Origin: Deroplatys truncata
Lineage: Eukaryota; Arthropoda; Insecta; Mantodea; Mantidae
Length of the DNA stretch: 64,000 nucleotides
Direction of reading: 5' to 3'
NCBI GenBank assembly: GCA_030765065.1
Contig: CM060981.1
Span: 230,895,152-230,959,151, forward strand
Part shown: positions 1-64,000 of the stretch, piece by piece
Position numbering within the stretch: position 1 is the stretch's first letter
Layout of the letters: the number at the start of each line of letters is the position of its first letter
The notes under the pieces: model-generated
The model's input: only the letters and a program-made list of their open reading frames with translations
The model's database searches: none
Told to the model about the DNA's origin: nothing
Position numbers and translations under genes: made by a program

Positions 1-609
1 TGTTAGACCATTTTTCATCATCTTTCAACATTTTTCTGTCGGGATTGTTCAACTCCCGTGTTACGTAAGCATTAGTTTTATCAAACAAAGGTACAAAAAA
101 ATTGAAAGAGCAGATGGCATCTGTGACGTATGCTTGTTCAGTAAGTCTTTACAAACACCGCTTTTGCAGTAAAAGCGTAGAGAACAGAGTTATTGTCAGT
201 TTTAGTCTAATTCCATCACACTGTTTTTTCTGCATCGTAGTACGAATGTATTTTGAAGGGCCTGGCACGTCATCATTGGCTTCTTAATTATTTTCCTCAC
301 TACTTTCTGCACTAGATTCATTATCAGTTCACTAGAATTTTCTTCAGTCTCTGTTTCATATTCAGAAAAATCACCACTTTCACTATCACTCTCTAATACA
401 CTTTGTATCTTTTCTCAAATCCTCCTAGTCATCTTCACAGATTCTTTTCACGGCCATGATGGTTGCTGATGGGAGTGCAGGTAGAATAAAATTATTTTTC
501 CTTGGTTGAAACACAGTTGGTGAGGTCATACTGAGGGAATTACAAACATCACATGTCAGCACTTCATTCCAAATGTATACAAATGACATGTGTGAGAAGG
601 AACCTGAAA
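1..609 (-). pseudogene. Possible decayed coding stretch with acidic segment
   Basis: On the minus strand a frame without stops runs from about 412 down to a stop at 202-204. It reads an acidic, serine-rich run (ESDSESGDFSEYETETEENS) followed by a basic patch (KVVRKIIKKP). Below 200 another frame on the same strand stays open to the window edge. The acidic start is reminiscent of N-termini of some domesticated or piggyBac-like transposases, but no catalytic motif is visible. It may be chance, an exon pair or a broken transposon gene. Nothing else is seen in 413-609. Confidence 0.22.
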
Positions 610-611
610 TA

Positions 612-1847
612 CACTACATGATCAAAAGTATCTGGACACCTGGCTGAAAATGACGTACAAGTTCGTGGCGCCCTCCATCGGTAATACTGGAAGTCAATAT
701 GGTGTTAGCCCACCCTTAGCCTTGATGACAGCGTTCACTCTTGCAGGCATACTTTCAATCAGGTGCTGGAAGGTTTCTTGGGGAATGACAGCGCATTCTT
801 CACGGAGTGCGGAACTGAGGAGAGGTATCAATGTAGGTCGGTGAGGCCTGGCACAAAGTCGGCGTTCCAAAACATCTCAAAGGTGTTCTATAGTATTCAA
901 GTCAGGACTCTGTGTAGGCCAATCCATTACAGGGATGTTATTGTCATGTAACCACTCTGCCGCAGCACATGCAGTATAAACAGGTGCTCGATCGTGTTGA
1001 AAGATGCCATCGCCATCCCCAAATTGCTCTTCAACAGTGGGAAGCAAGAAGGTGCTTAAAATATCAATGTAGGTCTGCACTGTGATTGTACCATGCAAAA
1101 CAACAAGGGGTGCAAGCCCCCTCCAGGAAAAACATGACCACACCATAACACCACCACCTCCGAATTTCACTGTTGGCACTACACATGCTGGCAGAGGACA
1201 TTCACCGGGCATTCACCATACCCACACCCTGCCATTGGATTGCCACATTATGTACCGTGATTCGTCCTTCCACACAACGTTTTGCCACTGTTCAATCGTG
1301 TAATGTTGATGCTCCTTACACCAAGCGAGGTGTCGTTTGGCATTTTCCTGTGTGATGTGTGGCTTATGAGCAGCCGCTCGACCATGGAATCACCTCACGC
1401 CTAACTGTCATAGTACTTGGAGTGGATCCTGATGCAGTTTGGAATTCCTGTGTGATGGTCTGGATAGATGTCTGCCTATTAATCTTTACGACCCTTTTCG
1501 AATGTCCGCAGTCTCTGTCAGTCAACAGACGAGGTCGGCCTGTATGCTTTTGTGCTGTACATGTCCCTTCACGTTTTCACTTCACTATCACATCAGAAAC
1601 AGTAGACCTAGGGATGTTTAGGAGTGTGGAAATCTCGTGTACAGACTTCTGACACAAATGACAACCAATCACCTGACCACATTCGAAGTTCGTGAGTTCC
1701 ACAGAGCGTCCCATTCTGCTATTTCACGATGTCTAATGACTATTGAGGTCGCGAATAATGAGTACCAGGCAGTAGGTAACAGCACAATGCACCTAAGATG
1801 AAAAACATATGTTTGTGGGGGTGTCCGGATACATTGATCACATAGTG
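612..1847 (-). mobile_element. Tc1-type DNA transposon, degraded
   Basis: The 1.24 kb element is bounded by imperfect terminal inverted repeats of about 30 bp. The left end reads tacactacatgatca and the reverse complement of the right end reads tacactatgtgatca. TA dinucleotides flank it at 610-611 and 1848-1849, the target duplication expected of Tc1/mariner elements. The length is close to the 1.2-1.7 kb usual for the group. The transposase reads on the minus strand and is broken, so the copy is inactive. Confidence 0.85.
694..1660 (-). pseudogene. Tc1 transposase pseudogene (DD34E)
   Basis: The minus strand encodes a Tc1 transposase in pieces. An N-terminal helix-turn-helix is legible near 1,650-1,580 (QKSVHEISTLLNIPRSTVSD), followed by a GRPR-like linker (HTGRPRLLTD) near 1,540. 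The catalytic domain shows the first acidic residue in WKDESRY (about 1,260), the second in FQHDRAPVY and the third in NTIEHL. Thirty-four residues separate the second Asp from the Glu, which fits the DD34E signature of Tc1. In-frame stops after the helix-turn-helix, at WVW* near 1,213 and after EHL, plus a frameshift near 1,370, make it non-functional. The longest intact stretch is 877-1,212. The role of the ancestor was cut-and-paste transposition into TA sites. Confidence 0.85.
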
Positions 1848-1849
1848 TA

Positions 1850-2150
1850 CAAGTAGTTATATGTAGCATTGTGAGCTGAGCTCACCATACGAATCATATG
1901 CCACAAAAGTGCATGTGAGTCCTGGTTGTTAAACAATGCGAATGGGTTAACTCACTCAACACAATCTGCACCATAATGTAACTGTGAGGGCAACTGAGAA
2001 ATAATGCTACCCAAAAACTAGCACTTAAATTCACTAATTCAAAAGCTTCACAGCATTAAAATTTATGAGAATTAATGTGGGATCAGGACATGTCAAGATA
2101 TAAAAGTTAAGTTCACATTTAAATCACATTTATTATAAAGGTTTCACCAC
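1850..2150. other. Unique AT-rich sequence
   Basis: Between the Tc1 element and the possible exon I see no convincing gene, repeat boundary or RNA gene. Confidence 0.5.
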
Positions 2151-2154
2151 TTAC

Positions 2155-2403
2155 ATGTTTCAATTTCACTATGGTAGCCCGGAAGGCTGGTTGGCACATG
2201 TCCTTCTCTCTTGAGTGTTCCTGCACAACTGACTCAAGAAGAAGCCACTGTACTGGCATAACTGCAACTCGTGCATGTGCAGAGAGTAGCTTCTTGTAAC
2301 AAATCTTTTTAGAACTTTCCAAAGTTTCTAATAACGTTACTATTTCCCTCTCATTGCTATTGCCGTGGATTTTGTTACAAACCAATGGGTTTATCATCAA
2401 TGA
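2155..2403 (-). CDS. Possible internal exon of a host gene
   Basis: An 83-codon frame on the minus strand without stops is bounded by a candidate acceptor (gactag) at its upstream side and a strong donor consensus (cat|gtaagt) at its downstream side. The translation (for example HSREKDMCQPAFRATIVKLK) has a mixed composition unlike translated AT-rich noise. I do not recognise the protein. The acceptor lacks a long pyrimidine tract, so this could be a chance frame. No partner exon was identified. Confidence 0.28.
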
Positions 2404-2759
2404 CTAGTCCTCACTCCACTAACCTTAGGAGCTCCTGTTAAATTACAATATAATAAATTAACAAAGCTCCCCATATGCCAGAATCTCAGTTCACTGATCT
2501 TTTATACCATAAGTTTGTTTATTAAGGAAAATAGGATTATTTTCTTAATTATACTATCTTTGAATTAAAATTTATGAGCACTTATTTTGTTAAAAAATAA
2601 AACCATGTTATTAACACAAAAATAGATCCATAACAGCACTTTGAGATTCTTTCTATCATCCTAAAATTAAATTAAGCTATCTTACACAGTTTCTGAGAAA
2701 TCAAGTCTACCTCATGCTGATTCAGACAAACATTTGCAGAAATATTTTCATTACACATT

Positions 2760-2987
2760 TCATTTAGGTACAAGGGGGATACAGGAGGCTGAAGTGATAG
2801 TCAGATCTTTAAAAAGCAGGACCCTATATGCTGGCTTTGAAATTCCATACACTTTTTTCAGGACTTCAAAAATGTGACAAAAATATTGAAAAATTCAAAG
2901 CAAATACAACGAATACTTTGTAAATGCCTGATGGCAGAAAGTTAAATCGTGTGTTTGAAAAATGGCTCCTCTTTTTTATCTCTTATG
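2760..2987 (+). repeat. Repeat R copy 1, left part (split by a mariner)
   Basis: This stretch matches the left part of the copy at 42.11-42.30 kb: both have a ggatacag...tgaag...gtcagat...tttaaa block followed by a gaaattccatac block. The match stops at the mariner boundary at 2,988 and the same repeat resumes at 4,317. The copy is old and diverged. Confidence 0.55.
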
Positions 2988-4316
2988 CAGTGCCTTATTT
3001 TTGACTCCTGGCCGGCAGCTTGGTGGATGTAGCTGTATGCTCACAGTGGTTCTAACTGGTTCTGGCTCCATCTGTTCTCCCTCCACTCCACGCGTCAGTG
3101 CATGTGCGATCGTTGCTAGTGCGAGTTCGTGTTTTGTTCTTTGTGGTTAAAGTGTAATAGTCCTGTTATAATGCCAAGAAGTGCATTTACTTTAGAACAA
3201 TGCACATTCATGTATGATTCCTACGTGTGAACAAAGTCTTGTAGGCAAGTGACACGGCTATTTATAGACTCCCCGGAGACAGTTCGTAGTCTTGTAAACC
3301 GATTTAGAGAAACAGGTTCTGTTTTTGATAAGAAACCCAAAGTAACTCGCCATGTTCTTACAGAGGAAAACCTTGATGAGCTAGGACAAAGGTTAGAACA
3401 TAACCCCAAAAAGTCTCTGAGTAGGTTATCACAGGAAACGAGAGTTTCATAATTCTTGGCTTGGAAAGCCACTAAACATTTAAAATTAAAACCTTATAAT
3501 GTAACCGTAGTTCAGGAATTGCAACCATGTGATACTGCGAGTAGAGTAAATTTCTGCAATTGTGTGTCGGGTAAAATTGATGATGGCTCTATGGACCCAA
3601 AGTTAATTTTTTTCACAGACGAAGCATGGTTTTTCTTTAAATGGCCATGTATCGACACAAACAATAGATACTGGAGTGCAGAAAAACCCGATATTGTACA
3701 TGAAATGTCATTGCATGACCAGAAAATTGGTGTTTGTTGTGCTGTGAATGCGTACCGAATTATATGACCTATATTCTTTGAGGATACAGTTAATGGACAG
3801 AGGTACAGGGATACAATAATCAAACCATTCCTGGAATATTTGTGTGACATTGAATGCACACAGGCATATTTTCAACAAGACTCTGCTACAGCACATACAG
3901 CTGATCTGTCATTGAAATAATTGCAGAAAGTTTTGAAGATTGGGTCATCAGTAAAGGACTATGGCCACCAAGCTCCCCAGACCTTACGATATCGACTTTT
4001 ATTTATGGGAGAACTTATAAAATAAAGCGTATCGGAACAACCTGCATACATTGGAAGAACTGAAAGACAATACCAGAAGAGAAATTACTGCAATTTCAGA
4101 AGAAGAATTAATGCATGTTAATGGAAATTTTCTTAGAAGGTGTGAGAGATGCATGGCAGCACAAGGACATCATTTCCAATGCCTTCAGTGATAAAGGTAT
4201 GTGGTTATTGTGTGCATGTAAATCTATGTGCTTGAGTTCAGAGTTTGTGAATATTCAACTCAGCTGGCAGCAGCAGGCCACAAAGCAGCCAGCCAGGAAT
4301 CAGAAATAAGGCACTG
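2988..4316 (+). mobile_element. mariner-like transposon with DUF4817-type transposase
   Basis: Terminal inverted repeats of roughly 25 bp bound this 1.33 kb element. The left end reads cagtgccttatttttgactc and the reverse complement of the right end begins cagtgccttatttctgattc. TA follows the right end (4,317-4,318); the matching left position is TG, presumably a mutated TA. The enclosed gene runs on the plus strand and is broken. It is inserted in repeat R, which continues on both sides. Confidence 0.8.
3171..4190 (+). pseudogene. DUF4817-type mariner transposase, degraded
   Basis: The start ATG at 3,171 opens with MPRSAFTLEQCTFMYDSY, then a stop. An N-terminal helix-turn-helix continues in the open stretch 3,249-3,452 (TVRSLVNRFRETGSVFDKKP, then VLTEENLDELGQRLEHNPKK). 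A second open stretch, 3,456-3,767, holds the first catalytic Asp in FFTDEAW. The second Asp is in YFQQDSATAHTA near 3,870-3,900. The third lies beyond a frameshift, where SPDL and DFYL are read in different frames; the spacing is about 37 residues. Stops at the N-terminus, at 3,450 and at 3,765 inactivate it. Proteins of this type are multi-copy in insects and act as cut-and-paste transposases. Confidence 0.8.
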
Positions 4317-4700
4317 TAGTTTACTGGTTATACAAAATTAATTAAGAATGAAGAGGACTTCACAGGCAATTAAAATTCAAGATGTATGTTGCATTGCATA
4401 TGTTATATTTTTTGCATCTAAAGGGCGATTTGAAGTGGGAGTATTTTCTTAAAAATATTCATATCCCATCCTTGGAAGATGCTGAACTTTAACATCAAGT
4501 TCGGTGTTTATCCAACTTTGTGTGTTTGAGTTATGCTGTTCACACACACACAGACCTTTTTCTAAAAGTGCTGATTTTTTAAGAAGACCTTAAAGCATGC
4601 ATTTTCACTGATATCTTGATATCTAGTTTTTGTGGAATTCAATACTTCGTTTACCTTCTATAAGTAGTTGCTGGAGAAAGTAGAAAAATAACACTTTTGT
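4317..4700 (+). repeat. Repeat R copy 1, right part
   Basis: This is the continuation of repeat R beyond the mariner. It contains the shared landmarks in order: gaatgaagaggacttcacag, a cttggaagatgctgaacttt block, gagttatgctgttcacacac with a short CA run, cctttttctaaaa, and the terminal ggagaaagtagaaaaata. The order matches the copies at 35.6 and 42.1 kb. Confidence 0.7.
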
Positions 4701-4739
4701 TTATATAAATTCCTAATACATCTGTAAGAATGTAGCGTA

Positions 4740-6330
4740 GTATGACCAATTTACAAAGAAGGTTCAAATACAATTGTTAGTAATTACAGACTGACGATAT
4801 TAACTTCTGTATGTAGCAAAGAATATGAGAAAATACTTATAATTAAAATAAAGTTTTTTTAAAATTAATAATATCTTTAATCACTTTCAACATGGATTTA
4901 GGAATAAATTATCAACTAACACAGTGGTAGCAGAATGTACATAAATTGTTGGAATTGAAAGACGTCCATAATAACACAGCAGGAATATACTTAGATCTCT
5001 CTCAAGCTTTTGACTCTGTATCCCTTGATCACCTAATCTCAAAATTAGAATATTATGTTTTTACAGGACAAATCAGTAAGTTATTAACAACATACCATAA
5101 AAACTGTGTATAATGTACAGAAATAAACTGAAAAAAAGGTGACACTGCATGCACAATAAAATCAGAGTATAACTTAGTAAAATCTGGGGTGTCACAAGGA
5201 TCAGTGATAGGATCTACACTTTTTGCTTTATATAAATAATTTACCTGAACCAAAAAATAGTAAGGTGACACCTTATGCGGACGATACAACTATCGTATGT
5301 TGGGGTGAAAACAGAGAAAACTTGGAAGAAAAAATGACAATTGACTGTTATCACAATATTTTTTAAATAATGGACTGAAGTTAATTAAAAAAAAAATTAC
5401 ATTTCAAAACGATAATCTAAATATAAACAAATAATATTCCTTTAGAACAGATAAGAAAAATTAAATTTTTGGACATTCATATAGAAGAAACTCTAACCTA
5501 CAGCACGTACATAGAAATGGTTTGTAGAAAAAAAATGAACTCGGGATTGCGCCTATTGAGGCAATTGGCAAAATATAGGGACACTAATATTCTTAGAACA
5601 ATATATTATGGCCTTATTTACCCACATTTTACATATGGTATTGAAATTTTGCGGGTAACAAGTACAACTAATACGAGCAGGCTATTAAAAATACAAAAAA
5701 GTGCATAAGAAGTATATACAACCTACGGTCTTGATAATCCTTTAGGGAAACATTTGTAACACAAAACATCCTAACCGTATTGACTAATTTTGAAGATTTA
5801 GAAGCTAGTAACAGTGATGTGTCATAATTTAAAATAAAGAGAGTTGAGGGTTGTTACACTACATCACTGTAATATTCTTACTTGAACGCATTTCGGGAGA
5901 CGGTTAAACGAGGATTAGATGAGGACATGCTGACGATGAGAACAAACCGTCTCCCGAAACGCGTTCAAGTAAGAATATTATAGTGATGTAGTGTAACAAC
6001 CCTCAACTCTCTTTATTTTAAATCCTAACCGTAGTTTCATTATATGTGTTCAAAATTATTATACTTGTTAAAGATAAAAGGCATTTTAACATGCTCAATA
6101 AAAACTGTCATAAATATGATACAAGGAGAGCTAATGATCACCATAGGGTGAGCACAAACAAAACTCAAAACTAAAAATGTTCCGTATAAAATAGGAGCAA
6201 TATTGCATAATAAATTACCATAAGTAATTAAGGATACCATAGATTCAAAATTTAAACCTGCACTAAAATCATTCCTAATAGAGAAATGCTTGTATGATAT
6301 CACTGAATTATAATGCACACGCAGGCAGGT
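4740..6330 (+). pseudogene. Non-LTR retrotransposon reverse transcriptase remnant
   Basis: Several frames together encode a reverse transcriptase with no long open frame. In order I read the AFDSV motif (LDLSQAFDSVSLDHL, near 4,990), the GVSQGS motif (SGVSQGSVIGSTLFALYINN, near 5,185), and the catalytic YADD (VTPYADDTT, near 5,275). The longest open piece is 5,469-5,708, a C-terminal connection region (RLLRQLAKYRDTNILRTIYY). The C-terminal tail continues after an insert, from 6,034 (ILTVVSLYVF) to about 6,330. This architecture suits a CR1/Jockey-like LINE; the clade is an inference. The 5' part is missing, as is usual for truncated LINE copies. Confidence 0.75.
5780..6021. mobile_element. 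Hairpin insert flanked by 12-bp direct repeats
   Basis: The LINE C-terminal region is interrupted here. The 12-mer atcctaaccgta occurs at 5,768-5,779 and again at 6,022-6,033, exactly at the edges. Most of the insert (5,827-6,023) is a near-perfect inverted repeat: arms 5,827-5,905 and 5,945-6,023, 79 bp each with two mismatches, around a 39-base loop. The first 47 bases of the insert lie outside the hairpin. No coding capacity is visible. The 12-bp duplication is longer than is typical for the common cut-and-paste families. Confidence 0.7.
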
Positions 6331-7235
6331 GTGTGTCTCTCGCTTGATTGTAGGGATATAATTGACAGTGTCAGATGTTCTTGTAGGAGTCTATTGGCTG
6401 CAATTAAGTTGTTGTTATCATCATCATTATTGTTTATTGATATATTCACGTTTTGAGCACCAAAAGTTAGTGTCAATATAATTTTTTATATTTGAAAATT
6501 GTTGTGATTTGAATAATTTTATTTAATGAATGTATTCTGTACTTTGCTTTTGCTTGTATAACTTTTCTTGTCCTCGTTTAAAAAAACAGTTCATTTAGTA
6601 ACTGCTTTTTATAGAGTATTTGTTTTCTGGCTTCTAAATTACTTAATATTGTTTCTACAATTTATATAAAAGTACAATAATAGATCTAGTGCAGTAACAA
6701 AAATATTTACAAATAATTAAACATGTCCTACTATAAGTATTGTAAAGACCCGAAGCTTTTTTGCCAATTTGATACACATTATATATTTGTAGAATTTACT
6801 TTGCTATTACTGGGCTTGTTTGCTATTTATTGGTAATTCTAAATTCCTCTATTCATGTGTTAAAAAGAGAACTGCAACAAATTGGTCAGAATGTAATAGA
6901 TCTACTTGTGTTCAGATTTCTACTTCACAAGAGTAGAATTGCAATTTTCACAATCATGACATGGGCCTCATCTGCTATTTTGTTATCAATCTCAACCAGA
7001 CTTTTCTATTTTGGCTGCAAAAAGTAATCCTATCCATCGGCTTTCAGATTTTAATGACACTGTAAGCTTTTCTCCAATTAGATTTATAACATAGGTCTTT
7101 AGTGGAATATCCACTCTATTGGGTATAATTTTTTCCAAAACTTGGATCAAAAGATACCATTCAAAAGAAAAGCTGTTTTAGATTGCTATTTAATCCATCT
7201 TCGGATCAGCATATTGTGATGAATCACCAATAATA
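6331..7235. other. Unique AT-rich sequence
   Basis: No supportable gene. A 65-codon plus-strand frame at 6,830-7,027 has low-complexity composition and no splice context, so it is treated as chance. Confidence 0.5.
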
Positions 7236-7456
7236 CAGGGATGGGCAAAAGTAGGTATACAGTAGATATACGATTATTATACATTTAATACGAGTTGCTG
7301 ACAGAAGCGAGAGGAGTAAGACGTGCCGAACGCGTGCTCGGCAAAACAGCAAACTGGGATTGCAGTTAGAAGTATATAGAGCCAGAATAGGCCTATTTAA
7401 TTCAGCAAGATGTAATGTGGGGGAAAATGTTCGGGAGAACAGATTAGAAGGACGGC

Positions 7457-8431
7457 ATGGTATGTGTTGGTGTTATGGTGCTACTGATAATTGGCGGAGT
7501 AGAGTTAAACCCGGGACCGGATATGGGGCAAATTATGGGAATGCTGAAGTGCATCGCGGAGGAAATGACTAATTTTAAAGGAATGGAAAGGAGAATTGAA
7601 GAGAAGTTGACAAAACAATTAGAGGAGATAAAATCGGTCTGGAGAAATTTTGAATACGAGGTGAACAAAGAATTCATAGAATGTAATACAAGATTAACAA
7701 ATCTGGAGAAAGCAGAGGAAAGGAGCAGAAAAAGGAACTTGATAATATTTGGAGTAGAGGAAACAAGAGAGAAACGAGTTTGGGAACAAGTAGAGGAAAT
7801 ATGTCAAAATAAACTGGGAATAAAGTTGGGAGGCTGGGAAATAATTGACACCTTCAGAGTTGGGAAAAGAGGCTCGAACCCAAGACCGATAATCGTGAAG
7901 TTAGCAATGGTGAAAATAAAATGGACAATGTTATCTAATGCCAAAAAGTTAAAAGGGACAAGAATATTCCTTGAAAATGATTACGGGAAGAAAGAGAGAG
8001 AAGTAAGAAGCTTGTTGTTAAAAGAAATGAGAAGTGCAAGAGCTAGAGGCGACAAAGCATACATGAGAGGACTGGATTTGTGGATAAATGATAGAAAACA
8101 GGATATTCATCAGCTGAATTGGAGAAGGTCACCTTCACCGGGGAATTCAACACGTGTTGAAAACACGGGCAGGCGGAAGCGAGCGGATAGCATGGTATAT
8201 GGAGAGGAAAGAAGGGGAGGAACACGACAAACGTCATCGGGCAGTGGAGAGGAATGGAGGGGAGGAGTGCAGGAAACGTCATCAAGCGGAGAGAAATGGA
8301 GGGGAGGAGTGCAGCAAACGTCATCAGTCAAACAAGTAACACCGGAAAGTCAGCTGATTGAAGAATCACGTAGAATGGCCTTGGGAGCAGCTTCGGGGAT
8401 TGAATCTGGAAGGATACTGCGCTCAGCATAA
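7457..8431 (+). CDS. LINE ORF1 protein with 2A-like N-terminus
   Basis: This 324-residue open frame is the longest in the window. The start is fixed by an in-frame stop at 7,445-7,447. Residues 7-12 are hydrophobic and lead into GGVELNPGP at residues 13-21, a 2A-like ribosome-skipping motif with Gly where Asp is usual. Residues about 30-90 are charged and heptad-like, consistent with a coiled coil. An RRM-like core follows (RKRNLIIFGVEE, about 92-103) and then a basic C-terminal domain (FRVGKRGSNPRPIIVKLA onward). This order is typical of LINE ORF1 nucleic-acid chaperones, which coat the element RNA. Near residues 250-293 a module of the type WRGGVQxTSS repeats three times. ORF2 begins about 150 bp downstream. 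Confidence 0.85.
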   Translation: MVCVGVMVLLIIGGVELNPGPDMGQIMGMLKCIAEEMTNFKGMERRIEEKLTKQLEEIKSVWRNFEYEVNKEFIECNTRLTNLEKAEERSRKRNLIIFGVEETREKRVWEQVEEICQNKLGIKLGGWEIIDTFRVGKRGSNPRPIIVKLAMVKIKWTMLSNAKKLKGTRIFLENDYGKKEREVRSLLLKEMRSARARGDKAYMRGLDLWINDRKQDIHQLNWRRSPSPGNSTRVENTGRRKRADSMVYGEERRGGTRQTSSGSGEEWRGGVQETSSSGEKWRGGVQQTSSVKQVTPESQLIEESRRMALGAASGIESGRILRSA

Positions 8432-8577
8432 TTTCATCGCCAGGGGGAAGCATCTTGCAGGTGGAAGATGGAGCAGAGGGGAACGAACCTTTGGGCAGGC
8501 CAAGACAGACTAGGAGCAGGGCAAAACTGCAAGAATTTAGGTTTGAGAGAAAGGGATCTGTATAGGAAAAGGCATTA

Positions 8578-9552
8578 AGGGTGTTAGCATGCAATATACA
8601 AGGGCTGTTTGAAAAGTTAAAACATGGGGAAATAATGGAGATCTTAAAATTAGGTGATGTGATAGGAGTGATAGAGACATGGGTAGCAAAGGACATTCCA
8701 GTGGATGTGACAGATTTTTATTTTTATGGTAAAGCTGGGAAAAAAAAGAAAGAGGTCGTGCATCAGGTGGATTAGGGTTATTTGTTAGGAAGGCCTTGCA
8801 AGTTAAAGTGAAAGTGTGTAGTGAAAGAGGGAATAATTCAGTTTTGCAGTGTGTTTTAAAAGGGATGGGGGAGAAGCAAAATGTGTGTGTTGCAGTGGTG
8901 TATAACCCCCCCCCCCAAGTGCCTCGGAATTTTATAATCCCAATTTATTTAATTTGCTAAGACAAGATATGGAAGAATTATCAAATAGATACTTAAACAA
9001 TTGTTTTATCATATTGGGGGACTTTAATGCAAGGGTAGGGGAAAGTAAAATAAATGTAATGTATGTTGAGTATGAGTTAAGAGGGGAAGAGAATGAGATA
9101 GTAGGAAGGAGGAGTAAAGTCAAAGTTTTGAACTGTGAAGGTAAGAAGTTAATAGATTTTTGTGAGGAGCTCAACTTGATGATGTGTAATGGGGTGAAGG
9201 GGAAAGATGCCATGGGGAAATTTACCTTTGTGAATGAGAATGGTCAGAGTGTGGTAGACTATATGATATATTCAGCAGATTTGGACTCATACATCATGGA
9301 TTTTGAAGTGTTGAATTTAGTTTGTTCAAGTAATCATTTTCCAATAAGGGCAAAATTCCAAAGTACATATAAGGGAAGCTGCAAAGCAAGGCAACAAGAA
9401 GGAATTAAAATTTAAAGATATAAATGGAGGGAGGAGGAAGCAGAAGTATTTGTGAAGATATAGGGGGTATAAGGGAACCAAATGTAGATGAGATGGTGAA
9501 AGAAAACAGAATTGAAGAAGTTGTATTAAAATTAGAAATGATATTTGATGCA
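8578..9552 (+). pseudogene. LINE ORF2, AP-endonuclease domain
   Basis: The apurinic-type endonuclease domain that nicks target DNA for target-primed reverse transcription is readable in three frames. It starts with VLACNIQGLFEKLKHGEIME and an IETWV motif. It then breaks at an A run near 8,745 (shifting to KERGRASGGLGLFVRKAL) and again at a C run near 8,908-8,917. The last open piece, 8,954-9,415, contains GDFNARVG, SVVDYMIYS and SNHFP, the metal-binding and histidine motifs of the family; the last usually reads SDHFP, so here Asp is Asn. The frame stops at 9,413 and resumes in another frame (KWREEEAEVF) until the LTR-like insert at 9,559. Confidence 0.85.
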
Positions 9553-9558
9553 GTAATA

Positions 9559-10682
9559 TGTATCACAAATTACTTAAATGTAAATAATGGTTGTAATATG
9601 AATATGCATTTTTATGTGACATTGATTTCAGATGTTTATTAATTGTAATTATTATTGGGAAATAAGTTTATATGGCTTTACTGAAACTGTCAATAATAGC
9701 GCAATAATGCAGCGAGGGGGGTGAGCTGTTTATCATTATTGGAAACAAGGAAGTTACGTAATGTTGACGCGTTTTCGGTAGAAACTTCTGGAATATTTTC
9801 TCCCTAAAAGCAATATGTATTCGTGGTTTTCATTGGATATTAAAATAGACGCTAATGTTGGCGCGTTTTATTAGCCAATAGTAATTCATTTATAATCTTT
9901 AGGCGTATCTGGACGAAGGAGTATAAATAAGCCAAGTCAGAGGTAGATCGCGGGCAGTTCATCAAAATTCTTTGTGCAATACACGTCGTCTTAAGTTCGT
10001 CAGTTCGTCAAAATATTTGTATGAGATACGTCGGCTATAGATTCACAAGTTACGAAAATCTAAAGTATTATAAAGTTAATTATACACAAAGTTGAAGTAC
10101 GTGAATTAAAAGTGATCAGTAAGAAGTATTATAACAGTTTCAGTTTGGCGAGTATCCAGATCAATATGTAAAAGTGATAGTGAACGTGTTCGACAATAAA
10201 AATTATAAAACAAATTTCTTCATCAGTGTAATTTTTGGATAAAAGATTCCTTTCCGCTTCACAACCTGTATAGAGACACATGTTCGACCCAAGATAAGAT
10301 AATAGCTAGCCGGAGGACATTTGAAATGAAATCAAACAAAAAAGCTAACACTGATGCAAATTGCTAACACAAGATGGAGCTACGAACCTAACAAAGAATG
10401 ACGTCACAAGATGGCAACGCGTGAAGTAAACACACATACATAAACATCACAAGCATCAACATTATAAGTAAATACCGCATCAAATTGGCTCCCATACGTG
10501 GGGCAGTTAAAAATTATGTAACCAAACAAAACAAAAGCAGCACAATATTAGATCTTCAAGTTCTAATACCTTACGTAAAGACACATTATGTAACCAAGAA
10601 TGCTATCGCAAATTGTCTACCACAACGTGGGGCTACAATAATGTTCACAAATAACAAAAACATAAATACCGCATCATATTGA
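9559..10682. mobile_element. LTR-like insertion inside the LINE
   Basis: LINE coding sequence stops near 9,550 and resumes near 10,689. The junctions carry a short direct repeat (aatatg at 9,555-9,560 and 10,683-10,688). The insert has promoter-like LTR features on the plus strand: a TATA box (tataaata, 9,922-9,929) about 30 bp before an initiator-like cagttc at 9,955, and an AATAAA-type signal near 10,195. At about 10,485 a tggctcccatacgtggggc stretch resembles an insect retroelement primer-binding site, preceded by ataccgcatca. The same ataccgcatca ends the insert. I infer an LTR plus a scrap of internal sequence; the family is not identified and there is no pol gene. Confidence 0.5.
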
Positions 10683-10688
10683 AATATG

Positions 10689-12900
10689 CAGGTTCAAGAA
10701 TGAAAATGAAAGAGGATTGGGTCAATAAGGAGGATGGATGGTATGATGAGGAATGTAGGGTGGCGAAACAAAGAGTTTTAAGGGAACTGAGAAAATGAAG
10801 GCAAACGGGAGATGAAAAGGAAAGAGAGGATTATATGGTTGAAAGGTGGAGGTACAAAAGTCTGTGGGAAGTAAAGAGGAGGGCATGGGGGCAGAAAATG
10901 GGTAAAAAATTGCATGAGGCAGCAGCACCTGCTAATGATTGTAAAACAATTTGGTCTTTAGTCAGGAGTATGTATAAGGCAAGAGTAAGAGAGAATAGCA
11001 TAGGTGCTAATGAATGGCTTAATTATTTAAAAAATCTTTTGGGAGCAGAGCAGCAAAAGAAGCAAACTATAGGGATAGTGGCAAATTGTGACTATATTGA
11101 GCAATTAGATAGTAGGATAGAAATAGGGGAAGTAAGAGATCAAATTACAAGACTAAAAAGAAACAAAGCAAGCGATATTGATGGTATACCAGATGACTTC
11201 TGGAAAGCATGGGGTCCAGACGAGAATAGATTGGAGATGCTAGTTAGGATACTAAATTCAATTTTTGAAGAGGGTATTGTACCTAGGAGTTGGAAAACGG
11301 CAATTGTGGTGCCAATATTCAAGAACAAAGGAGATGTGAATAACCCAGCAAACTATAGGGATATTAGTTTGTTAGCAGTGTTAAGAAAAATTTACACTGG
11401 AGTTCTGGCAGAAAGAGTGCAAATTTGGGCAGAGGAGCAGGGTAAGTTATCAGATTTCCAAGCAGGCTTTAGAAGAAATAAGAGAGTAATAGACAACATT
11501 TTTGTGATATCCACAATGGTTAGTAAATACTTAGCTAACAAAAGCGGAAGGTTGTACATGTTATTTGTGGACTTTGAAAAAGCGTTTGATATAATTAATA
11601 TGGAAGCTTTATGGGCTAAATTGAGCAAGATAGGAACGAGTAATAGGTTCATAGAAGCATTACAAAGGATATATGCAAAGAATGATTTTTGTATAAGGGT
11701 CTCAAATAATATAGTGACAAATGCTATTCCAAATAATATAAGGATGTAAGTTAAGTGCTATATTATTTAACTTATTCATTGATGATATTTTAGAGGCAAT
11801 TAAGATAGAAAATGGGCATCTTCCAATAATTGGAAATAAAGAAATACCGGGTTTGTTATTTGCGGATGATTTAGTTGTGGGATCAATAACTAAGGTCGGG
11901 TTAACTAAAGCAATCAGAGCAATAGAAAAGTTCTGTAATAAGTGGAGTCTCAGAATAAACACAAGGAAAACCAAAATAATGGTGTTTAAAAAGGGGAACA
12001 AGTTAAGGAAAGATGAAACATGATGGTGGCAAAGAAATGAAATCAAGGTGGTTAGGAAAATTGATTATTTAGGAGTAAGACTAAATAGTAATGGGAGATG
12101 GAATGAGCAAAAGAAAATGATACTAGCAAAAGGAAAACTGGCAATGAAAGTTATTAGAGCTTGCCTAGATAAAGTACCAGAGATACAAATAAAATAGCTG
12201 GACAGAATATATAGAGCAGTAGTAGAGGCTGGAATACTATATGGAGCTGAGATTTGGGGTTTAGAGGGAGGGTGGGAAAATGTAAACAAGGTTCACAGAA
12301 GTTTTTGTAAATTAATTTTGGGTCTACCAAGGGCTTCACCTAATGGTGTTGCCCAAATAGAGCTAGGGAGGTTTGGTAGCAAAGCAAAAATTGTGGAAAG
12401 TGCATTAAAATATTGGTGTAGAATTAAGGAATTGGAAAATAATAATATGTTAAAGCAGTGCTTAGAAGTGTAGTTAAAGCTCAACAAAGAGGATACTTGG
12501 TGTAAGTATATAGAAGGAATCTTGAATGAAATAGAGAATATTTGGAGAGAGGGATAGGCACTGGAGAAAGGGTTTTGGAGAGGGGTAAATTTGAGAATTG
12601 AAGATATTGAAAGACAAGAAATTTTAGGTAGCTTTAATTCCAAATCTTCTTTGTGTATATATGCAGACTTAAAAACGGTGTGGGAAAGAGAAAAATATGC
12701 TGATATATGTGACAGATCAGCACGAGAAGGCGTTGCATGGGCAAGGACAGGAGTGGTGATGCTAAAAGGCTTAGGGGGAAGTGAGATCCAGGAAAGTGTT
12801 TTTTATGTACTAGAAAGTATAATAATTATTGGCATTTAATTTTAGAATGTGAAGGAACTAAGGATTCGAGGGAAATGTAGGAATAAGGAGTAAGAAGAAA
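10689..12900 (+). pseudogene. LINE ORF2, reverse transcriptase and C-terminal region
   Basis: An open stretch at 10,835-11,749 encodes the fingers and palm start: KNKGDVNNPANYRDISLLAV (RT motif 1-2), QAGFRRNKRVIDNIF, and FVDFEKAFDIIN (first catalytic Asp). A frameshift near 11,745 then moves to GCKLSAILFNLFIDDI and the catalytic FADD at 11,859-11,870 (GLLFADDLVVG). The thumb and connection follow (KIDYLGVRLNSNGRW) with stops at about 12,020, 12,196, 12,471 and 12,555. A last open piece at 12,591-12,839 precedes a decayed cysteine/histidine motif near 12,800-12,860. There is no RNase H domain. It completes the APE-RT polyprotein begun at 8,578. Confidence 0.85.
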
Positions 12901-12939
12901 TGTAGATACCGAAAAGAAAATTAGCAAAAAGGTCTCAAT

Positions 12940-13222
12940 AGCTCGATAACCACGGTGTTTGAGCTAGGAGCCCTTGGAAGCACAGCAACTCAAGGAAAGA
13001 GTAGTATGTAGGTTTACGTATTTAAGTAAGTACTGAATTGTAACAAATTTATATAAATGGAAATGTTAATAAATATTCAGTTATTTAGTCAATAGGGCCC
13101 ATTGACTCGGTAACCGCAGTGTTGGAGGATATGGGCCCTAGGAAACCAGCAACTCTGGGAAGTTTGTAAATTGAAATATGTACTTATTATGTATTTAAAG
13201 CAAATAAATATCTATCTATCTA
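12940..13222 (+). repeat. LINE 3' tail, two imperfect tandem units
   Basis: The 3' untranslated region contains two related units, about 12,945-13,065 and 13,088-13,210. Each has a caatag...ctcg.taacc.c.gtgtt block, then cagcaactc, then an AT-rich stretch with gtatttaa and aataaat. The second unit folds: agggcccat pairs with atgggccct across a 28-base loop. The tail ends in tatctatctatcta near 13,222. Such 3' structures are normally read by the element's own reverse transcriptase. Confidence 0.6.
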
Positions 13223-13239
13223 CATTTAATACAGTGTGA

Positions 13240-13700
13240 TCATTTTATGTTGAGATCATGGATCACATGTATAATGAATACTAACCTTGTTATAAGTGGT
13301 GTCCATCTGTGTGAAGACATTCCTGGCATCTTCGAATGAAATCTCCATTTACATGCAAGTTCTTCTTGTGTAATGTTCATAATTTCTGTTTTTATATTGC
13401 CCTTAAGTTTGTCTATGGCATAGGGATTGTTCCTATAAACTCTCTTTTTAGGATTCCTCTCAAATAGATACACCAATTTTGTAAATTTTTCCTCCGTTAG
13501 AACATTTTGTTTTCGCTTCTTAGGTTTAGCAATCCTGTTGTCCTAAACTTATAGCAGTTTTTTTACTTGGAACTGGAATACCAGGAAATTTCTCCTGAAA
13601 TTGTCCACATGATTCAGGTTTTACGTTGTATCGTACATAAACATTTGTTCAACTATGAATTTGTTGGCAGGCATTGTAGTGTACTAATAAAAGACATTAA
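13240..13700 (-). pseudogene. Internally deleted DUF4817-type mariner transposase
   Basis: Reading the minus strand downward from about 13,640, an N-terminal helix-turn-helix region is visible (FQEKFPGIPVPSKK, then QNVLTEEKFTKLVYLFERNP). It runs directly into the C-terminal end of the same family (VYRNNPYAIDKLKGNIKTEI, then HSKMPGMSSHRW). The catalytic core that should lie between is absent. The fusion point is inside the open frame 13,240-13,476. This is a deletion derivative with no catalytic residues. Terminal repeats were not identified. Confidence 0.65.
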
Positions 13701-13971
13701 CACTCTTAAGCAAATCAAACATCACACAGATGCCATGAATAAACTTTCACCTTTGAGATGCTCAATATCAACTATCTTTACAGCATGAACATAAAGCAGT
13801 GACTGAAGCACAGCTGATAAAGATAACCTTGAACATGTCATCCAATGCCATTTGTGCATTGGAAAAGCACTGAGGTCACTGCAGTTCAACCTGCTATGCA
13901 TATAGCTGGTCTGTGGCCTCACCTTAAAATGTCCACACAGTATTATGGGAGGACAATGTAACGAGTATATT

Positions 13972-14815
13972 ACTTTCTCTACTACGTATAGTAAGTAGGG
14001 GAAGTATTGCATTCCACCCAAAAATTCGATACTGAGATTTCACCGGAAATACATGTTTTGAGACCCCCTGAATCCAAAAAAAGCATTTTTGGAAACATGT
14101 CCGTGTGTGTGTGTGTGTGGGTGTGTGAACAGCATAACTCAGAAACGAACAGTCGGATAAACACCAAACTTGGTATTTAGGTTCAGTATCTTCCAGAGAT
14201 GCGACACGAAGGTTTTCAAGAAAATCCCCCTACCCCAGACTACCCTTTACATGGAACATTTTTCGAAAATTTTAATTTTATCAAAAACGGCTCTAACGAT
14301 TTTGATTAAAATATCATATGTTTAAGATATTTTCATGACAAATAAAATGTATATCTTGAATTTTCTGGGAATGTCTCCAAAAGTATTCTTCATTGTGAAC
14401 GATTTTTTCATAACTGGTAAACCATAAGAGATAGACAAAATTTTACTACACAAAAAATGTAGATCGCGTTAAAATACACAATTTATGTCATATACATTTC
14501 TTTTGTTGAGTAAACCGTTTGCGAGATATTGCTTGTTATTCCCTTAAATTTTCCAATAATACTTTTTCTCAAATTCGTTATTCATTTTTTTGTCTTGGAC
14601 ATGCAAAGAGAATGGAATGCGCCACATAGCAACCAGCGTTAAAATATTTGGCTATCGCTTAAAACCTACCATATTCTCCTTGCATTTACAAGAAAATTAT
14701 CAATAAGATTCTCGATATCTCGATTAACATGAAGCATATGGAGAATAAGCGTTTGTAAAAATAGTTTGTACAAGAGTAGAGAAAGTCATGTGAGTGTAAC
14801 ACATCAGATTTTTTT
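13972..14815 (-). repeat. Repeat R copy 2
   Basis: A well-preserved copy in reverse orientation. On the plus strand it begins actttctctactacgtatag, has a GT microsatellite at about 14,101-14,126, and the landmark ggtttttcaagaaaatccccc region near 14,212. It ends with catgtgagtgtaacacatca and a T run near 14,815. The copies at 61.98 and 62.60 kb are very similar over hundreds of bases, so this subfamily is fairly young. No protein was recognised. Confidence 0.75.
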
Positions 14816-15149
14816 TAGTTAGATTGAGCTCCTGTTTACTAAGCTTGAATTGTGTGAGACACTCTAGCCATAGAACTTCCAAACAAGTGAATGGGACAAA
14901 AGGAATCAACTGAATGGCCACCAAGTTCTCTGGATCTTACTCCTATGAATTTCTTTCTCAGGAATGTTCTTAAATATAAGGTTTTTGCGAGAACACTTTT
15001 ACTGTTGATGAGACAATTCAATTCATTAGGAAGACATGCCAAGAAAAAGTAGTAAAATGGGCTTGAGTATCAAATCTAGACTACAGCAGTGTGTAAATGT
15101 GGAAGGCTAACAGCTTGAATATTCACAAGAGAATATTCTAACATGTTAC

Positions 15150-15985
15150 TAGTATCCTTTCGCCTTCACTGTTGCTCATTTGGCATCGCCCAGGGAACAC
15201 GTACAGAATAAGGTTTACTGTGGACACAAGATGTGAGAGTATACACAGATGGTTCACTGTCTAACTAAAACCTAGGAGCAGGAGTAGGAATACCTGTGAG
15301 CTATTTTCACACTATATATCTATAGGGAGAAACAACAGCAATTAACATAGCGCTGCAACAATTCCTGCTTAGACCAAAAGCCTTCCAAAGAGCAGTCCTC
15401 CTGATTGATTCTCAAGCAGTAATCCAGGTGATTACTTAAATGCCCAACTAAAATCCAAAATTATAAAAGAAACAGGGGATACACTAAAACTCCTCAATAG
15501 ACAAGGAAACACAATAGCCTTCCAATGGATACCTCTCATGTTAACATCTCCAGGAATGAAACTGCAGACCTACTTGCCAAGAAGGGAGTGACACTCAAAT
15601 CTACTGCAACCTCACTGAACACAGATACAGTGAAAAGACTTATAAGGAACCAAACCCAGGACTGATTTCATTCAGAAGCATCAAAATTTGGAGAAATATC
15701 AGAGGAGCATGTCAAGTGAACAAAATGAAGCCTAGAAAAGAAGTAACAGTAACCTTCAGACTGTACACTGAGCATGACTGTCTAACAGCTCATCTGTACT
15801 GCATCAAAATGTACAACTCTGAACACTGGACCATCTGCAAGGACCAAAGCACCAAAATGAATGGAGAACATCTACTTCACTGCTAAAAATTGGATCCTAA
15901 TCTCCCACAATTGTACTGGAATGCGAAGACTCATGGATTGAAGCCTCATGCATCACCATTAGACGACATCATATTCTAATATGTT
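15150..15985 (+). pseudogene. LINE RNase H domain remnant
   Basis: Pieces of a Jockey/R1-like LINE C-terminus are readable across frames. The RNase H start is VYTDGSLSN (about 15,240) with its catalytic Asp. IDSQAVIQV (about 15,400) holds another Asp, and QWIPLHV with RNETADLLAKKG (about 15,525-15,590) holds the third motif. An EHLLHC motif near 15,865 corresponds to the usual C-terminal zinc knuckle. Stops and frameshifts are frequent. The reverse transcriptase part is absent, so this is a fragment. Confidence 0.7.
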
Positions 15986-16125
15986 TAATTCATAAATCTA
16001 TACCATATCATTTTTAGGGTTTCTTTGCATACTTCGTATTTCATTACTGTAAACCTACTACACACCTACTTTTTGCCTACTCTTGTGTATATCACTAATA
16101 TTGCCTAAATGTTTGTGTTTTTTAG

Positions 16126-16351
16126 ATGTGTCTATGTATTATCAGAGCTAGCACAGATTCCAGAAGGAGTACGATGTGTGCTTGCTGCTCTGCCATTAGT
16201 TGCGGAGGCCTGCCATTACCGTCATTATACACACCACATTATCTTTTTGGAGACTGTATGTAAACAACTACCCATAATTGCTAAAGGAATGGGAAAAAAA
16301 ACCTTCAAATCCATGGTAGAAGACTTCCTAGATCCAATCTTTTATGCACTG
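16126..16351 (+). CDS. Host gene exon A (internal)
   Basis: An exon of 226 bp follows a strong acceptor (gtgttttttag) and precedes a donor (actg|gtaag). It begins with one base of a split codon and then gives 75 codons without a stop, including SELAQIPEGVRCVLAALPLV and KTFKSMVEDFLDPIFYAL. The composition is balanced and looks helical, as in HEAT/ARM-type repeat proteins, but I do not recognise the gene. It ends in phase 0, which matches the start of exon B at 30,221. Upstream exons must lie left of this point or outside the window. Expression is inferred only from splice signals and coding quality. Confidence 0.7.
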
Positions 16352-16422
16352 GTAAGATCATCTGCTTTTCTGTAACATTAAGACAGAATTACAATAGGTA
16401 TGAAATCATTCATCCTTCATTA

Positions 16423-17339
16423 TACGAGGTCTGTTAAAAAAATTTCGGAACATTCGTAATTTTGCGCCAATGGAGTGTTGTAGTGAAATGCGGTTGGCAT
16501 CCCTGCACACGCCTGTGTTTAATGTGTAACTGCTGGAAGTTTCATTATTTTATGTCTGTTATTGTATTCAGTACTGTATTGAGTAGAACGTTGTGTTGCA
16601 CAATTTGTGAATTTCGAGATGGCAGAGTTAGAGGAGCAATGCGTCTGCATTAAATTTTGCATGAAACTCAAGAAAACCTTTACAGAGACACACCAAATGA
16701 TGCAGGATACCTATGGTGATGAGTGCCTAAGCTGTACTCGGTGTTACAAATGGTTCATGTGGTTTAAAAATGGACGGATGGAAGTTAAAGATGACCCTCC
16801 TTCAGGATGCCCTTTGATGTCTGCCGATGACGCTCATGCCAGGTACATCAACGAAATTGTGCGTGCCAATCGAAGACTGACTATCGGGATGTGTTGTGAC
16901 GCCTGTGAGAAAATGTGAGAAGGAAACGACCTGAAATGTGGTGAGACAATTCATGGCTCTTGCATCACGATAACGCATCCGTATATTCATCGCTGTTGGT
17001 GCATGACTGTTGCACAAAAAATGATATCACTGTGCTACCTCATCCTCCATACTCTCCAGACCTGGTCCCTGTGGACTTTTTTTTAATTTCCAAAGTTGAA
17101 AACCCCATTGAAAGGAAGAAGATTTACAATGATAGACAAGATAAAAGAAAATTTGCAGGCGGCGATTCGCGCGATCCAGAAAGAGATATACCAAGATTGC
17201 TTCCGGAAGTGGAAACGGCCTTGGGAGTGGTGTATCAATTGTGGAGGAGAGTATTTTGAAGGAGACTATGCACAATAAGTAAAAGCTAAGTGTAGAAAAA
17301 TGTGGACAAAGTTCCAGAAATTTTTTAACAGACCTTGAA
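16423..17339 (+). mobile_element. mariner element, internally deleted
   Basis: The ends form inverted repeats: left cgaggtctgttaaaaaaatt and, at the right, aattttttaacagacctt. TA flanks the left end, and the right end has a decayed match. The element is about 0.92 kb against roughly 1.3 kb for intact mariners, because the middle of the transposase is missing. It lies just inside the intron after exon A. Confidence 0.8.
16619..17278 (+). pseudogene. mariner transposase pseudogene (DD34D type)
   Basis: The start ATG at 16,619 gives MAELEEQCVCIKFCMKLKKT, a helix-turn-helix that is open to about 16,918. The reading then jumps, after an internal deletion of the region holding the first catalytic Asp, to HHDNASVYSSLLVHD (second Asp) and YSPDLVPVDFFL (third Asp). 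The last part, KTPLKGRRFTMIDKIKENLQ to the EYFEGDYAQ end at 17,278, is in another frame. It lacks part of the catalytic core and is frameshifted, so it is not functional. Confidence 0.85.
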
Positions 17340-18680
17340 CATAAATTAAAGACTAGCATTGATATCTTTTGTATTCAGTGATTTTGAGAAGAATTAGAAA
17401 ACTGCAACTGTAATACGTACAAATAAAATCACAAAAACAAATTCCAAGTTATGTATTGCAATATTACTTTTTATCCTCTCAGCAGTATTGAAAATAAATT
17501 TTGAACTTTTCTTGGCAGAGAAATGCCTTATGGTCAATGAAAGTGATAAGCTCTAAGTAAGATATAATCCCAAAGGGATACCTACATTCATAGTTTATAT
17601 ATACATTGTTGCCAACAATAGACAAGATTGTATTCATGAAATGAACACTCATTATGCATTGTAGTAGTTTTCTGTTTTCTCGCTTGGTCATACCAAATGC
17701 AGCAAGTCACCGGCAGTCTGTTTAGTTTCATGAATATTATACAATATTTTATACCATTCATATTTTAAATGTTACATTATTATTTAACGGTTGTTCTAAT
17801 CTACCATACCAGTAGGTCTTCCGGGCCTACCCTGGAGGGTAGGCTCAAGCAAGATACAGCCATACCTATTACACCTATCATTGAGCTTGCTTTATACATT
17901 TCTTGTATTGCACTATTTCTAAAACGTATCGGCTATGTTCTTCATTTATTTTCAACTAGCATAAAACATTATTTAAAACATAAAAGGAGATAATAAGGAA
18001 AATTGAGTTACACTTGCAGAAAAGCAAGTGGTAGGAAATTAGTTGTGTAGTGCAATACTGAACACTGTATATCTTTCAGATTCTAAGGAACTTACATGTT
18101 ATACAAATGTAATTTTGTAAGTAGGAGTCAATGCATATCCAAATCTCACCTCTTCTTTCTTATCCGTCCCAAAGTTGAAAATATTATTCAGGCACCTTCC
18201 AAATGGGAAGAAATAAATTAATACTGAGTTATCAACATTAACATTTTATTCTAATTTGATGTCAGATTTCTCATTAAGTAGATTTGCTTATGTGAAAATT
18301 ATCATTTTGTGGGTTTAAGTAAAGCTTAAAGTCTATATTATGAAGCAAAATGTGTTGTTTATTTATTCTTTGCATTTGCAGACAAAAAGTGCATGAACAA
18401 GCATTAAAATTATTCATTCCCCTCTTATCTCTATGTAGCAGTTCCACCCATTGCCCTGTAATTTTTGTATATGCAAGCAGCACTTATTAGAGTGCTAGTA
18501 TTGCATGTAAGTTATGCAGATACCGAGGATTGTATTAAACGTATTGATAACTATAGCTATGATATGACTGAATTAAACCATGTTTTCATTATCTGCATTC
18601 CATGTTGCTGTATATTTGAGATTCAGCATGAGTGAATAGTTTATTTTTTTACAGATTACATTGCATTACTTTAAGCAGAA
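17340..18680. other. Intronic AT-rich sequence
   Basis: No gene, repeat boundary or RNA is supportable between the first mariner and the Tigger element. Short open frames here have no conserved look. Confidence 0.5.
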
Positions 18681-18777
18681 TACAGTGAAACTACAGTTTT
18701 TCGTCCTTAAATTAACATTTTTGGCATTTTACACCAAAATTTTATGGTCTATACTAATACATACGCACATATATATA

Positions 18778-19700
18778 CGAGGGCTGATCAATAAAGACTG
18801 AGACTGATTTTTTCCTGAAGTGTTCTTGATAGTTTCCTGTCTCTACTATAAATATTTGAAAAGAGCGGGGTTTCATTATAATGTCCATAGGCGGCAGCAC
18901 TGTCATATCGGTAGGTTGGTAGTAATGCAGTATATTGTTGACCCTACTTGAATTTCGCATACCACAAAATGGAGGTGGCACGAGAGCAGCAATACAGCGC
19001 AATAAAATTTTGTTTTCGTTTAAATCATACAGCCTCTGAAATTTTCGAAAAGCTGAAGCAAGCATACGGTGAAGATGCACTACCTCGTGCAACAGTGTTT
19101 AGGTGGTTCAAGGACTTCAAAGAAGGGCGAGTCCTCTGTGCTAAGTAAGGTGGGCCTGGTGTTTCGGCTTCTGCTATGACTTAAGTCAACATCAACACAG
19201 CTGCTGTGATTGTTGTTCCCCCTCACACTACTGTTGCAGCAGTGGACTACATGTCAGTATTGGCTACACTGAGGAAGCACATTGCAAGGAAACGTCCAGA
19301 ACTTCATCGAAATGAGCGGCAGCTTCATCACGACAATGCGCGGCCTCACGTCGCCAATCAAGTCTAGGCATTTTTGGCTAAATTCAACATTACCTGTGTG
19401 CGCATCTGCCTTATAGCCCAGATCTTGCCAACTGTGATTTCTTTTTATTCCCAACACTAAAGGCAAAGCTCCGGAGCATTCGATTTGAGAGCACTGAAGC
19501 AGTGCTGAAGAAAAGTGAGGCGATTCTCAAAGACCTGACAAAGAATGGCCTGCACCATGTGTTCAAGGACTGGCAGAGATGCTATAAAAAGTGCACTGAA
19601 GTAGGAGGGGACTACTTTGAAAAATAGCGTGATAACATTGAAATGGAGTAATAAATATCTGTGAAAAAAATCAGTCTCAGTCTTTATTGATCAGCCCTCG
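18778..19700 (+). mobile_element. mariner nested in the Tigger element
   Basis: Near-perfect terminal inverted repeats of about 28 bp bound this element. The left reads cgagggctgatcaataaaga and the right end is its complement (tctttattgatcagccctcg). TA flanks both sides (18,776-18,777 and 19,701-19,702). The better-preserved ends and the position inside the Tigger show that it inserted later. At 923 bp it is an internal deletion derivative. Confidence 0.9.
18969..19627 (+). pseudogene. mariner transposase pseudogene
   Basis: The ATG at 18,969 starts MEVAREQQYSAIKFCFRLNH, a helix-turn-helix region ending KDFKEGRVLCAK with a stop near 19,146. A large part of the core is deleted. The rest reads LHHDNARPHVANQV with the second catalytic Asp, then, after a frameshift, YSPDLANCDFFLF with the third. 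The C-terminus is SIRFESTEAVLKKSEAILKD to a stop at 19,625-19,627. The first catalytic Asp lies in the deleted part. Confidence 0.85.
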
Positions 19701-20497
19701 TATATGCAATGTTAAATTTTACCCGAATTTAAGTTTTCCAGGATTCTATGCCTCAAAAATATTTTTTACAGCCAATATTTCTCTCAATTTTATGCTTTTT
19801 GTATTGATTATTTTCTCTGCTCTCAAGTCATAATAGTCAAATCTCGTAAGATCATGGCAAAATGGCAGGCATTTGTCTGCTAGAGAGCTTGAGAAGTCAT
19901 GGCTTTATAGTTATGAACCGAATTGAGTCATCGCCTGGCATGCTGAATGTATAAAAATAATGAATACACAGAAATATTACACTTCAATGCATGGTTGAAA
20001 CATATTAAACAATCAAAAACTGTATTTGATTCTGTTTGTGAATCCCATTGATTGTAGAAATATAGTTTAAGACAATTATTTTGCAGTGATGTATACATCC
20101 AACATGGCGTTAACACATGAAGATGGCACTTCAATTTCTTTACACACGGCAATAAAGCCAGGGTACATTCTGTTGAAGGCTTATTTCATTTACGTAATGT
20201 TCCCTGCCCTGCCAAGTCCTCTGTTAACCCAGAGAGTATAGAATTCTCTGGCCAATTTGTTGTTTATCTGTCCGATGACTTTCAAAACATGTCTAGAGAA
20301 GCAGCAAGATGCAACACTGCTGCCGGAAGTTACGTTAACTGGCATCTGGTTTTTCTTTGCTGCATCTGCATACGTGTTCTGATCTGTTTTGTGTTTGCTT
20401 TAAAGTTGTAAAGGTTAATTGAACTGCAGCAAATCTTATTGAATCCATGTAACCAGTGTGATTATTGAAACTTGATTTTCAATTGATATATTGAAGA

Positions 20498-22040
<1,543 letters not shown>

Positions 22041-22270
22041 ACTCATAGGCGCCATTCCCTTCCGCCACTTCCCTTTGCTTTTCACATGCTGCTGAGTGAT
22101 GCAGTGCGTGTTGCATATTTCAGTTCTTTGCATATAGTATTATATAATATGTTAGTTTGAATAAAACTGCATGTGTGAAACTTTTCATTGGTTTCCTTGA
22201 TTGTACATTTTCCTTGTTTTTACATTTTTCAGTGGTCTGCAGACAAGTGTAGAATAGAGGTTTCACTGTA

Positions 22271-22901
22271 ATGCGTTTTGTTACACTTAAGGCTATACAC
22301 TCTAGTGAGGTCCAGTGGAAAACAGTTGTGTTAATAGAATTACAGCAGAGCATCGATTATCCAAAACAATCTGGGATGGGAGTGTTTAGATTACTGATTT
22401 TTTGTATAATCATTTACGAAAACAAATTGTACCAGATGTCATTGGACCAGTATGAAACAAAGACACACTGATATTAAACACAAAACTGTACATATACGGT
22501 GCATTTCTTTCACACTGCTGCTCGCACGCTGCCACAACTCAGACTCCCACCTGAAAGTCATAAGTAACATCCCTGCAACTGCCTCACATTCTCATAGTTA
22601 CAGTTACAGGTACAATTACAATGACAATGATTATCATAAGAGATGTTGGAAATGTTGCCCTTCTCTATCCGCATATTTCTGCCAATATGGAAACTTTCAT
22701 TCACATTCAAGGGTTCCATATCCAAAATTGAGTGAATTTCTCGCCTGATCTTTTCTTTTATTTTTTTCAATGTATGGGGTTTCGCATATACCTTGTTTTT
22801 CAAGTTCTTCTTTAGATAAAAATTGCATGCAGTCACCAGAGGACCGTGGGGGCCATAATCCTTTATTAGTTATCTATCTGCAAACATTCGCTGAATTTAA
22901 T
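22271..22901. other. Intronic sequence between Tigger and Harbinger
   Basis: No supportable gene. Around 22,670-22,740 the text aagggttccatatccaaaattgag recurs loosely in inverse form near 25,590-25,690, suggesting an old shared repeat, but I cannot define its ends. Confidence 0.4.
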
Positions 22902-23085
22902 TTAGGGCAGTATTCATAGTTGATTTTGGTCTGGCCCAATTTGCTACTTCTGGTGGATTTACAGCGGACCATCGATTTTCTTATTCATAGACCGGGATTT
23001 GCGTTGGTCCGGGGATCAAACACCTTGTTCAGGACCAAATTTTGGTCTACCTCAGAGGGGTAGATTACACACCATCTTTACAAAA

Positions 23086-23345
23086 TGGATGACTTTGGAG
23101 TAATGGACGTGGCTGCTTGCTTACAATTTGCGAAATGAGACGGTAGAGTAAAACTGTCTACCAAAATTAGACATAATTGGAAAGTATGGCGACCTAAACT
23201 GCAAAACAAATACAGGTTTAGTAAAGCAAAGGTTAGAAGGCTGATAAAATGGATTCATCCTAACCTATATGACAGACGACGATAACCGAGGCTTGAGTAT
23301 CTCAATTGATACGATGCTAATAGCAAAAAAATTAAATTGAGTTTT
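23086..23345 (+). pseudogene. Harbinger transposase N-terminal remnant
   Basis: Starting at the ATG at 23,086 the reading is MDDFGVMDVAACLQFAK, a stop, then RFSKAKVRRLIKWIHPNL near 23,215-23,265. This resembles the N-terminal segment of insect Harbinger transposases, which precedes the DDE nuclease. No catalytic domain is legible in the rest of the element, and a SINE follows directly. Confidence 0.55.
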
Positions 23346-23351
23346 TATTTA

Positions 23352-23625
23352 GGGACACTCTTTAACTGCTATGGTTTTTAGCGTCCCATTCCATATTGGG
23401 CGTGAAAGACCGGTAATTTTGCTCAGAGGCCTCTTTATCAGGCTTGAGGTTCTTTTACGTGCCGTAAATCTACGACATGGGACCACCGGCTTTACTTCCC
23501 TTCCGAAAGAAGCCATGCTAAGGATTTTTACACCTGAAAAAATCCATTGCCCTCCGCCGGGTTTGAACCCACGACCTTGGGAACTAGAGGCTAGCATGGT
23601 ACCACTAGTCCATAGCACTTCCACA
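23352..23625 (-). mobile_element. tRNA-derived SINE, family 1 (copy 1)
   Basis: On the minus strand the unit starts with a tRNA-like head: an A-box region in ctatggactagtggtaccat and a B box in cgtgggttcaaacc. A conserved body (ccggcggagggcaatgga, then cttcctttcggaagggaagt) and the shared 3' tail follow. The tail includes aagaggcctctgagcaaaat and cagtagttaaagag-like text. Three other copies share the tail (27.5, 50.5 and 58.8 kb). It lies within the Harbinger element. The minus-strand open frame across it (23,349-23,633) is not a gene. Confidence 0.75.
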
Positions 23626-24018
23626 TTATGCAAGAGAAGTGTATGAAGAAAACACTACTGACCTTAGTAAGCTGCATTATAACTAATGACTCATATGCTA
23701 TTGCTAGATTTACCTTTGTTAAACCGGGATTACTATGCACTTTATGTAACATGACAGGATGTAAGGCGAAGTTAAGAAATTCCGCTACAGTAAAGGTTTA
23801 ATTAGAATGCACTTAACATAATGGGAATGAATCTTGATTGATTGTTCTTCTATTACTTCATGCTACTGCTTCACGCTGATGGTTTTTATTGCCATGCCAC
23901 ATTAAACTTGACGTAACGGGAAGGAAAAGTTTGACACTACCAAATTCTTAAGTTATGTCGTTAAAGTAAGCCACATTAAGACAACCCTAAATAGTTCCAT
24001 TTAATACATGATATAAGA

Positions 24019-24355
24019 GGACATTATTCCGTATGCGGGTAGGAGGTATGAAATGTTAAGAAACTTACAGAATTGTGGTTTCAACATTGTAGCATCGAGA
24101 GCCCTAAGCCACAAGGTGTAGCCAAGGGATTGAGGACCCTCAGTCTCAAAGTGTAGCCGAGGGACATTTTTTAGGAGGAGAGGAGTGTAACAGTTGCAAC
24201 TGCGAAGCGACAACAGGGCATAGCCAAGGGATCTGGGCGTCTAAACTCGAATGAGAACCTAGGATACTACACAATCAACTCTACATATTAAAAAAGCCTG
24301 ATTCCGTATGTTTCTTAGCATTTCATACCTCCTAACCGCATATGGAATAATGTCC
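24019..24355. mobile_element. MITE with about 48-bp inverted repeats
   Basis: Left end ggacattattccgtatgcgg and the reverse complement of the right end ggacattattccatatgcgg continue in parallel for about 48 bp (through ggtatgaaatg.taagaaac). The element is 337 bp, has no coding capacity and sits inside the Harbinger element. Its interior has three related gtgtagcc.agggat-like motifs. Target duplications were not identified, so the superfamily is undetermined. Confidence 0.7.
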
Positions 24356-25775
24356 CACTGGGGTTAAGTTAGAAATAATTCAGGCTTTGCTTACGTTTTC
24401 CCGGCGAGGAGAGGAGGATTACAACTCCCGGAAGATTTGTGATGTATTAGAATTTCCTCAGGTAATTATTTCTGTATAATTACTATTACACAATATTTAT
24501 TTGGTTAAGATCCAGGGTGAGATTTTAATAAGAGCAAATGTTCCTTCATATTTAAATATGATTTGATTCTGAAATTTTAAGGCTAAAGGTTAATATTCCA
24601 GCAAGTTAAATTCTTATTGAAATGATTAACAATGCCATGAAACTGTGTGGATAAGAACGTTTCCAAAAAGGGATGGGTGGCAATAGGTTAGAATCATGCA
24701 CAAAACTGCCCATATATGTATTATCTCCCTCCATACATCCTCTTTTTTATGCGTTTGCATTTGTTGAAACCGATTTGTTTTCAATAATATCCATCATTTT
24801 TTGTATTAAGGAAAACAGGCATTTTCCTCCACCGACCATTTTAATGCACGCTTCTAGGTTATCTCCATTTTTTTTTTAATTTTTTTATTTTTGCTTTGGG
24901 CAAGGAGTCAGCACTGAACCAATGAAAAAACAGCTGTGAAACGACCATAGAAAGTTAAAAACTAGGGAGTAACAGTGGTTAGTTTACCACTCTATGGCAG
25001 TCGCGTATGCGCAGAACTACCTTTCTTCGTCGTGTAACATTTTCTCCTTGCTGATCCATGGCCTTTCTTGGTGCGAGACTTTTTATCGTCTATGAATATC
25101 AAAAACTTGGTCGGCCTTTGTTCCGGACCAAATGAGTCTGGAAATAGTCCAAACCAATATGAAATCTATGAATATGGCCCTTAATTAGTCATCAGCTTGC
25201 ATAGTAGCAAAGTCTTGTTGGAAAAAATCCAGACTGACATTCAACATTGGTCAGCTGTTCAAAAAATGGTGTAGGTCATTCCTGTATCGCTGTGCGTCCT
25301 ATTGATCTATATGCATTTACTGCACAGAGCAATTCTCGCATCATGCAAAGGAATCTTGTGTGCAAAATTGGGTATCTCTGTGTTCCAATATCTGTTATTT
25401 TGCAACAAAACATAACAATTTAAATGGAACCGTTCTTTATTCGAGAACAAAGTTAGGCATGAGCCAGTTATTTTATCATTGACATTTTGGAAAATCCAAT
25501 TACATAAATTTACGCATTTCTGATGATGACACGAAAAATAAAGTATGTACAACACACACCCAACATTGGAATAATTACAAGAAAACAGGAGGCAAGATGT
25601 TCACTCAATTTCGGATAGTGAACTCTAAAGTGTGAAAAAAGATTTCCTGAAAAGATGCCAAAAATGTAGGGATAGAGAAGGATAGCATTTTCAATATCTC
25701 TTATGATAAGATACAAACCTTTTATCATTGTAACTGTATTATGAGAACATGGAGTGATTGTGGGGATATTATAAC

Positions 25776-26208
25776 TGTAACAAATGACTTCAATTGTTGC
25801 CAAAGAACTTTTTAGTTTAGATGTTCAACATAATCCAACATCTCACTGCTCATCTGTCAACTACACTTGACTTTCTCTCTCTGACTCGACTCAACGACAG
25901 CTGCATGCTAGCAGCCCCTATTATATAGCCCTGCAACAAAGCAGGAATGTTGTCGATGGGGTGGCTTCTTTTAGGGAGGCTTCCTTAAATCTGCCGCCAA
26001 GGAAATTTCTATAAGGGCAGAGAGCACGCACAAAGAGTTTGTTGCTTGGGTCATTATCGCAGGGCCATTTGTTCTAAAGGCTATTATTGCACGGACCATC
26101 TGTTCTTAAAGATGTCAGGCATATGAGCTAACAATCAGGTGGCCAGGTAAAGTGAACTGTCATGCTTTCACATATAGCGTGACCTGCAGGCATCTTTGAA
26201 TGGTCACA
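25776..26208 (-). repeat. gypsy 3' LTR
   Basis: This 433-bp repeat matches 29,489-29,876 with many substitutions and small indels. Shared landmarks include caacgacagctgc/caatgacagctgc, ttatatag (a TATA-like box, about 25,920-25,930), agcacgcacaaagagttt and aacaatcaggtggccaggta. Its divergence from the other LTR indicates an old insertion. Confidence 0.85.
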
Positions 26209-26265
26209 CTGTTCCCTCCTCAGGGCTGGTCGTCCTGACCAGTATGATCATGCGAGCTAGACGAT

Positions 26266-27190
26266 CTAGTGTACCACCAACTTCTCCCCAGGGCAGCCTC
26301 TGTAGCGGCAGACTACATCATTAATTCTATTCACAATGAGGCACGGCCGCTGCCATGGTTGTTGAAGCTTGGGGCAATGCCCCTTGGTGTGGATAGAGCA
26401 ATACAACCATACCAGCTCACCTTGCTGGAAACCTCGGCTGTTGGTTTGCCAGTCATAGCGGGTCTTCATCTGGTCGCTCACTAGCTGGATATGTTGACAG
26501 GCCATCTCATGCATGTCGTGAAGACAGTCCACGAGGTTCTTCATGTAGTCGATTGCTGGCTGTTCTGCTCCAGGGGGGGGGGGCTCCCAAACATCAGGTC
26601 GCATGGTAGATGCAGCTCCCTGCCAAGACCAAGCTGATGGTGGTGGTGGTATGTGTTGACAAGCAGTAGTCCAGCAAGAAAAGCGGCACCCTGACATCGC
26701 AGTCTCTCTGGTGATTGGCCACGAGTTTCAAGTACTCTTCTAGAGTCTTGATATACCGCTCAACCATGCCGTCTGACTGCGGCTGCAGAGGTGTTGTGCA
26801 TGTATTATGCATTCCAAAGCGCTCCAATGTTTCTTGCATGATTTTTGACTCGAAGTTGGTGCCTTGATCACTGTGTAGCTCCATGGTACCCCAAAGCGGC
26901 AGAATAGTTCTTCCACGAGGCAGTTCGCGATTGTCTTGGCCTCCTGGTTGGGGATGGCGTACACCTCCAGCCACTTAGTGAAGCACCATTACCACCAATG
27001 GATACTTATTTCCCCTGTTGGACACTGCGAATTGCCCAGCTACATCGATGGCGATGCGTTTGAAGGATGCTCCCACTTTATACAGCTGCATGCAACCCCA
27101 GCTCTTGGTCTGTGCACTGCGACTTTCTGCACACACATGGCATTGGTGGTACCACCTCTCAATGTCTGCCCGTAACCTCAACCAGTAGTA
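26266..27190 (-). pseudogene. gypsy integrase region
   Basis: Minus-strand frames from 27,181 down encode integrase in pieces: a zinc-finger-side motif (WYHQCHVCAESR), the catalytic core start (IAIDVAGQF) and HSDQGTNFESKI with a catalytic Asp. PQSDGMVERYIKTLEEYLKL carries the catalytic Glu. The C-terminal part (26,266-26,697) contains YDWQTN, QQGELVWLY and RINDVVCRY, the usual strand-rich domain. Frames change near 27,000 and 26,950 and in the glycine/G-run at 26,574. It would insert element cDNA if intact. Confidence 0.85.
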
Positions 27191-27299
27191 TCTTTGTCGG
27201 AGCTTGTTGATAGCTCAATTAGGTTCAAGATGTCCTCCCGAGGCCTCCTCACGTACTTCCTACAGGAATTACTTTCATCACGTTACTCCAAGGGAGGAT

Positions 27300-27545
27300 C
27301 TTCCCATCAGGTGGCTCCTTTCTCTCTGACGTGAAGTATTCTTGGAGCCTCTGGCCCTCTTAAGTTCTTGCAGCTCAATAGCCAGGTAAGAACGGAGTGG
27401 TTAGTCCGCAGGTTGAATGGCTGATCACACAGATACTTATGGAAGTGTTCTAACGCCTTTACTACTGCCAGGAGCTCCTGCCGGGTAATGTAGTTCTTTT
27501 TCGCCTTGGAGAGTGTCTTGCTCCTGCCCATCCTGGACCTGGGAT
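27300..27545 (-). pseudogene. gypsy RNase H fragment
   Basis: The minus strand reads NYITRQELLAVVKALEHFHK and then LRTNHSVLTWLL, an RNase H segment with its Glu and a motif where Asn replaces the usual Asp (TNHS). The reverse transcriptase that should precede it is absent. Upstream on the coding strand the sequence is antisense to the SINE at 27,545-27,775. Confidence 0.75.
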
Positions 27546-27775
27546 GCCGTCCTCTGTGGTCGAGGGGTACCATGCTAGCCTTTAGTTCTGAGATCATGGG
27601 TTCAAACCTGGTACAGAGTGATGGAATTTTTCGGGCATAATAATCCATAGCATGGCTTCCTTTGAAAGGGAAGTAAAGCTGGTGGTCCCGTATCATAGAT
27701 TTATGACACGTAAAAGAGTCTAATAATGGGCCTCTGAGCAAAATTTCCAGTCTTTCGCGCCCAACATAGAACAGG
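27545..27775 (+). mobile_element. tRNA-derived SINE, family 1 (copy 2)
   Basis: The plus-strand tRNA-like head has an A-box region in tggtcgaggggtaccatgc and a B box in gggttcaaacc. The body and tail match copy 1 in order: ggcttcctttgaaagggaag, gtaaaagagtctaataatgg, gcctctgagcaaaatttcca. The tail is cut short at about tagaac. It lies exactly where the gypsy reverse transcriptase is missing and is in the opposite orientation to gypsy. Confidence 0.75.
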
Positions 27776-28240
27776 ATGCTCTAGCAACGCATAATCTGTT
27801 TAATAGCGTATTCTGGTCCAAAGCCAGGTTCTTTGACTGCTGACGTTCCAAGCACGCCTTCACCACCTCCTCGCTTCTTGCAGGCACAACCACATCCTCC
27901 GTCAGGATCACCCTGTAGATCCCCAGATGTTCGTTGGGTCTCCGGAGCATCACCTCGTCTCAGTCGAGTTGCAAGACTTTCCTGCCGACGTCGACCATCG
28001 CCTCGTGGCTCCTGAGAGCATCCAGCCCCAGTATCACATTATCGGCTACTCTTGCGATGAATACATACTGGCTCACAATGCTCCACCCCAAGGTCAACTC
28101 CAGCAGGGCCTCCTCCATAGGCAAGGTATCACCCAATACTGTCTCTGGCTGGTGGGGCCGATTCGATTTCCTTGACGGCAAGCTTCGCTACCTCAGGTCT
28201 GATACCTGTATCCACTAGTATCCGGCATGACTTCCTTGTA
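27776..28240 (-). pseudogene. gypsy protease and pre-RT linker
   Basis: Minus-strand open pieces at 28,181-27,960 and 27,953-27,780 contain VADNVILGLDALRSHEA, the C-terminal flap of a retroelement aspartic protease, followed by a linker (RVILTEDVVVPARSEEVV). The N-terminal catalytic Asp region is only vaguely legible near 28,200 (VDTGIRPE-like text). The linker ends where the SINE begins, so the reverse transcriptase is missing rather than merely decayed. Confidence 0.7.
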
Positions 28241-29488
28241 TCCAGTCGTCCACGATGAGATGTCATCCACTCTTCTGCCTAAGGCATGCAGTGTCACTTG
28301 AGGCGGTGGTGAAGGTGGCCTCGACGTGCCCTCGTCACACCAATCTTCATTTGTTTCCCGCCTGTTTCTCAGCTTGGTGTGTGCAGACCCTCAAGGTATC
28401 TTGGCTGGCCACAGCCCCAACACACACCACCTGAATATCTTCATCACTGTCTCTGAATTGATCCTCTGTCCCCCTCATATTGGGTAGTCCTGAGCTTCGA
28501 GGTGGGGACAGCTGTTACCTTGGCCACCTCTGTTCTCAATGCGGCCATTAACCCATCATGGATGATCTTGTATTCACCAAGGATCAGACACTGTCATATC
28601 TTGGCGTCACGCACCCCGTCAACAAAAGAGTAGGCAGCTTCCTGGGACACATAACTGGGCAGAAGGTTCACCAGAGTCTTGTTCATCAGCTGTTCAGTTG
28701 CCAGGGTGAACTACAGCATCTCTCCTGGTTGTTGCAGCCCGACTTTAGTTGAAAAGGCACGATGTGGCCAAGCGATAGTTCCCAAACTGATTTACAATGG
28801 CCTTCCAGATGTCTCTAGATGCTCCTGATATTGAAATCGCATTAAAAATCTCTGCCGCCCGCACTTGGAGGTTGGCTATTAGCCGTGCGGCTTTCTCCAC
28901 TGCTGACCATCGGTTATAGGCGGCAACGGTGGCAAAATGTCTGTGGAAGACTTTGAAGGTTTACGTTCTGTTGTATTTAGGAGGCTTGATGCATGCAGAT
29001 GTTGTGTTGCATCTTGGTGTCTCAAACTTCAAGTCCAAGCATCTCTTCCAGAATGGCATTCAGTTCCTTGGCACTGACATTGACTCTTCTTCCAGGATGT
29101 AAAGCCATTCCCCGGAGTCTTCCAGAGTGTTAACGCTTTGGCTGAGCTCTTCCATGTCCTTCACACCAGCCAGTTGTTTGTCAATTTTGTTCGATAGCTC
29201 TGTCTTCATCTTGGACATTTCCTTCTTTATTTCTGTCTGCATATCTCCATTCTGAATTCCATTTTCTCCATCTTCTCCATTCCAGATTCCATTTTCTCCT
29301 TCATCTTCTCCAAAGCCAAATTCACTGTTATTTCATTTCCCATCTTCAATTGCAGAATTCACTAACATTATTTCATTTCCCATCATCTCCATTCTGGATT
29401 CCATTTTCGTGTCCATCTTCCTGATTTCAGCAAGTAATTCTTTAATCATTGCCACGATCATGGCATTCAACCCCACACCTGATATCAG
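28240..29488 (-). pseudogene. gypsy gag region
   Basis: The minus strand between the 5' LTR and the protease should encode Gag. I see open pieces at 29,557-29,333 (KELLAEIRKMDTKMESRMEM) and 29,242-29,060 (KKEMSKMKTELSNKIDKQLA). Both are charged and coiled-coil-like, as at the start of many insect gypsy Gag proteins. The first overlaps the LTR edge. A Cys-rich stretch near 28,350-28,420 (reading CGGVCWGCGQPRYLEGLH-like) could be the zinc knuckle. Frameshifts are frequent. Confidence 0.6.
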
Positions 29489-29876
29489 GTAACAAATGAT
29501 GACTTCAATTGCTGTGGAAGAACCTTTTTCATCGCTTAGATGCTCCACGTAATCCAACTTCTTGTTGCTCAGCTGTCGATTGCACTCGACTCAATGACAG
29601 CTGCCTGCCAACAGCCCCCATTATATAGATCTGCAACAAAGCGGGAATATTTTTAATGAAGTGGCTTCTTTTGGGTAGACTTCAAACCTGCCACTGTTGA
29701 AGTTTCCAGAAAGGTGGGGAGCACACATAAAGAGTTTACTGCTTGGGGCATTAGTTCTAAATGCCATTATTGTGCAGACCATCTTTTTTAAACTAACAAT
29801 CAGGCGGCCAGGTAAAGGGGGCTGGCACGCTCTCACATATGGCGTGGCGGCCAACATCTTCGCGCACATGGTCACA
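29489..29876 (-). repeat. gypsy 5' LTR
   Basis: The 388-bp partner of 25,776-26,208. A TATA-like ttatatag lies near 29,620 on the complementary text. It is shorter than the 3' LTR through deletions around 29,660-29,690 and 29,790. TAAC follows at 29,877. Confidence 0.85.
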
Positions 29877-29880
29877 TAAC

Positions 29881-30220
29881 TGTTTCGGTGAGAGTTCCAA
29901 GCCTGCAGTATTTCAGTGTGAAAGAAACACACTATATTTTGTATCACATGTCTTACAAATAACAGAACTAACTAGCCTAGTATATAGGTTAAAAAATGGT
30001 TATTTTAGTAGTCCTACAGTTAAGGAAAAGAAGTCCATTTGGAGGGGGGTGCTACAGCACTAGCGGAACTTCTGCATGATGTATGCACAAATATGAATTT
30101 GTCAAATTTTGGTTAACCAGTGTTTCAGTTGATTGATATTTGGATAATTTATGCTCTACTGTACTATGAATTTCCTGTATTGCTTCATGCATTTATTCAG
30201 TTTCCTTAACATTTTTTCAG
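29881..30220. other. End of the intron before exon B
   Basis: Unique AT-rich sequence. The last 25 bases are a pyrimidine-rich acceptor tract (tttccttaacattttttcag). Confidence 0.6.
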
Positions 30221-30330
30221 GAATGTGAAAGTGCATTAACTTCAAGTGCAGCTAGTCAATGCTTGAATCAAATTGGCACTTTTCTGGGTCCAAGTATTCT
30301 CAGGGCTAAGGTAGAAAGACATAATCCAAA
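30221..30330 (+). CDS. Host gene exon B (internal)
   Basis: An exon of 110 bp lies between a textbook acceptor (ttttttcag) and the donor aaa|gtgag. It continues exon A in phase 0 and reads ECESALTSSAASQCLNQIGT then FLGPSILRAKVERHNP, with two bases left over. Small-residue and hydrophobic spacing suggests amphipathic helices, again compatible with a helical-repeat protein, but the product is not recognised. The intron between A and B is 13,869 bp, mainly transposons. Confidence 0.7.
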
Positions 30331-30998
30331 GTGAGTTTTAAAAATATTTCCATAAAGAATTTGTAATTTAATTATTTGTTATAATCAGGACCAGGGTTAT
30401 TGCTTGTTAATAAGGATCAGATGACTCTTTCATAGAAACTAACATTAAATGAACAGCTAATTTAGCATTATTATCTACACCAAAAAGTGTAATTATTTTA
30501 TAATTTAAAATTAAAATTGTGCCTTCATTAGTGCATATTTGCATCTTTGCAATTCTGAGGCAGCCAGCCTATTCAGATTTTCACACAGTGTGAATCAATG
30601 ACATCAGTATTTAAGAATAAGCTTCTTCTCAATTGTTCAATTGGTAGTTTTGAAGCATAAGTGACATTGTCACATTGGCAACGTAGTCTGCATAGCATGG
30701 CTGGCATGTGTGTTTTAATGAACAGCATACTGCATAAAGCAGAACAGTTACAACCCTGGAACACACCACTACTACACAATTTTTAGCAGTTTGGCTTACA
30801 AAATGGTTAACATACCCCTTACTAATAAGAAATACAAAGCAAATTTTAGCATATAATCAATATATCAATACACATCAATATATACCAGAACAAGATTTTG
30901 ATGGGAAAATAAAATGTTATATCACACCTCAATAAAGCAAACTAAATTTTAGAGTTTGTATCAAGTACTTTGGAATGATAATACTGCAGTGACCCTTT

Positions 30999-31014
30999 GG
31001 GGGGGGGGGGGGGG
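30999..31014. repeat. 16-base poly-G tract
   Basis: Sixteen consecutive G residues occur in an otherwise AT-rich intron-like region. A few bases further, cctgtggagtggtagtctca has a tRNA-like A-box flavour, and at 31,262 a ggttcgagacc B-box-like motif occurs, but the 250-bp spacing rules out a simple tRNA head. Confidence 0.8.
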
Positions 31015-32560
31015 AACCCTGTGGAGTGGTAGTCTCAGAGGTAAGGAGTACCGGGTGAGGGGTATCATTGGGAAGTTAGGGAGTGTGTAATAACAACTGT
31101 ACTAGGTTTTATAAAAACTAGGTGCTAGGCCATTTAATTAAAACAAGTTACAGTTGGAGGGTGGCCCCTGAAGTGCAAGAGCTTGGATATACATTACAAG
31201 GATTTTACCTAAAAACAGATCTAGCAGAACTTGAATCACCAGTAAAAATAGACTGTTAGGTCGGGGTTCGAGACCCAAACTTAACATATATGCATGTTAG
31301 TGAGACGATTGAGAGATTGATCCCCTGACCCACTTACATGGTCAGTAAAAGCTCTTACCGAGATAGTGTGTTCCAATTATGACATTTTCTGAAACTTGAT
31401 GCAACTTCCTGGCTGTGGCTTGAATCCCATTAAAGGATTGTTACAATACAATGACAGGGCATTTTCTGTTTGTACGAAACTTTATAAAACATTTATTGCA
31501 AAATGATAACTAAGAATGAATAGCTTTAATTGTAATTTTCTGGAGTTCATAAAATTTCAATGGGATAGGTGTTCTGCATAGCTTCACACAATTTTCTAAT
31601 GTCTTGTTGTCCAGCTGAAACTTTTAAGCAAAGGTTTGGCTCCAAATTTAACGTATTGCAGTGCCTATTTTTAGATATACCATGGATGAAAAGTTACTCT
31701 AAGATATTTTATTAAAAAATTTCTTATAAACTGATGGTGCAGACAGCTATATGAGGAAACACATTCACTCACTGCAACCAAAAGTCTGTCGAAGATGTTT
31801 TTCTAAAACTACATTTGAGGGTTTCATACCAGAACAATTCAATAATTTCTTGCCTTTCTGTTGTTGAAAATAAGTTTGGTCTCTTCTACTGGAGAAAAAC
31901 AATGTCAAATCCACAACTTGATGTTTTCAGGAAAATATTCAATCAAAGTCTTCGGCCATACGCAGACAATGCATTTTGATGATGCTGATCACAGAGCTGT
32001 GAAGCTGAAGTTCATTTCCTTCTGTATAATTTTCCAAAAATGGAAATGACAGTTGTCCATTTGCAAGTTATTTTTATTGCAAACTGTTTCTTGTTCAGAG
32101 TTTTCATTTTGTCATGAACCATGGAAGGTGTCTACATTCCAGACCTTTAGTCAGCTTATTTGCTAATGTGTAACATAATTCACATTTACCAAGCTTCAAC
32201 TTTTTGCTTCAGTTCTTACAAAAAAACTAGATAATTTTCTTTGGAAAGCATCTTACCTCATTGTAAAACAGAAGATATTTGTTCATGCTGCACATGCTTC
32301 TCATAACATTGTGAATAATCTGGAACTTAATTCTTTTGGTTTTGTGGTACTAACCATCTTCACTGCTTCTGTCAATCCTATTTTCATAAGTTTTGGAATG
32401 ATGAGATAACTTACACACTTTATGCTTCACTTCCCTAACTCTTGTTAGCATATGTTTCATGAACCTTTGTCCACATCATCAGCTAGTTGACTGAAGCAGT
32501 CAAGTGTATTTTATTAGTATAATTATCATAATTTACAGCATGGTTTAGGCCTAAAGGATT
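31015..32560. other. Unique AT-rich sequence
   Basis: No supportable gene. A 62-codon frame at 31,861-32,049 has no family resemblance. The B-box-like motif at 31,262 may be the remnant of an old SINE. Confidence 0.45.
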
Positions 32561-32835
32561 TGATTTCAGAGTAACTAAAAATATCTAGTGCTTTTTCAGT
32601 GTTTCTTTTCTCATAGGAGGTTTTATAGTAAAGTAGTTTACATGATAACCTCTATGGTTCCATTTTTTTTTATATTCTTCTATTAAATCATTTAAAGTTC
32701 TTATTTGCAATTATTCCCTTGTATCATTGCTGTATTTGTGACCTTTCAAACCTTAGCCTCCTACAGGTCTAAGTAACCTCATTCCTGCTGCTTCAGTTCT
32801 TTTTGCATCTTTTTGTTGAAGAGTCCAAGACTCTG
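32560..32835 (-). pseudogene. LINE reverse-transcriptase C-terminal fragment
   Basis: The minus strand from 32,830 downward reads KDAKRTEAAGMRLLRPVGG, a stop, then GHKYSNDTRE and IRTLNDLIEEYKKKWNHRGY. This matches in order the C-terminal region of RTE/BovB-like and related LINE polyproteins (an AAxMRxLRxxxG motif, then NxxIRxEL-like text, then a KWxxH motif). The rest of the element is absent. Confidence 0.6.
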
Positions 32836-32839
32836 AACC

Positions 32840-33830
32840 TTAAGTGAATGTCAGTCATTGTCTTGTAGAATATATATTGTGACTGTCCAATTTTCACTGC
32901 CACTGTTTTGATGTGATCTAGTTCAACTATTCACTATCATGGAAAGATAGAATCAGACAACTGAAAAATTCAATCCCATAGCCGGGATTTGAACCATGGA
33001 TCTCCCGGTCTCTGTCCGGTTGCTCTGACCACCGAGCTACCATGGCAACATGCTGGCACGACATTAAATTCTGTAACTGATTCACACTTTTTCCCGGTAA
33101 ATCACAAGATCTCAAATTGTATTTAGATGACATATCCCAATCGCGACTTAATGTTGTAAGTACTTGGCTACATAGTTTCAACCAGTTGGAGAATTTAATG
33201 TCGTGCCGACATGTTGCCAGCTAGCTCAGTGGTCAGAGCAACCGGATGGAGACTGGGAGATCTGTGGTTCAAATTCTGGCTCTGGCACTAAATTTTTCAG
33301 TCGTCTGATTCTACCTTTCCAACCTTGTCCAACACACGGCTTGTGTGGAAGAACAATTAATTCTATTCACTTAGTCTTCATTATCACTTCACTTTCTTTG
33401 TGATCTAGTGGTGTAATGAAATATGCACAGTGTAATCTCTTCTTCCAGACGGTTTACTCACAGTCAAACACATGACTTCTCCAATATCTTGCAGAAGCAG
33501 CACTCACTGCACGTCATAGCAATCATCACAAACTCATTTGGAGAACAGTACTTGATGTCACCTCAGAAATGCACTCACTAACTGATTGACTCAACTGACT
33601 AATCTGCAAACCTGCTGGATTATACAGCCTGTGGAAGCTTCCACAGAACATTCTAGATTGTTCTGAACTCAGTTCTGGAGATGGGGGAAAGAAACTTCCA
33701 GAAGATTCTGGTTATCTGATGATAGTGCTTCCTCTATTTATGCTGGGCAAGAGCACTACTTATCTTTGATAATCTCTGACTGCTCAACATAGATATTCTG
33801 ATAACCTTGGGACATAGCTGCTGCATCACA
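32840..33830 (-). mobile_element. LTR retroelement remnant 1 (LTR plus leader stub)
   Basis: 33,400-33,830 is homologous, with many differences, to 43,600-43,987. Shared text includes aaacacatgacttctccaat/aaacacaagacttcttcaat, gattctggttatctgatgat/gattctggttatctgctgat and ataaccttggg. The right edge ends tcaca in both, the complement of a TG-type LTR start, so the element reads on the minus strand. 32,905-32,930 and 33,364-33,400 match the sequence just left of the second copy (atctagttcaact, ttcattatcacttcact), showing that the SINE composite at 32,936-33,363 landed inside it. Confidence 0.5.
32936..33363 (+). mobile_element. Head-to-head SINE composite, locus 1
   Basis: Two tRNA-derived units face outward. 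The left reads on the minus strand (A box within tagctcggtggtcagagc, B box ggttcaaatcc, 3' end truncated). The right reads on the plus strand (A box tagctcagtggtcagagc, B box ggttcaaattc) and has a full tail: cagtcgtctgattctacctt, an acacacgg stem and gaacaattaatt. Between their heads lies a spacer of about 130 bp, and both sides share the ggcacgacattaaattct edge. The 9-mer ctattcact flanks the whole (32,927-32,935 and 33,363-33,371), the length expected of LINE-driven insertion. The upstream end is truncated. Confidence 0.7.
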
Positions 33831-33840
33831 ATTTGTATTA

Positions 33841-35125
33841 CGGAGGGTCGCCCCACTTAAGCTTGGACGATTTTGCTTATGTTTTTTTATGGCGAGATTC
33901 CCTTTCACCATCACCTATTGTGTTCAATGTGATTTCCACAGGCTTTAACCATGGCTCTGCAGTGCAATTTCCATTGAAGCGGGCTGCATCTAAGAACAGG
34001 AAGGGGGATGTTAGCCCGATGCTCCTGGAAGACTTTTCAGAATGCTTCAATTGTGGTGGGATGCTGAGAAGCAAGGCGCTGTTTCAGCAGACCAAATCCA
34101 CAAAAATCCATTGGCGAGGCATCTGGTGACTTTACAGGGATCCTTTTAAATGGTATGACATTGACAACCATTTCCATAGCTTTACAGTGGTAGTAATGCT
34201 GGGAAGACCAAGAGGTGTGACTGGATGCTTTATCCATGTGGATATAAACATTTGAGGCATCCTCACCATAGAACCGACGAATCTCTTCATAAAAAATTGG
34301 GTCCATAACATTCCTTTGATAGTAGGCTGCATTAACTTTTACATTGTTGGCAACTCTGTGAATGCGAGTTTGCCCCGAGAGCAAAAGCCTGCAACCACCA
34401 CGAATCCCTTGGAAAACTTTTCCTTGTTCTCCCGAATAAAGTTGGAGCGCCCCTTTTGGCCCACTTCATGGAAATAAATGACTTGGGGTTTTTTTTTGTG
34501 TCACCTAGATAAACCCATGCTTCATCTAAAGATACCACCCATTGCCACTTTTATAGAGTTTTCTTGCATTGGTGAAGCGTTCTCTGATGTGCTGCTCTTT
34601 CAAGGCGTGTCCATGTGCTTTATGTCGCCATTCTAGACCCAAATTGCTGTGTGTTATCTGATAGGCAGTCCCTTTGGATATTCCAATGCGGCTGGAAATG
34701 CTTCTTTGGGTTGGTGGGTTTTCTTGAGCCACTGTTGCACTCACCTTGGCTACTACAACTTAAGGTCGTATTGGTTGTGGCCTTTTTCTTGCTAGTTTTT
34801 TTGCACACTGAGCCTCAGGTGGGAATCCATTTTTATGCAGCTGTGTTATATGCCCCACATACGAGTCACTTATAGTAAGACCTTTTTGTTTGCACCTTTC
34901 CACTATCATTGAATGGCAGTAACTGGCATCGGAAAGCCCAACAATGTACCCCTGCCACAAGTCAGCGATTGTTGAAGCCATTACGAATAAACTTTGCCTC
35001 AGACTGGCCTAGCAGACAGCTGGCACTCACAGTGAGCTGATGCAATAATAAGCATAAGCAGTTTGACCAAGACAGAGTGGGAGTGTGATTCAAAGTCGTC
35101 CAAGCTTAAGTCAGGCAACCCGCCG
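33841..35125 (-). mobile_element. DD41D (rosa-like) mariner transposon
   Basis: Terminal inverted repeats of about 37 bp: left cggagggtcgccccacttaa and right, reverse complemented, cggcgggttgcctgacttaa, both continuing gcttggacga.tttg. TA flanks both ends (33,839-33,840 and 35,126-35,127). The 1,285-bp length is that of a full element. The transposase is on the minus strand and only mildly broken. Confidence 0.9.
34037..34981 (-). pseudogene. DD41D transposase pseudogene
   Basis: Four minus-strand pieces in order. 34,981-34,760 starts MASTIADLWQGYIVGLSDAS (first DNA-binding helix-turn-helix) and ends with a stop after RKRPQPIRP. 34,744-34,526 has the second DNA-binding part (RSISSRIGISKGTAYQITHS). 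34,538-34,332 has the first catalytic Asp in VSLDEAWVYL. 34,384-34,037 has the second in IHMDKASSHTS and the third in SPDASPMDFCGFGLL. I count exactly 41 residues between the second and third Asp, the signature of the rosa group. Three frame changes and a stop inactivate it. It would cut and paste the element at TA sites. Confidence 0.85.
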
Positions 35126-35127
35126 TA

Positions 35128-35620
35128 TATACTTAGTATCTTATTTTCACGTTTCAGATTAAAGTTACCGTGACATTTTGTGACCTTAAAATCCATTTTA
35201 CTTAGCAGAAAATGGGAAATTAATCCTGTTTCAACTGCATTGAAAGCATCATCAGAACCAAAGCTTTTTCAGAATTGATGGAAGAATTGTCATTTTCCAG
35301 CTTTCAATGTTTTTGTGTGTTACAGTTTAATTATCTGGGGCAGCAGATTCATGCTGCATACATTTATAAACTAAGTTATGTTCATTCCTGATCCTTTCAA
35401 TCCAGCCATTGGACGTTTTAAAATCAAGTTGCATCTTTTTTTGCTAAATGTGCCACCTGAGCTTTTACTGTCTAACGTCATGTTTGAAGCTTGTACTTGT
35501 GTAAACCACTTTAATAAAACTGCTTCTAACTCTGAAAGCTGACTTTGGCAAATAAGTTTTCTTTTAGCACCTTTTCCTTCTTCAAATGCAGTTTCAGTCA
35601 GTTAATGCATACTAACAACA
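35128..35620. other. Unique AT-rich sequence
   Basis: No supportable gene or repeat boundary. Confidence 0.45.
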
Positions 35621-36030
35621 GTGCTATTCCCAAAAAATTCAAGATGCACATTTTATTTTTCAAGTAAATATTTGTAATATATGGTATTTTAATCAAAACC
35701 TTTAGAGCCATTTTTAAGAAATAAAAAAATTTAGAAAAGTTTTCCATGTAAAGGGTAGTTGGGGTGGAGGGATTTTCATGAAAATCTTCATGTCACATCT
35801 TTGTAAGATGCTGAACTTAAATACCAAGTTTGGTATTTATCCAACTTTTCCTTTGTGAGTTATGCTGTTCAGACACACACTTACACAGCCTTTTTCTAAA
35901 AATGCTTTTTTTAAATTTTGGATTCAAGGGTCCTCAAAACATACATTTTCATTGAAATCTCAATATTGACTTTTTGGGTGGAATGCAATACCTTCTCTAC
36001 ATGCTATGTACATGGTAGAGAAAGTAAAAA
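35620..36030 (+). repeat. Repeat R copy 3
   Basis: Plus-orientation copy with the family landmarks in order: caagatgcacattttattt, atatggtattttaatcaaaa, ccatgtaaagggtagttggg, cttgtaagatgctgaactta-like text, gagttatgctgttcagacac, cctttttctaaaaatgcttt, ggaatgcaata and the terminal gtagagaaagtaaaaa. The microsatellite slot holds only a short CA run. Confidence 0.7.
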
Positions 36031-36188
36031 TATACTAAATGTATGCATAACTGTTGAGTTGACATGGCATATATGCATTTTAGCAAGAATGATGCCATCT
36101 TTACAAGGCAGGTGTTTAATCGTTATTAATATGAAAGAAGAAAGCTAGAGTTTTATATCAGTCTAAAATCTTTAATTTGCACATTTAG

Positions 36189-36346
36189 CTTGCAGCATTT
36201 ACCACTGGTTTTCAATGACTCAGCAAAGGGCAAAAGCATTTTACAAGAAAAGACTTTTAAGTAATCTATACAAGGTGCCCTTGAAACAATTAATAGAACT
36301 CACATTCCAATTTGCCTTCGTAGCTATATTATGTCATTGTTTCCAG
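36189..36346 (+). CDS. Host gene exon C candidate (two possible readings)
   Basis: Two acceptors seven bases apart (atttag|c at 36,189 and gcttgcag|c at 36,196) both restore the split codon left by exon B. From 36,189 the reading is LQHLPLVFNDSAKGKSILQE followed by KTF, ending at a donor ttaa|gtaatc (36,260). From 36,196 it is IYHWFSMTQQRAKAFYKKRL and continues 50 codons to the donor ccag|gtaacc at 36,346, ending in phase 0. The first has the more protein-like composition; the second is longer and connects in phase to 36,546. I cannot decide between them without transcript data. Confidence 0.35.
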
Positions 36347-36545
36347 GTAACCTTTATTTTATTCATGCCAATAAGAGCTAATTATGCACAATTTTAACTA
36401 ATGTTATAACATGTTCATAATGTTAGGATTGTGTAAATTTTATCTCTTCTTGTAGCTCCTTATGAAAAAAAAAACCTATTTCCAAAATTGTGTTTTAAAG
36501 ATATTTTGCTTTTTTTTTATCTTTTTTTTTTAATTTCTGTTACAG

Positions 36546-36671
36546 CTACTTGCACCATTTGGATGCAAACGTTTTTATTGCTCCATTTTGAACTGCTACA
36601 TCCTCGTCGTTTCTTCAACAGACCGCACAAAGTGTGAACAGCTGATTTTCAAGTCTACATATTTTCTGTGA
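36546..36671 (+). CDS. Possible further exon with stop
   Basis: A strong pyrimidine tract (tttttttttaatttctgttacag) precedes 36,546. A phase-0 reading gives 41 codons (LLAPFGCKRFYCSILNCYIL and on) to a stop at 36,669-36,671. The alternative phase gives a 14-codon tail ending FIAPF. Either could be a last exon of the host gene. No poly-A signal was confirmed, so the support is mainly the acceptor. Confidence 0.22.
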   Translation, partial: LLAPFGCKRFYCSILNCYILVVSSTDRTKCEQLIFKSTYFL

Positions 36672-36679
36672 TAATGTTG

Positions 36680-37724
36680 CACTTTTGCATTGTTATTGAT
36701 GTTAATGGCATATCAGAGTGGCCTCTACCTGTGCAAGTTAATTTTCTGTTTTAATTTAACGGTATAATAAGGTTATACAAATGACAGTGTGCTACATAAC
36801 TAATCTAGAGACAATGTGTTTTATTCTTTGTGGTTCAGTGAGAACAGTACAAGATACTGTAAGCAGGTGCACAACTGAGAGTTATGTAACTATGGGTACA
36901 ATGATTAGCATAGAAAAGAATAACTCGCCTAAATGTTCAAAGATATTTCTAAAATAATAGCAAAACTTTAGGTTTGTGACTCGCCACAAGTGTGCATGAA
37001 GAAAAGGTTATTCTCAGATAGGATTTCATTTATTGGCTGTAAGGACAAAGTGTGTTGATAACCTTATTTGAATTACTAAAACTGCTCATCCACCACACTA
37101 CAAGTCCATGCTTATGCTTTCATTGTGAGACAAATGTACACAGCGTTTGCATATATTGTTCTACAAGCACACAAAGTTCACTCACAGTGTGTTGATTCAC
37201 TGTTCAGGTCAGTTATATACTTTAACAAATGGAACCTCATTGGACTTAAATCTAGTGAGTATCGAGGCCATACCAACTGTGGTGACCAGGGTCATTAAAG
37301 CACAGACTTGTGATTGGGAGGTCTCCAGCTCAAATGTCGCCAGGACCATCCTCCTCAACTGAAGTTTTTTCCATAACTGACAAATGCTGGAAACGTACTG
37401 TAATCATACATCTGGAACATTTCCTTCCCAAATTTCCTTTCTCCAATTATCATTTCATTTCATATATGAGTGTCCAAGATGCTTTTTAATTTAGGTAATG
37501 AAATAAGTGGATGTTGTTCTTGATTTAATTATAGTTTTGAGTGCATTTGTGTGCCATTATGTACACTAAATCTATTTAGCTAATCTTTGTTAAATTACCT
37601 GTGCTTTGTAGAAGCACTGGAGCAAAATGAATAACATCAACTGAATACCATAGCAGCAGTTATGATAAACATAAACATATCTGAATGACAGAGTCACAAT
37701 AGAGTTAAATGCTTAACTTCCTGA
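36680..37724. other. Unique AT-rich sequence
   Basis: No supportable gene. Near 37,280-37,335 a tRNA-like string (attaaagcacagacttgtga ... ccagctcaaatg) may be a decayed SINE head. Confidence 0.4.
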
Positions 37725-37737
37725 CCTAACAGTTCAA

Positions 37738-38290
37738 TGGAATTAATTGTTCTTTCACACAAGCCGTGTGTTGGACACGGCTGGAAAGGTAGAATCAGAT
37801 GACTGAAAAATTCAATGCCATAGCCGGGATTTGAACCACGGATCTCCTGGTCTCCGTCCAGTTGCTCTAATCACTGAGCTACCATGGCAACATGTCGGCA
37901 CGCCATTTCCATTAATTGACCTAATAGTGGTTGAAACTAAAAGCCCAGGACTTAAGTACTTACAAAGAATGTAAGTCGCCATTGGGGTATGACATCTTAA
38001 TACAATTTGAGATCTCCTTGTGGTTTACCGGGAAAAATGCGAGTAGCTGGAGAATTAATTCCATTAATTGACCTAATAGTGGTTGAAACTAAAAGCCCGG
38101 GACTTAAGTACTTACAAAGAATGTAAGTCGCCTTTGGGGTATGACATCGTAATACAATTTGAGATCTCCTTGTGGTTTTACCAGGAAAAATGCGAGTCAG
38201 CTGGAGAACTAATGGCATGCCGGCATGTTGCCATGGTAGCTCAGTGGTTAGAGCAACCGGACGGAGACCAGGAGATCCGTGGTTCAAATC
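37738..38290 (-). mobile_element. Head-to-head SINE composite, locus 2
   Basis: This has the same architecture as 32,936-33,363. The left unit reads on the minus strand with A box tagctcagtgattagagc, B box ggttcaaatcc and a full tail ending in gaacaattaattcca. The right unit reads on the plus strand and stops within its B box at 38,290. The spacer holds two tandem copies of the 152-bp unit (starting at 37,909 and 38,061, with ccattaattgacc at each start). The 13-mer cctaacagttcaa flanks everything (37,725-37,737 and 38,291-38,303). Relative to the intact tail, the spacer polarity is the same as at locus 1. Confidence 0.75.
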
Positions 38291-38303
38291 CCTAACAGTT
38301 CAA

Positions 38304-39395
38304 GTTTCTATCTCCACTGCGGCAGTTGTATAGATACAGATTTTTTTCTGGATTTCTCTTATCCTGAAAATTGGAAAATTCTCAATTCCATATACCCAAA
38401 GCTCATTCTAGCATTCAATAATCACCACATCACTTCATATTCATTCTCTTTCTAGACCTAAGATGCTATAACGGACATTGAACTACTTAAAAAAAAGAAA
38501 AATAGAAAAATATAACATGCAATTTTAATATCTTAAACCTGTTCACCATCAGCAATTTAAAATATGCTTGACCACTGTACTCCAGACATATCAGTTTAAA
38601 TCCCACTTAACTCTACACGAGTTGGTTAAAATGCAAATTTCATTATTTTTAAAAATATTTGAATGAAAGAAAAAACACATATTTACTGAAATTATAACAA
38701 TAAGGGAAACCTACTAAACCTGATTGCAGTTATATTTGATATTAGCAAAAGAATTTTACCTTTCCTTTGCCCCAAAACCTTAGGTAGCTAATTTGGAATA
38801 ATATGCAGAGAAGATAGATGCTTCACTTCTGCTTGGACTGTACTCTGTGCAAGCTAGTTGAAGACACCAAGTGAGCAGCTAGAGTCTAATGACCATAACA
38901 GAGTACTAAGAATTTCCAGATGTGGTATCATTCATCCTTATTTACAGATGGAAAAGTACCTTATTCTGTTAACCTCCATGAAGCATAAAGAATGCCTTGC
39001 TTCACACAAATATAAGTAAAGACATGATGAATAGCTATCTCCCATTGTAACCTTAACACACTCTTGTGATTCAGAGTGAACAACAGTAAAGTTCAATGTG
39101 GTGTAAAGCCTATGTAACATTCATAAGGCAAAGAAATTCACATGCATACTTCCTTTATTTTCAATAAAATTACATCAACCTGTGGTGGATACATTTGATT
39201 ATGTTTGTGTTATCTTAAATTGTGCCACCTTTTAGCCTTTTATTACTTGTTTAATTACTCTCCAGCTAGCTAGTTTGTTGTGGAATTGAGCAAGTATCTC
39301 CTGGCAGGGAGTGTATCGGAAAGGAATCTGAAAAGATAACACTGAAGAGTTAGGCTTTAAGAATTTATTTCCTAACTCAATGTAATCGCCAACAA
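38304..39395. other. Unique AT-rich sequence
   Basis: No supportable gene, repeat or RNA. Confidence 0.45.
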
Positions 39396-39399
39396 AGTA

Positions 39400-40350
39400 T
39401 AGTCGAATGTCATTATAATGAATTTCTGGGGCTTTGAAATTCATTTCATTGTACTGAAATTCCGTTAAATCGGTTATTTAATACTGGTCTTGAAAGAGCC
39501 AAAATTGAAGATTTTAAATTTAATGTGATACTGTAGCTATTTTTTAAAATGTAATATGCATGCATTAAGAATGTATATGAAAGGAAACAATACAGTTTGA
39601 AATTCACTTCTAAAGTAATTTCATATTTAAAATATAAACTTAGCAAGATTACATAATTAATTTATATGTAGTGAATTTGCAACATACCTTACAAATTGTT
39701 TTCATTTTGAGAAAGAGCCTGTGCTTTTTTTCTGTGCAGTATGCTTCTCAATTTATTCCTCTAAGTAGTTTACAGTGCAACTTGCACTTTGTCATACTGT
39801 CAACGTCTTCTAAGATTTTTAACGTTTCTTTTATGAAAAACTGCTTTCTTTTACTTTTTGCTACTCTCTGTTGGCTGACATTGTTTAAACCAGATTTGCT
39901 CTGAGCACACTGAAATTTACATTTTATGCAGGTTAAACCACATGAAACAGCAATAAGTAAACAAAACAAAAGTTTACCATTTAATCCATTATGGAATTCG
40001 ATTAGACAAATGAGACCTTTTACGACAAAAACTGAGGTAAAAATTGTGCGGTCAACAATGAACAAACCACTCTGTGTGCAACAATGCATGACCAGGGATG
40101 AACAAACCATTCTCTGAATCAGGAAATGCCACTAATTGTTCAGTAAGTCAGAAAACTTTTTACAAATTTGTTCTATCAGTCATATGTTCATTAAGGGGAG
40201 TTTGTTATCTATATTGAGGTTTTCATTGTACTGACATTCGTACAATTGAAATAATTTAACATGCTTATGGAGATATAGAAAGGGATTTCAGTTTCTTTTG
40301 TTGAACTGAAGTATTCGTTAAAGTGGCATTCGTTAAAAAGTATTTGACTG
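39400..40350 (-). mobile_element. pogo/Tigger-like element remnant
   Basis: Candidate inverted ends are agtcgaatgtcattataatg on the left and, reverse complemented, agtcaaatactttttaacga on the right, matching with one gap. TA precedes the left end (39,398-39,399); the right flank is not a clean TA. Inside, the minus strand encodes a pogo-type DNA-binding start (KRKQFFIKETLKILEDVDSM) near 39,870-39,810, followed by CKLHCKL. No DDE core is visible. At under 1 kb it is an internally deleted derivative. Confidence 0.5.
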
Positions 40351-41264
40351 AATAATGCTGTGAATTTCTTAACTTTGTCTCGCTGAAACTGTCTGTCTAT
40401 ATTATTTCAGTAGTTAATATGCCTGTAATGGAATATTTTGAGAGGGTACACTGCAAATATAAACTTAGTTTTCGCGTCCTTATAATTTACGTTAACTACT
40501 ACGATATATACACTGTGGAGTAATCTGAGGAACTGGAGGATCATTTTGCAAGCTCTGAGAATATATATATTTCTGTCTGGAGTTGCCTAAGCATTAAAAA
40601 TAGATTCTGATTGGTTAATCTTTGGCGCGATACATAACGTCTTATTTCAGAGGCCAATCAGCATAAATGCAACATCTTCCTTAGGTTGAGGACCACGCCA
40701 TCACTTTCTACTTTCTAAAAATCTAACAAGTAACCCCAATGCATCTCTTTTTAGGCCCAAGGCTGTCATAGCTTCACCCCTCGGTATTCAATGCCCTTGG
40801 CAACAGCTCTCCCTTGCAGAAAACAGTTTCAGCTTTGGCATACGTATCTTACAATGAATCTTAAAACTTTGTACATTACAACTGATTACTTAATTAACTT
40901 GTATTTTGCAATACATTTCATTTAAATACCCAACCTGAGTCTGTGATTATTATTTATTGTTTTTATATGTTATAGTGGGTGATTAATAATTAGTTTATTG
41001 GTATTGTTATCACAGTACTGCTTCAACATTAAGTATGCTAACAGGGGTAAAACTTCTTCAGTTGTTACACTAGGTGTATAACAAATGAAGTGTCCACAAG
41101 TTCACTGCAAAACAACTTTTTGTTTAAACTAACATAGCTATAATCCTTGTGAGAACCATTCTGTCCATAACGGTGAAGGGATTAATAAAGTAATATAGTA
41201 TAGTCATACTAAACCTCATCTCACTTATATTTTGTGTTTTGTTTGCTGTTTGTTACAACTGAAG
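40351..41264. other. Unique sequence
   Basis: No supportable gene. At 40,607-40,675 gattggttaatc and ggccaatcagc face each other, which looks like a small inverted pair but has no further structure. Confidence 0.4.
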
Positions 41265-41425
41265 GTTCAGTTTTAGTTCTGGGAAAAGAACCTTTATTAC
41301 AGCTGGACCTGTACCACAATCCTACAGCCAATAAATGGAACCCAATAACTGAAATACCTTCAACTTCTTGGCGTGTTTGCTTGCCACTTCTTTCTTCTAG
41401 CAATAAAGCATTAATTCAAATTCAG
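41265..41425 (+). CDS. Possible host exon D (beta-propeller-like)
   Basis: A stop-free frame lies between a pyrimidine-rich acceptor (ttgttacaactgaag) and the donor ttcag|gtatt. It encodes SVLVLGKEPLLQLDLYHNPT then ANKWNPITEIPSTSWRVCLP. The Tyr-x-Pro-Thr-x-x-x-W spacing recalls a kelch-type blade, but this is a weak resemblance. Its start phase does not fit exon C or B directly, so it needs an unseen exon or belongs to another gene. The product is not assigned. Confidence 0.4.
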
Positions 41426-42105
41426 GTATTCACCTTTTTATATGAATTCTTTGCATAGCACATTGATACTGAATACATCAGTAAGTCATATTATTGTATA
41501 TAGAATATAATACTAATTATATCATATCTCTAAGAGTAAGTACATCAACAAATCATACATAGTACTATATACAAAATGCTAATTAAATGCATACATTGGG
41601 TATCAATATTAATGTTGGTCAGCAATTAAAATGACTAAGTTAATAATGATTAAAATACATGATAATGAAATGACAATATGAGTGAGTATACAAGACTATT
41701 CAAATTAATATATACATTATAACACCTACACAAATGGATTTTTATTAAATTTTGACTATCCATCAATTGTGTAAGAGCATTGCTCCTACAATGAAAGCCT
41801 TTACTTTTAATTTAAACACATTATACTTCTCTGTAATTTTAATATCAGTGAAGTTAGTTCATTAGGGTAACATCCTCAAAAGACAAACCAGAAAATTGAG
41901 CATATAGTTTTATTGCACATGAATAATGTCAAAGAAAGCAATTTAATAGCATCTTGTTCCCATACAATACAACTTTTAAAAAATCTGATTTGTTGCATTC
42001 TTATGACTTTTTTTACTCATCTCTACAAATCATCTTATAAAAGCTTATTATTCTATCTGTTTCTTGTTAAATCAGATAAACTTTCCATTCACATTTGCAC
42101 ATTTC
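41426..42105. other. Unique AT-rich sequence
   Basis: No supportable feature. Confidence 0.45.
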
Positions 42106-42109
42106 ATTG

Positions 42110-42659
42110 TAGGATACAGTAGGTGAAGCAGTAGTCAGATTTTTAAAGAGCGTAAAGCTATGTAATGACCTTGAAATTCCATACTCTTTTCATGGCTACA
42201 AGAAGAAGAAAGAAAAAAAAAACAAATAGTCACTTTTCAGTTGAGAAAGTTATAAGTATTTGAAAATACAAACAATAACAAGGAATATCTCGGAAATTAT
42301 TTGACATAAATTGAATGTTTTAATGAGCTCTGCATTTTTTGTGTAGTAAGATTTTGTCTATTTTTCATGGTTTGCCAATTACACAAAAATCATTCAGAAT
42401 GAAGAGGACTTCACAGACTATTTCCAGAAAACTCAGGATATACATTTTGTTTGTTTTGCAGATATCTTAAATATATGGTATTTTAATAAAAATCATTAGA
42501 GGCATTTTTGAGAAGCTAAAAAATAACACAAATTTTCCATGTAAAGATTAGTTTGGAATGAGGGAATTTTTTTTGAAAATCTTTGTCACATCCTTGGAAG
42601 ATGCTGAACTTAAATACCAAGTTTGGCATTTAACCTGTTTTTGAGTTACGCTGTTCACA

Positions 42660-42694
<35 letters not shown>

Positions 42695-42830
42695 GATCTT
42701 TTTCTAAAAATGCTTTTTTTGGATTCAGGTAGTCTCAAAACATGTATTTTCGGTGAAATATGGTATGAAATTTTTTGGTGGAATGCAATACTGTTACTAC
42801 TTACTCTAGGTAAGTAGAAGGAAAAAACAA
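42110..42830 (+). repeat. Repeat R copy 4, longest plus-oriented copy
   Basis: It carries the left block (ggatacagtaggtgaagcag, gaaattccatactc) shared with 2.76 kb. It then carries the central block (ggaatatctcggaaatta, gtagtaagattttgtctatt) matching the reverse complement of 14.4-14.55 kb, then the shared right half with gttacgctgttcacag. A (CA)n microsatellite of about 17 units at 42,660-42,693 occupies the family's CA/GT slot. The plus-strand frame 42,623-42,817 (LSYAVHRHT then MLFLDSG) corresponds to minus-strand frames in copies 5 and 6. Confidence 0.7.
42660..42693. repeat. (CA)n microsatellite in repeat R
   Basis: About 17 CA units, located at the same internal position as the GT runs of the reverse-oriented copies. 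Confidence 0.9.
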
Positions 42831-43440
42831 CATTGCAATATGCAGCTCAACAAAAGTAAAAAAAAGTTTGATTCAACAGAATGTACCGCAATGTAGCTTG
42901 ATGGTTGCAATGAAAGGGGAAAACTCCTCTCCTGTTGCAAATATTGCAATAACTGATCTGTAATGCAAGAGATGTTGCTGAGCAATCTTCTGTTTTAGCA
43001 TAATCCATTTTGAAATAAATAAATGTTTGGCTGTGTATAAGTCGCATATATTTCTGAATGCCTAATTCAGCAAAAACCAAAAGAAAATTTAGGTAGCCAA
43101 AACAATTGCTAGTGAGCATGCAGTAAAGTTTCACACTTTCACATATGAAGTGACACTTGACAGAAGTCCAGAAGTAAAATGCAAAGCCGAATTCTTACCA
43201 ATTGCATTGTTGTCAGTTGTTCACTTATGAATGAGGGAGACCCATGTCAAACTCCTGACTTCTTTCACCAAGCAACTGGTTAATTATGATCGCAGATTTC
43301 CACACCTCCCAGTATGTTGGATAGACAACGTAAATTTGATGTAATTCATAAGACCCATTCACAAACTTGGTACAGCCTAAACGTTGTTCTTGCACATACT
43401 GCAAGATTGGTGAGAGAGATGTCTGTTTTTGACAGTATAC
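42831..43440. other. Unique sequence
   Basis: No supportable gene. A 95-codon minus-strand frame at 42,847-43,134 lacks splice context and family resemblance. Confidence 0.4.
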
Positions 43441-43987
43441 TGTGACTTTTTCAGTTTTTCAATTGTCTCATCTCTAAGTTCTGAATTTTACTTTGTTCTT
43501 TTTATCTAGTTCAACTTCACTGGAAATTCAATTGGTTCATTTTATCACTTCACTAATGTGAACCAGTTCAATTTCTCCGTTGCTTCTCTTTCTGTCTTGA
43601 TGTAGCAGCATAATAAAATACACATGACATAGTCAATGTTTCCGGATGGTTCACTTGTTGGGGAATCAAACACAAGACTTCTTCAATCTCTCCTGCAACA
43701 ACACTCACTTCAAGTCACAGTTGTTGTTGCAAACTCACTTGTATAAAACACTTTGTCGCACCAAAAACACACTTGCTAACTTGCTCACTGATTGGTTGAC
43801 TGCTCTCGTGAGAATGCTTGCTTATATAGCCAATGGAATCTTCCACAGAACATTCCAGAAGATTCTGGTTATCTGCTGATAGTGCTTCTGCTGTTTACAC
43901 TGGGTGAGAATGCAACTTCTCTTGTTTTATCTCTGACTAGCTGGTGCCGACCTCCCAATAACCTTGGGCCATACCAACTGAGTCACA
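43440..43987 (-). mobile_element. LTR retroelement remnant 2
   Basis: Homologous to 33,400-33,830. On the minus strand it starts tgtgactcagttggtatggc at 43,987. It has a TATA box (tatata at 43,823-43,828 on the plus text) about 30 bp before an initiator-like tcaaccaatc. It then reads into a leader with an ATG-like gag start around 43,605 (CTGCTACATCAAGACAG region). No pol gene is visible. It is either a solo LTR with a stub or a truncated copy. Confidence 0.5.
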
Positions 43988-45500
43988 ATACAATTAAATT
44001 ATTGCATTTCCCAAACAGCATTCTCTTCCTGTCAGTGAGTATTCCCCTTGTAATGTCTTTTACATTTTACTGTTGAGATCAGAACTATATCACAAGCAAT
44101 ACTTCACTGGGCATATCATCACAGGTCATCGCAGACTACTAAATGACCATTTTTTGCACTCGTGAGTTTGCAGTACATCCATACTTCACAATAGTTCTGA
44201 AAATGTTTCCCAGTGTCCATTAAATGTCGTTGCTCTATACAATGCACACAACAACAGTAATGTTTCCGATCTTTTTGTCACAGCATTGGCTGATCAAAGT
44301 TCACTGATTCATGTGAATTAGTGAAAACTGATGGGTGGATGTTTTAGGACTTGAGCATCTTGTATTGCCCTTGTTTGTTAAGGAACAGTGCAATATGCTT
44401 TTATATGTCAGAGTGCATAATGAAGCAGTGGATTGTGAAATAGAATTTTTGAAGTGAATGAACTTAATTGATATTTTCAACCCAGAAATTTTGCTATGTA
44501 TTTTTAAACATACACTTAACTTACGAACAATAGTTCAAGCATTTTAGGTATGTTCATTACTGTGCAACACCCATTAGCATGTTTTATCCATCCGTCTGTC
44601 CATTCATTCACATAAACTCTCCAACCTTTGTAAGTATAAAATTGAGATTTTATTATACAGGAGTTTGAAGAAAATTTGTCAACACCTTTAAAATTTGGAT
44701 GAAATTGATAGCAAATTAAGGTTGCAATCCAAGTTTCCCAAACCAAAGATATAAGCTAGCTTTGCTAGCTAAAATAAATATTGCAATCAAATTGACTGAA
44801 ATTCAGCAGGAGAAAATAAATATACTCTTTTATTTAAAATTTCTATGATGCAATCCAGTCCAGTAGCCAAAACAGGATTAACAAATTTATAGGATCAGTT
44901 CTTATTATATTTGTCAGATGACTTAGGACATGGCCTATCTCCCACCATAATTTCCCACTCAGGTTCTTACTGCATTGCCTAGTTAAATAATTACTGCTTT
45001 GAGTGAAGTAATTAAAATATTACATGCGTGCGGAAAATGTTTAATAACTTTGGAAAAATTGTAGTTCTGTAAAGAGAGATCACTAATCTCTGCGCATACT
45101 GGTGAAAACCCCATGTTTCTAACACTGTTAGTTCAATTTCTACAAGCTCTTTTAGCTTTGGTTACAATAATAAAGAAATTGGTTAAAGTTTGTTGTGCTC
45201 AACATTTGACCTGCCTTTAACAAAATATTCACACACTTGATACCGTAAACATACCAGCCTGAGGCAGCTTGTACTCATGCAAACACAATCAGCCCTGAAT
45301 GTGAAGCAGTATCTAACAATAATTTAGTCTTGCAGTAGCTATCTTCTGGATTGTTTTGTGTTTAACGTTTCGTGATATACCAGTAATACTGGCAAGTGTT
45401 GAACCAGAGAGTGTCCCTAGTTTGTGCTGGTGTATATTTGCTAAATATGCATTTTAAAAGAATCCTGTACCAAAATGTCAGAACAACAATGTAGGACTTC
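43988..45500. other. Unique AT-rich sequence
   Basis: No supportable gene, repeat or RNA. A 76-codon minus-strand frame at 44,516-44,746 has no recognisable motif. Confidence 0.45.
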
Positions 45501-45582
45501 AAACAAAAACAATGATGAACATCATTTTCAAGTCAGGTAAAACTCATTGTGTTTTGGGTTCTAATTTCTTCATGAACATCAA

Positions 45583-45725
45583 ATCTGAAGAAAAATGGAA
45601 TCAACTGAACTTTAAAAGAACAAGAGCTTACTGTCATGGCTTGCGGTATGCACGGAATATGATTTCTGTGGTGACATCAGCGATGAAAATCTTGCATTCC
45701 CTTAGAGTAAAATGCTGCCTAAAGG
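45583..45725 (+). CDS. Possible host exon E
   Basis: A stop-free frame ends at a good donor (ctaaag|gtatgt, exon end about 45,725) and reads EEKWNQLNFKRTRAYCHGLR then SAMKILHSLRVKCCLK. The acceptor is uncertain; gaacatcaaatctgaag near 45,587 is the best. The W..L..R pattern could again be a propeller-like strand set, but I do not recognise it. If exon D ends in phase 0 and this starts in phase 0, they could be neighbours in one gene. Confidence 0.3.
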
Positions 45726-47055
45726 TATGTTAAAGTGTTACTTAATTATAACAAAATGGAGTTCTTGTTTTGTTTATTACCTACTACAGTACTGTTCCTT
45801 GAACTTGCAAAGACTAGTTATCAATTACTTCACTAATATCTGCTGCTTATAATGGTGCTTAGATTTGATTTCCTTAAGTTCATGTACTCCAGAACATGCA
45901 ACACTGCATTGCTACCAGATTGGCTGAGCTCATGAACTAAGTCATATGACAAACATAATAGTTACTATGTTCATGGTGTAATGCTTTGTGTAAGCACAGC
46001 CACATGGATTATATATTTTATTGTACATTATTGAGCCTTGAATAGATTAAACACACTTTCATGCCTCTAATTATGTGCAACTTGGTTGAAGGTAATAATG
46101 CTTTATATCTTAAATTTATTTCTATGAATTGAGACATCTCAGGTCCATTGGCATTCATCTGAAAATGTCATGTTTTCCTGAGCGCCTCATGATTTTACAA
46201 ATTCAAATACCAAAGCTACCATTAAGTGCTAATAAAAACACATATAGTATAATACTATATACCTAATAATTTACAATCTTCCTTCCTTTGTATAGGCAGC
46301 ATCCTTCCAAGACACTCTTAATTCTTTTTTATGCTAATTTTATAGTCAGAATGTTTTCTCTAAGACTGTGTGTGTGTTAATCCTTTAGAAGGCAAAGCAG
46401 TTCAGGATTTTTCAGCCAACCCATTATGCACAACAATATATAAATCTTCCCATTTGCATTTGTTTACCCATAGGACACATACAAATGATAGCAAAAGCAA
46501 ACAATAAGCATTCATTGGTTAAACAATACAAGTTCTTTAGGCCACTTACAGAAACACAGTGAGTTAATTGTTTTGCAATATATCTGCATTAAAACTGTTT
46601 TATATGGAATTTATATCTTTGTTTCCCTCAAGAATATAAACAAACTACCTTAGTGTATGTGCCACATATAAGGCTTTCATTATATTCTCTGACATTGCGT
46701 ATTACAATGAAGGTAATCCTAAAATTAGATGCTAGAACCTTGTAAGTTTTATTGCATACATACTACATTAAGGCAAAAAGAATAAAAAATAAAGATGGAA
46801 TTTATAATGTGATGGGCTTAGAGGAGAATTAGATGAAAATGTGTTTTGAATTTGCGGTCCCTGTTGGTGCCATATAGTTGTGCAGATTGTACATTGTCTT
46901 ATATGATTTGGCATGTGTGCTTAAGGTTATCCCAACTGCAATTATTGTTAATGGAAAATTGGTTGTTAAATAATCGATAACAACTCACAAACATACTGAT
47001 ATTCACACATCAGACTCAGGGCATATGGAGAAACTTTCTTGTTTAGAGAAAATTT
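45726..47055. other. Unique AT-rich sequence
   Basis: No supportable feature. Confidence 0.45.
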
Positions 47056-47059
47056 TCTC

Positions 47060-47145
47060 AAGTCCAACTGGGGATTGAAGCCAGGACCCCTTACACACCA
47101 AGCAGGCACTCTGCCAACTGAGGTATGGGATCAGTCAACTCTCCA
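47060..47145 (-). repeat. tRNA-derived SINE head
   Basis: The reverse complement reads cctcagttggcagagtgcct (A-box-like) and, 35 bp on, ggcttcaatccccag (B-box-like). This has Pol III promoter spacing, but no acceptor stem closes, so it is a SINE head rather than a tRNA gene. Body and tail are not defined. Confidence 0.5.
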
Positions 47146-47424
47146 AGTGAGTTCCTTTATTTCAAAATAACTTACGTGGAAGTTTGTTTCTATACAAAAA
47201 AATATCGGCATTTTGTTCTTTAGAAAGTAGTGATCCTAAAGCACTTCAATATAATGCCTATAAGCAGAAAAGTTTTTGTATAAGGGAAAAATCAATGGAG
47301 CTGAAATAATTCATGTATTTAGTAAATGCATCACACTTCAGGGAAACATAGACCAGCTGATATGTATTATTTTTCACACTAGTCAAGTGTAGGTTAAGGT
47401 TGGAAACATTTGCATCAGATTTAA

Positions 47425-47515
47425 AAAATCCATTGCCTCAACTGGAACTGGAACGAGAATCTTCTGCTTTTCATGCTGATGGTCTACCACTGAGCTGCCA
47501 CGATGAAACCTACAG
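47425..47515 (-). repeat. tRNA-like SINE head
   Basis: The reverse complement gives gtggcagctcagtggtagac and, downstream, ctcgttccagttcc. These are plausible A and B boxes in tRNA spacing. No matching 3' tail was found nearby, and stem pairing is poor, so a functional tRNA is unlikely. Confidence 0.4.
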
Positions 47516-47731
47516 AAATGCTGTGAGTTTGTAGCATTCATTGAAATGAAAAATAACATATAAACAAACCAACTAACACTAAAAATAATTAAGTTATAAT
47601 AAATTATTATTATTATTAACTCGATTATAATTTAATATTTTCGAAGGGAATAAGAAGTGTTTGAACTTGGGGAAAATATATTAACAATAAAATGCACCCT
47701 CATAGAAGTTTAAAAAATTCTATAGAATTAG

Positions 47732-47990
47732 ATGGCAGAATTCCGTATTTGTGGAATAATTGTTTTGATTTTCTTGCTGTCCATAAAATGTGCAACGTGT
47801 GACTTGTTTCCTTTGACCCTAAAACCATGCAATTGTATGCCACTTTCTTCTCATTGTATAAAGACAAATGATGCACGGGGTATACTTTTTCTCAATAGAA
47901 CTACATCACATATTTATGTCTACTTTTGGGCTGTATTTAAATTATTTAAGAAATACAGTTTCATTTATGCACATGCATTTCACCAAGGTA
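47732..47990 (+). CDS. Weak candidate for a secreted-protein first exon
   Basis: The frame starts MAEFRICGIIVLIFLLSIKC, a good signal-peptide shape with a small-residue end (CATC). It continues with four further cysteines to HAFHQ, where a gtaaag donor precedes the microsatellite. There is no supporting homology and no identified downstream exon. In AT-rich DNA, hydrophobic starts like this arise by chance, so confidence is low. Confidence 0.15.
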
Positions 47991-47991
47991 A

Positions 47992-48072
47992 AGAGAGAGA
48001 GAGAGTGTGTGTGTGTGTGTGTGTGTGCGTGTGCGCGTGCGTGCGCGTGGGGTGGGTGGGGGTGCGTGCGCA
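47992..48072. repeat. Compound microsatellite (GA)n(GT)n
   Basis: A GA run changes to a long GT run with GC interruptions and then a GGTG-rich end. It produces Cys-Val repeat open frames that are artefacts. Confidence 0.9.
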
Positions 48073-48079
48073 AGCTTCT

Positions 48080-50540
48080 TACACAAAATAGTCTCTCAGA
48101 TGAAAGGATATACTGAAGTTATACAGTTATTTTTTGTAGCAGATATTGATATCTAGCCTAAAAAACCATAACAATTTCAAAATGTATGGTTTTCACTTAA
48201 GCTCTTTATTACATACTTTTTCATAAAAATATAAAACTAATTAACATTAGTTAATTATGATTAATATTATAGTTATAATTAACATTATAAAACTAATAAA
48301 GTGAAAGATTTTGAAAAATGCAACAACACATAAAATGTAATACCATTTGCTCTTTATGTGCATTAAAAAACAGAATCTTATCTCCATTAATTTGGCTGCT
48401 AGAATTTTTTGAATTGAATACAAATACTTTGCCTCTGTGTATAGTTTACACATTGTGAATACAAAATACATTTAATGAAAGCTAGCGCATATAGAATGCC
48501 TCTTGTACAAGTATGTCGGGCAGAGGAAGGGTCTGCACGTAGTCAAAATGTAAAGCGATTGTATTTTCATCCTGGTTTTTAGTGGCATCTTTTAGTGTCA
48601 CATAAAACATTTTGGCCTTCCTCTTGTGTATAATTTGCTCAGCCGCAGTGTTACTGTTAGCGTCATTGCTTAAACAAGGGTCTCTTATTTTTGCGCTTAA
48701 GTTCTCTAAGTGGTTAAAAATATCTATTTAGTGGCCCTCCAAATGAAAAGTTGAAATTCTGTTTAAAGTGTGAGTAGTAAAAGTTAATATTTATTCTTCA
48801 GTTCAGGATGTTCAGTTTGGAACATCCAGATATATTTAACAATTTTTTTTACTTTGCTTCCATAATGACTCTCCTTGACTTCAAAACGAGATATATGATC
48901 ATGAATCAGCACAAAGATATTCCCTGGAATAGCATTTTCACTGATATTTTTACCTTTCATGTCAAAGGATATTTATTCTGAACTTCAAGGTTAGTGAGTT
49001 TTTGAATTACATCACATTCAATGTAATCTTTATTTAATTTCTTTTACCTTTTGTTTTATTTCCCAAACCTCAATCAGTGTGCTTGCAAATATCTATCTTG
49101 AGCATTTTACTGACTAGTGAATAAAAATAATTCCAAATTTTGTTTTTGGATGCATCATAAATTTTCAAACTGCATTTACCCAGGCATATACGTATAGGCT
49201 CTTCAGAAACTTATTTTGATGGTACCAGTTCATTTATTATTGTTTTTGTATTCTTTCGCCTTTAACACTCGTGCTGTGCATATGATATTGCATGTATAGT
49301 TTTTTTCATTACTGCTTTTTCCCTTTTGTTTGTGGTTCATCAGAACTACTGTAGCTGTTTCCTGATTAAGCTACTGTTACAAGATTACAATGTAATAATG
49401 TTAATTATTAATAACCACATGATCACTTTAACCCAGGAGCAACAACAAATAAATGCAATGGGGAGAACATAAAATATCTGTATTCAATTTCACCTGAAAT
49501 ACAGTTTTACTGCAGAAACCTGCTATGTAATATCACTTGTCAGATTTCTGTTCTATACAGGGCATTGAAGGCTATTTTTAACCTACAAGAAGAGTAATAG
49601 ATAATGGTTTTATGCATTAAAAGATACACTTGGAACTGAGATATCGAATCCACAAAAAGCTGGTTTTAACCAAAAGTGTCAGTTAATTGGTTTCTGAAAT
49701 AAATGTTTCGGTTCCATTTATGTATATGAACTGTGGCCTCTGCCAATGTCTAGACAGCAGTGTAACCTTAAACCATAACAGCCTGTTCACTTTTATAATT
49801 GTATAAAAATAATAAAGTAGATATTTTGTTTTATTAAGATGATAAAGACATTTTCAAAAGCCATTTTAAAACTGCAGCAAATATACCTGGGTATGCAATA
49901 AGACAAGGATTCTACAAATTATTCAATTATTCATAAATCTGCCTCTTGTCATTAATGAGTAATATATCACCAATAAAACAAAGGATATTTTAAACTTAGT
50001 AAATATCTGCATGTGACAGCCATAACAATGAATGTACATTGCTTCTGTGCTTTTAAACATCTTTATATCCCACACTATATTCTGGAATAATTTTAGATGA
50101 ACAGAGTTATTGATTTGCAGTTAGCTTAAGTTTTCATTATGATACTGATTACCAACTGCCATCAACTTCTGCAGCACAGCAACATTAGAGCCAGTATTTC
50201 AAACTTAAGTTCTACAAGTAATACCCTGAAGTACTGCTGCACTGGGGCCTGTATCGCTCAGAATGAAGGCAGTTGGTGATAATTTAATTAGCCTCTTAAG
50301 TTGTGACTGAAATTGTACTTTTGGCCTAGGTCAGAAAAAGAGTTTAGCTATGCTATTGTTTAACTCTCAACCAGGCGCCTCACTGAACTGTAAACACATG
50401 TAATATGCAATATGAAAGCAATAACACAAATGGTTTCAATAAACTGCTTTTTAACTCTTTCATTGTATTATATAATTTCAGTCATTTAAGGTAATTAATC
50501 ATTTCAAGTTCATTTATACATGTTTTAAAAATAAAGTACA
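48080..50540. other. Unique AT-rich sequence
   Basis: About 2.4 kb with no gene, repeat boundary or RNA that I can support. Confidence 0.45.
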
Positions 50541-50544
50541 CAAA

Positions 50545-50925
50545 AGTTGGTTCTGCGGTAAGTTTGAGGCTTACATTCAGGAGGTCCCAGGTTTGATTCC
50601 TGTTGACCACCCACTCTGACCTTGGATTTTTCATGGTTTTCTCTGGTCAGCAGGTGAATGCTGGAGTGGTTTCTCATCTACCATGATTTAATTTCCCTCA
50701 TTTTCCTTTCATTCCGTTTCCTTCTCACTTTCAGGTTTGCTTCTAGGTTTCTTGTTGTGTGGCAGTGCCAGACAGGTGACGCAGATGCTTGCTACAAGGA
50801 AAGGGTATTCTCCCTGACACTGTAGTGCTGCCTGATAAAGAGGCCTCTGAGCGAAATTACTGGTCTTTCACGCTCAATATAGAATGGAACACTAAGGACC
50901 ACAGCAGTTAAAGAGCATCCATAAA
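50545..50925 (+). mobile_element. tRNA-derived SINE, family 2
   Basis: The head has an A-box-like ggttctgcggtaagtttgag and B box ccaggtttgattcc, then a body (ccactctgaccttggatttt, gcaggtgaatgctggagtgg) unlike family 1. The last 90 bp, from aagaggcctctgagcgaaat through ggtctttcacgctcaatata to cacagcagttaaagagc, match the 3' tail of the family 1 copies at 23.35 and 58.77 kb. It is thus a distinct head and body joined to a common tail. Confidence 0.7.
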
Positions 50926-52330
50926 TAAAACTCAATTTTTGCCTGGTTTGATGGGTCACTCATCGCCCTCTCTGGGCAGTTCCATAGTGGGTCGCGTCTT
51001 CGAGACAGAAAATATTAAGGACTTCCATGTGTCTGTGGCCTGTAGCCTTCTGTGGTTCCTTCATTTTGTCCCTTCCTCCTCAGGGGTGGTAATCGTAATA
51101 GCTCTCATGTAGGTGGTTGTGCAGAAGATGCGCTCCTCAATTGTATATCCTATAAGTGCATAGGCTATTTAGTTCTACTTTTGCAATTATAATATAGGAA
51201 TTTAAACAGATTAAGGATATCACCTTCACTGTCTTGTTTGAAACATTTTGGAGGGATCTGTTTCCTAGCATATAAATTATGTACACACTGGAATAGAAAA
51301 TTGCTTAACCCTAAGTTATTAATCATTTATCTGACAGATCTTGCAGTTGTAAGAATTGCATGATTGCCAAACTTTAGTACGTCATTGTACCTGAGAGGGT
51401 CATTTTTTTTATAACATTAAAACCATATTTACTTGGAAATTTATTTCAGTTGAGAGAAGAATACACGAACAGAAAAATCTGCAGGAAGAAGTGAAAAAGT
51501 GGGTTGGTGAGAGATAAAAAGGTTCCAATGAGAATGACTTACATTGATGTTATAAAAATGGTACTTCTATTACAGCAAATTGAATACCTAGCTTGGGAAA
51601 ACTATTTGGAAGGCTAAGGAAAGTATTTTGAAGTTCAAAATTCCCATTAGAAATGTTATCGAATCTCCCGCGGTAGAAACTTTCACATAATGGACATATT
51701 TGGACAACTCTTCAGTTGGAAGTAGCTTGAAAATTACAGGCTGTTGAAACAATAAATTATAATAAAGTTATGAATTATATTTGATCACACCTACTGATTT
51801 ACTTCTCTTCGTAGTAGATAAACCAACTTGATTGTTAACATTTCTTCTTAAGGAACAGAACTCGTTTTTCTCCTAAGCACAATTTTACACTGTTTCTTTT
51901 AAGGATTGCCACATAAATTGTCGGCCCCACAAGTTATAGTGGTAAGCTCTCATTTATCATTAGCTTCATGCAGCCTTCCCAATTATCACAGTGTCATATA
52001 ATTTGTACAATAATTGGAACATATTAGTGACATATGGATATGAGAAAATAGCTTAAAATGATGTATCATGCTAAAGTGATATAATCAGTATTCTGTTATT
52101 GTACTATGCAGATACTTGTGTGTCCCTAAAATTCACTTCCTCCTCTCCCATACTTGACAGGGTCCTCCCTCATTCCTTGCTTGGCTAGCCCTGACTCTGA
52201 TTTCTAAACCTACAGTTTTGAGCCATAGATAGCTTTATACCATAGTTGTATTTCATTGTTATAATATGCATTTATAAATCTATATTTCGTCTTGTCACCT
52301 AACTTGAAAGTAAAAGGGAGAATTTTCTAT
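50926..52330. other. Unique AT-rich sequence
   Basis: No confident gene. At 51,448 a ttatttcag acceptor precedes a short frame (RRIHEQKNLQEEVKKWVGER then stop) that could be an exon, but nothing else supports it. Confidence 0.4.
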
Positions 52331-52369
52331 TAATACAAATGAATGGCTTCATGTTTTCACTAATTCATC

Positions 52370-53090
52370 TCTTACCTTCAATCAGAATGGAACAAGTGCT
52401 GGTGCTACAAGTCAACTTTTTTCATTTTATAAAACCTTAGGATTTGGCACAACAAATTTTTATGAAGAAAGCGAAGCTATCTATTCAACACTGCAAAACT
52501 CACTATATTGAATCTCTTCCTTTCAAAAAGCAGTAATATTTTTTGATTCTAGAGCAATTATAATTGCTGTATCAGAGAATATATCACCTAAATGTAAAAC
52601 AGATTGTTGGAAAATAACATCATCCAGCACATGCGGATTATCCAGGAATGAAACTGCCAATTATCTGGCAAAAAAAACGAAGCAATACATACAGAAACAT
52701 TCATCAGATATGTCATTCCTAATGTCAAAAAAATTAATCAATTCATAATTTAAGAATATGTTGTTAAATTATTTTAATGAAGCTTCAAGAAATAAAACAC
52801 TGGAGTGTCTTAACACAAGTTTAAAACTCCTGAGTATCCAAGGAAAAAGTGATCTTTCATCTTTTAGATTAATTACAGATCATCATTGTCAAAACACCTA
52901 CACAGAATTGGAATTCCTTCCCAATTTTGCCCCTCATGTACTCCACAAGTAGAAATGTATCAGACACATCCTTCAAAAATGTCCACCTCTTTCATCCAAA
53001 CTCTCAATATCTGGAAAATTCAGAGCAAGAGAGCTAATGGCAGCATTGCCAAATGCTCAGCATTAGTAAACATATTTTTTTAGCCTACTA
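52370..53090 (+). pseudogene. LINE RNase H and C-terminal remnant
   Basis: Across frames the plus strand reads NQNGTSAGATSQLFSFYKTL, FDSRAIIIAVSEN (a catalytic Asp) and GLSRNETANYLAKKT (the usual GNExADxLAK motif with Arg for Gly). A C-terminal segment with LHRIGIPSQFCPSCTP, a cysteine-rich knuckle, and ILQKCP follows. This resembles Jockey/CR1-like LINE C-termini. It is a second fragment of the type seen at 15.2-16.0 kb, but more diverged. Confidence 0.65.
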
Positions 53091-53094
53091 CAAG

Positions 53095-53940
53095 CAGTTT
53101 TGATTCTTTATCCCCTGTCTTCTAGTGCACAGTTTAAAAGGTTTGTTTGCTGACTGGTGAGTTTCCAGTTGTTAATATTGTTTCTATCAGTGTTCTTTAT
53201 CTATTTAGTAATAAACTGCTTATATGTAATGTGATTTATTATTTGTTCTGTTCCACAAGGGCATACTGGATTGAGTATTATTTTGAATTTATAAAGATAT
53301 GTTGCTGCATCCTGTTACTTGGTTGTAAATAATGGGGTTAGTCTATCTCTCACACTTGGAAAGAAAGCTTATTTGGCCGTCATTTTGGCAAAATGAACAA
53401 TATGAGTTTCTCATTGCAAGATAAAAATATCACAGTTTATTGTGCAAATGGTAAAGGCTGTTCTTTTAAGAGAAAACTTATGTATAGGTTGGAGTACATG
53501 GAAAAGGCATATATTGATTGTTTCTCTTTTACGAACAGTTCTTGAATGAAAATGACATCAAGCTTCAAGAAAAAATACAGAAAACTATTCAGGGTATCTT
53601 AACTATTTGAACATTTTCAGACGCTCAAGAGAAGGTGCTTGATGACTTCAAGTGATACAGAATGTGTTCAGCATGAATGAATAATAAAAAAAACCCAGCT
53701 TAAACTTAGAAGATTACAAGGTCCTTGTAGATTTGATATATCACAGCAAACTAAAAATTCATGTTTCAAAACCAACGCTGCCATGGATGAATTGAAAATG
53801 TTGTCTTGAGAAAGCAAAATTAGTATTGCTACCTTTCTGAGTTACATTTCTGTGTTAAACAGGATTCTCTGCCTATGCAGCTGCCAAAACGAAATTGTTT
53901 GAATTGAGAACTAGATAGTCCCTAGAATATAATAAGATAT
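53095..53940. other. Unique AT-rich sequence
   Basis: No supportable feature. Confidence 0.45.
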
Positions 53941-55157
53941 TACTGGTCTAAGGTATAAAACCTAACTGCTCGCATGGTGTGCTTCAGAGCCAGTGTCAGC
54001 TGGCCCTCCAGACAGGCTTTCTGTCCATTTACCATGTAGTCAGCGTCAATAGTCCATTTTCATTTGTGAAGACGGGGAAGGCGAGTTATCTTTAGAACAA
54101 AGTGGATTTGTATGTAAATGCTATTTTAAATACGAATCGGCTCTTCGCTTTAGTGAAGAATTCATTCTGAAATTTCCTGCACAATTACCCCCTTCCAGAA
54201 CTTCAATTCATGATCTTGTGAATAAATTTGAACTTACTGGTTCAACGCAAAACAAGAAACACGAAGACTACAGTGTTAACAGAAGAAACATTAGAAGAAA
54301 TTGGCGATCTTGAACGTTCGCCTCGAAAATCGCTATCGAAGTTAGGATAAGTTGGGATTTCAGTGACTTCCACGTATACAGCAGTAAACTTATTAAAACA
54401 CAAAGCTTACAAATGCACGTGTGTTCATAATTTAAAACCAGTTGATCCTGTAGCACATGTGTGTTATTGCGAATGATTTCTGTCGTCAGTGGCCGAAGGA
54501 TTTGACCCTCAGCTTGTGTTCTTTACAGACGTTCCATTTAACGGGCATGATTGATAGGAAAAATTGAGGTTTGGTGTGGATTAGCGCAACACGCATATCG
54601 GTCCGATGTTTTTACGGGAGTGCAGTAAATGGAGAGCGGTACCGAAATGACATTCTCGCCCCCATTTTTCAATGGGCTAACGGAAAAAGAATATATTCGT
54701 GGTTACAGTAAGAACTGGACAACTGCTCATACCTACAGCAGAGAAGTCTGTGGATACAATTATAGAAGTGCGTGACAATAAAGTGGGTAGTGGCGGTATG
54801 TGGCCCTCCCGCTCCCCAGATCTAACAGTTGTGATTTTTATCTGTGGGATTCCCTGAAGTATAAAGTATATTAAACAAATCCTCTTACATTGGAGGAACT
54901 TAAGGAAAACATACGAGCTATAATACCTACTAAATATTACACTAGCCGAGCTCAATCGTGTCATTCTAAGTGTGTTTACTCGGCACAATTCTTGTTTAGT
55001 TGTGGAAGAACATTTCCAACATTTGCTACAAGGCAAAAGCTAATTTTGTTATATTTTATGTACAGATTTAAGAAGCGAAGACAGAGTGGTGGCACAACTG
55101 GCTGTGGCATGTCGTGCTACCGTGCAAGCGGTCAAGTTTTATACCGAAGACTCTGTA
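53941..55157 (+). mobile_element. mariner-like transposon with DUF4817-type gene, copy 2
   Basis: The ends match as inverted repeats. The left is ggtataaaacctaactgctc and the right, reverse complemented, ggtataaaacttgaccgctt, preceded on both sides by a gtct block and TA (53,941-53,942 and 55,156-55,157). The 1.2 kb length fits. The enclosed gene is heavily degraded. Confidence 0.7.
54060..55060 (+). pseudogene. DUF4817-type transposase, heavily degraded
   Basis: The N-terminal domain reads LSLEQSGFVCKCYFKYESAL then LPPSRTSIHDLVNKFELTGS, the same fold as at 3.2 kb. After several stops, HNLKPVDPVAHVCYCE and GFDPQLVFFTDV carry the first catalytic Asp; the aromatic that usually follows is changed. 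The second and third Asp regions near 54,690-54,840 are barely legible (SRSPDLT-like text). The antisense frame at 54,677-55,036 is a shadow. Confidence 0.65.
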
Positions 55158-55600
55158 GAAAACTGCTTTAAAAATACAACCATAGCTGTCTAATGGAAAA
55201 TGCAAATGATTTGTTATTTATTGAACTTTGGAAGTACCTTTATGTATGGCCAAACTTTGATGGTACGTGTACTGGTGATAGTTGAGAATGATTTATGATG
55301 GTATATTTCAAAATTTTTAAAATATAATTTGATTCCATTGACATTGTGTAGTTGTTTCTTTAGGTTTAGATATGACTATATTCCTTTACCATCTATCCTA
55401 TCTCATCCCTCCCCAATAACATATTTTCTCTTTTTCTACTAGAACTTGTTTTCATAATATGTATTAGAATAGAACCTAATTGTGTAGTTATTTAATTTGG
55501 TTCCAATATTTAAATAACGATAGTTGAATAATAGTAGGTATTTGGAATGTTATCAACATAAATAATTCTTTTCCAAGCATTTACCAAGTATGCTTATACA
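55158..55600. other. Spacer between two mariner-like elements
   Basis: AT-rich, with no gene. The left terminal repeat of the next element was not located here. Confidence 0.4.
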
Positions 55601-55731
55601 GAAAAATGCAAATACACTGTCAGATTATATTGGGATATTGATATTGTCAATTGATTTGAATTACGAGTATATTTTGTATGGTCTTTCGCTCAATGATGCC
55701 AGTACTTTCAGCACGATAGTGAGAAAACAAA

Positions 55732-56705
55732 ATGGCTGGAGCACGCTTGACTTTCGAGGAGCGCAAATCTATTCTGAAGTGGTTTATAAGGTTTGATAAT
55801 GCCGTTGAAGTGCAGCGTCTGTGGAGGTGGGAGTTTGGAACAGAAACGCTAACAAACGCATTATTGACAAGTTTGAGGCTCGTGGAACGATTTGTGATAT
55901 TCACAAAGGAAGCTCGAGAAGACCGCGTACAGCTATGTCCTGCTTCGTCAGCTCTCGTGTTGGAAAACTTTGCTACTTCTCCACAGAGGTCGGCAACGCA
56001 ATGTGCACGGGAAGTGGGGATTAGCAGTACAAGTGTGCGACGAGTTCTGAAAGCTGCTAAGTGGCAAGTGTACATACCACGATTACTGCACGCGCTTAAT
56101 GATGACGATCCTGCAAGTTTGCGAATGGTATCAGCAAATGGTAACCGAAAATGAACAATTTGCGACGAAGGTAATGTGGTCCAGTGAGCACCAGTTTATA
56201 CTCGATGGAACAGTCCACTGCGTCCACTGGACACCGGCAAATCCGCATATTCATGTGGATAAAGCGGTCAATCTACCAGGGGTTCATGTGTGGTGTGGAC
56301 TATAATTTAGAGGCTTAGTAGGACCCCTTTTCTTTGACGCTACTGTCACTGGAGAATACCTGCAACTGTTACGCACATCAATTTTACCAGGTATACGCGC
56401 GCTTTATGGAGCTGATTATGAAATTTTCTACCAACAGGACGGGGGCGCCACCACACTACCACCTAGCCGTACGAGCTTTCCTGGATGACAATTTGCAGGA
56501 ACATTGAGTTCCCTCCATGGTTGTCAGATCTAACCCCCATGGGCTTTACTTGTGGGGAACTGAAAGATGAAGTCGATCGACCAAGCCGCACACACTGGGG
56601 GCACTTCGCCAGGAGATTACAGTGGCATGTGCCGCGATCTCCATCGAAACTTTGACCGACGTAATTGCGGCGACCGTTAGTGTCTGGCCGCCAACATTTT
56701 GAACA
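55732..56705 (+). pseudogene. DUF4817-type transposase, copy 3, catalytic Asp lost
   Basis: The ATG at 55,732 starts MAGARLTFEERKSILKWFIR. The N-terminal domain shifts frame near 55,825 and returns at about 55,920. The open frame to 56,154 has ATQCAREVGISSTSVRRVLK (second helix-turn-helix) and YIPRLLHALNDDD. Next come EWYQQMVTENEQF and FILDGTVHCVHW, where the first catalytic region is rearranged, then NLPGVHVWCGL. The second Asp is in FYQQDGGA (about 56,432). In the third motif the text is SDLTPMGF, with GGC (Gly) where the family has Asp. It is dead. The right end probably lies near 56,820; the left inverted repeat was not found. Confidence 0.75.
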
Positions 56706-56879
56706 TCTAAAGTAACCATGTGTGATTAGTACTTAAATGTAAAACAAACACATGATAAATAGTTTTCGTTCCTTAAAGTGTGTGTACATTCTTTTTTTGG
56801 CGGATCCTGTTCATAATCATCTATGGTAGGGCCTTACAGGTTAATATTACCCGGTAAGAAACTCAGTCATATAAATTAT

Positions 56880-57425
56880 TGTAAAAAGGGCCGCTTGAGT
56901 CAAAGTATGGGAAGCCCTGCATTACAGTGATGGGCCCCTCAAGAGTGTTCGCAAAGTTCTGAATGACAGCGTACTTCACGAGCAGCTCAGATGTAGGCCG
57001 GCCATGCTGCCTGCCTGGGTGGGTGGAACTCCTGCGTTAAAGGTCGTAACTAAATATGGAGTCTGTAAACGGCTGTGTACAGTGGTATTCGATACTTGGT
57101 CGCTGATAAGAGAGTAACCATGGTAAAGGTTGACTATCCTTGTAAGTCGATATAATTTCCTGCGGTCTTTGGAAGCCGTAAATTTTGAATGACTGCAATC
57201 CAGTCCGGCAATAGGCGTGTATCTTACCCCAAGAAATTTACTTTTGAGAATCCCAGGACCTTTTTGTTGGCATTGGTCAGTATATTGTCAGAAAGACGAC
57301 GGGAAACCTACGAAAGTGATAGGCGTGCTCTTCAACCGACTTAGAGAAATCTAGGATGTCATTAATGTAGGCAAAGATGAGTAGTTGCAAGAGTAGCTGA
57401 TTTGCTCTCGACGGAGCTGTTCTTG
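56880..57425 (-). pseudogene. Ty3/gypsy reverse-transcriptase fragment
   Basis: The minus strand, read from about 57,420, gives AYINDILDFSKSVEEH, which contains the catalytic Y/F-x-DD motif changed to INDI (Asn for Asp). It continues NANKKVLGFSKVNFLG and AVIQNLRLPKTAG, the order of a gypsy-type RT connection region. The next part, near 57,020-57,080, is barely legible. It is an isolated fragment with no LTR found; it is not from the same copy as 25.8-29.9 kb, which lacks this domain. Confidence 0.6.
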
Positions 57426-57551
57426 AATGCCTACCATTCTATAAATTGGGAAAGAAGAAAACAGGAGACAAACTAATTAAAACATTATACTTAATGTTTA
57501 TTTTCTGTTGGCGTCACGCACTTGGATGCATGCAGGTTGTTAGAGGTGTAA

Positions 57552-57556
<5 letters not shown>

Positions 57557-57603
<47 letters not shown>
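57557..57603. repeat. (CA)n microsatellite
   Basis: About 23 uninterrupted CA units. Confidence 0.95.
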
Positions 57604-57606
<3 letters not shown>

Positions 57607-57774
57607 CACCCACTAGCTAAAACTTTGCTAAGTTTACGACAGAACTCTTCCTACACAGAATATTCTTATGTTCTATGACAATAGTAGACGCTACCAGCTC
57701 TGGCGAAGCAAAAGCTGGTAGCTCCCGCCATTGTTTTACACTGTACATTCATGATGGGTATAGCCTCAATTAAC

Positions 57775-58095
57775 ACAACCTCACATCTGGACTTGAGTCA
57801 TGCAGTTTTTTCTAAATTCAACATTACCCGTGCACCCCATCCATCGAATATCCCCGATCTTACTCCCTTGACCTTTCTTTTTTTGTTTTCTTTTCCGTCA
57901 CTAAAGACAAAGCTCAAGGCCATTTGATTTGAGAACTCGGAAGCTGTGCTCAGGAAATATAAGGCGATCGTTAAAGACCTGATAAATAATAGCCTGCATT
58001 ATATGTTCGAGGCAGAAAGACTATATGAAGTGAGTTCAAGTAGAGGAGGAATATTATGAGAAACATTACGTAAACCTCGAAATTTATAAAAAGAA
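57775..58095 (+). pseudogene. mariner transposase 3' fragment
   Basis: The text parallels 19,360-19,640 of the nested mariner: ctaaattcaacattacccgt, actaaagacaaagctcaagg, gatttgagaactcggaagct, gtggaggaatatta-like end. It encodes the last catalytic motif and C-terminus only. It is 5' truncated, with the right inverted repeat not preserved. Confidence 0.7.
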
Positions 58096-58099
58096 TAAC

Positions 58100-58760
58100 A
58101 ATATAATTTAAATAATAAAGCTCTGCCTGTATTTATAAGTTCTTGTAAAATGCCAGGTAATGGCTTATCTGTGTAAATCCTATTTAATAAAACCACAAAA
58201 CGTAAGAGACTTTGTATCTACATATTTGGAGATAAGTGTCAAATTGCTTGCTCTGCATGTGGTGTTTATAACCTAGGCTGGAGATCTAAGATAATGGAAT
58301 GTAAGTATTCATGGACCTACACAGTGATTTGGTATGAGATGTGAAATGATAACAGTTAGTGAATATGCAACATTTCTGCTTTTGATGAAGATATGGAGGC
58401 ACCCGTGTGCATAATCTGTCATTTGCAATAAAGCCTGCCGAGTACATTAGAATTGAGGGGTCTAAAAACAAAACTGGCAACTTCCATTAAACTAGTTTTA
58501 TAACGGAGGCTGGTTTATTAGAACTCGGTAACTAAACGAGATACCGTTATGATTTTTCCCATAGAACTTAGTCTCTTCTTGTATCACTTAAATGCTGCAT
58601 AACCTAGTATATAAGATTAACGTTGAGTACTAAAGTAATGAAAACTGGAGATTTCCAGTTTTGCATTCAACGTTGTTAGGAGACTGCAAAATTGTTAGAA
58701 AATCAGAAATAAAAATTAAATAGAGCAATTAAAGCTTTCATCGCCTCATAAAGAAAAAGT
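58100..58760. other. Unique AT-rich sequence
   Basis: No supportable feature. Confidence 0.45.
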
Positions 58761-58764
58761 ATTA

Positions 58765-59010
58765 ACCACTCTTTAACTGCTGTGGTTCTTAGCTCTCGTT
58801 CTATATTGAGCATGAAAGACTGGTTTGTTTGCTCAGAGTCTTGAGGCTCTCTTACGTGCCGTAAATATAAGCTTTACTTTCCTTCTGAAGGAAGCTATCT
58901 AAGGATTTTTACGCCCGAAAAAAAGTCCATCGCCCTCCGCCGGGTTTAAAGTCGTGACCTCAGGAAGTAGAGGCTACCACGGTACTCACTACACCATGGA
59001 GGAAGACATT
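58765..59010 (-). mobile_element. tRNA-derived SINE, family 1 (copy 3)
   Basis: The reverse complement begins with a tRNA-like head (ccatggtgtagtgagtaccg, then a damaged B box cacgactttaaacc). It has the body ccggcggagggcgatggact and the tail ending cacagcagttaaagagtgg. The B box is mutated, so its Pol III promoter is probably dead. Confidence 0.7.
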
Positions 59011-59930
59011 TCATCGCCTCATACATATATTAACCTCATCTAAATTATTAGTCATATCCTAAAGCAGTCATTCAAATCTCAACTTGAAAATTATAAGTTA
59101 CGTGTGTTCAGTTTGTGACCTCTCTTGAGTGGAGGGTTAACTGTTTAATCTGTTCTGGCTCCATTAGTGTGTATCTATAGAAGTAGTCAGCTATAATTTA
59201 CATCTTGGCTGATGCATTTTATATTTGAGCACATAATAATCTTAATATCTTTACAGTCAAATGAAAGGTTTCAAGCCAAAGGTGAGTATCCCTCAAAATA
59301 ATATATATAATCTTAATCAGTTCTCAAGACGATCTATCATGTGTAAATTACAATAAAACACGTTTCTAATGCATAATCTGCTGTACTCTATGAAATTGGA
59401 TAGGCACTACATAGTAGTTTTAAATTTATTTATATGGTGATGTTACCGTTTATACAAGTATAGGTCTCGTGTACCCTTGCCTTTACAAGATTGGTGTTAA
59501 TGACTGAAGTGTGTCTTCCATCAGAGAAGAATCTAGTGCTGACAATTGAAGAGTTTTCGCATCAGAGAATTAGGGTGGAATTGAAGGTTGGGTTAGTATG
59601 TATGTCATAATAGCAGGACATAATCGGTGAACATCAGGATACCAAGATCTTCGTTCAATTGTGCATTGGTGGTATGATAACACTGGTCAACAGCATTTTT
59701 GTCAAAAGTATGTGAATGGTGTTCTTAGCTAAGTCGTGGGTGCTGAATTCGAAAGTGAAATTCCATTTTGCTTATCGGGCTCAGTTACCATGATACGGTA
59801 CCATCTATCTATTTAAAAAAAAAAGCTTTAAAATGCTGAGTATTGATTATTTTGGTATTACTTAATTTGCTTTGAATTTTCTTTTGTGGACGTAATTGTT
59901 GGAAAAGTTTGGATATATATAAGGAATTCC
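59011..59930. other. Unique AT-rich sequence
   Basis: No supportable gene. At 59,258-59,283 a tctttacag acceptor and an aaag|gtgagt donor enclose 24-25 bases, a possible microexon with no other support. Confidence 0.4.
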
Positions 59931-60087
59931 ACATGATTTTCACCGCCAGTGCATGAAGAAGACGGATGAGTCATGCTCCAACACGTTGCATCAGTTGTAG
60001 TATTAAGATAACTCTGACCTTGTGAAGTGAGCTATTGTTGTTGCTGGTTCGTGAAAATTAGTGTTTTGTGTGAATTCAGAAGAAGAA

Positions 60088-61660
60088 ATGCCGCGTACCT
60101 GTAAAAATAACCAAAATTATTTTTGTTATGTTCGTGGTGAGTACTCTGAAATCGCAAAAATGAAAACCTAATCCTCTTGTAAATATATGCTATGAATTTT
60201 ATTTTGGGTGCAAGGTTGGCAACCAAGACAAGAAATGCCCCCTCCATCATATACTGTTTGACATGTGTTACACTCCTGACAAGTTGGTGAAAAGGATCAC
60301 ATCACATGATTTGGAGGGAACCGACGGAACACACAACAGGCTGTTATTTCTGTATACCAAAAATAGCGGGAATCACCTCTAAAACAAAGAAAATGGTGCA
60401 TATCCTAATTTACCACCTGCTTTAAGACCTATATGTCACAGTGAAGAATTGCCGGTACCAGTGCCGCCTGAGAATGTGACAGTGAGGATGATGACAGAGT
60501 CGAACACCCGGAAGACAGAGAAAGAAATATGCATGCCGACCCAACATTTCAAGTCTCTGTGAATCAAATGAGCCATTTTTTCCCTCAAGGGGATCTCAAT
60601 GATCTTATTCGTGATTTAAATTTGTCGAAGCAACAGGCTGAGCTTCTAGCTTCACGATTAAAAGAAAGGAATCTTTTTCCTGATACATAAGTGAGAGCTT
60701 ATCGTGACCGCCATTCTCTTTTTTCTGAATATTTCTCCAAGGAAGATGACATGGCCTTTTGTAAGGACAACGAATCCGTTATGGAGACCGTTGGCTATGA
60801 TTTCAGTGTAAGTGATAGCGCTTGTTCATAGATTATAGCAAACTTAGTCTAAAAGCAGTACTTCTCCTTGGAAAAATGTTTCCTTCTGTTCCGATTGCTC
60901 ATGCAGTTAACATGAAGGAAACATATGAGAACTTTAAACTGCTATTTACACATATCAATATGAGAAATTCAAATGGCATATGTGTGGAGATCTTAAGGCT
61001 ATTGCAATTCTGCTCGGCTTACAGCTCTCGGGTACACAAAGTACTACTCCTTTATATGCGAAGGGAACAGCAGATGCAGAAAAAAACACTATTCTGGGAA
61101 ATAATTGCTGCCTGGAGAGAAGAATATGGTGAAGACTCCTATTGTTGACGCAAATATATGTATCTACCTCCGCTGCATATTAAATTGGGTCTTATAAAAA
61201 ACTTCGTGAAAGCCACGCAAAAAACATCACAAGGATCAGTGAAGCAAAAATTAAGGAGGGAATATTTGTAGAACCGTCAATTAGGAAATTAATGACTCCT
61301 GAACATTTCCTTGATTTGTCGAGTGATGTTGAAAAATGGTATGGCTGTCTTTCATAAGTGTTAAGAACCTTTTAGGCAACCATAAAGCAAAGAAATATAA
61401 GAACGATTGAGATCATATCACCGTATGGTATATAACATATCACTTAAGATACATTTCTTGAACGATCATATGCACTGCTTCCCAAATATATTTGGTGCCG
61501 TTAGCGACGAACATGGAGAATGGTTCCACCAGGACATTTCTCAAATAGAAACGCGTTATCAAGGCAATTGGAGTGCTGCAATGTTGTTCCAATACTGCTG
61601 GACCTTACGAAGCGACGTTCCTGAGGCAAAGTATCGCAAGAAATCAGCAATAATTTTTTT
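60088..61660 (+). pseudogene. Degraded copy of an uncharacterised multi-copy arthropod gene family
   Basis: From the ATG at 60,088 the reading MPRTCKNNQNYFCYVRGEYS opens a Cys-containing N-terminus. Across many stops and frameshifts I then follow QMSHFFPQGDLNDLIRDLNL with LSKQQAELLASRLKERNLFP (60,570-60,690), and AFCKDNESVMETVGYDF. The open frame 60,822-61,148 includes FIDYSKLSLKAVLLLGKMFP and IAHAVNMKETYENFKLL. YLPPLHIKLGLIKNFVKA follows near 61,160, then LSLKIHFLNDHMHCFPNIFG and EHGEWFHQDISQIETRYQGN in 61,407-61,715, ending EAKYRKKS. I recognise this order from many near-identical uncharacterised proteins in arthropod genomes. Their high copy number suggests a transposon origin, but no nuclease is assigned. 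Function unknown. Confidence 0.65.
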
Positions 61661-61830
61661 AGGTATTTTATTCTCTTTTATTTACTCTTATGTTGCTAAT
61701 TCTTTGATTAGTTAGTGTACTAACACAGAAAACATTTTAGGTATGCTTATTCACTTTTCTTTACTCCTATGTTATTAATTTCTTTGATTAATGTGTATAT
61801 CAACACAGAAATTTCTGTTCTCCTTTTACC
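61655..61830. repeat. Two tandem units of about 85 bp
   Basis: Text such as ttattc.cttttatttactc, tatgtt.ttaatt.ctttgatta and gt.ta.acaacacagaaa-like blocks occurs twice in succession, at about 61,660 and 61,740, directly after the pseudogene. It is imperfect. Confidence 0.55.
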
Positions 61831-61977
61831 AGATACATACTCGTATAACACATAGGATGACGTAAGCATTTACAGAAGCCATTGACATGGAAACTGAGGC
61901 CGATACAAAACTTCTGAGATTAGATCTGGATTCGGAGACGAATTATCTTCCAGAAACAGCGTGTTTTGTTTGTTTTT

Positions 61978-62601
61978 ACTTTCTCTACTACGTATAGTAA
62001 GTAGGGGAAGTATTGTATTCCACCCAAAAATTCGATACCGAGATTTCACCGGAAATATATGTTTTGAGACCCCCTGAATGCAAAAAGAGCATTTTTGGAA
62101 ACATGTCCGTGTGTGTGTCTGTCTGTGTGTGTGTCTGTGTGTCTGTGAACAGCATAACTCAGAAACGAACAGTGGGATAAACACCAAACTTGGTATTTAG
62201 GTTCAGTATCTTCCAGAGATGCGACACGAAGGTTTTCAAGAAAATCCCCCCAACCCAGACTACCCTTTACATGGAGCATTTTTCGAAAATTTTAATTTTC
62301 TCAAAAACGGCTCTAACGATTTTGTTTAAACTATCATATGTTTAAGATATTGTCATGACAAATAAAATGTATATCTCGAATTTTCTGGCAATGTCTCCAA
62401 AAGTGTTCTTCATTATGAACGACTTTTTCATAACTGGTAAACCATAAGAGATAGACAAAAGTTTACTACACGAAAAATGTAGATCGCGTTAAAATACACA
62501 ATTTATGTCATATACATTTCTTTTGTTGAGTGAACCGTTTGCGAGATATTGCTTGTTGTTACCTTAAATTTTCCAATACTTATAATTTTTCTCAAATTCG
62601 T
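61978..62601 (-). repeat. Repeat R copy 5, truncated
   Basis: The plus text starts actttctctactacgtatag and follows copy 2 closely, with a GT/CTGT microsatellite at 62,108-62,150, up to ctcaaattcgttattcattt near 62,600. There copy 6 begins afresh with actttctctactacgtatag. The missing right part is the tail block seen at 14,590-14,815. Confidence 0.8.
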
Positions 62602-63710
62602 TATTCATTTTTACTTTCTCTACTACGTATAGTAAGTAGGGGAAGTATTGTATTCCACCCAAAATTTCGATACCGAGATTTCACCGGAAATACATGTTTT
62701 GAGACTCACTGAATCCAAAAAAAGCATTTTTGGAAACATGTCCGTGTGTGTCTGTCTGTGTGTCTGTGTGTCTGTGAACAGCATAACTCAAAAACGAAGA
62801 GTCGGATAAACACCAAACTTGGTATTTAGGTTCAGTATCTTTCAGAGATGCGACACGAAGGTTTTCAAGAAAATCCCCCCACCCCAGACTACCCTTTACA
62901 TGGAACATTTTTCGAAAATTTTAATTTTCTCAAAAACGGCTCTAACGATTTGGATTAAAATATCATATGTTTAAGATATTGTCATGACAAATAAAATGTA
63001 TATCTCGAATTTTCTGGGAATGTCTCCAAAAGTATTCTTCATTATGAACGACTTTTTCATAACTGGTAAACCATAAGAGATAGACAAAATTTTACTACAC
63101 GAAAAATGTAGATCGCGTTAAAATACACAATTTATGTCATATACATTTCTTTTGTTGAGTGAACCGTTTGCGAGATATTGCTTGTTATTCCCTTAAATTT
63201 TCCAATACTTATACTTTTTCTCAAATTCGTTATTCATTTTTTTGTCCTGGACATGCAAAAAGAATGGAATGCGCCACATAGCAACCAGCGTTAAAATATT
63301 TGACTATCGCTTAAAACCTACCATATTCCCCTTGCAGCTACAAGAAAATTATCAATAAGATTGACATCTTGATATCTCCATTAACATGAAGCATATGGAG
63401 AATAAGCGTTTGTAAAAATAGTGTGTACAAGAGTAGAGAAAGTCATGTGAGTGTAACACATCAGATTTTTTTATGTCCTGGACATGCAAAGAGAATGGAA
63501 TGCGCCACATAGCAACCAGCGTTAAAATATTTGACTATCGCTTAAAACTTACCATATTCCCCTTGCATCTACAAGAAAATTATCAATAAGATTGACATCT
63601 CGATATCTCGATTAACATGAAGCATATGGAGATTAAGCGTTTGTAAAAATAGTTTGTACAAGAGTAGAGAAAGTCATGTGAGTGTAACACATCAGAATTT
63701 TTTTTTGTTT
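62602..63710 (-). repeat. Repeat R copy 6 with duplicated tail
   Basis: A complete copy abuts copy 5 in the same orientation. Its last 231-bp block, from tgtcctggacatgc (63,243) to the catgtgagtgtaacacatca plus T run, is present twice in tandem (second unit from 63,474 to about 63,710). Each block ends in a T run. The minus-strand frame 62,681-62,908 parallels those of copies 4 and 5. Confidence 0.8.
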
Positions 63711-64000
63711 TGTTGTAGACCAGTGTAATCAGTGCCAGGAATTGTTCAACATTGAGATCGTTGGATCCCATTGAGTACGGCAAGATGCCATGGATATGCT
63801 GTTCCCCAGATTTCGCAAGCATAAGTAACGAGATGTACAGAAGTTTTGTTTTCAAAGGTATAAAACTTCTGAAGACAGGATATAGTGCCATGAACCGTTA
63901 GATTTCTCTATAGGGTACAGATTGCAGGTGCCGTCTGTAGGTTATGCGACTGTCCAACAAGACTCCGAGACAGCATGCTGCTCTGCTGAAAGGAATGTGT
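63711..64000. other. Sequence at the window edge
   Basis: No supportable gene. A minus-strand open frame at 63,583-63,891 straddles the end of repeat R and has no recognised motif. Confidence 0.4.

Follow-up and report, generated by a model that had tools for sequence, protein, structure and literature searches.

The two back-to-back repeats in the window (the whole 64-kb stretch of DNA that was analysed) are best read not as a new composite element but as twin-primed insertions of a tandem-unit tRNA-SINE. It is very likely that the two loci are independent insertions that arose by twin priming, a variant of TPRT. What is unusual in the family is the frequency of the inversion and a nearly fixed second start beside an internal TTCCA motif. 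The copies that we read share a unit structure, carry target site duplications (TSDs) on the outside, and have two preferred outer edges, both with microhomology, and scattered inner junctions.

Two inverted loci in the window

Locus 1 (32940-33363) and locus 2 (37738-38292) each contain tRNA-SINE parts paired in inverted order, with one intact tail per locus and a truncated arm opposite to it (Table 1), which is the layout given in the preliminary description. The arms of locus 1 (32940-33039 and 33222-33321) have a complementarity of 86% and those of locus 2 (37826-37907 and 38211-38292) of 95%, and the predicted RNAs of both loci fold into the long hairpin that had been anticipated (z of -23 and -16, respectively). 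The spacer counts were also right, with a single copy at locus 1 and two in tandem at locus 2 (mutual identity, 95%). TSDs were found, again as first described, at the outer edges of the whole assembly and not around each SINE, and a search for TSDs belonging to the four individual arms with a slack of 3 bp gave a longest match of only 4 bp. At a slack of 12 bp, the T arm of locus 2 had an 8-bp match (chance, 40/2000); inspection by eye shows this to be ATTAATTG from the element itself.

Table 1. Features of the two inverted loci, in window positions. Chance is the frequency of an equally long match in random placements within the window (n=20000).
Feature	Position	Strand	Remarks
Left TSD, locus 1 (CTATTCACT)	32927..32935	.	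9 bp; chance 7/20000
Four extra bases (ATCA), locus 1	32936-32939		Adjoin left TSD, just outside the inverted piece
Inverted cDNA piece, locus 1, u278 down to u48	32940..33165	-	Antisense SINE with the spacer belonging to it; the outer edge falls on the preferred second site
Non-inverted cDNA piece, locus 1, u139-320	33183..33363	+	Spacer end, tRNA part, body, 3' stem-loop, tail
Right TSD, locus 1 (CTATTCACT)	33363..33371	.	Partner of the copy at 32927-32935
Left TSD, locus 2 (CCTAACAGTTCAA)	37725..37737	.	13 bp; chance 1/20000
Non-inverted cDNA piece, locus 2, u322 down to u153, tail intact	37738..37907	-	
Inverted piece, locus 2, first spacer copy u1-151, remainder of unit absent	37907..38056	+	
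Inverted piece, locus 2, second unit u1-234	38059..38292	+	Outer edge at u234, among the three exceptions to u265-285
Right TSD, locus 2 (CCTAACAGTTCAA)	38291..38303	.	Partner of the copy at 37725-37737

Three inverted repeats of at least 60 nt with copies no more than 2.5 kb apart were found in the window, loci 1 and 2 being two of them, and all window matches to the SINE and its spacer (E up to 1e-3) fall within these two loci. The window also contains a LINE, the 3' end of which is, by eye, unlike that of the SINE.

The SINE unit and its copies in the host genome

The SINE unit is 318 bp long and consists of spacer, tRNA part, body, 3' stem-loop, and tail, with the spacer at the 5' side (positions in the unit are preceded by u). 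One genomic copy (L027) covers the unit completely, with what looks by eye like some 10 bp of an upstream tail in front of it, and direct multimers were found in L026, L036, L046, and L064, the last of which holds four units and a partial unit, all inside one 11-bp TSD pair. Since L027 and the multimers L046 and L064 place the spacer in the 5' part of the unit, it is not the linker shared by two SINEs that it had been taken for. Its equal polarity at both loci was correctly observed, although it is no separate evidence, as it follows from the spacer being contiguous with the truncated SINE arm within the unit. A reading in which the first cDNA snaps back depended on the spacer as a linker and was abandoned once L027 showed the spacer within the unit. 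Pieces spanning u268-322 beside monomers, considered as a terminal repeat, were taken as an effect of the scoring margin of about 50 bp, because no accumulation of 5' edges is seen at that place in the copies retrieved.

The tRNA-like part has pol III boxes (scores against the Rfam tRNA family of 51.5 bits in the window and 53.5 bits in L027), and ARAGORN called no tRNA gene. A T5 run lies at u250, between the tRNA part and the tail. The 5' edges of the copies filed as direct are scattered, with 2 of 23 at u164-165, close to the start of the tRNA. Judging from the unit and its tandem order in the DNA copies, the RNA of the family would be a run of 318-nt units; tandem copies could also come from template jumping between monomer RNAs. 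When both strands were checked, TTCCA was present in the unit only at its two ends, where it also closes the tail, and at u274-278, its sole internal copy. In the predicted fold, u272-281 is paired, and u279 sits in the 5' arm of the 3' stem-loop, not in the loop. Exact matches to the patterns tried were absent from the viral and prokaryote collections, the plasmid collection gave no match, and the sole match among phages was 57 nt in the tRNA-Ile region of a single phage, present in two records.

A search of the host genome (4.29 Gb) with the spacer produced 2049 first-look candidates; among the 40 that were scored, the best other copies had 97-99% identity. Including both window loci, 63 insertions were read, from loci picked by similarity and not at random, 39 through the spacer and the 20 best of about 36 through the tRNA part plus tail. 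The preliminary description had expected full-length copies in the genome to show inverted SINEs around the spacer. The inverted layout does recur, in 40 of the 63 insertions of this similarity-chosen sample, but the other 23, from the spacer or tRNA-plus-tail searches, are not inverted. The 40 comprise 38 one-switch copies, one multi-switch copy, and L050, whose 19-bp arm is visible but was filtered out in the switch tally, where it is filed as direct. No SINE copy (E up to 1e-3) was detected in a 200-kb sample of contig C1, in which other repeats of the window are present; with a true copy number close to the first-look figure of about 2000 in 4.29 Gb, none would be expected in a sample of this size.

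Outer edges, inner junctions, and the origin of the inversion

All the one-switch copies with both edges visible (34/34) have the tail at one outer edge and an internal position at the other. Considering the 38 together, the outer ends are the tail and u265-285 in 31 and the tail and a position elsewhere in 3, while in the remaining 4 one end lies beyond the stretch read. The second edge falls within u265-285 in 33/36 copies and within u274-281 in 27/36, with its mode at u279 (binomial P of 7e-36 for this clustering against a uniform site); the three exceptions, all inverted copies, are at u134, u141, and u234, the last being window locus 2. Microhomology of at least 2 nt was found at 17/28 second edges, where it measures 2-4 nt, and at 13/29 tail edges, and 0/2000 shuffles reach either value; 7/28 second edges have none at all. 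Among the 35 whole inverted copies, the outer TSD is 4 to 14 bp long, with 7 to 14 bp in 32 and at least 9 bp in 25 (random placements, 3.7% of 1500). The inner junctions of the 38 one-switch copies are 37 distinct ones, the sole shared pair being L071 and L075, which have the junction u2/u143 in common.

We propose that the first broken DNA strand would prime at the tail (u318-322) and copy upstream to a variable point p, that the other broken strand would prime at u265-285, mostly at u279, and copy upstream to a variable point r, and that the two cDNAs would then be joined head to head. The sequence repeated in the joined pieces could derive from a tandem RNA or from overlapping cDNAs, the DNA being compatible with either, and it is this repetition that would give the insertions the appearance of an inverted composite. 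Two DNA ends would have primed one multimeric RNA, probably with enzymes supplied by a LINE, and the second site would be used because of the sole internal TTCCA, the same motif found at the end of the tail. Points that speak against the proposal are the three exceptional second edges, the second edges that lack microhomology, the paired position of u279 in the predicted fold, and the junction shared by L071 and L075.

It is unlikely, in our view, that each broken strand primed a separate RNA, the first RNA ending at the tail and the second, by processing or termination, at about u279, in which case the preferred edge would mark the 3' end of an RNA instead of an internal annealing site. Four whole direct copies (among the 23 filed as direct, including L050) do end at u278-279, one of them (L026) with a 13-bp TSD; thus, u279 alone can be the 3' edge of an insertion. 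However, neither two tail edges nor two u265-285 edges were seen in any of the 34 copies with both edges visible, the second edges are spread across u265-285, and microhomology is found at most of them. Cleavage at u279 also predicts 5' edges just downstream, yet u280-305 contains only 2/23 of those of direct copies, 4/38 p points, and 2/38 r points. No ribozyme family was matched in the window (E up to 1) or in the three copies searched (E up to 5); apart from tRNA, Rfam returned only MIR7533, MIR4371, mir-31, snoU18, and a CRISPR repeat, all below gathering scores.

Even less probable is the explanation first offered, a composite SINE-spacer-inverted SINE whose master copy gave a single transcript that was 5'-truncated on insertion. 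It was suggested by the likeness of the two window loci in layout, spacer polarity, and outer TSDs, and it was correct in that a single retroposition event seems to have produced each assembly. Copying of the composite as a unit is contradicted by the inner junctions, nearly all of which are different; each inversion formed at its own insertion. Moreover, 5' truncation predicts a scattered outer edge, opposite to the clustering at u265-285, and the spacer is found in uninverted copies too. The junction common to L071 and L075 does fit a composite, so an inverted source may occasionally have been copied. A phylogeny of the arms gave 4 locus, 1 arm, and 0 control splits, a dataset too small to decide.

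We give practically no credit to the chance adjoining of two independent SINE insertions in opposite orientation, since, even if nearby insertions do occur (two about 310 bp apart in L056), the genome-wide check proposed in the preliminary description found no TSD of at least 9 bp belonging to a single arm (0/34 left, 0/34 right) and the inverted layout is recurrent. Equally negligible are a DNA-level inversion that followed insertion and a foldback or miniature inverted-repeat DNA transposon whose termini derive from SINEs; these would account for the long inverted arms and the hairpin folding but not for TSDs of no fixed length, unlike ends in every copy with both visible, or direct copies with TSDs.

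Comparison with known retrotransposons

A search of one open-licence literature collection found no comparable family of inverted SINEs. Twin priming, or 5' inversion, of human LINE-1 was reportedly described by Ostertag and Kazazian in 2001. According to PMC2912911 and PMC12016303, these human inversions resemble the twin-primed insertions proposed here in having a tailed non-inverted piece, a 5' piece that is inverted and has microhomology at its edge, TSDs that enclose both pieces, and cDNAs that may share sequence. In some copies, the second start (q) is no more than 12 nt away from p (q/p of 279/291 in L025, 279/274 in L035, and 280/285 in L041), which is also the case in classic 5' inversions. 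The differences from human LINE-1 are the template RNA, here probably a tandem SINE, the nearly fixed second start, and the 40/63 inverted insertions. PMC12016303 gives inversion rates for L1 of 18.4% (germline) and 21.9% (somatic) and germline rates of 0.02% for Alu and 0% for SVA, and quotes somatic rates of 0.8% for Alu and 9% for SVA. Such inversion is rare in human SINEs, whereas it is the commoner outcome among the similarity-chosen copies examined here.

Twin of Culex pipiens is said to be a dimeric insect SINE whose two parts are direct. Both Twin and Sbg9 of Blattella germanica are, like the SINE described here, tRNA-derived with more than one SINE per unit; Sbg9 is described as a dimer in which Sbg1 and Sbg8 are combined, and neither Twin nor Sbg9 is known to be inverted. 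SINE units in direct tandem are also known from the Dip multimers of the Gobi jerboa and from SINE-derived satellites (PMC10702118), but here the multimers lie within single TSD-flanked insertions (L064) and inverted copies are frequent; the main text of PMC10702118 does not use the word "inverted".

Studies of 5' inversion have so far dealt mainly with L1 and processed pseudogenes, and the 2025 study cited above (PMC12016303) calls the cause of the large differences in inversion rate between elements unclear. A SINE family with more inverted than direct insertions among the copies read, and with a second start within about 20 nt, provides many natural events for asking what selects the second priming site. 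It also advises caution in repeat annotation, as inverted "composite" families can be insertion products and not elements. More tentatively, and with some doubt, the SINE might have a built-in second start, the TTCCA at u274-278 echoing the tail so that both target ends are primed, each at a different copy of the motif. Inverted, hairpin-forming insertions would then be a regular product of the family, and the host would acquire many loci that could potentially make long double-stranded RNA.

Two inverted loci and their source unit

Both insertions in the window are as the preliminary description had them: their coordinates, inverted arms, outer target-site duplications (TSDs) and predicted hairpin fold were all recovered. 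Random placements in the window matched a TSD of equal length in 7 of 20,000 trials for locus 1 and 1 of 20,000 for locus 2. The arms are 86% (locus 1) and 95% (locus 2) complementary, and the predicted RNA of each locus is a long hairpin (z of -23 and -16, respectively). Three inverted repeats of at least 60 nt whose copies lie no more than 2.5 kb from each other were found in the 64-kb window, and the two loci are two of them.

The spacer had been read as a linker shared by two SINEs, an idea that had to be given up. One genomic copy (L027) is a single complete unit of 322 letters, and four direct multimers (L026, L036, L046 and L064) join tail to spacer at an identical place, with a unit period of ~318 judged from the overlap between adjacent units; in L064, an 11-bp TSD encloses four units and one partial. 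It follows that the spacer is the 5' part of this unit, and that spacer and truncated arm form one contiguous piece.

Coordinates of the SINE unit (u-numbers) and of the two loci in the window
Feature	Position	Detail
Spacer	u1 to ~u155	
tRNA-like part	u172-244	B box at u223
T5 run	u250	
TTTCC	u273-277	
3' stem-loop, then tail	tail end at u322	tail end AATTAATTCCA
Locus 1	32940-33363	TSD CTATTCACT
Locus 2	37738-38292	TSD CCTAACAGTTCAA

Recurrence of the inversion in the host genome

The host genome comprises 4.29 Gb in 818 contigs, with the window placed at C7:230895152-230959151. At first look, one spacer copy used as query returned 2049 candidates. Forty of them were scored; among these, the best copies outside the window are 97-99% identical and spread across many contigs. 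Since a 200-kb sample of a single host contig contained no copy of the SINE, the presence of two within 5 kb in the window may be due to chance or to some preference for this region.

Every spacer-search locus outside the window was classified (39 loci at 40 places, L024 having two; L023-L061). The inverted arrangement recurred at 22 loci; the other 17 are direct. With the tRNA part and tail as query, about 36 further loci were found, and the best 20 of them (L062-L081) gave 15 inverted and 5 direct. The fetched stretches held two extra insertions, one inverted (in L056) and one old and direct (in L033). Together with the two in the window, 40 of 63 insertions are inverted, a figure limited as a rate by the non-random choice of both sets by sequence similarity. 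The 40 include L050, filed as direct only because its 19-bp arm was filtered out, although the arm is visible and the TSD is 14 bp; L036, also filed as direct, extends past the stretch end and could be inverted further on. A multi-switch copy (L047) was excluded from the edge and junction counts.

TSDs of at least 9 bp surround 25 of the 35 whole inverted copies (L047 included, L050 excluded) and 7 of 23 whole copies classed as direct, a group that takes in L050 and the old insertion in L033, against 3.7% of random placements, a figure inflated by simple repeats. No duplication of this length belonging to a single arm was found on either side in 34 inverted copies, so that, as originally proposed, TSDs flank the assembly and not each SINE. 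The outer edges are the tail and u265-285 in 31 of the 38 one-switch copies, and the tail and another position in three (u134, u141 and, at locus 2 of the window, u234); in the other four, one end lies beyond the stretch. Among the 34 with both edges visible, none shows a pair of tail edges or a pair of u265-285 edges. Across inverted copies, the second edge lies within u265-285 in 33 of 36 and within u274-281 in 27 of 36 (binomial against a uniform site, 7e-36).

The inner ends of the two pieces are scattered along the unit, with 37 distinct pairs in 38 one-switch copies; the exception is a common junction (u2/u143) of L071 and L075, which lie at different sites; it perhaps formed twice or was passed on by the rare copying of an existing copy. 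The junctions speak against the proposed composite element. The pattern is real and well seen, but the best explanation is that it arises as a product of insertion rather than being an element.

Proposed twin priming on a tandem RNA

The 5' inversions of human L1 are ascribed to twin priming, in which one DNA end primes at the RNA 3' end and the other internally with microhomology, the cDNAs then being joined (PMC2912911 and PMC12016303). The SINE copies agree with this picture in their edges, TSDs, junctions and microhomology. Among second edges, 17 of 28 show microhomology of at least 2 nt between the TSD end and the unit past the edge; among tail edges, 13 of 29 do. None of 2000 letter shuffles matched either count, and microhomology is absent at 7 of the second edges and 6 of the tail edges. 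The two DNA ends would prime on one multimeric SINE RNA and, this RNA being tandem, neighbouring units would be copied, giving the pieces their look of inverted duplicates. Three copies (L025, L035 and L041) have their second start no more than 12 nt from the point where the first cDNA ends. The lower frequency of TSDs in direct than in inverted copies also recalls L1, where short TSDs are associated with 5'-truncated copies and not with inverted ones (PMC2912911).

Besides its occurrences at the unit ends, TTCCA is found only at u274-278. Among the 23 whole copies classed as direct, 4 also end at u278-279, lacking a tail. If the internal TTCCA acted as a second priming motif, it would account for these ends as well as for the second edge. 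Alternatively, protein-RNA geometry and not motif annealing could set the second start, since the site falls in the 5' arm (u272-281) of the predicted 3' stem-loop, a position that speaks somewhat against free annealing there.

Twin priming is already known, as are SINE multimers (PMC10702118) and dimeric insect SINEs, reportedly including the element Twin; the interest here lies in the inversion frequency and the second-start position. PMC12016303 gives germline inversion rates of 18.4% for L1, 0.02% for Alu and 0% for SVA, and quotes somatic rates of 0.8% for Alu and 9% for SVA; PMC2912911 reports a single inverted Alu and, for SVA, 4 inversions among 477 copies. Literature searches covering one open library yielded no SINE family with an inverted majority and a nearly fixed second start.

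Other features of the window and copies

Inside one inverted copy, an 87-bp spacer piece (u7-93) is repeated in tandem at least 6.6 times (L072:778-1355), perhaps a small satellite arising inside a SINE. In the window, a short foldback repeat at 5827-6023 (arms of 79 nt, 97% complementary, loop of 39 nt) is MITE-like in shape, and parts of it match once in the 200-kb sample. A non-LTR retrotransposon at 7448-12800 has a first open frame with GGVELNPGP, which we take to be a 2A-like motif, followed by frames for endonuclease and reverse transcriptase that are interrupted by breaks; by eye it terminates in TCTA repeats and therefore seems not to be the SINE's partner. Between the two loci (33839-35127) lies a presumably mariner-like element with 37-nt inverted ends and a transposase-like frame, for which no Pfam match was found. 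Another repeat family, found at 13970-14821, 35618-36036, 41974-42832 and 61961-63714, reaches a match depth of up to 38-fold in the 200-kb sample, which is from contig C1, and forms near-tandem copies at the window end.

Follow-up and report, generated by a model that had tools for sequence, protein, structure and literature searches.

Head-to-head copies of a tRNA-derived retroposon in Deroplatys truncata and their probable origin by priming from both ends of a staggered target cut

Two loci in the genome of the mantis Deroplatys truncata raise the question of how a SINE comes to lie head to head with itself. Within the window, i.e., the whole 64,000-nucleotide stretch that was analyzed (contig CM060981.1, positions 230,895,152 to 230,959,151), locus 1 (32936-33363) and locus 2 (37738-38290) each hold two outward-facing tRNA-derived arms around a related spacer, which is present once at locus 1 and as two copies, at 152-bp spacing and 94-96% alike, at locus 2 (Table 1). 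An earlier note on this DNA had described this layout, and both the sequence and the repeat searches agree with it. The sequence also bore out its statements that the intact tail at both loci ends GAACAATTAATT, that the spacer has the same polarity relative to that tail at the two loci, and that one duplication (9 bp at locus 1, 13 bp at locus 2) flanks each whole assembly. The Rfam tRNA model matched three of the four arms, two above the cut-off of 29 and one below it, and ARAGORN found no tRNA gene within the window. The short arm ends at the common stop site at locus 1 and elsewhere at locus 2. At locus 1, four bases (ATCA, 32936-32939) separate the left duplication from the element. It is plausible that a composite transcript would fold into a long hairpin, as the note had proposed; matches of the Rfam microRNA models MIR7533, MIR4371, and mir-31 to locus 1, which arise because of the long hairpin there, were far below their cut-offs and were rejected.

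Table 1. Coordinates of the two head-to-head insertions in the window (U, 318-bp unit; Rfam scores in bits).
Feature	Position	Strand	Basis
Locus 1 left target-site duplication CTATTCACT	32927..32935	.	Read in sequence, re-found by script
Locus 1 arm A, U18-275 in reverse complement (part of tail, tRNA, link, spacer), with UUCCA U271-275 as outer end	32940..33184	-	Unit alignment (L001 1505-1749)
Locus 1 arm A tRNA-related part	32974..33046	-	Rfam RF00005, 32.9 bits, cut-off 29
Locus 1 arm B, U136-317 (from the end of the spacer through link and tRNA to the complete tail, 3' end AATTAATTC); 2-nt overlap with arm A at inner join	33183..33363	+	Unit alignment (L001 1748-1928)
Locus 1 arm B tRNA-related part	33216..33287	+	Rfam RF00005, 25.2 bits, below cut-off
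Locus 1 right target-site duplication, 9 bp	33363..33371	.	Sequence and script
Locus 2 left target-site duplication CCTAACAGTTCAA, 13 bp	37725..37737	.	Sequence and script
Locus 2 arm B, U150-318 with full tail, running leftward	37739..37907	-	Unit alignment (L048)
Locus 2 arm B tRNA-related part	37816..37888	-	Rfam RF00005, 51.5 bits
Locus 2 extra spacer copy (U1-148) of arm A	37911..38056	+	Unit alignment; 94-96% like next copy
Locus 2 arm A, U1 to ~U229 (spacer and link, then tRNA as far as B box); outer end rarer than U271-276	38063..38290	+	Unit alignment (L048); match enters duplication by 2 bases
Locus 2 right target-site duplication	38291..38303	.	Sequence and script

All parts fit one 318-bp unit, U, that consists of spacer (U1-149), link (U150-168), tRNA (U169-243), and tail (U244-318). 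Spacer and link thus place ~168 bp upstream of the tRNA part, and a run of five Ts lies downstream of it (U247-251). The U276-318 region terminates in AATTAATTCC. If U is read as a circle, TTCCA occurs in two places only, U271-275 and U315-1, and the site at U315 is the usual 3' end of insertions. As expected of a tRNA-derived SINE, U has a tRNA fold (the Rfam tRNA model scores 51.5 bits in the window, and each of the two units of copy L084 reaches 53.5 bits) and is dispersed, with 4,686 exact matches to a tail 27-mer genome-wide and duplications in 68 of 88 insertions. Genome-wide counts of exact matches were 1,053 for a spacer 47-mer and 62 (37 + 25) for a word from the tRNA part. Head-to-tail arrays of U are also present: at least 23 same-strand neighbor pairs in two lists of 100 matches are spaced 309-319 bp apart, and L084 is a direct tandem of U. 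The fold of one L084 RNA unit gave a z of -4.95 against 100 shuffles, which we do not take as proof of function. Sequence words of U had no match in the literature searched, nor did locus 2 in phage records, and two family patterns had no exact match in viral contigs. We do not claim an ancient inverted repeat between the end of the spacer and the beginning of the tail, since its score of 17.5 lies below the maximum of 18.0 in 300 shuffles. No Rfam ribozyme was found in window positions 32500-38800 or in L084, and U contains no CTGANGA core on either strand, so a hammerhead or other ribozyme was rejected.

To gauge how common the inverted form is, we used two samples, both small and both from contig C1: a tail sample (the first 30 of the 4,686 matches) and a spacer sample (10 of the first 19 of the 1,053 matches, the other nine being at the same place as one taken, already covered, or tail-listed). 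Inverted pairs made up 18 of 23 distinct insertions in the former (a script count of 17/22 plus L081 from the unit alignment) and 7 of 10 in the latter. The spacer-only search was the test that the earlier note had named as able to refute it, and its claim that inverted SINEs flank the spacer held at those 7 of 10 exact 47-mer places. A typical sampled insertion is the reverse complement of U[x..~276] (arm A) followed by U[y..318] (arm B), with x and y varying from copy to copy. Direct, non-inverted insertions with the same 3' end also occur (L094, L096). A larger set of 83 inverted insertions was mostly picked for likeness to the window copies. Insertions were defined by clustering with a gap of at most 40 bp, which bounds the possible distance between the arms of one insertion; eleven duplicate loci were dropped (L060, L072, L073, L076, L080, L082, L083, L097, L099, L104, and L105), and L079, L080, L104, and L105, which represent one insertion inside another repeat, were counted once. 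Of the resulting 95 clusters, seven lacked a usable 3' end (in L015, L018, L029, L040, L085, L096, and L102), leaving 88 to be scored.

An outer duplication was found in 68 of these 88 insertions; its length was 8-15 bp, mostly 12-14, and 20 of the 88 had no good duplication. The one listed for L084 is probably element sequence. Duplication scores of at least 8 were reached by 48 of 65 composites, compared to a mean of 2.7 of 65 (maximum 7) in 20 shuffles that exchanged right flanks. The outer duplications are far beyond chance, and the results support each composite being a single insertion that one duplication encloses. The target comes close to a palindrome, with AAA before and TTT after; in 53 duplications A occupied position -2 in 81% and T position +1 in 66%. 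In a family this abundant (4,686 exact tail matches), separate SINEs might be expected to land side by side by chance, or neighbors to be inverted or recombined later. However, one duplication surrounds the whole assembly, and among the matches in two lists of 100 (one insertion appearing in both), opposite-strand neighbors within 700 bp were 15 in the -/+ order and 0 in the +/- order. Another tRNA-like repeat of the genome, with 1,336 exact matches, had no two within 700 bp among 100 matches listed. The neighbor counts already contradict such an origin, which we regard as extremely improbable. Equally improbable is a DNA transposon of the foldback or MITE-like kind with tRNA sequence in its inverted termini by coincidence: long inverted arms, a duplication, and the ends TGGAA...TTCCA of the commonest form would suit it, but the termini are not symmetric (commonest ends U276 and U318), the joins are arbitrary, the duplication length is not fixed, and direct insertions share the same 3' end.

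The inner joins bear on whether the composite is itself the unit of transposition. Among 62 copies, the join lay at 57 distinct positions and was diverse even among close sequence relatives; in the tail sample, joins were scattered over U. Four sets (9 copies) share a join position, and given these, rare copying of a finished composite is possible. Many joins carry unaligned letters, up to 23, and overlap at the join was not clearly higher than in simulation (Mann-Whitney P 0.81; at least 2 nt in 38/87 versus 80/300). The earlier note had proposed that the composite was copied as a single RNA and inserted with 5' truncation. Since the inner joins vary and the outer 5' end is not random, we conclude that the composite is not one RNA copied whole. 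Truncation of the arm opposite the intact tail, which the note had also reported, stands at both loci; random truncation as the rule does not, since arm A starts at U268-285, at one TTCCA site, in 65 of 83 inverted insertions. A modified form would have the SINE-spacer-SINE transcribed as a hairpin RNA and retrotransposed whole, with joins varying as the reverse transcriptase skips parts of the loop. In its favor, most of the first 39 copies have a fixed 5' end and the spacer in unchanging polarity, and many loop lengths lie near 175, although the queries favored such copies. We nevertheless consider this form very unlikely: besides the distinct and scattered joins, a short A is combined with a long B in L012, L026, L027, and L031 while most others have the opposite; L050, L077, and the direct multimers L084, L094, and L096 do not fit; and internal promoters that face outward would presumably not drive transcription of the composite.

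If the composite is not copied whole, how are its two outer ends set? In the tail sample, arm A started at U271-276 in 12 of 18 inverted insertions. Unit letters continued past U318 in 77 of 88 insertions and past U274 in 55 of 65, where ~32% is expected. These counts fit outer-junction microhomology of the kind seen in twin priming, although the extra, non-duplicated letters could equally reflect a start one or two bases further on, which our script cannot separate from it. A template jump, in which reverse transcriptase would first copy a sense RNA from U318 and then switch to an antisense unit RNA and follow it as far as a 5' end at U274, would likewise leave the joins arbitrary, the 5' end fixed, and a single duplication on the outside. 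The mirrored motif at the second nick and the letters continuing past U274 instead point to priming, and because arm A starts elsewhere in 18 of 83 insertions, antisense starts would be needed at many places; we consider a jump very unlikely.

The two halves also inform on the template. Both halves share a stretch of U of at least 20 nt in 75 of the 83 inverted insertions, which a single one-unit RNA would not yield as template. An inverted 5' segment and a direct 3' segment lie within one duplication, as in twin priming; the strict form, in which one RNA carries the inverted segment upstream of the direct segment, fits L050, L090, L093, and L101, and in L050 the direct part is bounded at U275 and the inverted part at U276, adjoining as in twin priming. 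Given the overlap, this order is not general for a one-unit RNA, and it would be possible on a multimer. The halves of one insertion resemble each other more closely than expected (residual -0.019 with a permutation sd of 0.0018, lower in 64/73), also with CpG-like sites masked (residual -0.016, lower in 54/69); the raw arm-to-arm distance, 0.117 within versus 0.135 between insertions, is weak until corrected for each copy's overall divergence. Gene conversion between arms could be an alternative source of this likeness. Direct units within an insertion are near-identical in L084 (1/317 differences) and L049 (0-1 of 140-152) and divergent in L027 (30/270), L077 (17/153), L016 (15/179), and L053 (11/174), for which age may or may not be the cause.

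Since most sampled copies are two outward-facing pieces within one duplication and nearly every examined copy has its own join, both cut ends of the target likely served as primers for copying the element's RNA. From the finished insertions, we therefore consider it highly probable that every insertion event builds its head-to-head copy anew: the 3' ends on either side of a staggered cut prime on RNA of the tRNA-derived 318-bp-unit retroposon, and the two DNA strands are then joined. Nicks in both target strands would fall in similar motifs, about 5'-TG^TTT, and each resulting 3' end would anneal at one of the two UUCCA motifs, U271-275 and U315-1. The former lies inside the unit, some insertions run beyond U318 (L015, L018, L102, and L112), and both halves usually hold the same stretch, which argues for a template made of several units in head-to-tail order, a circular one, or two or more RNAs; of these, a multimeric or circular RNA is probable. 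Both cDNAs would stop at arbitrary points and be joined end to end, with reverse transcriptase and endonuclease supplied by a LINE or similar element. Penelope-like elements have inverted and tandem copies, and a Penelope-type reverse transcriptase was considered as mobilizer for this reason. More tentatively, and with considerably less confidence, the working RNA might carry a tRNA domain but no ribozyme and exist as a 318-nt circle or as an endless multimer. The cut would then be a symmetric double one in which each 3' end docks on one of the two UUCCA sites, so that inversion would be the normal insertion mode and no accident.

Second-strand priming in insertions made by LINE machinery is poorly understood. 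Here, a SINE has an inverted majority in two small samples and starts mostly at two sequence-defined sites, and its thousands of copies allow a statistical view, within one genome, of how the second strand is cut, primed, and joined. The process also creates natural hairpin loci in large number, with possible consequences for small-RNA silencing. A close likeness is to twin priming of L1, reportedly the work of Ostertag and Kazazian in 2001. In the portions of the literature on which we draw, L1 twin priming likewise gives an inverted 5' and a direct 3' part in one duplication, with both DNA ends priming and microhomology at the junctions (PMC2912911; PMC12016303). Of the two priming sites, one is the 3' end of the RNA and the other lies within that RNA (PMC2912911); 18.4% of germline L1 insertions are affected (PMC12016303). 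In contrast, 18 of 23 sampled insertions are inverted here, the second site is strongly preferred, and both halves usually hold the same unit stretch. SINE or SINE-like elements can be inverted by the same kind of event, as 5'-inverted Alu and SVA show, at frequencies given in these sources as 0.02% of human germline Alu (one element; 5,936 studied) and 0 of 322 germline SVA (PMC12016303), or one Alu and 4 of 477 SVA (PMC2912911). Why twin priming is common in L1 and almost absent in Alu is called unclear in the part consulted (PMC12016303). In twin-primed snRNA/L1 chimeras, the second priming recurs at one place of a structured small RNA, e.g., four U5 truncations fall in one single-stranded loop; however, as described in the section used, these are 7 of 30 chimeras, the other half is L1, and there is no self-paired family (PMC4476161). 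Metazoan retrozymes resemble U in being small, tandem, non-coding units (~150-300 bp there, 318 here) that are non-autonomous and lack an LTR. Circular RNA is known for them and only proposed here, while U has a tRNA domain, with no hammerhead or other ribozyme found, and inverted insertions are not described for retrozymes in the excerpt at hand (PMC7761336). Finally, Sbg9, a dimeric tRNA SINE of the German cockroach, has two SINE units per insertion and duplications of 10-15 bp, but combines Sbg1 with Sbg8, two different families, and the account available to us describes no inversion (PMC9191728). In the mantis element, a single unit is paired with itself in inverted orientation, and almost all copies examined have a join of their own.

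The two composites in the window, locus 1 and locus 2, share the layout described in the earlier note, i.e., tRNA-derived arms facing outward with a related spacer, present twice at locus 2, a single outer direct repeat per locus, and identical polarity, and this composite architecture is real, recurring, and unusual. We searched the host assembly (4.29 Gb, 818 contigs) with each locus and scored the best 40 of 9,528 candidates for locus 1 and the best 40 of 7,275 for locus 2; in the former set, an antisense tRNA part was followed by a sense one in all 39 other copies fetched. Exact matches in the assembly numbered 4,686 for a 27-mer of the tail and 1,053 for a 47-mer of the spacer, and reversed controls of both gave none. 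All composite parts could be expressed in a single 318-base unit, U (see table), which also occurs head to tail, as same-strand neighbours spaced 309-319 bp in 23 cases among two lists of 100 matches (10 via the tail, 13 via the spacer) and as a full pair of units at L084 (L-numbers denote genomic loci of U). L079, L080, L104, and L105 are one truncated SINE insertion (from U194) within another interspersed repeat, copied along with it. TTAGG repeats, which many insects as well as other arthropods are known to carry, were present at two of the four contig ends inspected.

Coordinates of the repeat unit, of three inverted insertions (-U, inverted; +U, direct), and of other features of the window and assembly
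Feature	Coordinates	Remarks
Spacer	U1-149	
Link	U150-168	
tRNA	U169-243	
Tail	U244-318	
L103	-U[246-276]/+U[225-318]	
L087	-U[1-276]/+U[260-318]	
L092	-U[112-276]/+U[193-318]	
ATCA	window 32936-32939	at locus 1, separates arm A from the left duplication; neither U nor target accounts for it
Control repeat	window 23537-23602, 58920-58985	tRNA-like fragments of a separate repeat; search pattern from the first
tRNA-like repeat fragment	window 47372-47500	68% like the U family
Degenerate DNA transposon	window 33839-35127	between the two loci; 37-bp terminal inverted repeats, 86% complementary; transposase fragments presumably mariner-like; no Pfam match at 34037-34465
Near-perfect palindrome	window 5827-6023	79-nt arms, 97% complementary, 39 nt between
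LINE remains	window 8906-9415, 10799-11749	endonuclease (PF14529) and reverse transcriptase (PF00078) matches
231-bp unit	window 63237-63705	two tandem copies, 95% alike; related to 14585-14815
G000	C1:114232029-114232839	small, satellite-like array derived from the tail region; tail 27-mers every 98 bp on one strand, at least 8 matches, one gap of 196
L049	C15:84353245-84356716	four spacer copies, ~156-bp spacing, 0-1 differences; single insertion flanked by CCTTAATAAGAAAAG

Among the 65 composites tested, all from the similarity searches with locus 1 and locus 2, the outer duplication scored at least 8 in 48, while exchange of right flanks (20 trials) gave this score in 2.7 composites on average and 7 at most. 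When the set was widened to 88 insertions, of which 83 were inverted and 5 direct, 68 had duplications scoring at least 8; these were 8-15 bp long, most often 12-14 bp. The arms of one insertion adjoin or stand no more than 23 nt apart (87 joins; clusters were built with gaps of up to 40, which bounds this distance), and therefore leave hardly any space for target DNA. Opposite-strand neighbours within 700 bp were in -/+ order in 15 cases (14 distinct insertions, one common to both lists) and never in +/- order among the matches listed. As a control, we used a repeat judged tRNA-derived by eye (1,336 exact matches in the same genome), and no two of the 100 matches listed were closer than 4 kb. 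Therefore, neither density nor assembly readily accounts for the composite pairs. The composite is an insertion product.

The earlier note had also proposed that the SINE-spacer-SINE composite was copied whole as a single RNA. To place the inner join, where the halves meet, we aligned the stretch between the tRNA parts and divided it into portions of arm A (inverted) and arm B (direct). Results showed 57 different join positions among 62 copies, and every join differed even within one sequence subgroup (L054, L055, L064, L069, and L070), which argues against this proposal. A short A with a long B portion was found in L012, L026, L027, and L031, and the opposite in most other copies. The first samples had been chosen for likeness to the window copies; two further samples were drawn without that choice. 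The tail sample, i.e., the first 30 listed places with an exact tail end, gave 23 distinct insertions: 18 inverted, three direct multi-unit (L084, L094, and L096), and two single (L079 and L088), with joins spread across U (L103, L087, and L092 in the table are examples). Of 10 places with an exact spacer match (spacer sample), seven were inverted (L108, L111, L112, L113, L114, L115, and L116, the last being old and complex) and L109, L110, and L117 were not.

The direct half usually ended at U318, an end imposed by sampling in the tail sample, and at U316-318 in five of the seven inverted insertions of the spacer sample; it extended beyond U318 in L015, L018, L102, and L112, and stopped at U278 in L029. 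Inverted arms had their outer end at U268-285 in 65/83 and, in the tail sample, at U271-276 in 12/18 (the others at 264, 263, 243, 209, 188, and 152). TTCCA occurs exactly twice in circular U, at U271 and U315, the two preferred outer ends. Genome letters continued the unit after U318 in 77/88 and beyond U274 in 55/65 (about 32% expected); continuing letters outside the duplication may belong to the element, not the target. In 53 good duplications, the target profile came close to a mirror image, with A at -3, -2, and -1 in 64, 81, and 47%, C or A as first and G or T as last letter, and T at 0, +1, and +2 in 43, 66, and 58%. Such a target, together with ends at TTCCA, would be expected if nicks fell at about TG^TTT on both target strands and each of the resulting 3' ends then annealed at a UUCCA site of the RNA. 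No inverted insertion among those parsed (likeness, tail, and spacer sets) had U318 at both ends, and one, L029, had the U276 region at both. A stem-loop is predicted over about U269-305 of the working unit, spanning one TTCCA site and ending before the other (the L084 unit has a different predicted fold there), and we would guess that an enzyme seated on it might serve both sites.

The two halves had 20 nt or more of U in common in 75/83 inverted insertions, and the sum within one half exceeded one unit at 14 loci (in L048 and L049 via repeated spacers). L050 combines a direct part that begins at U275 with an inverted part that begins at U276; further units lie behind these, and 13 letters at the inner join are unaligned. 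Judged by its sequence, L050 is twin priming in the strict sense, on a tandem RNA. Halves of the same insertion were more alike than the divergence of each copy predicts in 64/73 (54/69 with CpG-like sites masked). Because of the shared stretch, L050, and this likeness, we infer that the template RNA is a dimer or longer, a circle, or two RNAs from one source. Direct units within one insertion were nearly identical in L084, L049, L096, and L081, and not in L016, L027, L053, and L077; the spacer array of L049 resembles the outcome of copying a spacer-only template several times in succession. No ribozyme was found by Rfam (window 32500-38800 and L084) or by a core motif search of U. The composites would most likely be explained by priming from both ends, at two preferred sites on an RNA that is tandem or circular.

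Twin priming is the usual explanation for 5'-inverted L1 (PMC2912911; PMC12016303). PMC12016303 gives inversion in 18.4% of germline L1, 0.02% of germline Alu (one element of 5,936 studied), and 0/322 SVA, and calls the cause of this difference unclear; PMC2912911 gives one inverted Alu and 4/477 SVA, and PMC4476161 describes twin-primed U5 in which truncation recurs in one loop. Neither inversion nor twin priming was found in the accessible sections of a Sauria SINE paper (PMC13295347). In the literature accessible, whose coverage excluded most subscription journals, we found no earlier description of an inverted or mostly twin-primed SINE and no match in a word search for the U sequence. The closest small tandem elements with circular RNA that we met were metazoan retrozymes (PMC7761336). 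SINEs and twin priming are both known kinds, and the composites would be a form of them; the frequency of inversion and the preferred second site are surprising.
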